A stretch of 52,145 nt of DNA, taken from Candidatus Heimdallarchaeota archaeon LC_3 (GTDB lineage Archaea > Asgardarchaeota > Heimdallarchaeia > Hodarchaeales > LC-3). Positions 1-52,145 of this stretch are shown here, piece by piece; position 1 is the first letter of the stretch, and each line of letters starts with the position of its first letter. The notes under the pieces were generated by a model. That model was not told the origin of the DNA, searched no databases, and was given only the letters and a program-made list of their open reading frames with translations. The stretch spans positions 1 through 52,145 of the forward strand of contig MDVS01000083.1 in assembly GCA_001940645.1 (NCBI GenBank), written 5' to 3'. The translations under genes were made by a program, and so were the position numbers.

Positions 1-177
1 ATTCAGGATGGTAATTTTGACGATTATGAGTTGTACCTTGAGGCCAAAGCTGTAGGAGCTTCGACACTCGAAGAATATCAGTTAGTGCTGAAATATCAGG
101 CCCCTGACTATGAGACTGCTTTAACTCTTGAGCAAGAAAAAACCAAGAATGGATCTGGTCAAGAAAAACTCGTATAA
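1..177 (+). CDS. C-terminal end of an unidentified protein (partial)
   Basis: The open frame runs in from the left edge and stops at a TAA at 175-177, leaving 58 residues. The tail is acidic and looks helical (it contains YELYLEAKAVGAS and ends GSGQEKLV). The base composition is noticeably less AT-rich than the surrounding sequence, as expected of real coding sequence here. I do not recognise the family, and the start lies outside the window. Confidence 0.5.
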   Translation: MQDGNFDDYELYLEAKAVGASTLEEYQLVLKYQAPDYETALTLEQEKTKNGSGQEKLV

Positions 178-327
178 TTGTAATGAAAGAAGGCAGCTAT
201 TTTCCTGTTTGTTTTTATTTACAAAAAGCGAAAACAGTAGCTAATTGGTAATCAATGCCAATAGAAAATAAGAATTTTTCCAGCTTAGAGAAAAACACCT
301 TCTGGTGCTAATGACCTCTCATCTAAG

Positions 328-801
328 CTATATTTTGATTTCTAAAAATTCAAAAGGCTTATTTGAAACAAAATTTTCCTCCAAATAATCGATCGTTTCA
401 ATTTGATGATTGAATTTTAAATATTTATGAGCTTCTTCTTTAGTTATCCATTTAAAATCTTTATGTTCATTTGAGAGTATAACTTCTTGATTAGATTTAA
501 TAATAGCTAAAAAAATTGGATTAATTTGAATACAATTTTTTGAAACTTCATAAAACTGCTCTAACCTATCTGCAGAATAAAATAAGTCAGGAACCAAGTT
601 TGTTTCTTCTTTTAACTCTCTTAATGCTGATTCCCATCCTTTTTCACTTTTTTCAATTTTCCCCGAAACCATTTGCCAAGTATTTTTTAAATAGGGGGTG
701 TTTCGTAAGATTATGAGGTATTTTGATTTATTATTTTCTATTCGACAAACATATACTACAACTACAAAAGATTTAATTGGAATTTCTTGTTTTATCTCCA
801 T
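328..801 (-). CDS. Nudix hydrolase
   Basis: This 157-residue protein is a Nudix hydrolase, which cleaves nucleoside diphosphates linked to another moiety. The Nudix box spans about residues 47-69, with G47, E53 and the metal-binding RELKEE at 61-66; the usual Gly near its end is Asn (EETNL). The C-terminal EHKDFKWI matches the EHxxFxW element of NudB-like (dihydroneopterin triphosphate/dATP pyrophosphatase) members, but the substrate cannot be settled from sequence. The length is normal for a single-domain member. It starts with ATG and stands alone on the minus strand. Confidence 0.85.
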   Translation of the reverse strand: MEIKQEIPIKSFVVVVYVCRIENNKSKYLIILRNTPYLKNTWQMVSGKIEKSEKGWESALRELKEETNLVPDLFYSADRLEQFYEVSKNCIQINPIFLAIIKSNQEVILSNEHKDFKWITKEEAHKYLKFNHQIETIDYLEENFVSNKPFEFLEIKI

Positions 802-889
802 TTTTATCGACCTTCATTCTCCTCATTTATTAATAATTTACATTAGATTAGTATATATCTTAATAAGTTTGCCACCCTATGTAACTTAA

Positions 890-985
890 GGATGCCCCGA
901 ATATTTATCGACAGCTAAACAAGTTACTCAGATATTACATAGTAAAGATGCGATCGATTTTATTGGAGATGGTTCGATGGATTAA
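890..985 (+). pseudogene. Short coding-like remnant
   Basis: An open stretch of 31 codons without a start ends in TAA at 983-985 and reads like the end of a protein (GCPEYLSTAKQVTQ... DFIGDGSMD). It lies immediately left of the palindrome and the duplicated segment, so it may be the stump of a gene cut by that rearrangement. Family unknown and support weak. Confidence 0.25.
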
Positions 986-1003
986 CCTTACTTCGTTGAA
1001 CAA

Positions 1004-1019
1004 AGTAGGTAAACCTACT
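1004..1019. repeat. 7-bp perfect inverted repeat
   Basis: AGTAGGT and ACCTACT are separated by two bases. The left arm also overlaps a second, imperfect hairpin made from TTACTTCGTTG and CAAAGTAG. It sits about 25 bp outside the left boundary of the duplicated segment. It could be a terminator-like hairpin or a recombination-associated sequence. Confidence 0.4.
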
Positions 1020-1044
1020 GAAAGTTGCATTCTATAATTGTCTC

Positions 1045-1185
1045 TAAGTTATTATAGATAAATAATAATAGGGCATACTGTCCTTCGACTGATGTTTTAC
1101 TTGAATCTACATATTCTGAAGGTATTTCAATTGTTATAGGTTGATTGCTTTTTATTTTTAACATTTTATATTGAGAAAGCTTCAA
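1045..1185 (-). pseudogene. 5' fragment of the gene at 20407-20847
   Basis: This is a nearly identical copy of the first ~45 codons of the 146-residue gene at 20407-20847, from its TTG/ATG start region through the segment encoding EGQYALLLFIYNN. The rest of the gene is missing because the homology to the other locus stops at about 1045. The fragment shows that this copy of the duplicated segment is the derived, truncated one. Confidence 0.75.
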
Positions 1186-1335
1186 AAATCATCCAATTCC
1201 ATTATTATTTTTCAATAAAACAAACTACTTTTGAAACAATTGATTTTCATTTTTTGTTCCTAACTTGTTTGTTGAATCATAGATTAAAGGGTATTTAGAT
1301 ATGTAATTTTTTAGTTTTAGATTTAAAAATCCCAT

Positions 1336-1968
1336 TTACTTTTGGTTATATTGAATTAAAAGAAATTTTTCTCTGTCTAACGATTGGAACGCGTTTAACA
1401 ACTTTCTTATTAAAATACTCATCTTAAGGTGAACTCCTGTAAAAACTGCTAACTCTTGTAAATATAGAATGTTTACCAAAAGTGAATATTCATTTACTAA
1501 TAAACCAAATCGTTCTTCTCTTTTCCATTCCTTCTGAGCGATTGAATTATAAATTTCATTAATTTTTTTCTCATAAAATTGTCCATAAATTTTCGATAAA
1601 ACCAATGACACCATTTCTTTGGGATCTAAGCTGTCTACATTCTCTGATAAAACATTAATATTGAATTGTGATTGAAAATAATCCAGAACCGGCTGAATAT
1701 CTATTTTTAAAATTTCACGAAAAAGATGATAAAATTTTGGACGATCAGAGTCCCAATACTGTAAAGGAGGCTTGCATTTAGTTAAAAATGCTGATATCAC
1801 GTTAGAGGAATTTGGAATAGTTATTTTTTGGGATTTTGTCCTGTTAACTATAATATCTGGGTCTCTATAGAATTGTTGATAGACAATAAACCTCAAAAAT
1901 TCAAATAGATATTCAAAATCGGTCTTCATTATTGGACACATATTTATTGAAAGCACCCGAGAAAACAA
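1336..1968 (-). CDS. Orphan protein of the duplicated segment, copy 1
   Basis: A soluble, probably helical protein of about 206 residues with no family I recognise. It has a paralogue at 20999-21619 that differs at only a handful of residues (for example FYHLF/FFHLF, DIQPV/DLQPV, AFQSL/AFKSL). The TTG start giving MFSRVL is not conserved in the other copy, where that codon is TCG, so the shared GTG (LSINM) or ATG (MCPIMK) is the better start. It lies about 21 bp downstream of the tail-anchored repeat gene in both copies, suggesting the two are co-transcribed and work together. Confidence 0.75.
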   Translation of the reverse strand: MFSRVLSINMCPIMKTDFEYLFEFLRFIVYQQFYRDPDIIVNRTKSQKITIPNSSNVISAFLTKCKPPLQYWDSDRPKFYHLFREILKIDIQPVLDYFQSQFNINVLSENVDSLDPKEMVSLVLSKIYGQFYEKKINEIYNSIAQKEWKREERFGLLVNEYSLLVNILYLQELAVFTGVHLKMSILIRKLLNAFQSLDREKFLLIQYNQK

Positions 1969-1989
1969 TAACTAATTTCCTCAAAACTA

Positions 1990-2343
1990 TTAGAGAAAAG
2001 TTATGAGGAGGTAAACAATAACCATCAAGACGACTAAGATTAACAATGTTTTGTAATGACGAAAGGGTAAGGTCAATATTGATCTCCGAGGACGGCCATA
2101 GGTAGGTTTGAATTTATTATCTGCTTTAAGGCTGTCGTAAGAAGGAATAAACTTTTTTGATTTAAGACCATCATAAGATGGGGTAAAATTTTCATTTGAT
2201 TTAAGACCATCATAAGACGGGGTATAATTTTCATTTGATTTAAGACCATCATAAGACGGGGTATAATTTTCATTTGATTCAAGTTTGTGATAAGGAGGCT
2301 TTTCTGCTTTTAGTTTTTGATCTTTTTCCATATGAAATCCCAA
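1990..2343 (-). CDS. Tail-anchored protein with five 13-residue Tyr repeats, copy 1
   Basis: The 117-residue protein has a basic N-terminus, five repeats at residues 21-84 with consensus LKSNEN(Y/F)TPSYDG, and one C-terminal membrane helix at about 97-117 with almost nothing after it. The topology is therefore that of a tail-anchored protein with the repeats in the cytosol. There is no signal peptide. Four repeats carry a YDGL/YDSL-type tetrapeptide, matching the general YxxPhi pattern. It is followed closely by the 210-residue orphan. Function is unknown; the repeats look like a linear-motif ligand array rather than an enzyme. Confidence 0.75.
   Translation of the reverse strand: MGFHMEKDQKLKAEKPPYHKLESNENYTPSYDGLKSNENYTPSYDGLKSNENFTPSYDGLKSKKFIPSYDSLKADNKFKPTYGRPRRSILTLPFRHYKTLLILVVLMVIVYLLITFL
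2159..2275 (-). repeat. Three 39-bp coding tandem repeats
   Basis: Units begin at 2159, 2198 and 2237 and encode 13-residue repeats. The second and third units are identical over 39 bases and the first differs by only a few, which suggests recent duplication or homogenisation. Two more diverged units follow toward the membrane helix. Confidence 0.85.
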
Positions 2344-2485
2344 TTAATATGATTATTTTGAAAATGAAACATACTAACAATTTTGAATTTAAATCAGCCT
2401 TAAAAAGGTTCTGAATTTTAATAAAACGAGGAAACTTTACCTAAATTTTTGATTTATTCAAATTCGACAAAAAATTACACAATAA

Positions 2486-2884
2486 TTATCTTATTTCTCT
2501 AAAAGGTTTTGTAGATTGCCAATTTCCGTTCTTAACTAAGATAAAATCTTCTGGAATAGGCATAATTGGGCCTAAGTAGATGTCGACAGATTTTTTCAAT
2601 TCAGAAATTTCAACACTTTCTCTATGAAGATTGTATGGAGCTTCTAAAGCATCTAATTCGTAAATTAGATTTTGAGATAATGAGTATACTTCAATATATA
2701 TATTAGAATAATTTTTAGAGCCAATAAGTAACGGATAGCTCCCATTGGTTATTAAAACTCCTTTAATGTTTATATAACCTTCAAATACTGGATTAACTCC
2801 CCTGAGATATTTAGTATGATTATAGTAACCATATTTCAGTGTACCATAGACAGCTAATAGGATATTATCACTTTTTATATTCAT
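2486..2884 (-). CDS. Gamma-glutamylcyclotransferase-like (GGCT/AIG2 family) protein
   Basis: The 132-residue protein carries the family's N-terminal substrate-binding signature as AVYGTLKYGY, then YPLL, and the acidic stretch ELDALEAPYNLHRE, where the catalytic Glu of the family lies. Such proteins release 5-oxoproline from gamma-glutamyl amines or dipeptides in the cytosol. The length is usual for the fold. ATG start. Substrate unknown; the fold call is firm. Confidence 0.8.
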   Translation of the reverse strand: MNIKSDNILLAVYGTLKYGYYNHTKYLRGVNPVFEGYINIKGVLITNGSYPLLIGSKNYSNIYIEVYSLSQNLIYELDALEAPYNLHRESVEISELKKSVDIYLGPIMPIPEDFILVKNGNWQSTKPFREIR

Positions 2885-2949
2885 TGATCTACCTGCTTCT
2901 CTCTGATTATCAATAAATAGTCCTCTTTCGTGTGATTTGTAATTACACT

Positions 2950-3236
2950 TTAACTGTTATTTTCTAAATTATTATCGAAATTATCAGTATATTCATCTAT
3001 TAACTCGCTTGAAAATTTTGAGATAATTTCTTCAAAGTACAATGAAAAAACGAGTATTAATCCTATAAATGACAAAAGTACTGATATTATATATAGAAAA
3101 AAAAAACTCCAGAAAATGCACCACCATGAACTATTGGTACACTTATATTCAAAATTAAAAAACAAGAAAGAGAGATAAGAGTAGTGATAAAAATAGATTT
3201 TTTGTATTTTTTGGACCAATCTAAAACATTATTCAT
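2950..3236 (-). pseudogene. Two-helix membrane protein split by a homopolymer frameshift
   Basis: From the ATG at 3234-3236 a frame reads MNNVLDWSKKYKK followed by a membrane helix and a short loop (PIVHGGAFSG), then hits a stop. The other frame continues at once with a second helix (IISVLLSFIGLILVFSL) and an acidic tail ending DNNLENNS. The two join if the A10 run at 3097-3106 is read as eleven, giving a 95-residue two-helix protein. Either a one-base assembly error or a real frameshift. Family unknown. Confidence 0.65.
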
Positions 3237-3402
3237 AATGTTTGTATTTTAAAAATAGTGAATTTATATGAATTTTGAAATCGGAAATAAAAAAATATAT
3301 TCAAAAGCTTAATTTTACTTCAGAACCAAGTTTGATTTTGTTCTTAATTGTTTAATTTCTCTAATTTGTCAAATTTGTCCTGTCGAGTTGAAAATAGTTA
3401 AT

Positions 3403-3411
3403 AAAAAAAAA
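3403..3411 (-). terminator. Poly-T terminator for the dihydrouridine synthase gene
   Basis: Nine As on the plus strand give a T9 tract on the minus-strand transcript about 17 bp past the stop codon at 3428. Archaeal termination commonly uses such U-runs. Confidence 0.45.
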
Positions 3412-3427
3412 TATCAAGTATCACTTT

Positions 3428-4408
3428 TTATTCAATATAATTTGTTTGTTTATTGAACGCTTTACTTAAAAATGAGTTGATTTCTTCTAAGGAGAGTTTT
3501 ATCGAATCGTTCCGTAGATATTTTCTCTGATCAACAGAGAGGATTGGATGAAGAAAGTCTGAAATTCGTTTTCTAAACCTGATTAATCGAAAAAAATCAT
3601 TTTCTTTTGCGTTTGTATAAAAAATATTTATCCAATCCCAGCGTTCTTCATCAGTTGGATTTGATATAGTATTTAACAAACAATCCTCAAAAATTTTTGG
3701 ATTATGTATTGCAGCCCTTCCAATCATAACAGCATCACAATACTTATTATTAATAACATCATTCGCAATTTTACTGTTAAAAATATCTCCATTGCCAATT
3801 ACTGGAATAAATAATTTTTCTTTCGCTTGTTTTATTAATTCCCATTGAGCTGGTACCTTATAAGAGTCATTTGCTAATCGTCCATGTATACAAATTGCTG
3901 CAGCTCCAGCTGATTCTATTTGATCAATTGTTTTGAAAAAATTCCTTGTATTCGTTACTCCAGTCCGTATTTTTACCGTTACTGGTTTGGTCGTAGCTTT
4001 AACCATTGCTTCTATTATTTTAACAACTTTTTGAGGTCGTTTGAGTAATGCTACGCCTGCTCCCTGTGATACAGCTTGAGATGTTGGGCACCCTAAATTG
4101 AAATCAAAGAGAGCAAATTGGTCTTCAAACATTTTTATAGATTTTTTGAAATATTCCTCTTGGGAACCAAAAAGTTGTAATCCAACTGGGTGCTCCTCAG
4201 GCTTAGTTTTGATCTTATTTATGACTGATTTTTTTCCTCCAGCAAGATTTTTAGCATCAATCATTTCTGTATACGTGAGACCAGGCTTATATTTCTTTAC
4301 AAGTAATCGGAAAGGTAAATCTGTAACTTTAGTTAATGGGGCTAAAAAAAAGGGATTTTCGAGTTGCAGGGATCCTAGTTTGATTGTATTTGCCATATTC
4401 AATTTCAC
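3428..4408 (-). CDS. dus: tRNA-dihydrouridine synthase (DusB-like)
   Basis: The 326-residue flavoprotein reduces specific uridines in tRNA to dihydrouridine using NAD(P)H. The TIM-barrel signatures are all present: FLAPLTKVTD near the N-terminus, TEMI, FNLGCPT with the catalytic Cys at about residue 107, the HGR motif, IGNGDI, and the FMN phosphate site MIGRAA. A helical C-terminal domain (RFRKRISDFLHP) follows. The length is normal. Internal ATG codons (M1, M5) leave the exact start slightly uncertain. It appears monocistronic with a T-run downstream. Confidence 0.92.
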   Translation of the reverse strand: MKLNMANTIKLGSLQLENPFFLAPLTKVTDLPFRLLVKKYKPGLTYTEMIDAKNLAGGKKSVINKIKTKPEEHPVGLQLFGSQEEYFKKSIKMFEDQFALFDFNLGCPTSQAVSQGAGVALLKRPQKVVKIIEAMVKATTKPVTVKIRTGVTNTRNFFKTIDQIESAGAAAICIHGRLANDSYKVPAQWELIKQAKEKLFIPVIGNGDIFNSKIANDVINNKYCDAVMIGRAAIHNPKIFEDCLLNTISNPTDEERWDWINIFYTNAKENDFFRLIRFRKRISDFLHPILSVDQRKYLRNDSIKLSLEEINSFLSKAFNKQTNYIE

Positions 4409-4708
4409 GTAAGGTTAAAGTTTGCTATTAAAAAGGATATTCTTTCATTAAGTAAAAGGTATTTTACCGCAATTTTTCATCATTAATATTTCAATTGAAA
4501 ATCTGTTGAAAAGAAAAAGAATGAATTGAGGTAAATAGTCAAAAATAGAGCATTAAAAAATGTTTTTTGGTCCTCTAGGGTAATGGATTCAAACAGTTCA
4601 TAGTAATTCCTAGTAATAACAAACCAATCCAAATTCTATTTAGATGATTTCAAAATTTAAATTTTAGAAAAGAAGGAGATTCCTTACTATATTTCATTTT
4701 TATACTTG

Positions 4709-4956
4709 CTAATTCCGTCGCTTTCTTCTAATAAGAATTAGCCCAAACAAACTAAACCCGATCAAGAGGACACTAAACCCTTCGGCAGTTCGGGTAATGG
4801 TTTCACTGATTCGACTAATTAAGGTTGAGATTGAGACCTCAGTAGTGGTGTTGATTTCTGTAGTAGTATCAGAAACTGTGGTTGTAGTCGTTGACACTGG
4901 AAGAGTAGTTGTTGATGCAGGTTCAGTAATAGTAGTTGTTTCCGTATAGAGAAATG
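4709..4956 (-). pseudogene. C-terminal anchor fragment of a surface protein
   Basis: The open frame encodes a Thr-rich stalk (ETTTITEPASTTT...), then one membrane helix (FSVLLIGFSLFGLILI) and the basic tail RRKRRN, the usual end of an archaeal cell-surface protein. It has no signal peptide and no folded domain, and upstream it meets a stop at about 4956 with no good start codon. A GTG at 4897 could start a 62-residue product, but this is more likely the tail of a lost gene. Confidence 0.6.
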
Positions 4957-4957
4957 A

Positions 4958-5295
4958 TTAGAATAAAATAGGTTCATTAGGTCCAGTCACGATAAACACA
5001 CTTGAGATTTTCTGTTCAATCAGTGTATTAGTAAAAGAAGCTAAATCACGGGTATCTATAAATTGTAATGGTCTATCTCCGTCACTTGGTGCAAGCACTT
5101 CTCCTCCAAAGCGGATTCTTACTACCCAATAGGTGAAAAAATTATTATTATCAAAAGGACCTATGACAGCTCCTGGGCGGATTATTAGAGATTTTTCCTT
5201 TCCAAAAGCTTTCAAAACAATTTGTTCACATAATACCTTGTAGTAGCCATAATTTCTTTCCCACCAAGCAACTTCTGGAACTCCAATTTTAATAT
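4958..5295 (-). pseudogene. NAD-dependent epimerase/dehydratase fragment
   Basis: The reading frame contains the catalytic YGYYK (YxxxK) motif followed by the typical extended-SDR segment RPGAVIGPFD, then LQFIDTRDLASF. The nucleotide-binding N-terminal half and the end of the protein are absent, and the frame is closed by stops on both sides. It is therefore an internal fragment of a nucleotide-sugar-epimerase-like gene. It abuts the surface-anchor fragment, making 4.7-5.3 kb a patch of gene debris. Confidence 0.75.
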
Positions 5296-5370
5296 TATTA
5301 AATGGTTAATATTATTAAATGTCTTTACAAACAAATTTTGAACTTATTAATAATCCAGAACTATTTAATA

Positions 5371-6081
5371 TTACTCTTGAATTTGATTTAACACAATTTT
5401 CCTTTTAGACTTTCTATTTTGTATATACCAAATAAAGAAATATGAACTCATTAATAGAGGATAAATAGCAATTTTTAAGGTGTAAATTTGATAAAATATT
5501 TTAATTTGATTTGAAATAACCCATTCAGCCCAGAGATTGAATAAGTAAATTTCTCCAAAAATGGAAATTATAATATTTATGACTGAAAAGAGAATTAGAG
5601 CCTCTTTTAAGGGTGCAACTAGAATTCTCTTATTTAAAGCAATTAAAATCATTAAAACAGAGAAAATTATTGAACTAACAGGAACTAGGAGAATTAAATA
5701 CTCATAATTCCTTACAAAGAAAGAAGTGTAAGAATTTGGATCAGACATCAAATAACTGAACAATAACCTCGAGAATACTGTAAAAATTAGAAATATACCT
5801 GAAATCATAAGGTAGATATGAGATTTACCAAAATATTGCTTTAAATAGTAAAAAAATAACATATTGATAAACGCATCAAATATAAGCAACAAAAAAACCA
5901 GCCCAAATAAAATAAAATTAATGGGACAAGTTGATGGATCAATGTCTTCTATACATGGTCGGGAGTAATAGAGACCAGAAACAAGTGCAAAAAGCTGTAC
6001 AAAATTAGAAAATGCTAATAATGCAATTATTTTATGAGGAAAATTTGAAATAAATGAAACATTATCCGTTTGATTCGTGGT
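5371..6081 (-). CDS. Multi-pass membrane protein, start unclear
   Basis: A TTG at 5892 would give 173 residues, but the same frame stays open back to 6081 and encodes another plausible helix (IIALLAFSNFVQLFALVSG) and a Cys-containing loop (RPCIEDIDPSTCP) before the helix at FILFGLVFLLLI. The extended protein would have about six helices and a basic tail (NRKSKRKIVLN). No ATG/GTG/TTG is present in the extension. A TTG in another frame (KDKPRIKRIM) could be the true start if one base is missing near 6065. Family unknown. Confidence 0.6.
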   Translation of the reverse strand, partial: TTNQTDNVSFISNFPHKIIALLAFSNFVQLFALVSGLYYSRPCIEDIDPSTCPINFILFGLVFLLLIFDAFINMLFFYYLKQYFGKSHIYLMISGIFLIFTVFSRLLFSYLMSDPNSYTSFFVRNYEYLILLVPVSSIIFSVLMILIALNKRILVAPLKEALILFSVINIIISIFGEIYLFNLWAEWVISNQIKIFYQIYTLKIAIYPLLMSSYFFIWYIQNRKSKRKIVLNQIQE

Positions 6082-6141
6082 TTATCCTTCAAAATTTTGT
6101 TCAAATAGACCTAATCCACCTTTTTAGCTGGTGAAAAAGTT

Positions 6142-6870
6142 TTATGCTATAAATCCTCCAAATTCGACTTTAATATTTCGTGTTGCATTATGTGTTAACT
6201 TTAACACTTCTATATCTGCTGATACTCCAGCAAAATTCGTTTTTGCTGAATATGAATAAAAAACATTCGCAGTTATTTGATTAGACTTCAATTCAGGAAA
6301 TAAAATATATATTGTTGTGTGAGAACCCATTATATCTGATCCTTCCCAGTCAGTTATTCCCAATCCACTAATAACAGTAGAGAATATTTTTCTTTCTTCA
6401 CTTATCTTAGTTCTTGGTGTATATTCATTCGTTTGGCATATGGTTAGTGATTCCTTTCCTATTATTTTCATGAATGTTACATTAATTGCTCGTCCTAAAA
6501 TGGTCATATTTTTTGAGACTATTTCAATTTCGTATTCATCATTCGCTATTAATTCTTTGATTGACAAAGTGGGATTAATATAATTTAGTTCAGCATAACT
6601 TTCTGTTGCATTAATAATTATTATTTCAGACCCTGCTACTGGATCAATCCCTAATATTGGTAAATATAAAATAAATTCCGTCTCCTCACTTAAATTTACT
6701 GTTATTGTAGTTGTTTCCCTATAGAAAGGTGGATTAAAACCTCCTGAAAGAAAAAAGAAAGAAAACCATGTTAATCCCCCGATTAGTGAAATAAATATTA
6801 CAATTATAATTAAATAAATCAATATAGTTTTTGCTTTAGTATTCAAAGGTCTCAAGTTCATGAAATCCAA
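6142..6870 (-). CDS. Membrane-anchored extracellular protein
   Basis: The 242-residue protein has a short cytosolic N-terminus, one signal-anchor helix at about residues 16-42, and a beta-rich domain outside the cell. Several Asn-X-Ser/Thr sequons (NLS, NAT, NMT, NVT, NAT) are consistent with archaeal N-glycosylation. I recognise no enzyme motif. Start chosen at the first ATG; the Met at residue 4 is also possible. Confidence 0.65.
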   Translation of the reverse strand: MDFMNLRPLNTKAKTILIYLIIIVIFISLIGGLTWFSFFFLSGGFNPPFYRETTTITVNLSEETEFILYLPILGIDPVAGSEIIIINATESYAELNYINPTLSIKELIANDEYEIEIVSKNMTILGRAINVTFMKIIGKESLTICQTNEYTPRTKISEERKIFSTVISGLGITDWEGSDIMGSHTTIYILFPELKSNQITANVFYSYSAKTNFAGVSADIEVLKLTHNATRNIKVEFGGFIA

Positions 6871-7016
6871 TTTCGTGTATATTAATTTATTGATCCTGTA
6901 GAAAACGGTGGTGATATTATTCTTAATCTCTCAATTGATTTTTAATTTGGATCTTTTAGTTGTTGTTCTGTATAACCTTTTATTGATTGTGCTTTCTTTT
7001 CATCTAAGATCAAAGA

Positions 7017-7571
7017 TTATTGAAAGGCCATTTTTTCTTTGTACGAAAGATTCAATTTTCGCTTACGATTTGATATTGAAATTTTAATTTTGTTATATCC
7101 AATAGAGATGGTAACCACAGCAGAGCCAACTAGTAATAGAAAACCAAATCCAAATCCAATTCCTGATTTAACACAGGTTCCAGATAATCCAAATGAATGA
7201 AAATTAGTACAGTCACCTAACAAAACCAACATTAGTAAGACTAACTCGAACAATCCTACAAGTAAAAATGAATAGGTCCTCTCATCTTTTTGAAGTACTT
7301 CTGCTCTTAAGACCTTAAACAAGCCAAGAAAGCAAAATATTAATAATAAAATTATTCCTGGGATTCCAAGAAATGTCCAACCCGTAATAGGAAAATCACC
7401 ATTAGATCTGCCTAGTAGCTCATAAGAATATGGACGAAAATAAGCTACTTCATGTAAATAGGAATTAAAAATATTTATTTCTAGTATTGGAAGAAAAATT
7501 GGAGAGAGAAATGTAATTAAGCCGGATAATACCATTGTGATACTTAAATAACGACTTTGATTTAATTTCAA
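7017..7571 (-). CDS. Four-helix membrane protein
   Basis: The 184-residue protein has about four hydrophobic segments. A first extracytoplasmic loop lies between the first two helices, a Cys-containing loop (CTNFHSFGLSGTCVK) could form a disulfide, and the C-terminus is basic and cytosolic. No recognised family. It lies on the minus strand with its neighbours but is separated by 145-200 bp on each side, so it is probably transcribed alone. Confidence 0.6.
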   Translation of the reverse strand: MKLNQSRYLSITMVLSGLITFLSPIFLPILEINIFNSYLHEVAYFRPYSYELLGRSNGDFPITGWTFLGIPGIILLLIFCFLGLFKVLRAEVLQKDERTYSFLLVGLFELVLLMLVLLGDCTNFHSFGLSGTCVKSGIGFGFGFLLLVGSAVVTISIGYNKIKISISNRKRKLNLSYKEKMAFQ

Positions 7572-7772
7572 TTAAAAAAAATCCTTAATTACTCTATTAT
7601 TAATTTTCATCTTCTTAAATATTTTTGGATTCAGTAATAATTAGAACTAATATCCACGATATTCAGTAATTCTAATAGAAATTTTGTCTTAAAAACAGTA
7701 TTAGGGGAACCTAATCATAATAATTACGGGATATGATAATTCAAAAGGTCACATCAGCAAACTGATTTTGAA

Positions 7773-8264
7773 TTATTCAACCAAATATGATATTAATGAA
7801 TCAAATTCTTCTTTATTTTGTCCTTCCAATCTAAAAATCTTTATAAATTCCTTTGAAGATCGGACTCGCTCTTGAACCTCTCCTAAGAACTTTGTTTCGA
7901 TATACATTTCCAATGGATTTGCTTTACTTATATCAATTAGACTTATTCTTCCCTGATACTCTCCCAATTTTTCTTTTATCCATATTAATAGTGATTCCAA
8001 TTTTATTGCTGATGAAAAAAATAATAACAATCCAAGAAAATTATTAAAACTACTATTACTGTCAATTTCAACCAATCTGATCTCTAATTTATTAAGATGG
8101 GTAAGTTTACTATCTCTCATTGTGTAAAGAGTGTAATTTAATTCTCGCATAGGTCTTGATTGAAATTTTTTAAGAGATTTGTCTAAAAAAGAATCTATTG
8201 GAAATCTATACAAATTTATGATTGCAAAAACTCTTTGAGAATAGATAGTTGAGTCTGTATTCAT
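7773..8264 (-). CDS. Hypothetical soluble protein
   Basis: A 163-residue protein with no signal peptide. A central hydrophobic stretch (FNNFLGLLLFFSSAI) could be a buried helix or a marginal membrane segment, and the C-terminus is charged and helical. I recognise no family. The codon pattern is normal for the window and it starts with ATG. Confidence 0.5.
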   Translation of the reverse strand: MNTDSTIYSQRVFAIINLYRFPIDSFLDKSLKKFQSRPMRELNYTLYTMRDSKLTHLNKLEIRLVEIDSNSSFNNFLGLLLFFSSAIKLESLLIWIKEKLGEYQGRISLIDISKANPLEMYIETKFLGEVQERVRSSKEFIKIFRLEGQNKEEFDSLISYLVE

Positions 8265-8677
8265 TTGCTCTATTGATAATCGTTGATGTTATATATCCTA
8301 GCAAACGTTAGTCAATCGTTTCTTAACTTAAATGAAATCAAATTTGGTTTGTAAATGAATGCATGAATTGTAAAAATTATTTTATATCTGAAAATAATTC
8401 AACGAATTTAGATTAAAAGATGTCAAAATTTATTCAATTAAAGATCAGAAACTAGACGTGTTTCCTTGAAGCACGATGATTAAGGGTTTAATTCCTGCAT
8501 TAACTATTTATTATTCAATCGAGGGAACTTCGTAACAAAACAATTATAGTCTGACTTAGAATCAAGGAGTGAAGGGAATTTGAAAGAAAAAATGAAAATG
8601 TTTTCAATACCAGAATAATATCAAAATTAATTGGATAATAGAAATGAATTAAGAGAACACTCAAATTGTGATCGTAT
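8265..8677. other. Intergenic gap
   Basis: Very AT-rich sequence between divergent genes. I see no convincing small gene or RNA. The promoters of both flanking genes must lie here. Confidence 0.4.
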
Positions 8678-9643
8678 ATGCAGATCATATCTACAAATTT
8701 CTTGAAAACGGACAAGGATTTAGACCCTATTTTTAAAGAACAAGAAAAATATGGAATATCGAAACTAAAATACCCTAATTATCAAGAATTTTTCAAAAAA
8801 GTTATTGAAAATGAACTCTTCATAATCCAAATTATGATAAACAGAGAATTAGTTGGATATATGATCGGGATACCCTTAAATAATTTACTTGAAATTAATC
8901 CCATTAAATTTCAAAGTAATATTGATTATAATCTATATTTAACTGAAATTCTACTGAAAATATCAAATAAATTGACATTGACAAAATTTCTCATGTTTAG
9001 ATTCACTCTTGATGATAAACTATCTAATATGGTGATAGAAAAATTAGAGAATTATAGATTCTCGTGTCTTGAACGTTGGTTTATGAGAATTGATTTAAAA
9101 AACTTTAATCCGATTATAGATATTGATGAAAAATTTTGGGAATCTAATGATCCATACGAATATGGAGAAAAAGTCATCACATTAGTGAGCAATTCTGTAA
9201 AAGGTACTATAGATACATTATTCTTTCCAGAATTTCTAACTGAAAAAGGAACAAATTCCTTATTACAATTAACTGGTGAAAATATTGATGATTATAATAA
9301 AGAGACTAGTGTGATTTTGACCTATAAAAATGAATTAGTAGGAGTTATAATAACACAAATTTATAGTGAATCTGGTTATATAGCAGATATAACTGTTAAC
9401 ACTGATTTTCAGGGAAAGGGAATAGGAAAATATCTATTAAGTAAGGCTTTGCTTAATTTGAAATCAAAAGGATGTCACCGTGTAAAATTACACGTAACAA
9501 AAGATAATAAGAAAGCTGTAAACCTATATGAGAAATTAGGATTCACAATCGAAAAATATAGATGGGTAATTTGTAAATCTCTTAAAAGCCAGAATTTTGA
9601 ATCGTTACCTAAATTATTTGATAATACTATAGGGATTAGGTAA
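8678..9643 (+). CDS. GNAT-family N-acetyltransferase
   Basis: The 321-residue protein appears to hold two GNAT-like halves. The C-terminal half is canonical: acetyl-CoA motif A reads NTDFQGKGIGKYLL (about residues 241-255), followed by NKKAVNLYEKLGF, the usual motif B. The N-terminal half has the strand pattern (LFIIQIMINRELVGYMIG) but no clear CoA loop. Family members transfer an acetyl group to an amine; the substrate is unknown. It starts with ATG and stands alone. Confidence 0.8.
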   Translation: MQIISTNFLKTDKDLDPIFKEQEKYGISKLKYPNYQEFFKKVIENELFIIQIMINRELVGYMIGIPLNNLLEINPIKFQSNIDYNLYLTEILLKISNKLTLTKFLMFRFTLDDKLSNMVIEKLENYRFSCLERWFMRIDLKNFNPIIDIDEKFWESNDPYEYGEKVITLVSNSVKGTIDTLFFPEFLTEKGTNSLLQLTGENIDDYNKETSVILTYKNELVGVIITQIYSESGYIADITVNTDFQGKGIGKYLLSKALLNLKSKGCHRVKLHVTKDNKKAVNLYEKLGFTIEKYRWVICKSLKSQNFESLPKLFDNTIGIR

Positions 9644-9745
9644 ACCAGAATTCATTAAAAATACTGGTGCTCAAAAGGAAAATAATTAATAAGGGATCAG
9701 AAAAAAATCAGAAAAAATTCGATAAAATAATAATTCTCTCTTCTC

Positions 9746-10183
9746 TCATTTCAAATATTTCTGTGTAGTTTTAGGCAAGTCTAGAATCATTTTTTTAGTT
9801 ATGGTTCGATTTTTTTTATTATATTTCTTTACTTGTGTAATAACTCTTTTTGTTTTAACATCTTGGATCAAAATAAATAAAAATATTATCGAAATAATTG
9901 AAAAAACCACCAACAAGGTAATTCCTCCAATTTCGGGAGAAAGTTTAACAATTGAATATAATTTATAAGATTCTATCATTGTATATCCAATAAAATACCC
10001 CATTACTGGCATGATAATACTCATTATTAGCATTATAATTCCTAAACTAAAAGAAACTGACATAATATTATAATAACAATCAGTCGAACATAATCTCATT
10101 CGTGAAAGATCATTTGATACATTTTTTATTTCAAAAATTTTATTACAATGATAACAGTGTATTGATTGAAGCAATTTTCTCAT
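9746..10183 (-). CDS. Zinc-ribbon membrane protein
   Basis: The 145-residue protein begins with a probable treble-clef or ribbon (HCYHCNK and then CSTDC), followed by two membrane helices (about residues 44-69 and 87-108) and a Lys-rich cytosolic tail. The arrangement suggests a cytosolic metal site at the membrane. The family is not recognised. Confidence 0.6.
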   Translation of the reverse strand: MRKLLQSIHCYHCNKIFEIKNVSNDLSRMRLCSTDCYYNIMSVSFSLGIIMLIMSIIMPVMGYFIGYTMIESYKLYSIVKLSPEIGGITLLVVFSIISIIFLFILIQDVKTKRVITQVKKYNKKNRTITKKMILDLPKTTQKYLK

Positions 10184-10362
10184 TTCTATAAATCAATTCT
10201 TTAAATAAAGAGATATTCTTTCCGGAAGAAGTATAACATTGCTGAGGAAAAGATATAAAAAAAAGTAAGGAACATTCAAATTTGTATTCTGAAGATTCAT
10301 TTAGGTAGATACTAAAATTTTAATTTAAGAAAGATTTTAAGAAAGGTTTTGTAATATTTTAA

Positions 10363-10938
10363 GTGGTCGAAATGTTTAATGAAGGGAAAATTATTTTTTT
10401 AAATGGAACGTCAAGTTCTGGGAAATCTTGTATTGCAAAAGAATTACAGAAGCATTTGGAAGAAGTTTTTTTACATATTTCAGTAGACACCTTTCTAAAC
10501 CTACTTCCAGACCATGTGTTAAATGGTGACGAAATCGAAGTGATTCAAAAAGAGATTTTGAAAGTTATTTCTGGAATGCATGAAATATTAAAAACACTTG
10601 CTCAAAATGGAAATAATTTAATTGTAGATCATGTCCTTGAACTTCCATCATGGTTAACAGAATGTGTGGAGTATTTAAACAATTTTTATGTCTTTTTTGT
10701 TGCTGTACGATGTCCATTAGAGGAATTAGAAAAGAGAGAAGAAAAGAGAGACAGACAAAAAGGATTAGCAAGAAGTCAGTTTAATAGAATCTATAAGCCG
10801 AATATTTATGATTATGAGATCGATACATCGAAATATGAAGCACACGAGTGTGCAAAAAAAATTATAAACGCCTATAAAGTATGTAAAGAGCCAGAAGCAT
10901 TTAAAAAATTATATAATATGAGGGAATTTCATTTGTGA
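10363..10938 (+). CDS. Chloramphenicol-phosphotransferase-like kinase
   Basis: The 191-residue P-loop protein has the Walker A GTSSSGKS at about residues 15-22, the VDTFLNLLP and LIVDHVLE elements, and the RCPLEELEKREEKRDRQ segment with its run of Arg. This pattern is typical of the CPT/zeta-toxin-like small-molecule kinases. It probably phosphorylates a hydroxyl group of a small molecule; the natural substrate is unknown, and resistance should not be assumed. A GTG at 10363 or the ATG three codons later may start it. Confidence 0.75.
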   Translation: MVEMFNEGKIIFLNGTSSSGKSCIAKELQKHLEEVFLHISVDTFLNLLPDHVLNGDEIEVIQKEILKVISGMHEILKTLAQNGNNLIVDHVLELPSWLTECVEYLNNFYVFFVAVRCPLEELEKREEKRDRQKGLARSQFNRIYKPNIYDYEIDTSKYEAHECAKKIINAYKVCKEPEAFKKLYNMREFHL

Positions 10939-10984
10939 GGTTCTATATCATTGTATTACATACAGTTATTTACCCGAGAGGGGA

Positions 10985-11386
10985 TTAATTCATTTTCTCA
11001 AAAGAATAATAGATAGGAAGAGTGACCATGGAAGCACAGATAGTCCAAAATAATACAGATAAGGCGAATAGCAAACCTGATATAGCTGAAAACCAAATAA
11101 TAATATTTATCAAATTTTGACTGTAAGTAATTACCAAAACCATTCCAGATGGCTGTGGCCATGGAAAAAAAGTTCCAGAACCACCAGAACTCCACACTAA
11201 AGCAAATTTTTCTAATGAGAAATGGACTCCTCTAGCTAAATCCGTAGCGAGTAGATTGTAGGTAGTAAAAATAATATTGAACAAAATCAACAATAAGCCA
11301 AAGAGAAAAGATTTATTTTTATTATTACGAATTAAATTAAAATAAGTAGAAGCTAATTGTTTCATAAATAAACTGTTTCTAATCAT
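10985..11386 (-). CDS. Three-helix membrane protein
   Basis: The 133-residue protein has a basic N-terminus, a first helix (FLFGLLLILFNIIF), an exposed loop with SSGGSGTFFPWPQPSG, and two further helices. No family is recognised. It is convergent with the kinase gene upstream, with 46 bp between the stop codons. Confidence 0.55.
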   Translation of the reverse strand: MIRNSLFMKQLASTYFNLIRNNKNKSFLFGLLLILFNIIFTTYNLLATDLARGVHFSLEKFALVWSSGGSGTFFPWPQPSGMVLVITYSQNLINIIIWFSAISGLLFALSVLFWTICASMVTLPIYYSFEKMN

Positions 11387-12076
11387 TTTTTATTCTTAAT
11401 CGTGTTTCTCACAACACTTTCTGAAATCAATATTTAACACGGAGGATCTTGGTGGTTATTAGGATATTGCGTTTATGTACTACCTTACTAGACTTATTAA
11501 AATCTTGAAAGAATGAATTTAATGAACTATTTGGCATTTCTCACTAAGAAAATAATATCATCACAGTTCTAAAATTACAAGTTTTTTATCGATATTGAAA
11601 TATCTAAAATAATTTTCCCACCTCACCGACAAATAATATATATAAAAACACTCGATATATGTTAAAAAGTTTAGATTTACAGATTATGACTAATAAACTG
11701 GTCTTTACAATTAATTCTATTATAAATGATAATTCAATTTAAAATACCATTATATTAGCGACGTTCGTTCTGAAGAAAAGTCAGATAAGCGATTTACTTG
11801 AAATTAATCATTATCATCTAGATAGTTTTCAACATAAATCATTCTTAAAATACCCTCTTTTTCGAAAATCTCTTCCCATGTATTTTTGACGAATCGCTGT
11901 CTTATCACTTGAATCTCCACACATAACTATTTTATACAAGACTTTCCCCTAAATTGTTTTAAAATATTAATTATCTATTCACTGTTTAGCTATTTCTAAA
12001 CACGATTAAAATACAAATTGATAATTGATTTACGAAAGAAACAATTTTTAATTATTATCGATTTTGAGTCATTATT
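11387..12076. other. Gap holding only the GTPase remnant
   Basis: Apart from the eroded GTPase fragment, this AT-rich stretch shows no gene. Its right end must contain the promoter of the longin-like gene that starts at 12077. Confidence 0.4.
11829..11974 (-). pseudogene. Eroded Ras-like small GTPase, N-terminal fragment
   Basis: The minus-strand frame reads IKIVMCGDSSDKTAIRQKY followed by MGRDF. This closely follows the beginning of an Asgard Ras/Rab-type GTPase: KIVxCGD, then the G1 loop ending in KTA, then the helix leading to YxGxxF. The P-loop has lost a residue and its glycine (GDSSDKT instead of GDxxxGKT). A stop at 11829 closes the frame after about 48 codons and none of the later G motifs follow. 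It is a dead fragment in an otherwise gene-free 690-bp gap. Confidence 0.5.
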
Positions 12077-13138
12077 ATGAATATTAAGGAGCTTTATATC
12101 ATATCTAAGACAGGATTCAATTGGTTTCATTATAAAGCTTCTTTCTCGGATTACAGCATTGATAAAAAACTATTTGCAGGATTTATGGATGGTACACAGA
12201 ATTTTGTTGATTTTAAATCTATCGTACAAAATGGATCTTGGGTAATTGCAGGCGATAGGATTCAATTGGTTTCTGTTGAAAATATAATCATAATTGCTAT
12301 AATGCCAATACCTGGAGTTGAACAAATAATTATTGATCAACTCTTAACCTTTATTCGTAAAAAGTTTGTTGAAAACTATCAGAAATATCTTGATAGACCT
12401 AACTTTCAATGGGATACCATTGTGGAAGATTTTACCAAGCAAATCGAATTTATTTGGGCGGATAAAGAGGCTTACGAAGAAGAAAAGCGAGGATTGATCA
12501 CAGAATTAATTGATAAAGTAATTAGGAAACAAATTTCTCTTGAAATTCTTCAGTGGAAAATTACATCGTTGTTCATTAATTCACCTCAAAATGAGATAGT
12601 AAAAACAATAGACAGAGTTAAAAAATTATATGTTATGGTTTCTCGAAATGTAACAGATCCCATATTAGAATCGGAAATAAAGGAATCCTTTAGCAAAAGT
12701 ATTGATGATTTAAACAAAGCTCTTCGAAGACACTTAATACTCTACTGTGAAGATAGTATAATGTATGATATTATTTACAAGAAAGCTTTAGGAATGAACC
12801 TCTTTAGCATACCCGTTCGGAATGCTTCTGATATAGAAGGGATTGTTGCTAACTTGATTGAAGAATCTCTTTTCAATATCCTGTATTTTGCTAGTACTAT
12901 TTCAGAAGAAGACTTCGAAATGATAAAAAGTCTCTCAACTCGAGATAAATGTGTTTATCTTTGTTTAAAATATATTCCAAACTATACAATAGATTATAGA
13001 TTGAATGACCAAGATAAAGTTATTGTTAAACAAAATCCAGAAGCCTTGTTGAATAAAGTGCTTAGATCATGGGATATAATTGAAGAAATTCTGAAAGAGA
13101 TCGAAAACGAAGATCTGGGACACTATTATGTTAGTTAA
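12077..13138 (+). CDS. Longin/roadblock-like N-terminal domain protein
   Basis: The first ~100 residues follow the pattern of a longin-like domain: a strand IKELYIIS, a second strand, helix 1 beginning DKKLFAGFMDGTQNF, then strands WVIAGDRIQLVSV and NIIIIAIMPI, and a final helix (DQLLTFIRKKFVENYQKYL). Longin and roadblock domains serve as GTPase partners and trafficking modules. The remaining 250 residues are helical and unfamiliar. The protein is soluble and starts with ATG. The call rests on secondary-structure pattern, so it is moderate. A T13 run follows the stop. Confidence 0.55.
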   Translation: MNIKELYIISKTGFNWFHYKASFSDYSIDKKLFAGFMDGTQNFVDFKSIVQNGSWVIAGDRIQLVSVENIIIIAIMPIPGVEQIIIDQLLTFIRKKFVENYQKYLDRPNFQWDTIVEDFTKQIEFIWADKEAYEEEKRGLITELIDKVIRKQISLEILQWKITSLFINSPQNEIVKTIDRVKKLYVMVSRNVTDPILESEIKESFSKSIDDLNKALRRHLILYCEDSIMYDIIYKKALGMNLFSIPVRNASDIEGIVANLIEESLFNILYFASTISEEDFEMIKSLSTRDKCVYLCLKYIPNYTIDYRLNDQDKVIVKQNPEALLNKVLRSWDIIEEILKEIENEDLGHYYVS

Positions 13139-13157
13139 TCCTATAATGAAAAATAAT

Positions 13158-13415
13158 TTATCCAAGTTTTTTTTTTTTTCTATGGTGGTCCTGTAAATAA
13201 TGGTATAATTTCTCTAGATTAAAGCAATTATTAGCAGTCCTATTCGTTAGAAAAAATGCAGCACAAATAATTTCTTGAATGTTAGCAGGTTTAATATGAC
13301 AAATTTCCTCTACGATTACACCGATAGATAATAAATCATTTTCAGGAACTATGAGTTTTTCTCCAAGATGGTCAAGGAATTTCTTTGCTATATCCTGTCG
13401 TGGGAAGTTTCTAAG
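13158..13415 (-). pseudogene. Start-less open frame, probable gene remnant
   Basis: The minus strand encodes 85 uninterrupted residues that look like real protein (RQDIAKKFLDHLGEKL, then SIGVIVEEICHIKPANIQ and AAFFLTNRTANN), ending HHRKKKKLG at a TAA. There is no ATG, GTG or TTG before the upstream stop. It is either a truncated gene or one whose start is hidden by an indel. Family unknown. Confidence 0.4.
13167..13179 (+). terminator. T13 run after the longin-like gene
   Basis: Thirteen consecutive Ts begin 28 bp past the stop at 13138, a strong U-tract for archaeal termination on the plus strand. Confidence 0.55.
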
Positions 13416-13455
13416 TTAATTACATTTTAAAATTGGAATTTGATTTTGAATAACA

Positions 13456-13626
13456 ATGAAAACAAAGGTAATTTTTTTAGGATTTATTTCTTTAATTTTG
13501 GTCTTAGTGATCCTAATGCTACCAATAATATTAAGATTACTAGGTTTTGCATTATGGGGTCTATCAAATTCAGTTCCTGTTTACAATGAAGTAGTGTACA
13601 TAGGAGTAGAATTTGAAAAATATTAG
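13456..13626 (+). CDS. Possible small membrane peptide
   Basis: An ATG-started frame of 56 codons encodes a basic N-terminus (MKTKVIF), a long hydrophobic helix and a short tail ending GVEFEKY. It overlaps the last part of the opposite-strand gene at 13484-14188, and only one of the two readings is likely to be real there. I give it low confidence. Confidence 0.3.
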   Translation: MKTKVIFLGFISLILVLVILMLPIILRLLGFALWGLSNSVPVYNEVVYIGVEFEKY

Positions 13627-14188
13627 TTGAATTACCTAAAATACTAAATGATTTATTGTGAATAAAAAAATCCTGAGAAAGTAATTGATCCCAACCTAAA
13701 TTATAGAGTGAAAAACTATAATTACCATCTAGTAAAGCACCTAGTGAGGATTGATTGAATACAATATCACCAAAAACAAGTTTTTTTGTAATTCCTGAAA
13801 TAAAAGTTTCCGAATCAATTGCTTGTTGATTACAAGTATAAAAAATTGGAATTGTATAATTAAGAGAAGGGTATTTAATTTCCGCTGATATGTTTAAATA
13901 CCAATTCGCTGGTGAACAATGATACGAGGAAGTTGCTGTTTCATTTAATGGGTTATTAAAAACAATAAGACTATGAAATCTGAAAATAGTAGCATTCTCC
14001 CAAGGGTTAGAATAAAGAATTGTTGAGTTTGTCGTAGTCCATTCAACTTTTTCAAGAGTTATTTCAATATCGTCACCATTGGGATTGAGAAACAAGGGAT
14101 TTGATATAGAATTTGAGGTATTTAAAAATAAAATAACAAAAAAAGTAATGAATATAAATTCTGAGACTACTTTACAATTTTTTGTCAA
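13484..14188 (-). CDS. Secreted or surface protein with sequons
   Basis: The 234-residue protein begins with a signal peptide (hydrophobic core FIFITFFVILFL after KNCK) and has many Asn-X-Ser/Thr sequons (NTS, NST, NAT, NET, NIS, NYT, NQS, NYS, NKS). It includes a likely disulfide pair (YHCSPANW and YTCNQQ) and ends in a hydrophobic helix plus RPKLKK. The shape is that of a type I membrane glycoprotein. The last ~45 residues are the weakest part because a plus-strand frame covers the same DNA. Family unknown. Confidence 0.6.
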   Translation of the reverse strand: MTKNCKVVSEFIFITFFVILFLNTSNSISNPLFLNPNGDDIEITLEKVEWTTTNSTILYSNPWENATIFRFHSLIVFNNPLNETATSSYHCSPANWYLNISAEIKYPSLNYTIPIFYTCNQQAIDSETFISGITKKLVFGDIVFNQSSLGALLDGNYSFSLYNLGWDQLLSQDFFIHNKSFSILGNSTNIFQILLLCTLLHCKQELNLIDPIMQNLVILILLVALGSLRPKLKK

Positions 14189-14394
14189 TGATAACCCCTT
14201 TTTAATCCTATATCACAATTTATTATAAAGTTTAAATTTGATTGTGTTCCAATTAGTAAAAAAACTAGAGCATAATCCTAAAAATTAAAATTTGCTATAG
14301 CTTCATCAATTAACAGTGTTTCTAGTAATACGACCCTCATTGGGGAATACAATAATAATTTTTGGGAAATTCATTATTGATTTTAGTTAGTATT

Positions 14395-17300
14395 TTAGTT
14401 GAATCTAATCTCATATTCATATTCCAGAATTTCTTTTGATTTCATTATTATTGGAATAAAAAATCCAATTAAATTAAATGTTGGAGCAAAATCTACTATC
14501 AGACCAAATGAATAGTGTTTTTTACTTGGAATTATCTCTATATTTGTCGATAAGTCTTTATTTTTAATTTTTATTGCAGTATTGGAATCTGGAGTAGCAA
14601 ATATGCTTCTTGGGTCACTTGATGGAAGAATGGTAAAGATTTCTTTGTCTTTAATAAATTCGATTGTAAATTCTTCATCCGGTTTTGGAGTCAATGCTAG
14701 AAAAGCCATAAATCCCTGTGAAGATTTACATATAGAAGTCAGTTTTATTCTCAACTTCACATTTGATTTCAAAGGATTTCCAAGTATTTTTAATTCGGGA
14801 ATAATTTCGGGTAATTCTTCACTTTTCTTGGGTTCACCAAGAATAAACTTTAACCCGGTTAAGTTATTTTCTCTGATTATTTCTCCCTTATATTTTAAAA
14901 AAGCCTTTCCTTGAATAATATCTTCAAATTCTTTGGCAAATAGAAAATTCAATCCTCCTTGATTTTTTGGTAAAAAGAATAGAGGAGTGTATTTTGGGAA
15001 TGGGCCATTCAGGATTTCTTGATTATCCGCATTTTTTATCCAAGTAAATCCTGCACTATATTCTGGTACACTTAGAGCATTGAATTTTTGATGTTTCCAG
15101 GAAAATCCTTCCATGTTGTTAATTATTTCTTCTTGAATAAAGGGTTCTTTAATATCTGTTGAAGTAAATATATCTAATTCTGTATCGACGATGATATAGC
15201 CTGATTGGAGTTTGAATTTTACTTGAACTGGGATATAGGAAATGTCAAGAGGTGCTGTAATTGTAAAAGTGGATAGTATACTTTTTTCTTTATCAATCTC
15301 AAATTTCAGTGGAAAATCTGTAAATTCACCGTAAACAGTTTCTAAATATAGTTCTCCTTTAACTGGAGCTAAAATATTACTTTTTAGTATAATATCAATT
15401 GAATATACCGAATCACTTGTTTTCTTAATATTTTCAAAAGAAATTGCAAAGGTCTTCTCAAGTTCAGGTAGTTCGGTGTAGTGGATGGGAATTGGAGCAC
15501 TTAACATTTTCCAATATTGACGGATTATTCTCCAATCACCTGTTCCTTGATATAACCAATATTTTCCAAATAATTTTGTGGATTTTTTTTTTATTTTTAT
15601 AGGATAATTTATTTGAACAAATTGATTTCCATCTATTCTAACTTCAGAAGGCATTATTTCATTAGGAGACCAAATCAACCCAATCACTTGATTTTCAGAG
15701 AGAAGTTGAGAAGCGACCCAAGATTCAGAATATCGGTCTGGTGATGTACCAAGATCAACAAATGATCTTGGGAACAAAACTCCGTCTATTTCAACAATTT
15801 TTCCACCAATGGGTAAAAAATAACTCATAGAAGAAGGATTGAGAGAGCGAAAATGATTTAATCGTACTGAAAATGATTGATCCTTTTCACTCTGGTTTTC
15901 TATTACTATTTCAATTTTTATTAATGGACTACTAGGCGTGAAATACACTTTTTTTCTAAGTATTATTCCAGGTCTATCCTCACTTTTTCCAATAAGATCT
16001 ATAATATTATTGTCTATTGAAAAGTCATAAATCAATCTTGAAAATTCATCAAACCCAAAAGGTGGTCCTAATTGTTGGCCTTGTCTAATAAAAGATCTAT
16101 TGTTCTTTTCACCAACTCTGACCAATCCTCCACGCAAGTCAATATCAGAAGTATGTAGTCCATTATAAACACGTAAATGTTCAGTTGTCAAATGGTCGAA
16201 AAATACTAGAAAAAGGTCTTCCTGCAAAATTGGGACATTAAAAATGAAATCTTCGGTTTTTGATTTTTCTTTTTCAATCTGAGTTAGAGATTCGTATTCA
16301 ATTAAAGCTTTTAGAGAAAATTTATTTGAAGATTTAACGTTTTTAATTGGAATGGTAATCATTTCTAAGTCTTTACTTGGTAAATCAATTGAGTATTCAG
16401 TTTGAGAGCATTCAACATCTTTTTCTTCAATAATTATGAATTTTCCAATAATTTGATCTTCGATATTTTTCTTTATCATGAATGAGATTGCCTTTTCTTT
16501 ATAATTAGGATGATAGCTCTTGGAATCCTCAATAAGGTCTATTTCAATTGCTGATTCGATTTTCAATCCAATACTCAAATCTATTGTCTTTTCTCCCCAT
16601 TTGAATTTAAAGGTCGAAATTAATCCTTTGTATCCAGATTTATATTTTGAGACACTTACTTCAGGATTAAGGATGACATTAACGGTATCGTTTTTTAAGC
16701 TGGATGGAATTTCTTTACTAAAATCTACGGAAACCCCATCTGAAAGAATGGAAGTAATAGAAAAATCGTAAAGCTCACTTGTTGAATCGATACTAATTAA
16801 AAACGGATATTTCACTCCTCTAAATCCTTTATTTGAACTTGATTGAAGACCAATGCATATTTTTTGTTCATTGATTTTGTAATCAAACGCAATAATTGTC
16901 TTTGCGTATCTATCAATCCAAACATAAAGATAATCGCTTTTACATTCAAATTTATAAACATAAGCATCTAAATCTTGATATTTCTCTTCATCTGGTGCTT
17001 GAGTTATCTCCAGTTTAAAATTGCTATACCAATCTGGGTGTTTATCCCAAAATGGTTTAAAGAGTGATTGATTGAGGATAAGAGGAATATAGCATTCCAT
17101 TTGGACACTTGTATCAGGAACCCATTTCAATCCTAATTTCTTGTATAAAGGCATGGCTTTAATATTTCCTGCCCAAGTTCCTAGATCTAGTCTTTGAAAT
17201 CCTTCTATGCTTGCTCTTTCCAATGATTTGAGCATTAATTTTTTTCCAATTTTCTTATCCATCACCCGAGTATGTACACCCAAAATACCGACATAACAAG

Positions 17301-17553
17301 CTTCAGCATCTTGATAATGAGGATGTAAGGAGCAATATCCCACTAATTCTTTATTTTCATCTTCAGCTACAAATATCGAGATTAATTTAAGACGCGTAGC
17401 TATATCAAGAGCAGTTTCCTTAGTATTTTCCCCTTCTCCCATAAAACCACCTTCCCAACTATTATTAAATTCATTAAACAATGTCGCTAAATGTTCACCA
17501 TCATCTGGGATACTTATCTCCCTAATAAATATGTTATCAGTTACTTGAGACAT
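14395..17553 (-). CDS. GNAT domain fused to a ~900-residue beta-rich region
   Basis: At 1052 residues this is the largest gene here. Residues 1-155 form a GNAT acetyltransferase: FVAEDENKELVGYCSLHP, then YVGILGVHTRVMDKKIGKKL and NIKAMPLYKKLGLK. The CoA loop is degenerate, IGKKL where QxxGxG is usual. The remaining ~900 residues are predominantly beta strands with a segment (LRGGLVRVGEKNNR... and RLNHFRSLNP) that recalls carbohydrate-processing or mutarotase-like beta sandwiches, plus Ig-like portions. No signal peptide, so it is likely cytosolic. It may acetylate or bind a glycan; that is inference. It stands alone with 397 bp upstream. Confidence 0.65.
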   Translation of the reverse strand: MSQVTDNIFIREISIPDDGEHLATLFNEFNNSWEGGFMGEGENTKETALDIATRLKLISIFVAEDENKELVGYCSLHPHYQDAEACYVGILGVHTRVMDKKIGKKLMLKSLERASIEGFQRLDLGTWAGNIKAMPLYKKLGLKWVPDTSVQMECYIPLILNQSLFKPFWDKHPDWYSNFKLEITQAPDEEKYQDLDAYVYKFECKSDYLYVWIDRYAKTIIAFDYKINEQKICIGLQSSSNKGFRGVKYPFLISIDSTSELYDFSITSILSDGVSVDFSKEIPSSLKNDTVNVILNPEVSVSKYKSGYKGLISTFKFKWGEKTIDLSIGLKIESAIEIDLIEDSKSYHPNYKEKAISFMIKKNIEDQIIGKFIIIEEKDVECSQTEYSIDLPSKDLEMITIPIKNVKSSNKFSLKALIEYESLTQIEKEKSKTEDFIFNVPILQEDLFLVFFDHLTTEHLRVYNGLHTSDIDLRGGLVRVGEKNNRSFIRQGQQLGPPFGFDEFSRLIYDFSIDNNIIDLIGKSEDRPGIILRKKVYFTPSSPLIKIEIVIENQSEKDQSFSVRLNHFRSLNPSSMSYFLPIGGKIVEIDGVLFPRSFVDLGTSPDRYSESWVASQLLSENQVIGLIWSPNEIMPSEVRIDGNQFVQINYPIKIKKKSTKLFGKYWLYQGTGDWRIIRQYWKMLSAPIPIHYTELPELEKTFAISFENIKKTSDSVYSIDIILKSNILAPVKGELYLETVYGEFTDFPLKFEIDKEKSILSTFTITAPLDISYIPVQVKFKLQSGYIIVDTELDIFTSTDIKEPFIQEEIINNMEGFSWKHQKFNALSVPEYSAGFTWIKNADNQEILNGPFPKYTPLFFLPKNQGGLNFLFAKEFEDIIQGKAFLKYKGEIIRENNLTGLKFILGEPKKSEELPEIIPELKILGNPLKSNVKLRIKLTSICKSSQGFMAFLALTPKPDEEFTIEFIKDKEIFTILPSSDPRSIFATPDSNTAIKIKNKDLSTNIEIIPSKKHYSFGLIVDFAPTFNLIGFFIPIIMKSKEILEYEYEIRFN

Positions 17554-17710
17554 TTTTCATCGTACTGCATAAAGTTTAGTGGATGTTTTTAGTGATTCTA
17601 AATCTGAAAGAAAGTAGTATAAATTCGACCAGAAATCCGTGAATAATGCAATAATTTCTATATTTTTGTAAATGGAATTTTTTAGGGTATTATATTTAGT
17701 TATTGTACTA

Positions 17711-17777
17711 GTCAAAGCCGTAATAGAATGGACTTTCAGTTGTTGGCACGAACCAAGACATCGAGGAAGGTTGAAAA
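17711..17777 (+). pseudogene. 67-bp fragment of the gene at 34543-35154
   Basis: This stretch matches 35062-35128 almost base for base. The shared frame encodes AVIEWTFS followed by WHEPRHRG. Nothing else of that gene is present nearby, so it is a tiny dispersed remnant left by an old duplication or deletion. Confidence 0.75.
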
Positions 17778-17951
17778 CAGATGATTTATAAGTGAATTTT
17801 TTCTTTTTCTCTTTTAATAACCTATAAATTAATAATTGGATAGATTACTTTGATAAAAAAGATTAATTCTCATATTATTTATGGTACTGCTTGGAAAGAG
17901 GAAAAAACTGAATTATGGACTAATACAGTTTAAGATCCCATTTATTTATTT

Positions 17952-18281
17952 TTACTGTTCTTGTAGCCATATATTCACTTCACTGAAAGCTCTACCGGAT
18001 TTTTTGAATTCTATGGCTTGTTCTCTAGTTAATCCTTTCCTTTTTAACTCCATCCATTCTACTGGAGAAAGTCCTTTACTTATTGTTGGAAAAATTGGTA
18101 TTGGATCTAAATTTCCTTCTGAAGTCAGCAAAAAATCAGCTAATATCAGGTCATTATTATCAAGATCGTGTTTGATTAAGATAAATGAGTTATTAAAGAA
18201 GAAATAGGAATAGGGAACAGGAGTTTCATTAAACCAGATATTAGTCCATAAATGATTTTCAAGTCTTCGTAAGGAGATCAT
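17952..18281 (-). CDS. Hypothetical small soluble protein
   Basis: A 109-residue protein, aromatic in its first third (YSYFFFNNSFILIKHDL) and with a charged C-terminal helical part (MELKRKGLTREQAIEFKKSG). No family recognised. The ATG start is clear and the codon pattern fits the window. It is flanked by debris on both sides. Confidence 0.5.
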   Translation of the reverse strand: MISLRRLENHLWTNIWFNETPVPYSYFFFNNSFILIKHDLDNNDLILADFLLTSEGNLDPIPIFPTISKGLSPVEWMELKRKGLTREQAIEFKKSGRAFSEVNIWLQEQ

Positions 18282-18539
18282 ATCATGAAATTTTGATTTA
18301 TGACAATATTGATTTTATAGAGTGAATTATTATAAAAAACTATTAGAGGATTTGAAGGTGAGTATGATCAATTAGAATATCTAGATTCAGAAAAAAAAGC
18401 TTTGAAAAAAAAAATGGATGACTAACAGTAGGTAATATTGAACCTATAAAGAAATTTGAATAAAGTTTTGACATTTTTATCTTTTGAAAGAAAAAGCTAA
18501 AATAGATGCAATCATGAGTAAAAAAATTAGTAAATATGT

Positions 18540-19168
18540 CTATTTACCAGAAATAATAGATTTTGCTAATTCATCTAAAACCTGGTCAATATTTAGACCA
18601 GTTTCAACAACCGTGTCAAAATAGGGGATTTTACTATCAAATTGCAGTGTTTTAGGCAATTTTTTGCATACCTCTGAGCTTCTTCAAGAGAAATTGAATC
18701 GGGAGAAGAATCGCGTAAATCAGATTTGGTTCCTATTAAAACTACAGGAATAGGACCACCACGACAGTTTTTCAAAACCTCGTTAAATATTTTATTGCTG
18801 TTAAGAAAGGAATTCCTATTGGTGACATCAGAAAAAACGATAAAACCATAAGAACCTTGGTAATACAAACGACGTGAACTAATAAACCTTTTAGCTTGAT
18901 TAAGGAACCAAAATTGGAACTTAACATCTTTATTAGCCACAATCATTTTTTTAATTGAACCCCTAAATCCTTGAACGAAAAAGTGGTGAGGTTCCATTCT
19001 TTTTTCCCCTAAAAATTTCTCAAAAATAGTCTTTATTCCGTCCTCATCATCACCAACTAAAGGAATTTTCATCAAAAACATTATTATCAACTCTGAAATA
19101 TTATTTTCGTAATCGCTGAAATTGACAAAAATGTTAACATGTCGCTGAAACTCTTCTTTATAAATCAC
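18540..19168 (-). pseudogene. Ras-like pseudoGTPase, frame broken once near its end
   Basis: The protein has the small-GTPase plan. The frame as read gives 191 residues, but reading the T6 run at 18660-18665 as seven restores a canonical G5-and-tail segment (FDTVVETGLNIDQVLDEL) and a 209-residue product ending at 18540. G4 is intact (IGTKSD, about residues 145-150). G1 is degenerate (VGDDEDGIKT) and G3 is WFLNQAKRF where WDLAGQERF is normal, so the catalytic Asp and Gly are gone. It probably cannot hydrolyse GTP. The start may be M33 (19072), just before KIPLVGD, leaving room for a promoter. It is divergent from the arrestin-like gene. Confidence 0.75.
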
Positions 19169-19200
19169 AGATTTTTGATTTTAGTATTGAGGATTGTAAT

Positions 19201-20184
19201 ATGGTGTTAGCTGAAATAAGATTTGATAAAGCTGATTATCAACCAGGTGACAGAGTAAAAGCAACTTTTTTCATTGATATGACCAAAATACCTGAGCGTG
19301 TTCAGAAACTTGTTATTTTACTATGTAGTGGTGAAACTACAAAATTTCATAAACCTTCTGATGAAACGCTCTATCGAGGAGAACACGTTTATTCCCAAAG
19401 TATAAAAGAATTCCCTTTCGATGATCTAAAACATCTTACATTGCTCGAGGAAACTCTAGAATATGAACTCCCTTCTTTCCCAATATTTCCTATAAAATAT
19501 CAAGATTTGAGTGTTTTTCATCAAGCTCAAGTTAGATTTGAATCTGATTCTGGGAAAGTTTTTATGCGACGTTCACCTCCTCCGATTACTAAAAACATCC
19601 CATATCGGATTAATGAAAATATCCTTCAAAAAAAGGCAATTGAAACCGAAAAAAATGGATTAAGGATCAAATTAAGTTCAAATGTTTTTGTATCAGGTGA
19701 CAATTTAGAAATAATTGTTCAGATGTTAAATCCCATTAACCATAAGGAGATCCGAATTGAATTATTGCGGAAAACGAAAATAATTTCAAGATCAAAATCA
19801 AGATCAGAAGAATTTAGGAATTTACTTTTAAAGGTCAAGAGACTTGAGGATTTTCCCAAAAAATTTATCGTACCTTCCTCACTTTTCCATTCAGACTCAG
19901 GAAATCTTTACGATTTTACTTTTATGTTAAAAATTATTATTGTGAAGAATATATTACAAAAAAAGAGTGTTGAAATTCCTATCCAATATGCCAAAGATCC
20001 CAATAGACCAATTCAGAGTTTAGATTATTGTGAAAACTGTGGAACAGAAGTAGAAAACGTAAGCTCATGTCCAAATTGTAATGCAACAATTGTTAAATCA
20101 CGAAACAAGACCTCTTTTAAAGTCAGAAATAATTCATCATTATTGTTATCTGATCATGAGAGATCTAGAGGTTGGAAAGAATAA
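19201..20184 (+). CDS. Arrestin-fold protein with C-terminal zinc ribbon
   Basis: The 327-residue protein opens with the arrestin_N-like strand pattern EIRFDKADYQPGDRVKATFF, and the second sandwich begins near GLRIKLSSNVFVSGDNLEII, consistent with the two beta-sandwiches of arrestin/Vps26-type scaffolds. It ends with a four-Cys ribbon, CENCGTEV and then CPNCNATI (about residues 280-300). Arrestin-like scaffolds bind membrane-protein tails or trafficking partners in the cytosol. It starts with ATG, and its divergent neighbour is a Ras-like pseudoGTPase, suggesting a shared regulatory region and linked function. Confidence 0.7.
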   Translation: MVLAEIRFDKADYQPGDRVKATFFIDMTKIPERVQKLVILLCSGETTKFHKPSDETLYRGEHVYSQSIKEFPFDDLKHLTLLEETLEYELPSFPIFPIKYQDLSVFHQAQVRFESDSGKVFMRRSPPPITKNIPYRINENILQKKAIETEKNGLRIKLSSNVFVSGDNLEIIVQMLNPINHKEIRIELLRKTKIISRSKSRSEEFRNLLLKVKRLEDFPKKFIVPSSLFHSDSGNLYDFTFMLKIIIVKNILQKKSVEIPIQYAKDPNRPIQSLDYCENCGTEVENVSSCPNCNATIVKSRNKTSFKVRNNSSLLLSDHERSRGWKE

Positions 20185-20406
20185 GGTCTAATAATCAGAT
20201 TATTTTGCCAAATAAGTAATAATTCCAAATAAAGCAATTACAACAATAGAATGAAAAAAGATAAGGGTATTTTAAAGAAATAGTGTGAATTATTTTTCTG
20301 ATTAAAAATTTGGATAATAATCCTTGGTTCTTTCATTCTCCTACTTGGTCTTCTTAATTGGACAGATATTTATTATTTTGATTACCAATTGCATTTTTTA
20401 AGCTTG

Positions 20407-20847
20407 TCAGGGAGCTAATTCAATAATTTTCACTTTTAAATAAGCTATTCCATTTATTTTTTCTATTTCGGGTTTAATTGTTTCCATGTAATTTTCATAT
20501 TCGAAGTAATATTCTATTTTGCATAGCTTTTCATTCTCATACTTTTCTCTCCACCAACCATCGACATGAATTTCAAACAGGTAGTTAAATCCTAAATCCA
20601 TAATTTTATGACTAATTTCGTGAACCCACCCCGTACCTTCGCAAATTTCATAGTCTGCTTTAATATTGACTTTGATCACTCTATTCTTCTCTGTTCGGAT
20701 AATTCTTAAGTTATTATAGATAAATAATAATAGGGCATACTGTCCTTCGACTGATGTTTTACTTGAATCTACATATTCTGAAGGTATTTCAATTGTTATA
20801 GGTTGATTGCTTTTTATTTTTAACATTTTATATTGAGAAAGCTTCAA
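20407..20847 (-). CDS. Hypothetical protein truncated in the other copy
   Basis: A 146-residue soluble protein with ITIEIPSEYVDSSK near its start and alternating strands after it (for example IRTEKNRVIKVNIKADYEI). The start is a TTG at 20847 or, more likely, the ATG at 20826. I recognise no family; the layout of a long central helix and several strands is compatible with a small alpha/beta domain. Its first ~45 codons recur at 1045-1185. It is the first complete gene at the left edge of duplicated copy 2 and lies downstream of the 206-residue orphan's gap by reading direction. Confidence 0.55.
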   Translation of the reverse strand: MKLSQYKMLKIKSNQPITIEIPSEYVDSSKTSVEGQYALLLFIYNNLRIIRTEKNRVIKVNIKADYEICEGTGWVHEISHKIMDLGFNYLFEIHVDGWWREKYENEKLCKIEYYFEYENYMETIKPEIEKINGIAYLKVKIIELAP

Positions 20848-20998
20848 AAATCATCCAATTCCATTATTATTTTTCAATAATAAAAACTACTTTTGAAACA
20901 ATTGATTTTCATTTTTTGTTCCTAAACTTGTTTGTCGAATCATAGATTAAAGGGTATTTAGATATGTAATTTTATAGTTTTAGATTTAAAAATTTCAT

Positions 20999-21619
20999 TT
21001 ACTTTTGGTTATATTGAATTAAAAGAAATTTTTCTCTGTCTAACGATTTGAATGCGTTTAACAACTTTCTTATTAAAATACTCATCTTAAGGTGAACTCC
21101 TGTAAAAACTGCTAACTCTTGTAAATATAGAATGTTTACCAAAAGTGAATATTCATTTACTATTAAACCAAATCGTTCTTCTCTTTTCCATTCCTTCTGA
21201 GCGATTGAATTATAAATTTCATTAATTTTTTTCTCATAAAATTGTCCATAAATTTTCGATAAAACCAATGACACCATTTCTTTGGGATCCAAGCTGTCTA
21301 CATTCTCTGATAAAACATTAATATTGAATTGTGATTGAAAATAATCCAGAACCGGCTGAAGATCTATTTTTAAAATTTCACGAAAAAGATGAAAAAATTT
21401 TGGACGATCAGAGTCCCAATACTGTAAAGGAGGCTTGCATTTAGTTAAAAATGCTGATATCACGTTAGAGGAATTTGGAATAGTTATTTTTTGGGATTTT
21501 GTCCTGTTAACTATAATATCTGGGTCTCTATAGAATTGTTGATAGACAATAAACCTCAAAAATTCAAATAGATATTCAAAATCGGTCTTCATTATTGGAC
21601 ACATATTTATTGAAAGCAC
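20999..21619 (-). CDS. Orphan protein of the duplicated segment, copy 2
   Basis: The 206-residue paralogue of the gene at 1336-1968, differing from it at only a few residues. Most of the base differences I counted change an amino acid, but conservatively. The GTG (LSINM) or the ATG (MCPIMK) is the start. It follows the tail-anchored repeat gene by 33 bp. Conserved Cys (MCPIM, TKCKPP) and a Trp-containing YWDSDRP are visible. No family recognised. Confidence 0.75.
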   Translation of the reverse strand: MLSINMCPIMKTDFEYLFEFLRFIVYQQFYRDPDIIVNRTKSQKITIPNSSNVISAFLTKCKPPLQYWDSDRPKFFHLFREILKIDLQPVLDYFQSQFNINVLSENVDSLDPKEMVSLVLSKIYGQFYEKKINEIYNSIAQKEWKREERFGLIVNEYSLLVNILYLQELAVFTGVHLKMSILIRKLLNAFKSLDREKFLLIQYNQK

Positions 21620-21652
21620 CCGAGAAAACGATAACTAATTTCCTCAAAACTA

Positions 21653-22006
21653 TTAGAGAAAAGTTGTGAGGAGGTAAACAATAACCATCAAGACGACTAA
21701 GATTAACAATGTTTTGTAATGACGAAAGAGTAAGGTCAATATTGATCTCCGAGGACGGCCATAGGTAGGTTTGAATTTATTATCTGCTTTAAGGCTGTCG
21801 TAAGAAGGAATAAACTTTTTTGATTTAAGACCATCATAAGATGGGATAAAATTTTCATTTGATTTAAGACCATCATAAAACGGGGTAAAATTTTCATTTG
21901 ATTTAAGACCAGTATAAGAAGGGGTATAATTTTCATTTGATTCAAGTTTGTGATAAGGAGGCTTTTCTGCTTTTAGTTTTTGATCTTTTTCCATATGAAA
22001 TCCCAA
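21653..22006 (-). CDS. Tail-anchored protein with five 13-residue Tyr repeats, copy 2
   Basis: 117 residues, same architecture as the gene at 1990-2343: five repeats followed by a C-terminal membrane helix. The membrane helix and the last two repeats are almost unchanged, while the first three repeats differ (YTPSYTG, FTPFYDG, FIPSYDG), so the first unit has lost its YDGL-type motif. Both copies keep five units and an open frame, which suggests both are, or recently were, in use. Confidence 0.75.
   Translation of the reverse strand: MGFHMEKDQKLKAEKPPYHKLESNENYTPSYTGLKSNENFTPFYDGLKSNENFIPSYDGLKSKKFIPSYDSLKADNKFKPTYGRPRRSILTLLFRHYKTLLILVVLMVIVYLLTTFL
21822..21938 (-). repeat. Three 39-bp coding tandem repeats
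   Basis: Units start at 21822, 21861 and 21900. They match the array at 2159-2275 in number and phase but are more diverged from each other. Confidence 0.8.
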
Positions 22007-22258
22007 TTAATATGATTATTTTGAAAATGAAACGTATAAGCAATTCTGAATTTAAATCAACCTTAAAATGGGTTGTGAATTTTAATAAAACGAGGAATGT
22101 TAACATTTTGATATGGATACGTGTAGTTAAAAGTCTATGGTTTAAATTTGTTAAAATATTAGGTTGATTATTTGAATCCTAAAAGAAAAAAATTTACTAA
22201 GGGGAATATTGATCATTTATTCAATTCCATATATTAGGGATCTTGTTTCAAAACATGA

Positions 22259-23224
22259 TTGAGTAATACTTTGTTAGTGATGTTATTAAAACTGATGCTA
22301 TTTAGAAACATGGTCATTGCATTATTCGGAGATCATATCCTAAGTAAAATAAGCTTTATCGAACATTATTTAGATCAATTCATTTTTCATCAGTTAATGC
22401 ATAAGCATCACAGATATTTTTTTAAGATTGAGAAAAAAATTTTTATTGTGACTACCAACGACTCAAATATTTTTTCTCAAGAGGATACAAAATTGATTCT
22501 TTCACAATTAGGGATTAATAATCAACTACTATTTACTCAAAATGTAGAACATTTCACCAATAAAGAAGGTCCCAAAAGAGACCAAATAGTCGAAAATTAC
22601 TTTGGGAAAGAAGGCATGCGGATTTTAATTAGTGAAATAAATAAATCAATACAATTAAATCCCAAAAATTCTTTAATTGATTTAGGTGTCGGAACAGGTA
22701 CTTTTTTGTTACCTATTCTAAAAGAATCGTCTTTAAGTGAAATATTATGCTTTGATGCGACCCCAAAAATGCTTGAATTGCTCCTAATGAAAATAACGAA
22801 TGATTTAGAAAAAATTCCAAAAATTCACCTTGTTATCGGAGATATGGAACAAATAACTAGAAGTTTAGAAGTTAATAATAACATAAGAAAATTGAAAATA
22901 CCAACAAAAGTTGATAGAATAATAAGTTCATTAGCACTTCATCATGTCCAATCCACTTCAAAGGTCCTGAAGGGAATAGCAGAGATCTTAGAGAAGAATG
23001 GAAAAGCGGTAATTGTAGATGCAATTCACAGTGATACCTCAGGAATGGTCCCATCGCCTGAACACGCCCATGATGGTTTTAAGTTTGAAGAGTTGGAAAA
23101 TCTGGCATTAGAAATTTTCAAATCAGTTAATGTTAAAGAATTAGAAGTAAAATGTAATGATCCGACTTGTCCATCACGAGGTACGGGGTTATTTTTAATG
23201 GAGTTATCTGATCCTATTAGATAA
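22259..23224 (+). CDS. SAM-dependent methyltransferase (class I)
   Basis: The 321-residue frame has a ~120-residue N-terminal region and then a Rossmann-fold methyltransferase: motif I is LIDLGVGTGTF (about residues 139-149), an acidic strand end reads CFDATPKML, and the motif IV-like strand is RIISSLALHHV, followed by GKAVIVDAIHS. The HHV pattern recalls Methyltransf_11/arsenite-type enzymes acting on small molecules. A Cys-rich tail (CNDPTCPSRGTG) may bind metal. A TTG at 22259 is possible, but the ATG at 22280 or the one before LFRNM is more likely. Substrate unknown. Confidence 0.75.
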   Translation: MSNTLLVMLLKLMLFRNMVIALFGDHILSKISFIEHYLDQFIFHQLMHKHHRYFFKIEKKIFIVTTNDSNIFSQEDTKLILSQLGINNQLLFTQNVEHFTNKEGPKRDQIVENYFGKEGMRILISEINKSIQLNPKNSLIDLGVGTGTFLLPILKESSLSEILCFDATPKMLELLLMKITNDLEKIPKIHLVIGDMEQITRSLEVNNNIRKLKIPTKVDRIISSLALHHVQSTSKVLKGIAEILEKNGKAVIVDAIHSDTSGMVPSPEHAHDGFKFEELENLALEIFKSVNVKELEVKCNDPTCPSRGTGLFLMELSDPIR

Positions 23225-23418
23225 CAAAAGGTATTATTGACTGGAGAGTTTTATAAATTTCAATGTTAAATATTGCTATTTTAATGTATGAAAGAGTAAA
23301 AATATTGATATCCTGAGCACACAATCCACTGGTACTAACTAGGGTTTAAAAGGTTTAGAAGAAAATTTACCTCAATAAAAATCCAAAATATACTTGAATT
23401 CTTATAAATTGTAAAGAA

Positions 23419-24053
23419 TTTTAGCTTTTAAACTTGTAGTCCTCAAAAACTCTCAAGCCTTCCAAATTTAAGATATTTTTTATAACAACAGGTCTTTGAC
23501 GGGCATTTACAAATATGTTTTCACTTGAATAATCGATTGTTTGTCCCGAAATCTGAGATAATTGATCATTGGATACACTATACACGACCTTACCCAGTTT
23601 GGACCATATTATTGCCCTTGCACACATAGCACAAGGTTCACAACTTGTAAACAATCCATAATCTCTTAAATCAGTGACTTTATTCTTCCGACAAAACTTA
23701 CTTATAAGCCCCAGTTCTGCATGACTTGTTGGATCAAAGAGACTGTGAATCTCATTTTCATTTTTCATCACAATTTCACCGTTATAAACTAAAATCGCCC
23801 CAAAAGGTTCATTATCCTTTTGTCTCGCTTTTAGAGCTAGTTCTATTGCTATTTCCATGAATTTTTCATTTTCTTTAGACATTTGTATTCAACCTGTATT
23901 AATCCTCAATTGTCCTCAAAATAAATCGACATGGTATTTGATCTACAAATATCGGATCGAATTTATCTTTGTTTACCTTTAAAAAAATATTATTTAAGAA
24001 TTACTTGTAAGACTTCTGTGAAACCAATAGGACGATCAAAAGAAATTGAATCT
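23419..24053. repeat. Deaminase-bearing duplication, copy A (partner 33473-34105)
   Basis: About 635 bp closely similar to 33473-34105. It contains a whole nucleoside deaminase and, beyond its promoter, only the last ~18 codons of the neighbouring gene that is complete at 34051-34254. This makes copy A the derived one. No flanking repeats or transposase are visible. Confidence 0.8.
23421..23882 (-). CDS. Nucleoside/nucleobase deaminase, copy A
   Basis: The 153-residue protein belongs to the cytidine/guanine/tRNA-adenosine deaminase superfamily: zinc ligands HAE (SHAELGL) and PCAMC, with the catalytic Glu in HAE. It hydrolytically deaminates a base or nucleoside in the cytosol; the exact substrate is unclear, with GuaD/TadA-like enzymes as candidates. 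The normally glycine position after PCAMCA is Arg here (CARAIIW), whereas copy B has the usual Gly. About 11 of 153 residues differ between copies by my count. Confidence 0.85.
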   Translation of the reverse strand: MSKENEKFMEIAIELALKARQKDNEPFGAILVYNGEIVMKNENEIHSLFDPTSHAELGLISKFCRKNKVTDLRDYGLFTSCEPCAMCARAIIWSKLGKVVYSVSNDQLSQISGQTIDYSSENIFVNARQRPVVIKNILNLEGLRVFEDYKFKS

Positions 24054-24126
24054 CCAAGATAATTATTATTAAGATTCTTAGAAGAAGGGGAACCAGAAGG
24101 ATAAAGAACGAGACCACCAGGGGAAA

Positions 24127-24330
24127 GTGTACACAAAATCTTTTATTTGTACTGTGTTGCTATTTTTGACAATAAATTTTTCCTTCTTATCTACACTTGC
24201 CATTGCTTCTGGTTTGATTTTAAGTTTTATTTTTTTCATTATTATCATTTCTTTGGTTTATGTCTTTCCTACTATTGTTAGAAGCTTCAAAAGGTATTTT
24301 CTTGTCTTAGATAACGGAGAGGAGGATTAA
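24127..24330 (+). CDS. Small two-helix membrane protein
   Basis: 67 residues from a GTG start: a signal-like hydrophobic segment, a second long helix (LILSFIFFIIIISLVYVF) and a charged tail (RSFKRYFLVLDNGEED). Family unknown. It follows deaminase copy A but on the opposite strand. Confidence 0.4.
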   Translation: MYTKSFICTVLLFLTINFSFLSTLAIASGLILSFIFFIIIISLVYVFPTIVRSFKRYFLVLDNGEED

Positions 24331-24505
24331 GATTGCTTACAATATCGAAAAGTGTTGCATTATTGATTATCAATATTTTTTAGAACATAAACGTAAAATA
24401 AGACAAAAATATCAATCATTAACAGCTCTCTTTTTATTTAACTCTGGGGATTATCCACCTTTTGTCAATGATTATGTTGTGGAAACTCTTCTTTATAAAT
24501 CATAA
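24326..24505 (+). pseudogene. Start-less coding-like fragment
   Basis: A frame of about 58 codons, overlapping the end of the small membrane gene, reads IEKCCIIDYQYFLEHKRKI, then TALFLFNSGDYPPFVND, and stops at 24505. The composition looks like protein but no start exists. It is probably the end of a lost gene. Confidence 0.3.
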
Positions 24506-24650
24506 TATTATTAATATGACCAATCAAATATCGAAAGTTATCTCTGGAATTTAGGATATTTATTTAAATTTAAACGGGAATTTGCTAAATCATTGTTTAT
24601 TTTTATTATAGCTTACTAAATTAAATGAACTATAAAGGTGGAAACAAAAA

Positions 24651-24962
24651 ATGGAAAAATACGAAACTCACGTGGTCAAACTTTTTATGTTACCAATTAT
24701 ACAAGTTTCCTTATTAATTCTTTATTTCACTACTACAGTAGGGATATTAGGAAATCCAAAAGGACCATTAAATATCTTACCAACAAGTGAATATGCACTA
24801 GTCTTACTTATCGTAGTTAGTTCAATCAAATTTTATTATTCTAATGTAAGAAGAATAAATATTGATACGTATCTTTTAATAAACGAAAAAGAGAAATTAA
24901 AAAAGTTAGAAATTAGGATTGCAGAATTAGAAAAGAAACAGAATTCGAATAGCTATGTTTAA
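24651..24962 (+). CDS. Small membrane protein with coiled-coil tail
   Basis: 103 residues: two membrane helices (about residues 10-33 and 47-62), then a charged heptad-like tail (INEKEKLKKLEIRIAELEKK). ATG start. The tail could mediate oligomerisation on the cytosolic side. No family recognised. Confidence 0.55.
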   Translation: MEKYETHVVKLFMLPIIQVSLLILYFTTTVGILGNPKGPLNILPTSEYALVLLIVVSSIKFYYSNVRRINIDTYLLINEKEKLKKLEIRIAELEKKQNSNSYV

Positions 24963-25090
24963 CTGTTATAACAATCTTTTCTATATTTCATGTAATCATA
25001 TCTGTTTACAGTTTTATATTTACTAGAACGGAAACCCTGGAAATTAACAGTTTTTCTAAGTATTTTAGGATTATTCAATTTTCTTAAATT

Positions 25091-25336
25091 CTAAAGGTTC
25101 CGATTATTCGCATAAAAATGGAAATTTTTGTTTATGGTTGAGCTCCGTCTAAGAATGGATGTCCAGTAATTTTTCCTCTCAACTTTCTTAATATTACTAT
25201 ATCCATAATCATCAATGACTATCTCTGATTTTTCTGAGCAAAATTTACATTTTATTGTCTTATTTCCTATGAAAAATGCTACTGATCCTATTAGTCTATT
25301 ACAATGAGCACAAAATACTTTAATTTTTTTCCCCAT
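25091..25336 (-). CDS. Small zinc-ribbon protein
   Basis: 81 residues with two CxxC knuckles, CAHC near residue 9 and CKFC near residue 31, forming a typical four-Cys ribbon, followed by a basic tail. Small archaeal ribbons of this kind often act as nucleic-acid or protein adaptors. No specific family recognised. ATG start. Confidence 0.55.
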   Translation of the reverse strand: MGKKIKVFCAHCNRLIGSVAFFIGNKTIKCKFCSEKSEIVIDDYGYSNIKKVERKNYWTSILRRSSTINKNFHFYANNRNL

Positions 25337-25597
25337 AATTTTATATTATTTCATATTGTAATATACTTTTTGATAAAGGAAATAATGTTTTCTTTCTCTT
25401 CTTTATTATTAAAAAAACTAACTTTAAAGCCTTGTGAAACCTCGGGGGCCCGTTAATTTTGCTTTTTGAAATAAGCTTAAATGGATGGCTATTATTTTTT
25501 TCGTAGATCATCCCCTAGCGAACGTGGGAGAAAGTGAACTGAAACTAATCTTATTATAATTATTCAGCTTCTTTCCTTTTTCATGTTTGATTTCTGA

Positions 25598-25756
25598 ATC
25601 TCTCATGATCGTGAGAAAGCAATTCTACATATATTCAATCAATTTTCAGATGATACCTTTGAATTGACTGAAAACGACCTTAAAAAGTTACAAAAGCTGA
25701 TTAATGACGCTGTTGATAGAATTGAGTTTTATAAGAGATATTATTTGAAATTTTAG
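25598..25756 (+). pseudogene. Helical protein fragment without start
   Basis: An open frame of 52 codons reads HDREKAILHIFNQFSDD and LTENDLKKLQKLINDAVD, a charged helical pattern unlike random AT-rich DNA, then stops. It has no start codon. Probable remnant, family unknown. Confidence 0.35.
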
Positions 25757-25788
25757 TTTTCGAAATTATTAATTTAAGTCCCAATTGA

Positions 25789-26123
25789 GAATTATTAAAT
25801 TTTAGCATAATCACGGGAGAAATTCGAAGATTTGGAGAAGAAAATCGATATATCTATATTAGTGATAAAATTTTAGAATGTTTTAAGGAAATTTCTAATA
25901 TCAAAAATCGGAAAGGAATTAGAGGAATATTTCAAGGGAAAATCTTATCTTTGATTTATGATAATAACCCGGAAGGTTTTATCAAACTAGAACCGAATCC
26001 TAAATACGACTTTAGATCAAAAAAAGAAATCAATATCTAAGAGAAATTATTCAACATAAAGAAATAGATCCTTATCACAATTACGGAATTGGAATAAGAC
26101 CCACTGGAAAAAAATTGTTCTAA
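25789..26123 (+). pseudogene. Frameshifted orphan, start missing
   Basis: One frame encodes TGEIRRFGEENRYIYISD through NPKYDFRSKK and stops. The next frame continues with YLREIIQHKEIDPYHNYG and ends at TAA 26121-26123. Reading the A7 tract at the junction as A8 gives one continuous stretch of about 111 codons. There is still no start codon. The 880 bp between 25337 and 26215 hold only this and the preceding fragment. Confidence 0.45.
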
Positions 26124-26215
26124 CACTTTTTCAACTCCTTTTTCAAATATTTTGTAAGATTAATTGCTTAATTAAGCGATTTTTAAAAAGAATTATGGCA
26201 ATTATTGTTTTTTTC

Positions 26216-26436
26216 TTAAATCCCTTTCATAAACTCATCTGGTTCAATTTCTAAGTCTTTTATTATTTTTCTAAGAAGGCCTCTTCCAATATCTTCTCCT
26301 GGATGGTTTGGAACAACTGTTCCTCTACCATGAGAATTCTCAAAGAAAACATGAGATCCACGTTGCCTAACAGGTTTATATCCCAGATCAACTGACCGTT
26401 TTTTATTTTTCTGAATGGTAAAGGTCTTAAAGTCAT
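26216..26436 (-). pseudogene. hicA: HicA mRNA interferase toxin, frameshifted
   Basis: The body matches HicA: LGYKPVRQRGSHVFF with the His used by these double-stranded-RNA-binding-fold endoribonucleases, then VVPNHPGEDIGRGLLRKI. The normal N-terminus MTLRPLPFRKIK lies in another frame from the ATG at 26434-26436. Reading the T6 run at 26399-26404 as seven joins the two into a standard 73-residue toxin. As written, a TTG-started product would have a scrambled N-terminus. The start overlaps the hicB stop as ATGA. Confidence 0.85.
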
Positions 26437-26651
26437 TCAAGGGTTACCTCAACCTGTTGAACTCCAATAAATTTACTTAATGCAGTAAATTCTTACCGAG
26501 TTTCCAAGTAAAGCTCAATAGCTTCCTTAACACGTCTTTCAATTTCATCTAAAGACTTTGCTTGTGTATGACATCCTGGCAGTTCTGGAACTTCAGCCAC
26601 ATAGTAGTTATCTTCATCTTTTTCAATTGTATAATTAAAAATCCTTATCAT
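26433..26651 (-). pseudogene. hicB: HicB antitoxin with internal stop
   Basis: From the ATG at 26651 the frame reads IEKDEDNYYVAEVPELPGC, then HTQAKSLDEIERRVKEAIEL, the classical HicB partial RNase-H-like fold. A TAA at 26493-26495 interrupts it, and in the same frame the family's usual ending continues (FIGVQQVEVTLE) to the real stop at 26433, overlapping hicA by ATGA. The antitoxin would be truncated at 52 of 72 residues. The order antitoxin-toxin with overlap is normal for archaeal hicBA. Confidence 0.85.
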
Positions 26652-26674
26652 ATTAATTCCAAATTGAGATACAT

Positions 26675-26684
26675 TACTATAGTA
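26675..26684. promoter_or_regulatory. Palindrome upstream of hicB
   Basis: TACTATAGTA is a perfect 10-bp palindrome 24 bp upstream of the hicB start, a position similar to the VapBC operator in this window. It may be an autoregulatory operator, though short AT palindromes arise easily here. The rest of 26652-26992 shows no gene. Confidence 0.3.
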
Positions 26685-26992
26685 TGAAACAAATTGATTT
26701 AAAAAATTATGTAATCTGTTTGTTATAATTGTAAGTGCAAGGACTTGAATTATTTCTTTAATTTTTACTTAAATCCGCTTATTGCATAACTAACACACAA
26801 AGGATTTAATTTATAAATAATTATAGTGATTTTCCCATTTCATAGTGTATTAAAATAATAAAAAAGATAGAATTAAGGCCAGAAGTTACTAATTATTGTC
26901 CTCTTTGAAATTCAAACATCTTTTTGAGAAATAGACAGGTAATAAGTTGATTTATCTACCTCAAAGTATCAATTCACTTCTGTCTAATCAAC

Positions 26993-27226
26993 ATGTTAAA
27001 TGGGGAATTTGACTCTCCAATCCGTAAAAATTTTATAAAAGAAGAAATGAAATCCAAAAATACTAGAAATAGTTGTACTTTTACTGAGGACATTTTATAT
27101 GAGCTTTCTTGGAAATCAGGAACAATTATCCAAGGAGTAAAGACAATAACTGGAACAATAATAACTAATATGATTAAATCAATATCAGTAAATGTTTTAA
27201 AACTGTTAAAAGCTCCTGTAAGATAA
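26993..27226 (+). CDS. Hypothetical small protein
   Basis: 77 residues from an ATG, with a charged first half (RKNFIKEEMKSKN) and an amphipathic C-terminal half rich in Ile and Thr. No recognised motif. It could be real or a chance frame. Confidence 0.35.
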   Translation: MLNGEFDSPIRKNFIKEEMKSKNTRNSCTFTEDILYELSWKSGTIIQGVKTITGTIITNMIKSISVNVLKLLKAPVR

Positions 27227-27302
27227 TTTACAAAGAGAATCCGATGATTTTTGCGTTTTTAAAAATAATGTTGGAAAATTATAAGGAAAGTAGAGTAATA
27301 AA

Positions 27303-27485
27303 GTGACTGATTCAACTCAGTTTGTGCTTTTAAGAACAATCGCAGGAATAATAACAGTAATAACCTTCGTTACCTTACACTTGCTATTTATTTCAAACAT
27401 TTTGTTTATCCTACCTATTACATTACTTCTGGGTGCTCTCACTGGAGATTCATTAAGTTGGCCTATTTATCAATTTATACTCTAG
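27303..27485 (+). CDS. Small two-helix membrane protein
   Basis: 60 residues from a GTG: two hydrophobic helices (about residues 10-30 and 32-48) with almost no soluble part. It precedes the beta-helix surface protein by 123 bp on the same strand. No family recognised. Confidence 0.4.
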   Translation: MTDSTQFVLLRTIAGIITVITFVTLHLLFISNILFILPITLLLGALTGDSLSWPIYQFIL

Positions 27486-27608
27486 GTTTATCTCGTCCTT
27501 CTCCTCCCCCTCCTCCAGTATTCCTTGTTCGTCTTACCGTCTAGTATTTGCTTGAATTTTTTCTTATTGGACAATCTTTTTTAATCAGAATTTATGTCTT
27601 GAAACCTT

Positions 27609-29756
27609 ATGAATTCTCATATTATTATTGTGAAAAAATATAAAGTTCTGTCTTTCTTGATGACTACTATCGTCTTAACAGGTATTGGTCTAACAGTTCT
27701 GCTAGAGGGTGAAACAACTAATCAGGATTTAGTCGTTCAAGTGATTTCTGATTTTCAGACAAAAATTGTTTCTCTTCATAGTTTACCTTCCCATGCACCC
27801 ATCACTGTTGATGGTAATGGTAATTTTGATACTTCTTCAGGGAATTGGACTGGCTCTGGGACTAGTGTTGATCCTTACATTTTCGAAAACTATTACATAA
27901 ATGCTAGCGGAGGAGTGGGTATCTCAATTTTTAATACAGATATGCATTTTATTATTCGTAATGTCGTGATTAATGGTTCTCTAAATTGTTGTACCGGTGT
28001 TTTCCAGCTTAATAATGTGACTAATGGCCAATTACTCAATAATGATGCTAGTAATAACGGTGGGTACGGATTTTATCTAAACAGCGGTAGTAATTACAAT
28101 AATTTGAGTAATAATATCGCAGAAAATACCCGATTTGGATTTTATATTCGTAGTAATAGTATGAATAATATCCTAAATAACAATACAGCCAATACAAATG
28201 ATATTGGTCTTTATTTCCATATTAATGCTAACCAGAATATAGTTTATAACAATTCAGCCTTCAATAATACGAATTATGGGTTTTATTTATTCCAAAGTAG
28301 TAATAACAATATTTTAGACAATAATACAGCTAATAATAATAGTATTGGTTTCTATTTTAGTGCGGGACCCAGTAATAATACTATACAAAATAATTATGCT
28401 ATAAATAACACCAATTTTGGATTTTATGCAGTGGGATCAGCTAATTTTAACACTTTTGCTTACAATATTGCATCAAGCAATGGTGGAACTGGATTTTCTT
28501 TATTTAATAATTATAATAACTCTTTTTATCATAATATTGCCAATGATAATACTTGGGGTTATCTTTTGTCTGGGCAAAATCATACGATTTACAATAATTC
28601 AGCATATGAAAATCAAGTTGGTTTTCGTGTTGATGCTGATGGAAATACCTTAAAAAGGAATATTGCAGAAAATAATAGTCAAAATGGCTTCGATCTGATT
28701 AATAACCATGATAATAATATCTTTATAGATAATATGGCATTTAATAATACCCAACATGGTTTTAATTTCCTTGGAGGCAATAGTTTTTACACAAAAGCAA
28801 CTGGAAATAATGCAAGCAATAATTTAGGAAACGGATTTGTGGTAGGTATTATTCAGGGTCAAATGTGGGAAAACTATGCTCAAAACAACGGAATGCATGG
28901 ATTTCTAATTACAGGGATAGAAAATACCTTTAACAGCAATTATGCAATTTCTAATGAAGAAAGCGGATTTTATCTCACGGAAACTAGTCAAAATAACACT
29001 TTATTCAACAATACGGCCGATTTGAATTCTGAAAATGGTTTTCTTCTAAATGGATCTATAGAAAATAATATCAATACAAATACATTATCAAATAATAAAT
29101 GGGGGATATCAGTACAGGCAGACAGCACACAGAACACTATAACATCGAATACAATAATTGCTAACATAGTATCAGATGCCTTGGATGATTCCACAGGAGA
29201 AAATGTTTGGTTCCGGAATCTGTATAGTGATAATGTTCTTGGAAGTTTGTATGTGATCCCGGGATTTGCTGGAGCGATTGATCCGGATTCAATTCCATTA
29301 GATGTTAATTCACCGCAAATAAGTAGCCCAGCAGACATCAGTTATGAGGAAAATTCTATTTTCAATGTGATAAATTGGCAAGCTACAGATAAATTCCCCA
29401 ATTATTATTTGATAATTGTTAATAACACTGTTATTAGCAGTTTTTCATGGGTAACTGGTGCTCCAATTATTGTTAATGTAGATGGGCTCCCACCAGGATT
29501 GTATAATTATACTATTGTCGTTTATGATCTAGTAGGATTGTTCACAACTGATACTGTATTTGTTACTGTCAATGTAGTAGAACCATCAGAGACGACTCCT
29601 GCAACAACAATCATTACAACCTCTATTGTAACGACAACAATCACCTCATCCGAGCCTATTCCCTCATCTAGTGGATTTCTGGGTATATTCTTCTTGTTAG
29701 CAATACCAATGATCCTACTAATGAGGAAAAGGAAGAAAATAAAAAAAATTAAATAA
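27609..29756 (+). CDS. Asn-rich right-handed beta-helix surface protein (NosD-like)
   Basis: 715 residues. A signal segment (FLMTTIVLTGIGLTVLL) leads to a long array of ~22-24-residue beta-helix coils from about residue 75 to 530, each with an N-N-x-A-x-N-N pattern and a G-(F/Y) turn (for example ILDNNTANNNSIGFYF). An Ig-like domain follows (about 575-660), then a Thr/Ser stalk (ETTPATTIITT), a membrane helix and the basic tail RKRKKIKKIK. The coils resemble the NosD/parallel beta-helix family that binds or cleaves polysaccharides. Dense sequons imply heavy glycosylation. It is likely exposed at the cell surface. Confidence 0.85.
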   Translation: MNSHIIIVKKYKVLSFLMTTIVLTGIGLTVLLEGETTNQDLVVQVISDFQTKIVSLHSLPSHAPITVDGNGNFDTSSGNWTGSGTSVDPYIFENYYINASGGVGISIFNTDMHFIIRNVVINGSLNCCTGVFQLNNVTNGQLLNNDASNNGGYGFYLNSGSNYNNLSNNIAENTRFGFYIRSNSMNNILNNNTANTNDIGLYFHINANQNIVYNNSAFNNTNYGFYLFQSSNNNILDNNTANNNSIGFYFSAGPSNNTIQNNYAINNTNFGFYAVGSANFNTFAYNIASSNGGTGFSLFNNYNNSFYHNIANDNTWGYLLSGQNHTIYNNSAYENQVGFRVDADGNTLKRNIAENNSQNGFDLINNHDNNIFIDNMAFNNTQHGFNFLGGNSFYTKATGNNASNNLGNGFVVGIIQGQMWENYAQNNGMHGFLITGIENTFNSNYAISNEESGFYLTETSQNNTLFNNTADLNSENGFLLNGSIENNINTNTLSNNKWGISVQADSTQNTITSNTIIANIVSDALDDSTGENVWFRNLYSDNVLGSLYVIPGFAGAIDPDSIPLDVNSPQISSPADISYEENSIFNVINWQATDKFPNYYLIIVNNTVISSFSWVTGAPIIVNVDGLPPGLYNYTIVVYDLVGLFTTDTVFVTVNVVEPSETTPATTIITTSIVTTTITSSEPIPSSSGFLGIFFLLAIPMILLMRKRKKIKKIK

Positions 29757-29766
29757 AAATTGTTGA

Positions 29767-29961
29767 ATGTTAGTCCCTGCTCAACATAAATGTAAGACAA
29801 AGTTTGATTTTATTATCCAAGGTAAATTTATTGTAGAACCTCATGCGTCATGGAAGAATTATTTGAAAGATGAGTATCTCACTTATTACTATAATAGAAA
29901 GCAATTAGCTGACCAAGATCGAGAAGGATATTTTGATAAAGACATTTTAAGGTGGAGATAA
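29767..29961 (+). CDS. Short hypothetical protein, possibly a gene end
   Basis: 64 residues from an ATG directly after the surface-protein stop. The sequence is charged and aromatic (WKNYLKDEYLTYYYNRKQ... YFDKDILRWR) and reads like the C-terminal end of a larger protein. It overlaps the 3' end of the converging YCII-like gene by about 15 bp. Function unknown. Confidence 0.35.
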   Translation: MLVPAQHKCKTKFDFIIQGKFIVEPHASWKNYLKDEYLTYYYNRKQLADQDREGYFDKDILRWR

Positions 29962-30253
29962 ATAGTTATTCTCTTTGTTTGATAGCATCATTGGTTTTAG
30001 TGTATAAGCTTGCACTCCATGTAGCGTAAATGGATCTGATTCGGCAATTTCTTTCGCTTCCTCTACTGAAGTAGCTTTTATTATCATCAGACCACCTTCT
30101 CGATCAAACATACGGACCCGCGAGAACTAACTGTTCCTTCGCATCAAGTGATTTTAAAAAAGCAACATGCTCCTCAATGATCATGTGTGTCATTTTTTTT
30201 CCGGGGATATTTGAATGTAGAATTAAATACCTTACAAATTCGTCGTTTTCCAT
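29947..30253 (-). pseudogene. YCII-family protein, frameshifted
   Basis: From the ATG at 30253 the frame reads VRYLILHSNIPGKK, then EEHVAFLKSLDAKEQLVLAG and P, the first half of a YCII-related domain. After a stop the second half appears in another frame: FDREGGLMIIKATSVEEAKE, then ESDPFTLHGVQAY. Removing one base near 30109-30114 fuses them into a 101-residue protein of normal YCII size. YCII proteins are small dimeric ferredoxin-like folds, some with dehydrochlorinase-like activity; the role here is unknown. Confidence 0.75.
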
Positions 30254-30404
30254 AATTTTTTCTCTTTTAATTGTTTTAATTATTTTTGTTTCCCTTAAAT
30301 GAGATTTTTGTACCGATTGCTATTTTAATTAAGACAAATAAATTTCGAGTCAGAAATGGAAAAAAACATGAAATGGACTTAGTACAAACATAGGTGATAG
30401 AATT

Positions 30405-30770
30405 ATGGTCGATATTAAAATAATGCTTGCATTCTTATGGGTAGCTCTAATGTTAACTTATTTGTTGGGTGATGTCCTTCGAATATTTACTGGTGATTTT
30501 AAACCTGGAGAAATAGGAGGCAAGCAATTGACTCAGGGAATGTGGTTGGGAATGGCAATATTAATGGTTATTCCAATTGTTATGGTTTTTTTGTCCCTGA
30601 TATTAGATTATCCTGTGAATCCTGGGTTAAATATCATCGTTGCCATATTCTTCTTTCTTTTTAATCTCGCAGGACTACCTACATACCCTTCCGCTTATGA
30701 TAAATTTTTGATAATTGTCGGTCTTGGGTTTAATGTACTGACGGTTTGGTATGCCTGGAATTGGATCTAA
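30405..30770 (+). CDS. DUF6326-like four-helix membrane protein, copy 1
   Basis: 121 residues with four membrane helices: an N-terminal helix ending LLGDVLRIFTG, then MWLGMAILMVIPIVMVFL, a third helix, and a last one after LPTYPSAYDKF (IIVGLGFNVLTVWYAW). The pattern fits the DUF6326 family of unknown function. A close paralogue (31823-32221) lies on the other side of the oxidoreductase gene, and all three share a strand with short gaps (31 and 22 bp), so they are probably one operon. Confidence 0.75.
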   Translation: MVDIKIMLAFLWVALMLTYLLGDVLRIFTGDFKPGEIGGKQLTQGMWLGMAILMVIPIVMVFLSLILDYPVNPGLNIIVAIFFFLFNLAGLPTYPSAYDKFLIIVGLGFNVLTVWYAWNWI

Positions 30771-30801
30771 ACAAGAATGTTTAGATAAGAAATTTATTTA
30801 G

Positions 30802-31800
30802 GTGAAAAGTTTGGAAAATAAAGAAAAAATGAAAGCGATTGTATGCGCAAAATACGGATCTCCGGATGTTCTTGAGTTAAAAGAGGTAGAAAAACCTACT
30901 CCCAAAGACAATGAAGTACTCATCAAAATATTTGCAACAACAGTATCATCAGGGGACGTGAAACTTCGTAGTGCCAACTTTGGTCTCTTGTTCTGGCTCC
31001 CCATGCGATTAGTAATTGGCCTCAGAAAACCAAGAATGAAAAGAACTATGCTAGGGCATGAGCTAGCCGGGGAAGTTGAGTCAGTAGGCAAAGATGTAAA
31101 ATTATTTAGGAAAGGTGACCAAGTTTTTGGATTAACTGGTGTTAAAGGTGGTACTTATGCCGAGTACATATGTCTGCCTGAAGAAAAGATGCTGACAATA
31201 AAACCGGCCGAAATGACCTATGAGGAAGCCGCTGCCGTTCCTATTGGGGGAAATACATCATTACATTTTCTTAGAAAAGGAAATATTCAGAGCGGTCAAA
31301 AAGTCCTTATCTATGGTGCTTCTGGAGCATTAGGTACAGCTGCGGTCCAGCTTGCCAAGTCTTTTGGAGCAGAAGTTACTGGTGTTTGTAGCACGAGGAA
31401 TTTAGAATTAGTGAAATCTCTGGGGGCTAAAAAGGTAATTGATTACACTAAAGAGGATTTTAGCAAAAACGGTGAGAAATATGACATTATTTATGACACA
31501 GTAGGTAAGACTTCATTTTCAAATGTTAAAAGATCGCTAAAGAAAAATGGATTCTATCTTGAAGCTGTCATGAAACTGTCACATACTATTCGAGGCCTTT
31601 GGTCTTCAATAACAGTAGTAGGTGGGATGGCAAGCGAAAAGGCTGAAGATTTAATTTTTCTCAAAGGGCTTATTGAGGAAGGAAAGCTAAAAGCGGTCAT
31701 AGATAGTAGTTATCCGTTGGAACAAATTACCGAAGCTCATAGCTATGTTGAAAAAGGGCACAAAAAGGGAAATCTAGTCATAACAATACAACATAACTAG
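30802..31800 (+). CDS. Zeta-crystallin-like NADPH:quinone oxidoreductase (MDR family), copy 1
   Basis: The 332-residue medium-chain dehydrogenase has the GroES-like N-terminal domain ([19 protein letters not shown]) and an NADPH-binding Rossmann domain with [16 protein letters not shown] (about residues 171-186). The catalytic and structural zinc ligands of alcohol dehydrogenases are absent, as in quinone oxidoreductases. It likely reduces quinones or reactive enones using NADPH. A GTG at 30802 gives a short extension; the internal ATG before [10 protein letters not shown] matches the paralogue's start at 51270. It sits between two DUF6326-like genes. Confidence 0.88.
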
Positions 31801-31822
31801 CGCACGATGAGGTGATGGAATT

Positions 31823-32221
31823 ATGGATGATGTCAAGACAACAATTTCAGCATTATGGGTAGCTCTAATGTTAACATATTTGTTGGGTGATGTCCTTCGA
31901 ATTTTTACTGGTGATTTTATACCGGGAGAAATAGGAGGTAAGCAATTAACTCAGGAAATGTGGTTGGGAATGGCAATATTAATGGTTATTCCAATTGTTA
32001 TGGTCTTTTTGTCCCTAACGTTAATTAATTCTGTGAATCGTTGGGCAAACATCATCGTTCCCATATTCTTTTTTCTATTTAATCTCATAGGACTACCTAC
32101 ATACCCTTCTGCTTATGATAAATTTTTAATAATTGTTGGTCTTGGGTTTAATGTACTGACTGTTTGGTATGCATGGAAGTGGCCTACAAAGGAAAGTGAA
32201 ACCAATCCGGGTATAATTTGA
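31823..32221 (+). CDS. DUF6326-like four-helix membrane protein, copy 2
   Basis: 132 residues, strongly similar to the protein at 30405-30770 throughout, including the identical segments VALMLTYLLGDVLRIFTGDF and LPTYPSAYDKFLIIVGLGFN. Differences cluster in the third helix and the tail, which is longer here (KESETNPGII). The pair arose by tandem duplication around, or followed by insertion of, the oxidoreductase gene. Confidence 0.75.
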   Translation: MDDVKTTISALWVALMLTYLLGDVLRIFTGDFIPGEIGGKQLTQEMWLGMAILMVIPIVMVFLSLTLINSVNRWANIIVPIFFFLFNLIGLPTYPSAYDKFLIIVGLGFNVLTVWYAWKWPTKESETNPGII

Positions 32222-32238
32222 ATTCATTGGTCTCGTGC

Positions 32239-32349
32239 TTACTTTTTCTTTCTTCCCAACCATCCAAAAAACCTGTTCGGTATAATATTCAAGGATTCAT
32301 CGCTTTCATTTAATATTTTTGAATACTTTGATGTAATTAATAAAAACAT
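32239..32349 (-). CDS. Possible 36-residue basic peptide
   Basis: An ATG frame reads MFLLITSKYSKILNESDESL and ends FFGWLGRKKK. The composition is protein-like and there is a clean start and stop, but nothing supports it further. The rest of 32222-32675 is AT-rich and shows no gene. Confidence 0.25.
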   Translation of the reverse strand: MFLLITSKYSKILNESDESLNIIPNRFFGWLGRKKK

Positions 32350-32675
32350 TTGAAATCATTATTAATTTCTTTAAAGACAATGTAAGTCAAGATGCAATAT
32401 GTAAAATATATGTAATTATGCATTTAATTCCAATTCAATTCTAATCTAATAACATTTTCTTGATATTTACTCTTAAACTCATTTTAATAGTCAAGAAATT
32501 GGGTACAACATTTCTCGGAATATGAATATAGCCTATTCCTTATTTTCCTACTCATTGGTTAATACATGAGCTATTGGAAATCATATCAATCCATTTACGA
32601 TTTTCAAACACTTTTTCTTGTAATTCTTCACTTTTTGGGAGAATTAATTATCATTTGCTATCAGATTTCAATAGT

Positions 32676-33089
32676 TCAGTAGGTTTTTACTTCAATTCCT
32701 TGAATTCTATTAAAATGATCAAAATTTTTTGTCAATATTTTATTAATTCCATTAAATAAAGCTATTCCCGCAATTAAACCATCACGAAACTCTATTGGAT
32801 TTCCTGATCTATTTAAGTTTCCCAATATCTTTGCTGCTTGGATTGCTTCACCCCTCCCGAATGTTAGAACTTGAAATTTAAGTATTAACTCCTCAAGACC
32901 CTTAATTCGTTTCCTAAACAATTCTTGATTTTTTTCTAAAATTTTACTTGAATATAGACCTAAATACAACTCAAAAATGTTTATCTCTGTTGTGAAAAAA
33001 ATCTCAGACGTATTTTTCTTAAGGAATTCACGAACTTCTAAATTTTTTCTCAGGGAATCAATTAAAAATGTACTGTCTGCTAAAATCAT
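32676..33089 (-). CDS. vapC: VapC toxin (PIN-domain ribonuclease)
   Basis: The 137-residue PIN domain keeps the acidic quartet: the first Asp in ILADSTFLID (about residue 4), the Glu in NIFELYLG (about 40), the Asp in FRDGLIAG (about 102), and the final acidic position in LTKNFDHFNRI. VapC toxins are Mg-dependent endoribonucleases that typically cut tRNA or rRNA. The gene begins 2 bp after vapB, so the pair is translationally coupled. It looks intact. Confidence 0.9.
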   Translation of the reverse strand: MILADSTFLIDSLRKNLEVREFLKKNTSEIFFTTEINIFELYLGLYSSKILEKNQELFRKRIKGLEELILKFQVLTFGRGEAIQAAKILGNLNRSGNPIEFRDGLIAGIALFNGINKILTKNFDHFNRIQGIEVKTY

Positions 33090-33091
33090 AC

Positions 33092-33334
33092 TTATTCAAC
33101 CATCTGAGGTTTAAAACCAGACCGAAAGTTTTTTATTGCTTCGTTAACCTCATTAAATTCTTCACTAGTCAAATCTTGCCAACCTATTGCTTTATCAAAC
33201 CAAACGATTAAATTTTCAGAAGAAAAATTTTTGCATAATCTTTCAATTGTTTCCCCAAAGCTCTCTCTGGGTAATTTCATCCTCTTGAGAAGATTATAGA
33301 CTTCTTCAGTCACAGATATTGTTTTTGATGCCAT
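33092..33334 (-). CDS. vapB: VapB antitoxin
   Basis: 80 residues. The N-terminal ISVTEEVYNLLKRMKLPRES followed by FGETIERL is the DNA-binding and dimerisation region of the archaeal VapB family (DUF217 type). The C-terminal half (EEFNEVNEAIKNFRSG) would wrap the toxin. It lies directly upstream of vapC and downstream of a palindromic operator, consistent with autorepression by the VapBC complex. Confidence 0.85.
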   Translation of the reverse strand: MASKTISVTEEVYNLLKRMKLPRESFGETIERLCKNFSSENLIVWFDKAIGWQDLTSEEFNEVNEAIKNFRSGFKPQMVE

Positions 33335-33357
33335 TTTTATTCACTTTTAGTTTACTA

Positions 33358-33377
33358 ACATCTACATATATAGATGT
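33358..33377 (-). promoter_or_regulatory. VapBC operator overlapping a TATA-like box
   Basis: A perfect inverted repeat ACATCTA-6 nt-TAGATGT ends 24 bp upstream of the vapB start. A second overlapping repeat (CTACAT/ATGTAG) lies in the same place, and the centre (TATATAT) looks like the archaeal TATA box about 30 bp from the start codon. This is the expected arrangement for autorepression by an antitoxin-toxin complex. Confidence 0.7.
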
Positions 33378-33472
33378 AGACTGATTTAAAGACTTTCCCT
33401 TTGGATTATTCCTCATAGAATACAATGTAAAAATGAATTAGTGACATGCTCTCAAAGTTTTCATTATCAATT

Positions 33473-34105
33473 TTTAGCTATGAAACTTGTAGTTCTCAAA
33501 AACTCGCAATCCTTCCAAATTTAAGATATTTTTTATTACAACAGGTCTTTGACGGGCAATTACAAATATGTTTTCACTTGAATAATCGATTGTTTGTCCC
33601 GAAATCTGAGATAATTGATCATTGGATACACTATACACGACCTTACCCAGGTTGGACCATATTATTGCCCCTGCACACATAGCACAAGGTTCACAACTAG
33701 TATACAATCCATAATCTCTTAAATCAATGACTTTATTCTTCCGACAAAACTTACTTATAAGCCCCAGTTCTGCATGACTTGTTGGATCAAAGAGACTGTG
33801 AATCTCATTTTCATTTTTCATCACAATTTCACCGTTATAAACTAAAATCGCCCCAAAAGGTTCATTATCCTTTTGTCTCGCTTTTAGAGCTAGTCCTATT
33901 GCTATTTTCATGAACTTTTCATTTTCTTGAGACATTTGTATTCAACCTGTATTAATCCTCAATTGTTCTCAAAATAAATTGACAAGACATTTGATCTACA
34001 AATATCGGTAATTTATCTTTGTTTACCTTTAAAAAAATATTATTTAAGAATTAATTGTAAGACTTCTGTGAAACCAATAGGACGATCAGAAGAAAATGAA
34101 TCTTC
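33473..34105. repeat. Deaminase-bearing duplication, copy B (partner 23419-24053)
   Basis: This copy contains the deaminase with canonical active-site spacing and the 3' end of a neighbouring gene that continues intact, so it represents the older arrangement. Identity to copy A is high through the deaminase and its upstream region. Confidence 0.8.
33474..33935 (-). CDS. Nucleoside/nucleobase deaminase, copy B
   Basis: 153 residues, with HAE and PCAMC zinc-site motifs and the usual CAGAIIW after them. It is the more canonical of the two paralogues (copy A has Arg for that Gly). Same start context as copy A. It probably deaminates guanine, cytosine or adenosine derivatives. It stands immediately upstream (by coordinate) of the VapBC promoter region, on the same strand. 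Confidence 0.87.
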   Translation of the reverse strand: MSQENEKFMKIAIGLALKARQKDNEPFGAILVYNGEIVMKNENEIHSLFDPTSHAELGLISKFCRKNKVIDLRDYGLYTSCEPCAMCAGAIIWSNLGKVVYSVSNDQLSQISGQTIDYSSENIFVIARQRPVVIKNILNLEGLRVFENYKFHS

Positions 34106-34254
34106 TCTGCCACCCGATATAATTGTCTTGCATCATTCTTTTTTATTGATATTTGTTGATAATCTGGTTCATAGAAATCATTAATATTTTCTTTGGCCTT
34201 GGTCAGCTCTGCTAGTGAAAAATAATATTCATAATAAGCAATGATTGCCTTCAT
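34051..34254 (-). CDS. Small helical hypothetical protein
   Basis: 67 residues, all helical in appearance (YEYYFSLAELTKAKENIN and QLYRVAEKIHFLLIV). The start ATG overlaps the stop of a short upstream frame by ATGA, suggesting translational coupling. Its last ~18 codons recur in the copy A duplication at 24000-24053. The helix pattern vaguely recalls HEPN-type small proteins, but the RxxxxH motif is absent, so I do not call it. Confidence 0.45.
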   Translation of the reverse strand: MKAIIAYYEYYFSLAELTKAKENINDFYEPDYQQISIKKNDARQLYRVAEKIHFLLIVLLVSQKSYN

Positions 34255-34347
34255 AATCCCTGTGCTTCCTTTAAATATTCCTGAAGTCTTATCTCCTTAA
34301 TTTTTTCTTGTATCAGTAATAAAGGATTCTTAAATTAACGAATGTTA

Positions 34348-34494
34348 TTAATCAATTTCATTTTTTAAAATTATTTCCCTGGTTGAATTAGAAATACTCT
34401 CTTGATTTAATTTTTCTAATAATCCTCCCTTAACTAAAGCTGCCAAAGGATCTTCATCACGAAAATTAATATTAGATATTACAACCTTCTTCAT
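34348..34494 (-). CDS. Small hypothetical protein upstream of the helical gene
   Basis: 48 residues from an ATG: MKKVVISNINFRDEDPLAAL and then LEKLNQESISN. It is followed by a start-less ~27-residue frame (KNPLLLIQEKIKEIRLQEY) whose stop overlaps the next gene by ATGA. The three could be pieces of a small operon or of one decayed gene. Unknown function. Confidence 0.35.
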   Translation of the reverse strand: MKKVVISNINFRDEDPLAALVKGGLLEKLNQESISNSTREIILKNEID

Positions 34495-34542
34495 ATTTAA
34501 TCTCCATTATTGATAGTTTCTTTTACTAGTAACTATTTCTGA

Positions 34543-35154
34543 ATTATTGATAAATTTTTATTATATCATAAAGGAAAAAATAACGACCACAACTGGAAAA
34601 AAACAAATGGATCTTATCTCTTAGAAGATTATGGACCATTCAATAAAGGATTTATTCAAATGATCAATAAAATTTTTGGTAAAGACACCAAGTATGGAAA
34701 TATTTGGAAAATGAATAGGGGATTTTGGTGGGATGACGAAGGTAACCATTCTATCCCTCATACTCCAGATGGTTTAAACTTCACCGTTCATAACGAGATT
34801 GAAAGGGAGAAGTCTTATTTAACTCTAATGGGTTGGTTGGAGAACACGAATAATTTTTTACTCGAAGTACCTATTCTTCCCTCCCCTGAAATATTTAATT
34901 TAAAAATTATAAATACAGACCAAATTAAAATTAAACCTCAAATAGGACCAGCTCCCCCATATCAAGTCCCTCCTCCTCCACATGTATTGTTTATTGATGG
35001 TAACGAGAGAATCCAATTTATGGCTGCTTTAAACTTAAATTATTACGAATATACTACGGGTGTAGAAGCAGTAATAGAATGGACTTTCAGTTATTGGCAC
35101 GAACCAAGACATCGAGGACAGTTGAAAATTATTTTAGATCAAACAAAGTCTTGA
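34543..35154 (+). CDS. Hypothetical protein, N-terminus probably longer than its first ATG
   Basis: From the ATG at 34660 the product has 164 residues, but the frame stays open back to 34543 with convincing coding content (WKKTNGSYLLEDYGPFNKGF) and no start codon, so the 5' end may be truncated or mutated. Visible features are RGFWWDDEGNHS, a Pro-rich loop (PPYQVPPPPH) and the C-terminal WTFSYWHEPRHRG. A 67-bp piece of this gene recurs at 17711-17777. The Trp/His/Pro-rich makeup suggests a folded beta protein; the family is not recognised. Confidence 0.5.
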   Translation: MIDKFLLYHKGKNNDHNWKKTNGSYLLEDYGPFNKGFIQMINKIFGKDTKYGNIWKMNRGFWWDDEGNHSIPHTPDGLNFTVHNEIEREKSYLTLMGWLENTNNFLLEVPILPSPEIFNLKIINTDQIKIKPQIGPAPPYQVPPPPHVLFIDGNERIQFMAALNLNYYEYTTGVEAVIEWTFSYWHEPRHRGQLKIILDQTKS

Positions 35155-35238
35155 ATCTTATGTTAGTATATTCCGTATATATTCAACGGACTATTATTTT
35201 CTAACAGAAACATTAGAGAAGTCTTTTAAGTATATTTT

Positions 35239-35979
35239 CTAACAATTCCGTTTGCGTTTTGTCATAGAAAGAATACTTACCAAAGCGAAGATTAATATTC
35301 CATACTCCCATCCGGGGGTGGTGGAAATTCTATCAGAGGATGTTATATGGCTCGATGTAGAGCTACTTATGTTATTTTCTTCTTGAACAAAACTAAATTT
35401 GGAGATTTCGTTATATTCTTTATGTTCATAGTTCTCATTCGAACTTTTTAACCACCCTGTGTGTAAATCGTAGATCCGTTCTTCAGTTATATTTATATTA
35501 GTATTACTATTGAACGCCGTAAAGGTAAACTTAACTTCAAGATCCGTTATGGTGTAACCGGGATCATTTGAATTATGATCAGTCCAAGCGGATTGATCAC
35601 CAGTTCTAGTTAAGAATTTACCCTTGAGTGGCTGGTAATCTTTATCAGATTGTGCCCCTGTCGAAAGATTGAATTCGATCCATTTAAAAAAGCAAGATAT
35701 AAATATGTCTTCTTCAAAACAGGCTTTATCCTTTTCAAGAGCATCATATCCTGTATAATCCATCCTAACCCCATTGGCAGTAAAGGATTCGATAATTACC
35801 TTTACGGTAAATTGTTGTTCTTTTCCTTCTTCTAGTAACGTCAACGTGTATACTTTTGTATCACCAGTCTTAACGTTGAATTTAAGTCCATCATTTGCTT
35901 TTATTTTGATAGGAGCAACTATAAAACTAACCATTAACAGTAATAATGTAATATTTATAATTTTTCTAAAATTTGGCAT
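35239..35979 (-). CDS. Surface protein with signal peptide and PGW-type C-terminal anchor
   Basis: 246 residues: signal peptide (IINITLLLLMVSFIVAPIKI), a beta-rich exported domain with a Cys pair (DKACFEEDIFISCF) and NIT sequon, a Ser/Thr stalk (SSSTSSHITSSD), then TPGWEYG followed by a membrane helix and KRKRNC. The PGW-helix-basic ending resembles archaeal C-terminal sorting signals of the PGF-CTERM or Asgard CTERM type, which are cut and lipid-anchored. No enzyme motif seen. Confidence 0.75.
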   Translation of the reverse strand: MPNFRKIINITLLLLMVSFIVAPIKIKANDGLKFNVKTGDTKVYTLTLLEEGKEQQFTVKVIIESFTANGVRMDYTGYDALEKDKACFEEDIFISCFFKWIEFNLSTGAQSDKDYQPLKGKFLTRTGDQSAWTDHNSNDPGYTITDLEVKFTFTAFNSNTNINITEERIYDLHTGWLKSSNENYEHKEYNEISKFSFVQEENNISSSTSSHITSSDRISTTPGWEYGILIFALVSILSMTKRKRNC

Positions 35980-36127
35980 TGCTAATACTCATTCTTAAAT
36001 TAGGTTAAGTGATTTTTGATAGTGTAAAAAAAAATCAATTAATTGCTTTTAGACTTGTTCAAATAAAGACAAAGCTTATGATGAATATATTTGTCATAAC
36101 ATTAAAAAATTTAATTATAATAAATGA

Positions 36128-36292
36128 CATCAATCAATATCAATTACGCCAAAAAGGCTCAATTATTGGGACCGCGATTTATTAATAGCTGGGAACATGA
36201 GAGCTAATGGTATTAAACATATTGTAACTAATAATGATAAGCATTTTAAAAATATTGACGGATTAGAACCAATAACCTATAAAATATCTTAA
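36128..36292 (+). pseudogene. PIN-domain (VapC-like) C-terminal fragment
   Basis: The frame contains RDLLIAGNMRANGIKHIVTN followed by NDKHFKNIDGL, the classical end of a VapC-type PIN domain (D-x-L-I-A, then TNNxxHF). The first two-thirds, including the N-terminal Asp and Glu, are missing and there is no start. It is a remnant of a second toxin gene close to the intact vapBC. Confidence 0.7.
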
Positions 36293-36325
36293 TATTGGAA
36301 CTCAATCAATTTTTTGGTGATTTAA

Positions 36326-37080
36326 ATGAAAATAAGCAAACTCAGAATGGTTTCAAAATTTATCAACTCTTTTTTTTTAGAATCATTAAAAGAAGGTGGT
36401 ATCTACCGGGTACACCAGAAATAACAGTTGATGAATTATTTGATCGCATAAATACTAATCAAACTCCTTTAATAATTGATACTCGAGACAGAAAGGAATA
36501 TGATGGAGCAGATGGAGCATATAAAACTACTGGACATATACCTAATTCTAGCCAATACCCATAATGAAATTAGCAGAAAAATTAGATGATCTAGAAGAAT
36601 TTAAGGAACAAGAAATAGTAACACTATGTCCGGGAGGGGGAAAGTCATTGGTAGCTGTTGAAATAATGAACAAAGCTGGATTTAAAGATGTAAAGAGCTT
36701 AAAAGGAGGAATTTGGTTATTGGAGAAAAAAGGTTATCCAACCATTAAATCTGAAGATAGTAAAATAGAAAAAAGTGAATCTAAGACATTTGAAGAAAAA
36801 AGAAACAGAAATAGCAGGAACCTACCCCTCGCATGAAGCATATAAAGATGAAATACACTTTACTGTTGATGCACGTGGGTTCAGCTGTCCTATACCAATT
36901 TTAAAATCCAAGAAAACTTTGAAGACATTGAAAATGGGTCAGGTGTTAGAAATTCTAACCACTGATCCGAGTAGTCTACGTGATATTCCTGCTTGGGCTA
37001 TAGCTACTGGTCAGGAACTCTTAGTCTCCGAGGAACGCGGTTCTAACGGTTTTCGTTTTCTTGTTAAACGAATGAAATAA
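36326..37080 (+). pseudogene. Rhodanese-TusA fusion broken by three frameshifts
   Basis: The intact ancestor starts at the ATG at 36326 (MKISKLRMVSKFINSFFLES). A rhodanese domain follows (EITVDELFDRI, LIIDTRDRKEYDGADG, GHIPNS) with the active-site loop TLCPGGGKS, then a linker and a TusA domain (FTVDARGFSCPIPILKSKK) whose CPIP Cys carries sulfur. The frame must be repaired at C2 36406-36407 (plus one), C3 36558-36560 (plus one) and A6 36796-36801 (minus one). Such proteins relay persulfide sulfur for tRNA thiolation or sulfur metabolism. As written, a separate TusA product from an in-frame internal start could still be made. Confidence 0.8.
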
Positions 37081-37398
37081 AAAAAAATACTAAATTTTTA
37101 ACAGATTTAATTAAAGTAGTTGTATTTTCTGTACTAATAATCAAATAACCAAGAAACTTGTCTGATGAATTTAAAGAACAGAAAATCAACTTAGAAACTT
37201 AACCATTAAAAACAAAAATATTTATTAAGGTTGACCTTAAACAGGAATAACGAGGAATAATTTTCAAGTCTTAGAATTGTTTTTCAATAAACAATTGCTG
37301 AAAGAATTTTATAACTAAAAATGTTAAAACAATATTTCCAATTATGCCTTCAGGAAGAATGTAATCCCTGGAGTTTCTTTCATGGGGAATGATTAACC
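37081..37398. other. Gap upstream of the TPR-nitrilase gene
   Basis: AT-rich with no visible gene. It must hold the promoter for the gene at 37399. A tract ATATTTATTAAGG near 37218 could be a TATA-like element, but this is weak. Confidence 0.3.
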
Positions 37399-39837
37399 AT
37401 GAAATTGATTGATAAAATCACAGATCCGATTGCTAAAAAAAAGATCTTAATTTTACTTCAACAATGGAAGATGGAGGAAGCTGAGGAAGAAATAGAAAAA
37501 TTAGAGAGCGTTCAATTGTTAGCGGGAAAAATAATTTTAGCTGAAATGTATACCATGCTCTTCAAAGGTGTCAAAACATTAAGTTTATTGGAAAATGCTC
37601 TTTCAGAGACTATTCAAATAGGAGATTCATTTTTAGAAGGATTAGTAAGATCCAGCACTATTTGGGCATTGATCTGGCTTAATCAATCTGAACGAATTAA
37701 AAAGGAACTTTATGATTGGGATGAAGCATTTGATCGTTTGAAAAACACAGATTCCACACAAATCCAGTTATGGGAAAGCAATTTAACTTTTGCGAAAGGA
37801 TTTCATCAATTACAAATAGGATATTTAGATCAAGCAATTCAAATGATTGAGTTAAGTATCGAACAAGCCAAAGAACTGGGGGGAAAATCACATATTGCTG
37901 TACGACTCGGATGGCTAAGCACGGCGTTTGTTCAGCTAGGGGATATAAATTCAGCTCAAAAAACAGCTTTAGAAGGTTTAAAAATTGCTGAATTGATTGA
38001 AACTAAAATAATGGAATCAGGGCCTTTATTCACTCTAGGAATAGTAGAAGCAAGGAAAAATAATTTTGACAATGCCTTAGAACGATTTCAACAAGGTTTA
38101 GATGCGTTTAGACATATACCAATTAATTCACAAATGACTTCTTCCCCATTACTTTGGATGGGGAAAATTTATCATAGAAAAGGAGATCTCAAGCGTGCTT
38201 ATCATTATTTATCAGAATGTTTGAAATTAAGAGAAGATATTAGAGAAGGAGGAATCGAAAACCTCTCTAGGATATTATTTGAATTGATTCATCTCAGTAG
38301 TGACATGGATTCTCCAGCACAGGTTCAGAAATATTTAAACCAATTAAACAGCCTCAATGATTTGGCTACTAACCCCCTAACAACTAAACGATATCTAGTA
38401 GCGGAAGCATTTGTCATTAAACAGGAGACACGATTACATCAACGAATGAAAGCTTATGATTTATTTAGAAAAATTTTGAACGAAAATATTGAGGATTATG
38501 ATTTAACTGTCTTTGCTATTTTGAATTTATGTGAATTACTTGTACTTGAAATAGACAGTACAGGGGAACAAGAACCCTTAAGAGAATTAGAAACTTTATT
38601 ACAACAACTTGTGGAATTAGGTTATAAAAATCAGGCTTATGACTTGGTGATTGAGGTTTTATTACTACAATCAAAAGTCAGTTTAATTGAAAAGAATGTA
38701 GAAAAAGGTAAATCTTTCTTGGAACAAGCTATGATTATGGCCAAAGATAAAGATCTTTCCTATGTAATTTCAAAGATTACCCAAACACAGGAGAACCTCA
38801 ATACTGAAGTAGAAAATTGGGTTAATTTAGCAGATAAACATCAAGTAGAGAGACAACGGCGTGAAACAGACGAGCTTAAGAAATTGATTTCCGGTACACT
38901 TCAAAATGTTCTTACACAAGAACCGAGCCAAATTTATGGAGATTTGGGATTCAAAGCAAACAAAAAATACCAACTTATCTTCAGAGATCTACGTAAAGAA
39001 CAATCAGTATTTCAAAAAAACACCTGTAGGATTGGTATTGCTCAAATTGGTTTGTCTAAAGAAAGTGATATCCTGAGTGAGTTCTATGAAGAAATACACC
39101 CCGGATTGTTTGGATTTAAGAAAGAAAAGTTAGATACAGTAAGATTATTGGTAAAAAATATGGTGGATCGCGCTCATTCAGAGGGGGTAAATATCTTGCT
39201 CTTCCCAGAATTAACTGTCGATCTTAACTATAACCAATTAGTTGAGGAGATCAAACAATTATCCAAGAATTATAATATGTACATCATTCCAGGAAGTTAT
39301 CACAATCGCGAAACTAAACGTAATATTAGTGTAGTAATCAATCAAGACGGAATTCTTTGGGAACAAGAGAAACATATTCCTGCTTCGATCATGTATGAAG
39401 GTCATAGGCTTACTGAAGGTATTGATATAGGATCTGTTCCCAGAAAGACGATTATTTGTGATACAGAATACGGAAGAATGGTTATTGTAATTTGTCGTGA
39501 TTTCCTAGATATGGATTTAAGAGTAGAATTAAAGAATTTCGAACCCCCTATCGATCTCATCTTTAATTTAGCTTTAACTCCAGTAACTGCGGATTTCAAA
39601 GCTGCTCATTTTGATGCGCGGAGATCAATTTATGCTTATTGTTTCTTTGCTAATGTGGCCGAATTTGGAGATTCTTTTATTTACACTCCAGAAAAAGAAC
39701 GTACAGAGTTATCAATTCCTTCCGGAAAGGAAGATCTGATTTACAAAGATGTTGATCTCTTCAAATTACGCTCTGAAAGAAAAAAATGGGAATTAAAACA
39801 AAAAAAAGAGAACTCGTTTATCCAAAGTACAAGGTAG
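37399..39837 (+). CDS. TPR repeat-nitrilase (carbon-nitrogen hydrolase) fusion
   Basis: 812 residues. Residues 1-~490 are tandem helical TPR-like hairpins (for example QAIQMIELSIEQAKELGG, TALEGLKIAELIETK, NALERFQQGLDAFR). A charged linker leads to a carbon-nitrogen hydrolase domain from about 545 with the complete triad: Glu604 in FPELT, Lys658 in QEKHIPA, and Cys699 in VICRDF. Nitrilase-family domains hydrolyse amides or nitriles through a Cys thioester. The TPR half probably recruits a protein partner and may regulate the enzyme. No signal peptide, so cytosolic. ATG start. Confidence 0.85.
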   Translation: MKLIDKITDPIAKKKILILLQQWKMEEAEEEIEKLESVQLLAGKIILAEMYTMLFKGVKTLSLLENALSETIQIGDSFLEGLVRSSTIWALIWLNQSERIKKELYDWDEAFDRLKNTDSTQIQLWESNLTFAKGFHQLQIGYLDQAIQMIELSIEQAKELGGKSHIAVRLGWLSTAFVQLGDINSAQKTALEGLKIAELIETKIMESGPLFTLGIVEARKNNFDNALERFQQGLDAFRHIPINSQMTSSPLLWMGKIYHRKGDLKRAYHYLSECLKLREDIREGGIENLSRILFELIHLSSDMDSPAQVQKYLNQLNSLNDLATNPLTTKRYLVAEAFVIKQETRLHQRMKAYDLFRKILNENIEDYDLTVFAILNLCELLVLEIDSTGEQEPLRELETLLQQLVELGYKNQAYDLVIEVLLLQSKVSLIEKNVEKGKSFLEQAMIMAKDKDLSYVISKITQTQENLNTEVENWVNLADKHQVERQRRETDELKKLISGTLQNVLTQEPSQIYGDLGFKANKKYQLIFRDLRKEQSVFQKNTCRIGIAQIGLSKESDILSEFYEEIHPGLFGFKKEKLDTVRLLVKNMVDRAHSEGVNILLFPELTVDLNYNQLVEEIKQLSKNYNMYIIPGSYHNRETKRNISVVINQDGILWEQEKHIPASIMYEGHRLTEGIDIGSVPRKTIICDTEYGRMVIVICRDFLDMDLRVELKNFEPPIDLIFNLALTPVTADFKAAHFDARRSIYAYCFFANVAEFGDSFIYTPEKERTELSIPSGKEDLIYKDVDLFKLRSERKKWELKQKKENSFIQSTR

Positions 39838-39997
39838 GATAATCTAATTAATAAAAATTCTTTCAAAAGGAAGTAAGTTGCTTAGCATCAGAAAGCTTCG
39901 AATTAAACAACTTAAAATACAAAATAATTAAAATTATTATGAAAAATATAATAATATATTATAATCTACTATAATAATTTAAAGATGGGAGACAACG

Positions 39998-40093
39998 ATG
40001 CTTAAATTTCTTTCAAAAATCTCTTCTTCGGATATTTCACCAAATTGTTTCGATCCATTTATAACAAAAGGGCTGAATATTTACATCCCATAA
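39998..40093 (+). CDS. Possible 31-residue leader peptide
   Basis: An ATG frame (MLKFLSKISSSDISPNCF...) ends 50 bp before the coiled-coil gene and is preceded by GGGAGACAACG. It might be a short leader frame or chance. The rest of 39838-40143 is very AT-rich, with a perfect 12-bp AT palindrome at 39951-39962. Confidence 0.25.
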   Translation: MLKFLSKISSSDISPNCFDPFITKGLNIYIP

Positions 40094-40143
40094 ATTAGGG
40101 ACTAGTTCATAAATTTCATAAAGACCTCTACTTCTCGGTACTT

Positions 40144-40833
40144 ATGTCTTTTTTTTCCACATCCAGCCCTGAGGAAGAAATGGGCTCTCTTGAAGAACGT
40201 GAAGCTCATATAAGCGCTATTATCTCCTATCTTGGTGTTTCAACCATTGGTGAACTCATCTGGGTACAACGTGCTCTGGAGCGAAATTTTCAAGAAAAAC
40301 ACCTTGATTCTGCTAATAAGGATGTTAATATTTATGAGAAGAAGAAACAAGAAATTGAAAAATTACTTAACGATCATCAATCTATGATTTCTAATATAGC
40401 CAATTTACAGGATGAAAAAGAATCAGTTCAGAAACAAATGGAAGGTCTCAAAACAGATCTTTATACACTTTCATCTGAAAAAGAAGAAATCATATTTGAA
40501 CGTGACTTACTTACGGAAGAATTACAGAGAATTGGAAGACTCTATGAAGGTTTAACAGGTAAACAAGCAAGTCAGGAGGATTTAAAAGGTGTTTTGAACA
40601 TTTATATTACTCTAATGGAAGACGTTTTCTCTGGTAGGGCTCATTTCAAAGTTTTGTCCATTATTCATGGTGAAAAAGAAACTTGGAAGCGAAATGAACT
40701 AGTAAAAAGTTCAGGTATTTCTGAAATCAAACTCAGATCGGTCCTTGGTGATTTAGTTAGAGCAAATATGATTGTGTACGATGAAGAAAAGGCTAGTGTA
40801 AAACTGATTAAACGCCTTTCTGCATTAGATTAA
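40144..40833 (+). CDS. Coiled-coil protein with C-terminal winged helix
   Basis: 229 residues: an N-terminal helical region (SLEEREAHISAIISYLG), a long coiled coil (about 60-130, EKKKQEIEKLLNDHQSM...), then a helix-turn-helix-like segment near the end (FKVLSIIHGEKETWKRNELV, SGISEIKLRSVLGDLVRANM) that looks like a winged-helix domain. It could be a DNA-binding regulator or an ESCRT-type winged-helix/coiled-coil adaptor; I cannot distinguish these. ATG start. Confidence 0.6.
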   Translation: MSFFSTSSPEEEMGSLEEREAHISAIISYLGVSTIGELIWVQRALERNFQEKHLDSANKDVNIYEKKKQEIEKLLNDHQSMISNIANLQDEKESVQKQMEGLKTDLYTLSSEKEEIIFERDLLTEELQRIGRLYEGLTGKQASQEDLKGVLNIYITLMEDVFSGRAHFKVLSIIHGEKETWKRNELVKSSGISEIKLRSVLGDLVRANMIVYDEEKASVKLIKRLSALD

Positions 40834-41229
40834 AGGTAGAGGAAACTGATATTCAAATCTTCACTGATTTTTTCTTTACAAATTGGACAGGCCCCTTTTA
40901 TTTTCAACCCTCTAGGAAGATTCATGAAAAAATAAAGTTTAAAATTACTCTTATTTAGGGTTGTTGAAATGAAATAGAATTTAAATCGTATTTTTTCATT
41001 TATTCTCTTTCTATTGAATAAAATTTATCCTCAATAGTACAAAAATTTCTAGATAGCTTTTTAAATGTCGACAAAATCATACATGTATAAAATTAAACCG
41101 ACATAAAAAATATTTACTCAGTAATACCGTTCTACTTAACCCTGATAATAAAGTAATTATATTATCATATTGAAATCCTAATCTAAGAAAATTACTAACA
41201 AAAAATAACATTGAAAAAAGTGATTTAAT
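40834..41229. other. Gap before the Mrr-like gene
   Basis: AT-rich. A minus-strand frame of 31 codons at 40830-40925 contains one CPIC knuckle but is too short to call. The promoter of the downstream gene run is expected here. Confidence 0.3.
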
Positions 41230-41643
41230 TTGTTACAAATAGGCATAAAAAATCAAAATATTATCTCTAATCAAGATTATTCTGATATACATCTAAAAAA
41301 ATTAGTATACAAGTTTCTAAATCAATCAAATTTTGAAATAAAAGAGAATACTACACTGGAAGGAGTTTCAGGACTTGAATATTCAGTTGATTTCTTTGTA
41401 AAAGCAAATGAGGTCGATGGATTACCAGCTAGAATGTTAGTAAAAGTATTAGATTTCAAAAAACCAGCTGGAACTGATGTAATAAATAAATTCGAAAAAA
41501 CTTCTAAAGATTGTAACGCAATGGGGCTAATTGTAAGTAACAAATTTTCAGCGCAAGCTATTTCACTAGCATCAAGAACAGATTCTCTTCTTTTAATGTC
41601 CCGAACCGAATTATTAACAATTTTTTCAACGGAAAAAGAATAA
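41230..41643 (+). CDS. Mrr-like restriction-endonuclease-fold protein
   Basis: 137 residues with the Mrr-type PD-(D/E)xK layout: an opening helix, LEGVSGLEYSVDFFVK with the conserved Asp, a strand, then KVLDFKKPAGTDVINKF and the strand GLIVSNKFSAQAISLA. The usual catalytic QxK/ExK on the second strand reads KVL here, so nuclease activity is doubtful unless the Lys has migrated (FKK). Mrr domains cut or sense modified DNA. Starts with TTG and opens a same-strand run with SLOG, methyltransferase, AlaX and TPR genes. Confidence 0.65.
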   Translation: MLQIGIKNQNIISNQDYSDIHLKKLVYKFLNQSNFEIKENTTLEGVSGLEYSVDFFVKANEVDGLPARMLVKVLDFKKPAGTDVINKFEKTSKDCNAMGLIVSNKFSAQAISLASRTDSLLLMSRTELLTIFSTEKE

Positions 41644-41766
41644 ACTCTTAATTCTTATTTTTTCACTATTTTTCTATCAATTTTGTCAATTTCAAGTAGA
41701 AATTAATACTAAGAAATCTTTTTTTATAAATGCCTGAAAATACCATTGATTAACAAAATGGTTTAG

Positions 41767-42363
41767 ATGATCAATTTGGAAACGCGATATTCGATAGATG
41801 AAATAAAATCAAAATATAATCCAATAATAACAGTGTTTGGTTCTTCTACATGTAACGAAAATTCAAAATTATATGTTTTAGCTAGTAATATAGGAGAAAT
41901 AATAGCAAAGAATGGATATACTACAGCAAGTGGGGGGTATACCTGTGTTATGTCAGGAATAGCCAAAGGATCAACTAAAAATGGTGGAAGGTCAATTGGA
42001 ATAACTACAGATGAAATCACCTCTGTTAAACCCTCCAAATATTTAACTGAAGAATTTCGTGAATATACATTAATGTCCAGGCTAGAAATACTTATTAATA
42101 TTAGTGATGCTTTTGTTGTTCTTCCTGGATCAAGTGGTACACTCACAGAGCTTGCATTAGTTTGGGATAAACAAAAATTAGGTTTAATTCCTGTAAAACC
42201 ATGTTATTTAATAGGAAAAACATGGCACAAGATATTTAATATAATATTCAAAAATAATGATTCTCTTGTTAATAAAAGTCATTGGAAAAAGGATGAAGAA
42301 GTTGAAAACGCTTGTGTACTAATCAATGAACTCCATGACTTGAATAATGCATTAAAAAACTGA
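41767..42363 (+). CDS. SLOG/LOG-family nucleotide-binding protein
   Basis: The 198-residue Rossmann-like protein has TVFGSSTC near the N-terminus, SGGYTCVMSGIAKG, and the family signature VLPGSSGTLTELALVW (P120-E128). LOG enzymes are nucleoside-monophosphate phosphoribohydrolases, and the wider SLOG superfamily includes sensors or producers of nucleotide signals in conflict systems. Position between an Mrr-like gene (123 bp) and a DNA methyltransferase gene (20 bp) favours a role with these. The enzyme versus sensor question cannot be settled by eye. Confidence 0.8.
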   Translation: MINLETRYSIDEIKSKYNPIITVFGSSTCNENSKLYVLASNIGEIIAKNGYTTASGGYTCVMSGIAKGSTKNGGRSIGITTDEITSVKPSKYLTEEFREYTLMSRLEILINISDAFVVLPGSSGTLTELALVWDKQKLGLIPVKPCYLIGKTWHKIFNIIFKNNDSLVNKSHWKKDEEVENACVLINELHDLNNALKN

Positions 42364-42383
42364 CTAAAATAATTGTTATAACG

Positions 42384-44696
42384 ATGTTAAATTATAGAAG
42401 TGAATTTAAAGATCATGAAGAGACTAAAATTAATAGTGAATCATTTATTAATTTATTTGGTTCCTCATCTCAAATATTTAAAACTGGAAAAGAAATCTTT
42501 TTAAAAATAATACAATATTTTAACAAAGATAGTGTTGAATACAGAAATTTAATAATTATTAATCCCAATCTCAATGAAAATATTATAGCAATTCAACTGT
42601 ATTATATTTCAATTTTAAGGGGATTAATAATTGGTCTCCTTAAAATATCAAACAAATCTCTTGATGAGAAAAATTATGATTCAATAGTGAATATAAATGA
42701 AAAGAGTGAGAGTTCAAAAGAAATAATTTATCGAGATCTTATCTCTGAGATTGATCTAGTTAAACCTTTTCTTGAAAAGTGTTATAAGCAAAATAAAGAT
42801 TGGAATATGTCATATTTCAATATTTTATTCCATTTCGTCAATAATAAGGCATTTCTTAAAGAAATTTTAATCAACGATCTTTTTCAGCAATTTTATTTAG
42901 ATTTGTTTCCGGGATCGTTAAGAAAAAAACTAGCTGAAGTCTATACTCCTATTTGGTTGGCAAGACACATAGTAGATCAATCTTCATGGGGAACATTACT
43001 ATCTGAAAGAATTTTAGATCCATCTTGTGGATCTGGCACTTTCATTAAAGAATTTATTACTAAAATAAGAGAAAAACACGAAGAAACTACTAATACTGAA
43101 AAAATATTTGATTTCATAATTGAAAGCATTTTTGGATTTGATATAAACCCTATAGCCGTTTTTACTAGTAAGTTAAATTATCTTTTACATATCTTGGATA
43201 TTATTCCAGAAAATAAATCTTTTAATATTCCAGTGTTCTTAAAAGATGTTTTTAAAGCTGAACCTTCGATTGAATTGAAATTTGACCATATATTAGGAAA
43301 TCCTCCTTGGATTAATTGGGAAAATTTAACAGAATACAATAAAGATTTTCTAGCTGACATTTGGAATCAATACATTAATTCAAATTACACAGGAATGAAT
43401 TCTATGCTCGGTCATACGAAACAAGATATATCGGGATTATTCTTTATTAGAGTAGCTGAAAAATATCTAAATAATAATGGGAAAATCTCACTTATAATGA
43501 ATAAAAGTTTGATTAATGGAAAAGCGAATAGTTCTTTTAGAGAATACTTACTGCATGGAATGGAAAAAGAAAATTTATCAAAAAATGTTAGCATTATACA
43601 AATCGAAGATTTAGGTGCGTTTCAACCGTTTAAAAATGTAATAACATCCACAATTATACTCCACGGACAACAAGGTGTTGATAAAAAAGAAAATTTTCCT
43701 TATGTTAAATGGAAAGTTAAATCTAATTTGAATTTATCCTCTGTTGAAACTCTATCGATAAATAATTTCGAATTGGAATCAATCACTGCTGATTACATAA
43801 AAATAGGACCAGATTCAAATATTATTATCCCTAATTCGAAATTAAATATTAAATTAATAAATAGATCTTCGGAAAAATCTGAAAAATATTTTGCAAAAGA
43901 AGGAGCTAATACAGAAGGATTGAACGCAGCTTATTGGATAAAGGAAATAAAGGAGACAAATGGAAATTTAATTAAATTTTCTAATTATAATCATCGTCAA
44001 AATAAGAAAATTTATTTGAAACATGAAATTCCGATAGAAACAGACTTAGTATTTCCTTTAATAAGATCAGGGAATATAAGTAAATGGCTGTATACACTAG
44101 ATACTTTTATCATTTTTACAGCGAAATATTTCTTAGAAGAAATTCGAGAAGAGAAATATTTTAAAAAAAAGTATCCAAACACGTTAAAATATTTTGCCAA
44201 CATTAAAAAGGACTTAATTAATAGGAAGAGCTACATTGCTAAATCAAAAAATCTTCCATATTACATTATGTATGGTAATTCTGATATGATTTCAGACTAC
44301 AAAGTTTGTTGGAAAAGAATGGGAAAAAAAATCGAATCCGTTGTAATTGGAAAAGAAGATAATCTATTAATTGGTAAAAAAAGTCCAATTCCACAAGAAA
44401 CAGTTGTATATATAAATACTGGAAGTAACTTTGAAGAAGCACATTATCTGTGTTCAGTTATAAATTCAGAACTGTTTAATCATGCGGTAAGTGATATTAA
44501 AATACCTGGTACTAAAAGTTTTGGAACACCAGATATTCTAAACTATATTAATATTCCTGAATTTAAAGAAAAGAATAAAAATCACATTGATTTAGCAAAT
44601 AACTCGAAGTTAGCGCATAAAATTAAACTATCAGGAAAAAATACTAATAAAATTGAAGAGAAAAATAATGATTTAGTTAAAAAGATATTTTCATAA
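42384..44696 (+). CDS. N6-adenine DNA methyltransferase (Eco57I/PglX-like)
   Basis: 770 residues. A helical N-terminal domain of about 190 residues precedes a gamma-class adenine methyltransferase: motif I DPSCGSGTF (D212-F220), FGFDINPIAV, and motif IV GNPPW (G305-W309). A long C-terminal target-recognition-like region follows. It methylates adenine in DNA at a specific site. It lacks an obvious nuclease domain, so any restriction would depend on other genes such as the Mrr-like protein. ATG start. The architecture resembles type IIG/BREX PglX methylases without their other partners. Confidence 0.85.
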   Translation: MLNYRSEFKDHEETKINSESFINLFGSSSQIFKTGKEIFLKIIQYFNKDSVEYRNLIIINPNLNENIIAIQLYYISILRGLIIGLLKISNKSLDEKNYDSIVNINEKSESSKEIIYRDLISEIDLVKPFLEKCYKQNKDWNMSYFNILFHFVNNKAFLKEILINDLFQQFYLDLFPGSLRKKLAEVYTPIWLARHIVDQSSWGTLLSERILDPSCGSGTFIKEFITKIREKHEETTNTEKIFDFIIESIFGFDINPIAVFTSKLNYLLHILDIIPENKSFNIPVFLKDVFKAEPSIELKFDHILGNPPWINWENLTEYNKDFLADIWNQYINSNYTGMNSMLGHTKQDISGLFFIRVAEKYLNNNGKISLIMNKSLINGKANSSFREYLLHGMEKENLSKNVSIIQIEDLGAFQPFKNVITSTIILHGQQGVDKKENFPYVKWKVKSNLNLSSVETLSINNFELESITADYIKIGPDSNIIIPNSKLNIKLINRSSEKSEKYFAKEGANTEGLNAAYWIKEIKETNGNLIKFSNYNHRQNKKIYLKHEIPIETDLVFPLIRSGNISKWLYTLDTFIIFTAKYFLEEIREEKYFKKKYPNTLKYFANIKKDLINRKSYIAKSKNLPYYIMYGNSDMISDYKVCWKRMGKKIESVVIGKEDNLLIGKKSPIPQETVVYINTGSNFEEAHYLCSVINSELFNHAVSDIKIPGTKSFGTPDILNYINIPEFKEKNKNHIDLANNSKLAHKIKLSGKNTNKIEEKNNDLVKKIFS

Positions 44697-44751
44697 CTTA
44701 CTCATATTTTTGATTTGTAACAATAAATTACTTACAATAATCAAGTGATTC

Positions 44752-46044
44752 TTGTTGTGTATACCTAAACCATATTGGATTGATCCTGATTTATCTGATT
44801 TCGAAATTGAAATAATTAAAGTTGAAAATGGATCATTTTTCACAAAAGAAAGTTTACCGATGTTTTTAGGTGGTGGAGGTCAGCCTCCAGATGAAGCCAT
44901 ACTAATTTTGGATAGCAAAACTTCATTCACAGTTAAAAATCCTTTAGAATATTCTTTTAAATTAAAAGAAAAAGTACAAAAAGAAGATCAATTGTCTCTA
45001 CCATTTAAAGGAAAATTAGAAATTAATTTAAATCTTAGAAGAGCCTATATGCGAGCTCATACTTCTCAGCATGTAGTATCAGCAATTATTAAGAAAAATT
45101 TTGATATTGATACTAGTAAAGCAGTTTTGGAAGATGATGAATCCAAGTTAATTCTTAATAAAAAATTATCAATTAATCAGTTAAATTTAGTTTTAACTGA
45201 ATTCTACCGAATTATGAATCAAGATTTGGATATAAAAACGCGAGTTATAAAAAAAGGTCAAAATAAAGATATAAATGGTAATTCAGTTGATTTAGGCTTG
45301 ATAAGAGGAGACATACCATCAAAAGAAGAATGCATTAGGTTAGTTGAGATTGATGGAGTAGATTTAAACACTTGCGGTGGAACTCATTTATTGAAAACTT
45401 CAGAAGCATTGTCCATTGTGTTTACAGAATTAAAGAAAGATATTATAACATTCAAGGTCGGTTATAAAGCAATACAGATAATGAAAGATAATCAAGAGTT
45501 TCATGTTAATTTAATTAACAAATTAACTCTTCCATACAAGAAAATAAGTGAAAGAACACTCGAAATTGTAAACTCTTACCCAAAAATCCAGAAATTAAAT
45601 TTTGATTTATCAAAAACATTTCTCAAATCAATTCTCTTTTTAATAAAAGAAAATTTTTCAAAAGAAGTTTCTCCAGATTTTGAAATTAAACAGGGTTCAT
45701 TCACAGATGAACCGTTGAAAAAGCAAAATCTACCAATAGAAGCAAAAATATATGGAAAAACTCTGATAATATTAATGAAATTGTCATTCATGAATAGAGC
45801 AACTTTTATTTCATCTATCATTGATTTTTCTTTTCCCACTGTATTAATAGCAGAAATAGAAAAAAAGAATTTGATTTGTCAAAGTAATAAAGAGACTATA
45901 TTCTCAGCAAAAGAGTTTCTTGATAAGTTAGTTAAAAGATCTTGTGTAAAAGGCGGTGGATCTGATAAACAGATTCAATGTTCTATAAAAGAAGTTGAAA
46001 ACGTCTTTGGAATAATTAAATCAATATTAGAGAATAAAAATTGA
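44752..46044 (+). CDS. alaX: AlaX-type alanyl-tRNA editing protein with DHHA1-like C-terminus
   Basis: 430 residues. The editing domain has the GGGGQPPDEA loop (about 40-49) and the zinc-site motifs HTSQH (103-107) and CGGTH (208-212), which hydrolyse misacylated Ser- or Gly-tRNA(Ala). A C-terminal region ends with a glycine-rich KGGGSDKQIQ resembling DHHA1 of alanyl-tRNA synthetase, making this the long AlaX form. It starts with TTG, 55 bp after the methyltransferase gene. Whether it belongs functionally to that cluster or only shares its transcript is unknown. Confidence 0.85.
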   Translation: MLCIPKPYWIDPDLSDFEIEIIKVENGSFFTKESLPMFLGGGGQPPDEAILILDSKTSFTVKNPLEYSFKLKEKVQKEDQLSLPFKGKLEINLNLRRAYMRAHTSQHVVSAIIKKNFDIDTSKAVLEDDESKLILNKKLSINQLNLVLTEFYRIMNQDLDIKTRVIKKGQNKDINGNSVDLGLIRGDIPSKEECIRLVEIDGVDLNTCGGTHLLKTSEALSIVFTELKKDIITFKVGYKAIQIMKDNQEFHVNLINKLTLPYKKISERTLEIVNSYPKIQKLNFDLSKTFLKSILFLIKENFSKEVSPDFEIKQGSFTDEPLKKQNLPIEAKIYGKTLIILMKLSFMNRATFISSIIDFSFPTVLIAEIEKKNLICQSNKETIFSAKEFLDKLVKRSCVKGGGSDKQIQCSIKEVENVFGIIKSILENKN

Positions 46045-46077
46045 TTTAGATTTTTATTAGAAGGAATAAATCAAATA

Positions 46078-47388
46078 ATGACTGAAACTTTTAAAGAAAA
46101 ATGGAAAAATGCCCAATTCTTATTTAAAGAACGTCAATATGGATTTGCAAACAAAATTTTAGAAGAAATAAAAAATTCCAATGAGTTTCGTAGACAATCA
46201 ATAGATTTACAAGGTGAAATTTTACTTCTTCATGCAAAAATAAAACGAAATAGTGGTGAAAACGAGCAAGCAGGTTTAATCTTAAAAGATATATTAGAAT
46301 TACTAATTTCCCAACCAATTCGAGGACAGGTACTACGATTACTTGGAGCTCTAGCATTTAGTAATGGAGAATTAGAAGCAGCAATCCATTACATATCAAA
46401 AGAATCAGAAATATGGATAAAAGAGAACAATAAATCAGAATATGCAAGTTGTATGTATTACTTGGGAGAAATTTATCGTTTCATGGGAAAATTTGATGAA
46501 AGTAAGGGGTTCCACCAAAAGGGGTTAAAATATAGAGAGAACCATAAAGAAACTGAAAATGAAAAAAAAGATCTAGTAGCTTCTTTAAATGGACTTGCAC
46601 ATTTACATCGATCTTTAAATCTTGATAACGATGCTGAAGAATTATATACAAAAATTCTTGATATTGACAAAGCTAACGGATTCCATCTAGAAGTTTTATT
46701 AGATTATTACAACTTAATCCTCTTATCCTTGGGAAAAAGAATTGCTGAAGACACTACTTATTGGGTTGAGGAAATCAAGTCTTATAATTCAGATCAATTT
46801 GAAGAAATTAAAGAAACGATTCTGAAAATTATTAATGGTCATATGGAAAGACTCCAACATCATTATAACCAAGCAATAAGATTATTTGATAGTTCAACAG
46901 CATTATTAGAAGATTTACCTTATATGGAATTACTTATCTCAGTCCGGTTGGGGATAATAGAATCTCTAGTATGTGCATTGGGAACTTCTGATGAGGAGAA
47001 AAGTTTTACCATAGATTATGTTAAAGAATCAGTTCTAAATGAGTTTTATAAAATACTTGAAAAATGTGGATCTAATCGTTATTGGACAATGGCATTAGAA
47101 ATTTTGTTTGTACAAATCAAGTATTACCAGATTATTGATCCAGATTATCAAAGAACTCTAAAGACACTACGTGAGGGAATTAAATTAGCAAGAGATTGGG
47201 ATTTACCTACCTATGAAAGTGAATATCGTGAATACTTAAATGAATTGCAGTCTAACTCAGAAACGTATAGAAATAAGCAATATGATGAGCACTTTGAGTT
47301 TACAGGTTCCGAATTAGAATTACAAAGAGTATTTAGAAATGATTTTGTACCATTAATAGATCTATTAAGACAAAAAAGAAATTTATGA
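46078..47388 (+). CDS. TPR repeat protein
   Basis: 436 residues of helical hairpins in TPR style (GEILLLHAKIKRNSGENEQA, CMYYLGEIYRFMGKFDESKG, ASLNGLAHLHRSLNLDNDAE, TKILDIDK). No catalytic motif. It is likely a cytosolic protein-protein interaction scaffold. ATG start 33 bp after the AlaX stop. It converges with the Rag-like GTPase gene, the two stops being about 4 bp apart. Confidence 0.75.
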   Translation: MTETFKEKWKNAQFLFKERQYGFANKILEEIKNSNEFRRQSIDLQGEILLLHAKIKRNSGENEQAGLILKDILELLISQPIRGQVLRLLGALAFSNGELEAAIHYISKESEIWIKENNKSEYASCMYYLGEIYRFMGKFDESKGFHQKGLKYRENHKETENEKKDLVASLNGLAHLHRSLNLDNDAEELYTKILDIDKANGFHLEVLLDYYNLILLSLGKRIAEDTTYWVEEIKSYNSDQFEEIKETILKIINGHMERLQHHYNQAIRLFDSSTALLEDLPYMELLISVRLGIIESLVCALGTSDEEKSFTIDYVKESVLNEFYKILEKCGSNRYWTMALEILFVQIKYYQIIDPDYQRTLKTLREGIKLARDWDLPTYESEYREYLNELQSNSETYRNKQYDEHFEFTGSELELQRVFRNDFVPLIDLLRQKRNL

Positions 47389-47392
47389 TTTC

Positions 47393-48301
47393 TTATTTAG
47401 ACTGAATATAATATTCAGCAAAGGATTCACTAGATACCTTAGTAAACCTACAATAAATTGGTTTAGAAAAACCCTCTAAAAAATTATCAACTACTTCTTG
47501 TTTTGATATAATTTCTGAAGATGGTATATCATCTAAATAGATTTTTAATCTCACAAAATCTTTATCTTTCTCCATTCTATAATCAAATTTCGATTTATTA
47601 TCATCAAGAGGTTTATTTTGTAAAATTGAATCTAAAAAATTCTTTCGAATCTCAACCCCATGTTTTTTTCCTAAAGAAATTAGATATTGAATGATGTCTT
47701 CTTTTTTATTCAAATCAGAGATATACCAGTTATTAGGGTCAACATCTGTTAACCCGATTTTGAGTAAAGATCCGAATGATATTTTAATTATTAGTTTGTA
47801 TAATGCAATTGTACATGAGTCATCTTTTATTGATGTGAAATGTATATTTGGTTTGAATTTATTTGCTGTAAACACTTCATTTACAAAATTATAATATAGA
47901 GTTAAATTTTGATTTAAGCTGTCTCTTAATTCCGGATCGTATTTGTGAAACAAGACCCCAATTAGTGGATTCATGTTAATATCTTTAATTATACCAAGAA
48001 TGTTTAAGAAATATTCTTTTACCTGTTCAATTCGTTCTTTATCATGAAGATCAATTACAAATAATATTAAATCATTTTGAGTAAAATTTTTTGTAGTAAG
48101 GTGTTTGCTTAGATAGGCTTCTTGACCACCAAGATCAACTACATAAAGCGGTTCATTAGTCCAACTTGGCTCTATATTCGTTTCTTCCCTGAAAATGGTA
48201 GGAGGTATATTATATAATTGTTCTAATGAAATATTAGTAAATACACTCTTAATAATAGAGGTTTTTCCGGCCTTGCTAAGTCCTACAACAGTAACTTTCA
48301 T
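47393..48301 (-). CDS. Rag/Gtr-like GTPase
   Basis: 302 residues. G1 is VVGLSKAGKTS (7-14), G2 a Thr in PPTIFREE, G3 DLGGQ (56-60), G4 HKYD (119-122) and G5 TSIKDDS (156-162). A His in place of Asn/Thr in G4 and the TSI G5 are hallmarks of eukaryotic RagA/Gtr1 GTPases. The ~130-residue C-terminal part may be a roadblock-type dimerisation domain. The start codon overlaps the stop of the upstream longin-like gene as TAATG, so the two are translationally coupled. It probably works as a membrane-associated switch with that partner. Confidence 0.85.
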   Translation of the reverse strand: MKVTVVGLSKAGKTSIIKSVFTNISLEQLYNIPPTIFREETNIEPSWTNEPLYVVDLGGQEAYLSKHLTTKNFTQNDLILFVIDLHDKERIEQVKEYFLNILGIIKDINMNPLIGVLFHKYDPELRDSLNQNLTLYYNFVNEVFTANKFKPNIHFTSIKDDSCTIALYKLIIKISFGSLLKIGLTDVDPNNWYISDLNKKEDIIQYLISLGKKHGVEIRKNFLDSILQNKPLDDNKSKFDYRMEKDKDFVRLKIYLDDIPSSEIISKQEVVDNFLEGFSKPIYCRFTKVSSESFAEYYIQSK

Positions 48302-48714
48302 TAAGCCCCAACCTCCATTAATGATTTTGGTAAAAATTGAATATTACTTCTTACAATCCTTGTGATTTTCGAATGTAACGACCTTTCTTCTATGTTTGAA
48401 ATAAAATCGCTGTTAGCGTTAATGGATTTTAACATACCTTTGAAAAAATCACCAACATTAAGCTCTGATTCATAATCAGCAACGATTAAGATAAGTAATA
48501 TGTCTGGTTTTTCTTCTAATTTCTTGAAATATATTGATGTTGAACTCATAGTGACATTATTTAAGTCTTCCTTCATTGTCGCTGTAGCAAAACTGTGTAA
48601 TGCAGATAAAAAGCCAGTTACGAGTACACGATCATCTCTCGTAAAAAATGATGAACCCTCTGAGTAGGAGTAGGCAACATTTCCTTTATTGTATATGTAG
48701 AATTCTAAATCCAT
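48301..48714 (-). CDS. Longin/roadblock-like partner of the Rag-like GTPase
   Basis: 137 residues: strand MDLEFYIYNKGNVAYSYSE, a helix beginning DRVLVTGFLSALHSFATATM, then strands and ILLILIVADYE, and a final helical region with EERSLHSKITRIVRSN. The pattern fits a longin or MglB/roadblock-like domain, often a GTPase scaffold or GAP/GEF subunit. It lies first in a two-gene operon with the Rag-like GTPase (TAATG overlap), analogous to Rag-Ragulator and MglA-MglB gene pairs. Domain call moderate, operon call strong. Confidence 0.7.
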   Translation of the reverse strand: MDLEFYIYNKGNVAYSYSEGSSFFTRDDRVLVTGFLSALHSFATATMKEDLNNVTMSSTSIYFKKLEEKPDILLILIVADYESELNVGDFFKGMLKSINANSDFISNIEERSLHSKITRIVRSNIQFLPKSLMEVGA

Positions 48715-49006
48715 TTGATAAATTCACTCGTGAAACGAATTTATTTTTGATTAATGTTATTCAGATAATTATAAAATATAGCTAATTTTCTTAATCAATT
48801 AATTAATTTAATTTTGCTATGAATATGAGTTTTCTCAACTTGTTTCTGTATAAGGTTTATAATAAGAATATCAGTTAATGGGTTTTAGAGATTATGGGAA
48901 ATTAATATTGTGTGATTATGTAGGGTAAATTACTTTGTTAATCCTCCAGAGTTAACGTTAGTAATTGTTTAAATAATGTTATTATTTTATCGGTAGGTTT
49001 ATTTTT
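48715..49006. promoter_or_regulatory. Divergent promoter region
   Basis: 292 bp between the minus-strand longin/GTPase operon and the plus-strand propeller-like gene. It is AT-rich (for example TTAATCAATTAATTAATTTA near 48790) and contains no gene. Both promoters should lie here; specific boxes are not assigned. Confidence 0.35.
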
Positions 49007-50272
49007 TTGGCCAAATATCCGTTTTTTTTAGATTATAAAGAAGATTTTGAAAAAAAAGTCTGTTTTCATTCTAAAAAATTCAATGAAAACCAGCCTTATT
49101 ACAAATATTTCACAGGAAATCAATTTGAATATTATATTGTTTGTAATAATTGTAAAGACTTGGACTTAGATGCATTAAAGTTAATAAAATTCTCACAAGA
49201 AGATTTTGAAACATTACTAATTGATTATGTAAGTAATACAGTGCATCAACCTGATTTCAACTTGAAACCTACTAGCAGTTATTCAGTAACAAAAGAAGTA
49301 ATAGAATTTTCTGAATTAGAGGAAAAAAAAGTATTGTCAATTTTCAAATCAAAACATTCGAGTAAAACGACTATATTTTGTTTGGATGATGATTTTGTGC
49401 TATACAAAATTGACTTAACACTTGCTAACCAGATCAAGAAATATAAACTTCCGATTCCAGAAAAAATTGATATTAAAGAAAAATTGAGCATAAAAATATC
49501 ACCAAAAGAAAAATATATAGCTTTATCTAATATTAGAGGAAGATTTGGTTTAGTTTATGATTTAGAAACAAAAATAAATATTTATGAATTTGATCGCAAA
49601 GATTACTACTTTGATGTAAGCAATTTTCCATTCGTCTTCTTTTTACATGCTGAAAAAGAGTTTTTTATTCATGGAAGTGATTGGAATAAATTAGATATTA
49701 TAGATTTTGATTCACAGACAAATTTAACCGATAGAAAAGTTGAATACGATAAAATCTATGCCGACTATTTTTATGGAGAACTTTCAGTTTCCCCTAATAA
49801 TAATAAGTTGGTATCTTATGGATGGGGATGGGCTCCAGTTGGTTACATAAGGTCTTGGGATTTATTGAAATGGTTAGGGTCTAATATTCATGAACCCGAA
49901 AATGGTGAATCTGTTGTAACTTTTAAACCAGGAGATGAATGGGATTTACCAACATGTTGGTTAGATAATGAGCATATTGCAAGCACTGGAAGGCTTGATA
50001 ATGGGAATTTTGATTATAATTTTATAAGAATTTTTAATGTAGCTTCAGGTGATGAAGTTGGAAGATTACCTGGTCTTGGTGGTAATTTAGAATTCAACAA
50101 AGTCCTTTACTCTTATGATAAAGAGGAAGGAACTGAAATATATAATATAGAAACCAGTGAATTAATTTTTAAAGATGAAAAATTATTTCCAGATATAATT
50201 TTGGAAAAATTTCACAGGGTAATCTGTTACCATGGTAATGGAAAATTTACAGTTTACAGCTTTGAGTTTTGA
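49007..50272 (+). CDS. Beta-propeller-like (WD40-type) protein with N-terminal Cys motif
   Basis: 421 residues from a TTG start. The N-terminus has Cys residues (CFHSKKF... YIVCNNCKD) that may bind metal. The rest consists of repeated four-strand patterns with turn motifs like KISPKEKYIALSNIRGRFGL and SVSPNNNKLVSYGWGW, RSWDLLKWL, and FIRIFNVASGDEVGRL, typical of WD-like propellers with S-P-x-x-x-x-(L/I) blades. Propellers are interaction scaffolds; the partner is unknown. It is divergent from the GTPase/longin operon. Confidence 0.65.
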   Translation: MAKYPFFLDYKEDFEKKVCFHSKKFNENQPYYKYFTGNQFEYYIVCNNCKDLDLDALKLIKFSQEDFETLLIDYVSNTVHQPDFNLKPTSSYSVTKEVIEFSELEEKKVLSIFKSKHSSKTTIFCLDDDFVLYKIDLTLANQIKKYKLPIPEKIDIKEKLSIKISPKEKYIALSNIRGRFGLVYDLETKINIYEFDRKDYYFDVSNFPFVFFLHAEKEFFIHGSDWNKLDIIDFDSQTNLTDRKVEYDKIYADYFYGELSVSPNNNKLVSYGWGWAPVGYIRSWDLLKWLGSNIHEPENGESVVTFKPGDEWDLPTCWLDNEHIASTGRLDNGNFDYNFIRIFNVASGDEVGRLPGLGGNLEFNKVLYSYDKEEGTEIYNIETSELIFKDEKLFPDIILEKFHRVICYHGNGKFTVYSFEF

Positions 50273-50343
50273 AATTCAGTTTAGTAATTTTCAATTTTTA
50301 TACACCAAAGAATTCAAATTATTAACGGATTCGTCTCATCTAA

Positions 50344-51270
50344 TTATGATGCCACAGTAATGACTACATTTCCCTTTTTATGTCCTTTTTCAACATACCT
50401 GTGAGCTTCGACAATTTGTTCAAATGGATAGGTTTTATCTATGACCGCTTTTAACTTTCCGGTTTCGCAAAGTTCTTTGAGGTCGTTGAGGAGGAAAATT
50501 ACGTCTTTAGTCTTTATTTTATCAGAGGACTTGTCAGTAGACAGATAGATTCCCGTTTTTTTTAGAGATTTTTTACCTTGTTTCGACGGAATCTTATCTA
50601 CAGCGTCAAAGATAACATCATATTTCTCATTTTTTTGGGTAAAATCCTCTTTTGTGTAATCAATTACCTTATCGGCTCCTAGAGATTTCACCATTTCTAA
50701 ATTAGTTGTACTACAAACCCCAGTAACTTCTGCACCTAAGGATTTGGCTAGTTGCACTGCAAACGTACCTACACTTCCAGAAGCACCATATATAAGAACC
50801 TTTTGTCCTCTCTGGATTTTTCCCATTCTAATAACACCCAATGTTGTAATTCCCCCTGAAGGAATAACAGCAGCATCCTCAAAAGTCATATTAGTCGGTT
50901 TTAGTGCCAGCACCCCGTCTTCAGCCATACATTTGTATTCAGCATAACCCCCAAAATCCGACCACATAGTAGATGCAAAAATTTGGTCACCTTTCTTGTA
51001 CAGTTTTACATCATTGCCTACGGCTTCAATTTCCCCAGCTAGCTCCATTCCTAGAATATCTTTTTTTGGTTTTCTAAGGCCTAAAAATATCCGAGCGGGG
51101 ATCCAAAGCATACGAGGAACATCAAATTTTCTAATTCTTACATCCCCTCTATGTACTGTTGTCGCATGAATTTTTATTAGTACTTCATTGTTCTTAGGAA
51201 TAGGTTTTTCTATTTCTTTGAGCTTAAGAACTTCAGGAGACCCATATTTTTCACATATAATTGCTTTCAT
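50344..51270 (-). CDS. Zeta-crystallin-like NADPH:quinone oxidoreductase (MDR family), copy 2
   Basis: 308 residues with [19 protein letters not shown] and the NADPH loop [16 protein letters not shown], closely similar to the gene at 30802-31800 but about 24 residues shorter at the N-terminus and within the lid region. No zinc ligands. A paralogous reductase of quinones or enones. It lies alone, without DUF6326-like neighbours. ATG start. Confidence 0.87.
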
Positions 51271-51310
51271 TTAGTTTATTCTTCCTTAATTTAGAAGTGC
51301 TCATTTCATC

Positions 51311-51320
51311 TATTTATATC
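51311..51320 (-). promoter_or_regulatory. TATA-like box of oxidoreductase copy 2
   Basis: The minus strand reads GATATAAATA about 40-50 bp upstream of the start codon at 51270, a good match to the archaeal TATA element. The remaining 51271-51572 shows no gene. Confidence 0.4.
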
Positions 51321-51572
51321 TGTTTTTACTTTACAGACTTGGAAACAATTGCAGATGATTTGAATCCTTTAACTTTCAACCATCTCGCAAATATCATATC
51401 GTGTAAAATAAATTAGAAAATGTAAAAATCCAATTTAATCAATGTTAATACTGAAAAACTATATCAAATATGATACAGTGATCCTCAAAGGGTTTGTAAC
51501 GTCGATAATACGAGAAAAAACAAGTAACAAGAAACAATCCGAAAGATTATGAAGATTTTTTCTAACTAATGA

Positions 51573-51872
51573 TTGACCATGGGTAAAGATATAGAGCATC
51601 ACTTTGAATTAGTACAAATAGGGACATATAGATGTGCTAACGATCAGAAAGTGTTCTATACATTAAACGAATTTTATAACCATTTACAACACCATCTAAT
51701 AGAAATTTATATACAATACTTTATTTCTGAGTTCAACAGATCTGGTAAAATCTTAATTTTTCCTCCAGACGATGCACTTAAATATTCACCAATTGTATTA
51801 TTAGGAGCGGTTATTCATAAGAATATAACTTATGAATTTCGTGAAAAAAATCTTATAGTTTTGGAGCATTAG
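51573..51872 (+). CDS. Hypothetical small protein with Cys/His element
   Basis: 99 residues from a TTG, or 97 from the ATG two codons later. The segment YRCANDQKVFYTLNEFYNHL, followed by QHH, resembles half a zinc finger but has only one Cys. The rest alternates strands and helices. No family recognised. The codon pattern is normal. Confidence 0.45.
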   Translation: MTMGKDIEHHFELVQIGTYRCANDQKVFYTLNEFYNHLQHHLIEIYIQYFISEFNRSGKILIFPPDDALKYSPIVLLGAVIHKNITYEFREKNLIVLEH

Positions 51873-52010
51873 CACAAAAAGAGCATGTAATATCTGACTT
51901 ATCAGGCTGGCCAAGCCAAAAAAGATACTACTAAGATAATTGTAAAAAAAACACCAAGAAATAAATCAAAAACATTTTTCGTTGAATATAAACTGGAGAT
52001 AGAAGCTCAA
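51853..52010 (-). pseudogene. Possible small membrane/zinc-knuckle remnant
   Basis: One minus-strand frame reads FDLFLGVFFTIILVVSFLAW, a membrane helix. A neighbouring frame then gives WLGQPDKSDITCSFCANAPK and ends at 51853, with a CxxC knuckle. A one-base shift in the T6 run near 51920 would join them. No clear start. It overlaps the end of the plus-strand gene, so support is weak. Confidence 0.25.
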
Positions 52011-52145
52011 ACCAATTAGGATAAAATCTAATTTGATTTCATTGAATATCGGTTACCTCAAAAGAACGAGTAAATATAAAAACAATAATAAAGATCATAT
52101 TAAGTCTTAAAAAGGCATATGTTATTATTTATTAAACGATATTCA

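Follow-up and report, generated by a model that had tools for sequence, protein, structure and literature searches.

Gene organization of the locus

The window analysed here, i.e. the whole stretch of 52,145 nucleotides from Candidatus Heimdallarchaeota archaeon LC_3, carries three consecutive plus-strand genes that encode a Mrr-like protein, a LOG-type protein and an adenine methylase, separated by 123 and 20 bp (Table 1). An AlaX-like gene (after a gap of 55 bp) and a TPR gene (after 33 bp) follow on the same strand, forming a run of five genes in which the 123-bp gap behind the Mrr-like gene is the widest. This is the arrangement described in the original prediction, which treated the first three genes as a group; the order is right, but the tight run takes in AlaX and TPR just as much. 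Homologues of all three products exist in other sequences, so these are genes and not chance ORFs. The 20-bp interval between the LOG and methylase genes favours co-transcription, which counts against an independence of the methylase from the Mrr-LOG pair. Candidatus Hodarchaeales archaeon is the source name for homologues of the methylase (P0002, P0004), of the Mrr-like protein (P0124) and of the LOG-type protein (P0134).

Table 1. Coordinates in the window of the genes of the run and of their motifs
Feature	Position	Strand	Evidence or remark
Mrr_cat-like protein, 137 aa, TTG start, probable pseudonuclease	41230..41643	+	PF04471 match; QxK changed to KxL in profile register
K72-V-L-D75-F-K77, at the position of the Mrr QxK site	41443..41460	+	K72, L74, D75 and K77 invariant (7/7)
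LOG-type (SLOG cluster4) protein, 198 aa	41767..42363	+	PF18306; aligns with solved LOG phosphoribohydrolases; own 13-row clade
PGSSGTLTE, LOG signature with Ser for the second Gly	42124..42150	+	contains Glu128, invariant (13/13)
Gamma-class N6-adenine DNA methyltransferase, 770 aa, without nuclease-like N-terminal part	42384..44696	+	
All-helical N-terminal region of the methylase, residues 1-164	42384..42875	+	structure model
SAM-binding motif I, DPSCGSGTF	43017..43043	+	sequence and alignment of 52
Catalytic motif IV, NPPW	43299..43310	+	invariant in 52 aligned rows
AlaX-like alanyl-tRNA editing protein, 430 aa	44752..46044	+	NCBIfam AlaXM; not counted into the system
TPR protein	46078-47388	+	

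The folds assigned in the original prediction are borne out by Pfam: Mrr_cat (PF04471; E 1.4e-5, 25.6 bits for a cut-off of 21), SLOG cluster4 (PF18306; E 5.2e-19), and N6_Mtase (PF02384; E 2.2e-13) together with Eco57I (PF07669; E 2.6e-11) for the methylase. The motifs it quoted, PGSSGTLTE, DPSCGSGTF and GNPPW, are all present in the sequence. The AlaX-like protein matches NCBIfam AlaXM with E 5.6e-23 and 81.9 bits, under the cut-off of 300; its gene has a TTG start, and its long C-terminal part matches, below cut-off, positions 504-800 of an archaeal alanyl-tRNA synthetase model.

Ras- and Rag-like GTPase genes also lie in the window. At 47393-48714 a Rag/Arf-like GTPase gene has one base in common with a 137-aa gene of no clear family, and a Ras-like GTPase gene is adjoined by a gene (19201-20184) whose product has an arrestin-like domain, scoring slightly under the cut-off, and a double zinc ribbon match at its C-terminus. 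Together with the Hodarchaeales homologues, these genes mark the window as most likely a Hodarchaeales-like Asgard contig. Elsewhere we observed an 812-aa protein in which TPR repeats are fused to a carbon-nitrogen hydrolase (nitrilase-type) domain (37399-39837), and a sequence that is rhodanese-like by eye, split across two abutting ORFs (36295-36836) and followed by a TusA-like ORF. Two deaminase genes on the minus strand, both of 153 aa, lie 10 kb apart (23421-23882 and 33474-33935), and at 30405-32221 a zinc alcohol-dehydrogenase-like gene is found between two DUF6326 genes.

The Mrr-like protein

Besides Mrr_cat, Pfam reports for the 137-aa protein only NA-iREase1 (PF22722), at 18.3 bits and below the cut-off of 27; the Mrr_cat domain stands alone. 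Mrr has an N-terminal DNA-reading winged-helix domain, which is absent here according to Pfam. The likeness to the catalytic domain of Mrr endonucleases and to NA-iREase1 is one of family score, and in contrast to Mrr endonucleases the protein has no further domain and a changed QxK in the profile register. A word-based search of 5.8 billion proteins found six homologues besides the window protein, one of them named Hodarchaeales. Judged from these sequences, the family looks like a narrow one. Sequence searches found no relative among solved structures, and a profile-profile comparison of the family with six Mrr domains was weak (probability 5.5).

The structure model of the protein (pLDDT 47.9) is too poor for comparing folds or locating a site, and the catalytic site was therefore judged by a sequence profile. 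This profile comprises 62 sequences from 63 Mrr_cat loci; it was seeded via the canonical D...[QE]xK expression, so that its register leans to canonical Mrr. Aligned on the conserved lvqaK strand of the profile, all seven Mrr-like proteins replace the catalytic Gln-x-Lys by Lys-x-Leu. The Glu of helix 1 is replaced by Lys in the four proteins (4/7) whose profile alignment reaches that position, and all six rows of the family alignment that include this column show Lys or Arg. At D54 the residue is Asp in six proteins and Glu in one. These substitutions in the profile register favour a pseudonuclease, and the sub-threshold match to PF22722, a family of inactive endonucleases, is in line with this. 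The protein is thus probably a pseudonuclease, as the doubt raised earlier about its catalysis had anticipated. Counting against this, D75-x-K77 may be a functional (D/E)xK motif: the strand VLDFKKPAG in which it lies resembles IEYKKPG, a nuclease-like strand found in the long relatives of the methylase described below.

The LOG-type protein

The 198-aa protein can be aligned with solved structures of cytokinin riboside 5'-monophosphate phosphoribohydrolases, and its Arg105 and Glu128 fall on an Arg and a Glu of the enzyme, positions that we take to be the catalytic residues of LOG enzymes. Both are invariant in the 13 homologues. This Arg and Glu are what the protein has in common with LOG phosphoribohydrolases and SLOG cluster4, plus the GGYxxxM loop of cluster4-like bacterial relatives. 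It differs from canonical LOGs by its signature, which reads PGSxGTLTE instead of PGGxGTxxE (Ser for the second Gly) in 12 of the 13 homologues; this counts against reading it as a hydrolase.

In a tree of 62 rows the 13 Asgard-like LOG proteins group as a single clade (99/99), distinct from the canonical LOG clade, which also has 13 rows (100/100). Within the Asgard-like clade the window protein belongs to a set of five rows (98/97) with P0129, P0130, P0131 and P0132. The Asgard clade sits on a long branch (1.22), outside a bacterial clade of 23 rows in which all 16 loci linked to a synthetase are found (see below). A clear grouping with housekeeping LOG phosphoribohydrolases had been named beforehand as an argument against a conflict system; the protein is indeed of LOG type, though placed in a clade distinct from that of the canonical LOGs.

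The genomic context of bacterial relatives was considered in the Chloroflexota phylum (that of G004), in which 103 of 251 genomes have LOG matches at 1e-15 or better. Thirty loci were fetched. At 16 of them LOG is immediately followed, in the same orientation, by a member of one cluster of related ORFs; a second cluster is present at six. Among the 74 flanking ORFs scanned, 16 carry a class II tRNA-synthetase core, 12 with a ProRS C-terminal domain, and six carry PolyA_pol; the two clusters were equated with Pfam families by their equal counts (16 and 6). The loci with a GGY-subfamily LOG upstream of the prolyl-tRNA-synthetase-like gene are L056, L058, L059, L062-L067, L069-L073, L079 and L081. 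A scan of genome contigs with the LOG alignment returned five loci, all bacterial by their titles. The bacterial LOG neighbourhood is of a housekeeping, tRNA-flavoured kind, and the AlaX gene located two genes downstream of LOG in the window fits such a context.

The methylase

The assignment to the gamma class holds by the Pfam families and by structural alignment with CamA: motif I, NPPW and a C-terminal recognition domain follow each other on a single chain, the order required of this class. Among the matches listed, CamA is the closest structure, with an alignment that spans residues 159-770. CamA is an orphan gamma-class adenine methyltransferase (7lt5 and other structures; PMC8187626) with 20% identity to the window enzyme. 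What sets the latter apart is an additional helical segment at the N-terminus, for which type I M, MmeI, BrxX and LlaGI provide alignments; the window enzyme also has no relation to sporulation.

With type IIG enzymes (PADLOC PDLC03630, E 8.8e-98) the methylase shares the methyltransferase, the recognition part and the preceding helical region. Missing from it is the nuclease-like part found at the N-terminus of its long relatives: in an alignment of 52 the N-terminal region counts 346-374 residues in these and 164 in the window methylase. An N-terminal nuclease-like motif is found in 73 of 82 long relatives and in none of 31 short ones, and is absent from the window methylase. A type IIG enzyme has its nuclease fused N-terminal to the methyltransferase, whereas the N-terminus here is helical in the structure model. 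In the five long relatives scanned, Pfam assigns no nuclease to the additional N-terminal stretch, so the nuclease-like reading of that part rests on the motif, on the PADLOC type IIG label and on the literature. As to a restriction enzyme for the methylase, none is fused to it, and the only candidate nearby in the window is the Mrr-like probable pseudonuclease.

In 301 genomes of the Chloroflexota phylum, eight of the ten strongest matches occupy open reading frames of 976-1196 aa, the other two being one cut by a contig end and one short. Plasmid records gave 68 matches, all under 60% identity; four were inspected and are single ORFs with annotated lengths of 1048 to 1076 aa, the size of the fusion. 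A short relative of 731 aa (G245) has, by eye, cytochrome oxidase, sulfurtransferase and transporter genes as neighbours, and no nuclease was noticed by eye in 14 kb. In the Phycisphaerae phylum (that of G003) 12 of 294 genomes have a match at 1e-60 or better; both regions inspected have the ORF at or near a contig end and are little informative.

Co-occurrence of the three genes

The homologue lists hold representatives of 90%-identity clusters, and the methylase list the best 120 of 962 matches. Shared contigs may therefore be hidden, and absence is weak evidence. Within these lists a Mrr and a LOG homologue share a contig of 1467 bases (source ena; P0123, P0129), and another two share a contig of 1680 bases (source lgn; P0125, P0131). 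The sharing is deduced from equal base count and source, and both contigs barely fit two genes. In a rough draw of random lengths, which is a crude model, two such size matches arise by chance with a frequency of 0.00015. The adjacency of Mrr and LOG beyond the window thus seems real.

Longer contigs count against the pair: no LOG is listed on the long Mrr contig (61296 bases), and no Mrr on the four LOG contigs over 6 kb, one of which (P0130, 44395 bases) belongs to the five-row set of the window LOG. Five of the six other Mrr contigs, including both shared ones, are under 1.7 kb and leave no room for a methylase. The contigs of the four nearest methylase homologues (56553, 9402, 14592 and 4404 bases) do not appear in the Mrr or LOG lists.

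In bacteria, Mrr was sought beside LOG in 74 of the 86 flanking ORFs of the 30 loci, 12 being dropped, mostly short ones. Mrr_cat is absent from the 25 of 70 families listed, and at most one ORF could have it. By eye, no Mrr_cat was seen within 80 kb of a LOG on the same contig among the matches listed (from 121 genomes for Mrr_cat and 251 for LOG). Viral contigs gave no confirmed relative for the LOG alignment, for the Mrr alignment or for the single methylase sequence, the last of which would detect close relatives only. Among phage records none matched Mrr, LOG-type matches occurred in 30, in every case below 60% identity, and one record matched 16% of the methylase; there is thus no sign of a phage-borne set.

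Comparison with known defence systems

No partner of a known defence system was found among the window ORFs scanned (40 by Pfam, 10 by NCBIfam, 4 by PADLOC). BREX PglX, DISARM DrmMI and MADS MAD2 gave only partial matches to the methylase domain, the NCBIfam models being far below cut-off, and were rejected. PsyrTA was dropped, its LOG match being weak and partial, and matches to VP24 (E about 0.001) were taken as chance. With Thoeris-type SLOG defence, which pairs a TIR signal maker with a SIR2-SLOG effector, the LOG-type protein has the SLOG superfamily alone in common: it is LOG-like and not of the ligand-sensing clade. Since Pfam reports no TIR or SIR2 domain in its scan of 40 window ORFs, Thoeris was dropped as well. 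Among the matches listed from the open-licence literature, no title or abstract describes a Mrr-LOG-methylase set.

Interpretation

We favour, with moderate confidence, the reading that the locus consists of a solitary CamA-like methylase beside a separate, narrow Hodarchaeal pair of a dead Mrr and a LOG. The methylase would be a self-sufficient gamma-class N6-adenine enzyme that marks one motif of the host chromosome through its own recognition domain. It would belong to the nuclease-free minority of a type IIG-like family and act like the orphan CamA, in regulation or as leftover self-marking rather than in restriction. The LOG-type protein is predicted to be a phosphoribohydrolase that removes the base from adenine nucleotides, probably N6-modified ones; the best-characterised LOG-like SLOG domains cleave off the base of adenine nucleotides that are often modified (PMC9503650). 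The dead Mrr domain may serve as the DNA- or partner-binding subunit of the Hodarchaeal Mrr-LOG pair.

The original prediction joined all three genes in one conflict system. In the form considered here, the methylase would mark self DNA, the Mrr-like protein would sense or cut unmarked or wrongly marked DNA, and the LOG would make or sense a nucleotide signal. The tight same-strand order with its 20-bp gap and the recurrence of Mrr next to LOG speak for it, and SLOG domains operate in several conflict systems (PMC9503650). A survey of Asgard defence gives Hodarchaeales fewer known systems (4.4 per genome) and suggests uncharacterised ones (PMC11291487), which leaves room for the idea. We nevertheless find it unlikely. 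Outside the window the methylase is on no contig, among the matches listed, with a Mrr or LOG homologue; the LOG keeps hydrolase residues, and its bacterial relatives in the wider subfamily adjoin the prolyl-tRNA-synthetase-like gene at 16 of 30 loci, a housekeeping-like context; the window ORFs scanned offer no defence partner, and AlaX and TPR belong to the run to the same degree. That same bacterial context could instead place the LOG in tRNA-linked housekeeping, acting on modified adenines derived from tRNA, with AlaX as its true context and Mrr and methylase as bystanders. The downstream synthetase-like gene, the PolyA_pol-type (CCA-adding-like) gene at six of the 30 Chloroflexota loci and the position of AlaX all point that way. 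Such a role is quite unlikely here, as the Asgard clade lies on its long branch outside the synthetase-linked bacterial clade and the methylase is inserted between LOG and AlaX.

Two further readings tie the Mrr-like protein to the methylase. In a split type II restriction-modification set it would be a separate-chain nuclease replacing the type IIG N-terminus. The methylase lacks exactly that nuclease-like part, the VLDFKKPAG and IEYKKPG strands resemble each other, and Haloferax volcanii offers a precedent, a type IIG gene whose nuclease part stands alone (PMC4389544). However, Leu occupies the place of the catalytic Lys in the profile register, Mrr accompanies LOG and not the methylase on the other contigs seen (which are too short for a methylase), and Mrr_cat is not reported in the five long methylase relatives scanned; we regard this set as very unlikely. 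The least probable reading, and in our opinion an improbable one in its own right, is a cycle of writing, reading and clean-up of N6-methyladenine by the three genes. The methylase would write 6mA into DNA, the dead Mrr domain would read the marked DNA, and the LOG would cut the glycosidic bond of N6-methyl-(d)AMP freed by DNA turnover. Its purpose would be to avoid misplaced recycling of the modified nucleotide, or to use the freed base as a signal. The known preference of LOGs for modified adenine nucleotides makes such a cycle fit.

Significance

The source names of two homologues, ‘restriction endonuclease’ (P0124) and ‘LOG family protein’ (P0134), may mislead and call for caution in annotation. 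An N6-methyladenine cycle, if true, would reveal in the closest archaeal relatives of eukaryotes a new way of clearing away epigenetic nucleotides. Returning to the reading that we favour, the pair of dead Mrr and LOG, if it recurs, would be a small archaeal module that joins a DNA-binding fold to nucleotide hydrolysis. The methylase, if solitary, would give an Asgard archaeon a CamA-like writer of 6mA, and would be a candidate subject for work on DNA adenine methylation close to the eukaryotic root.
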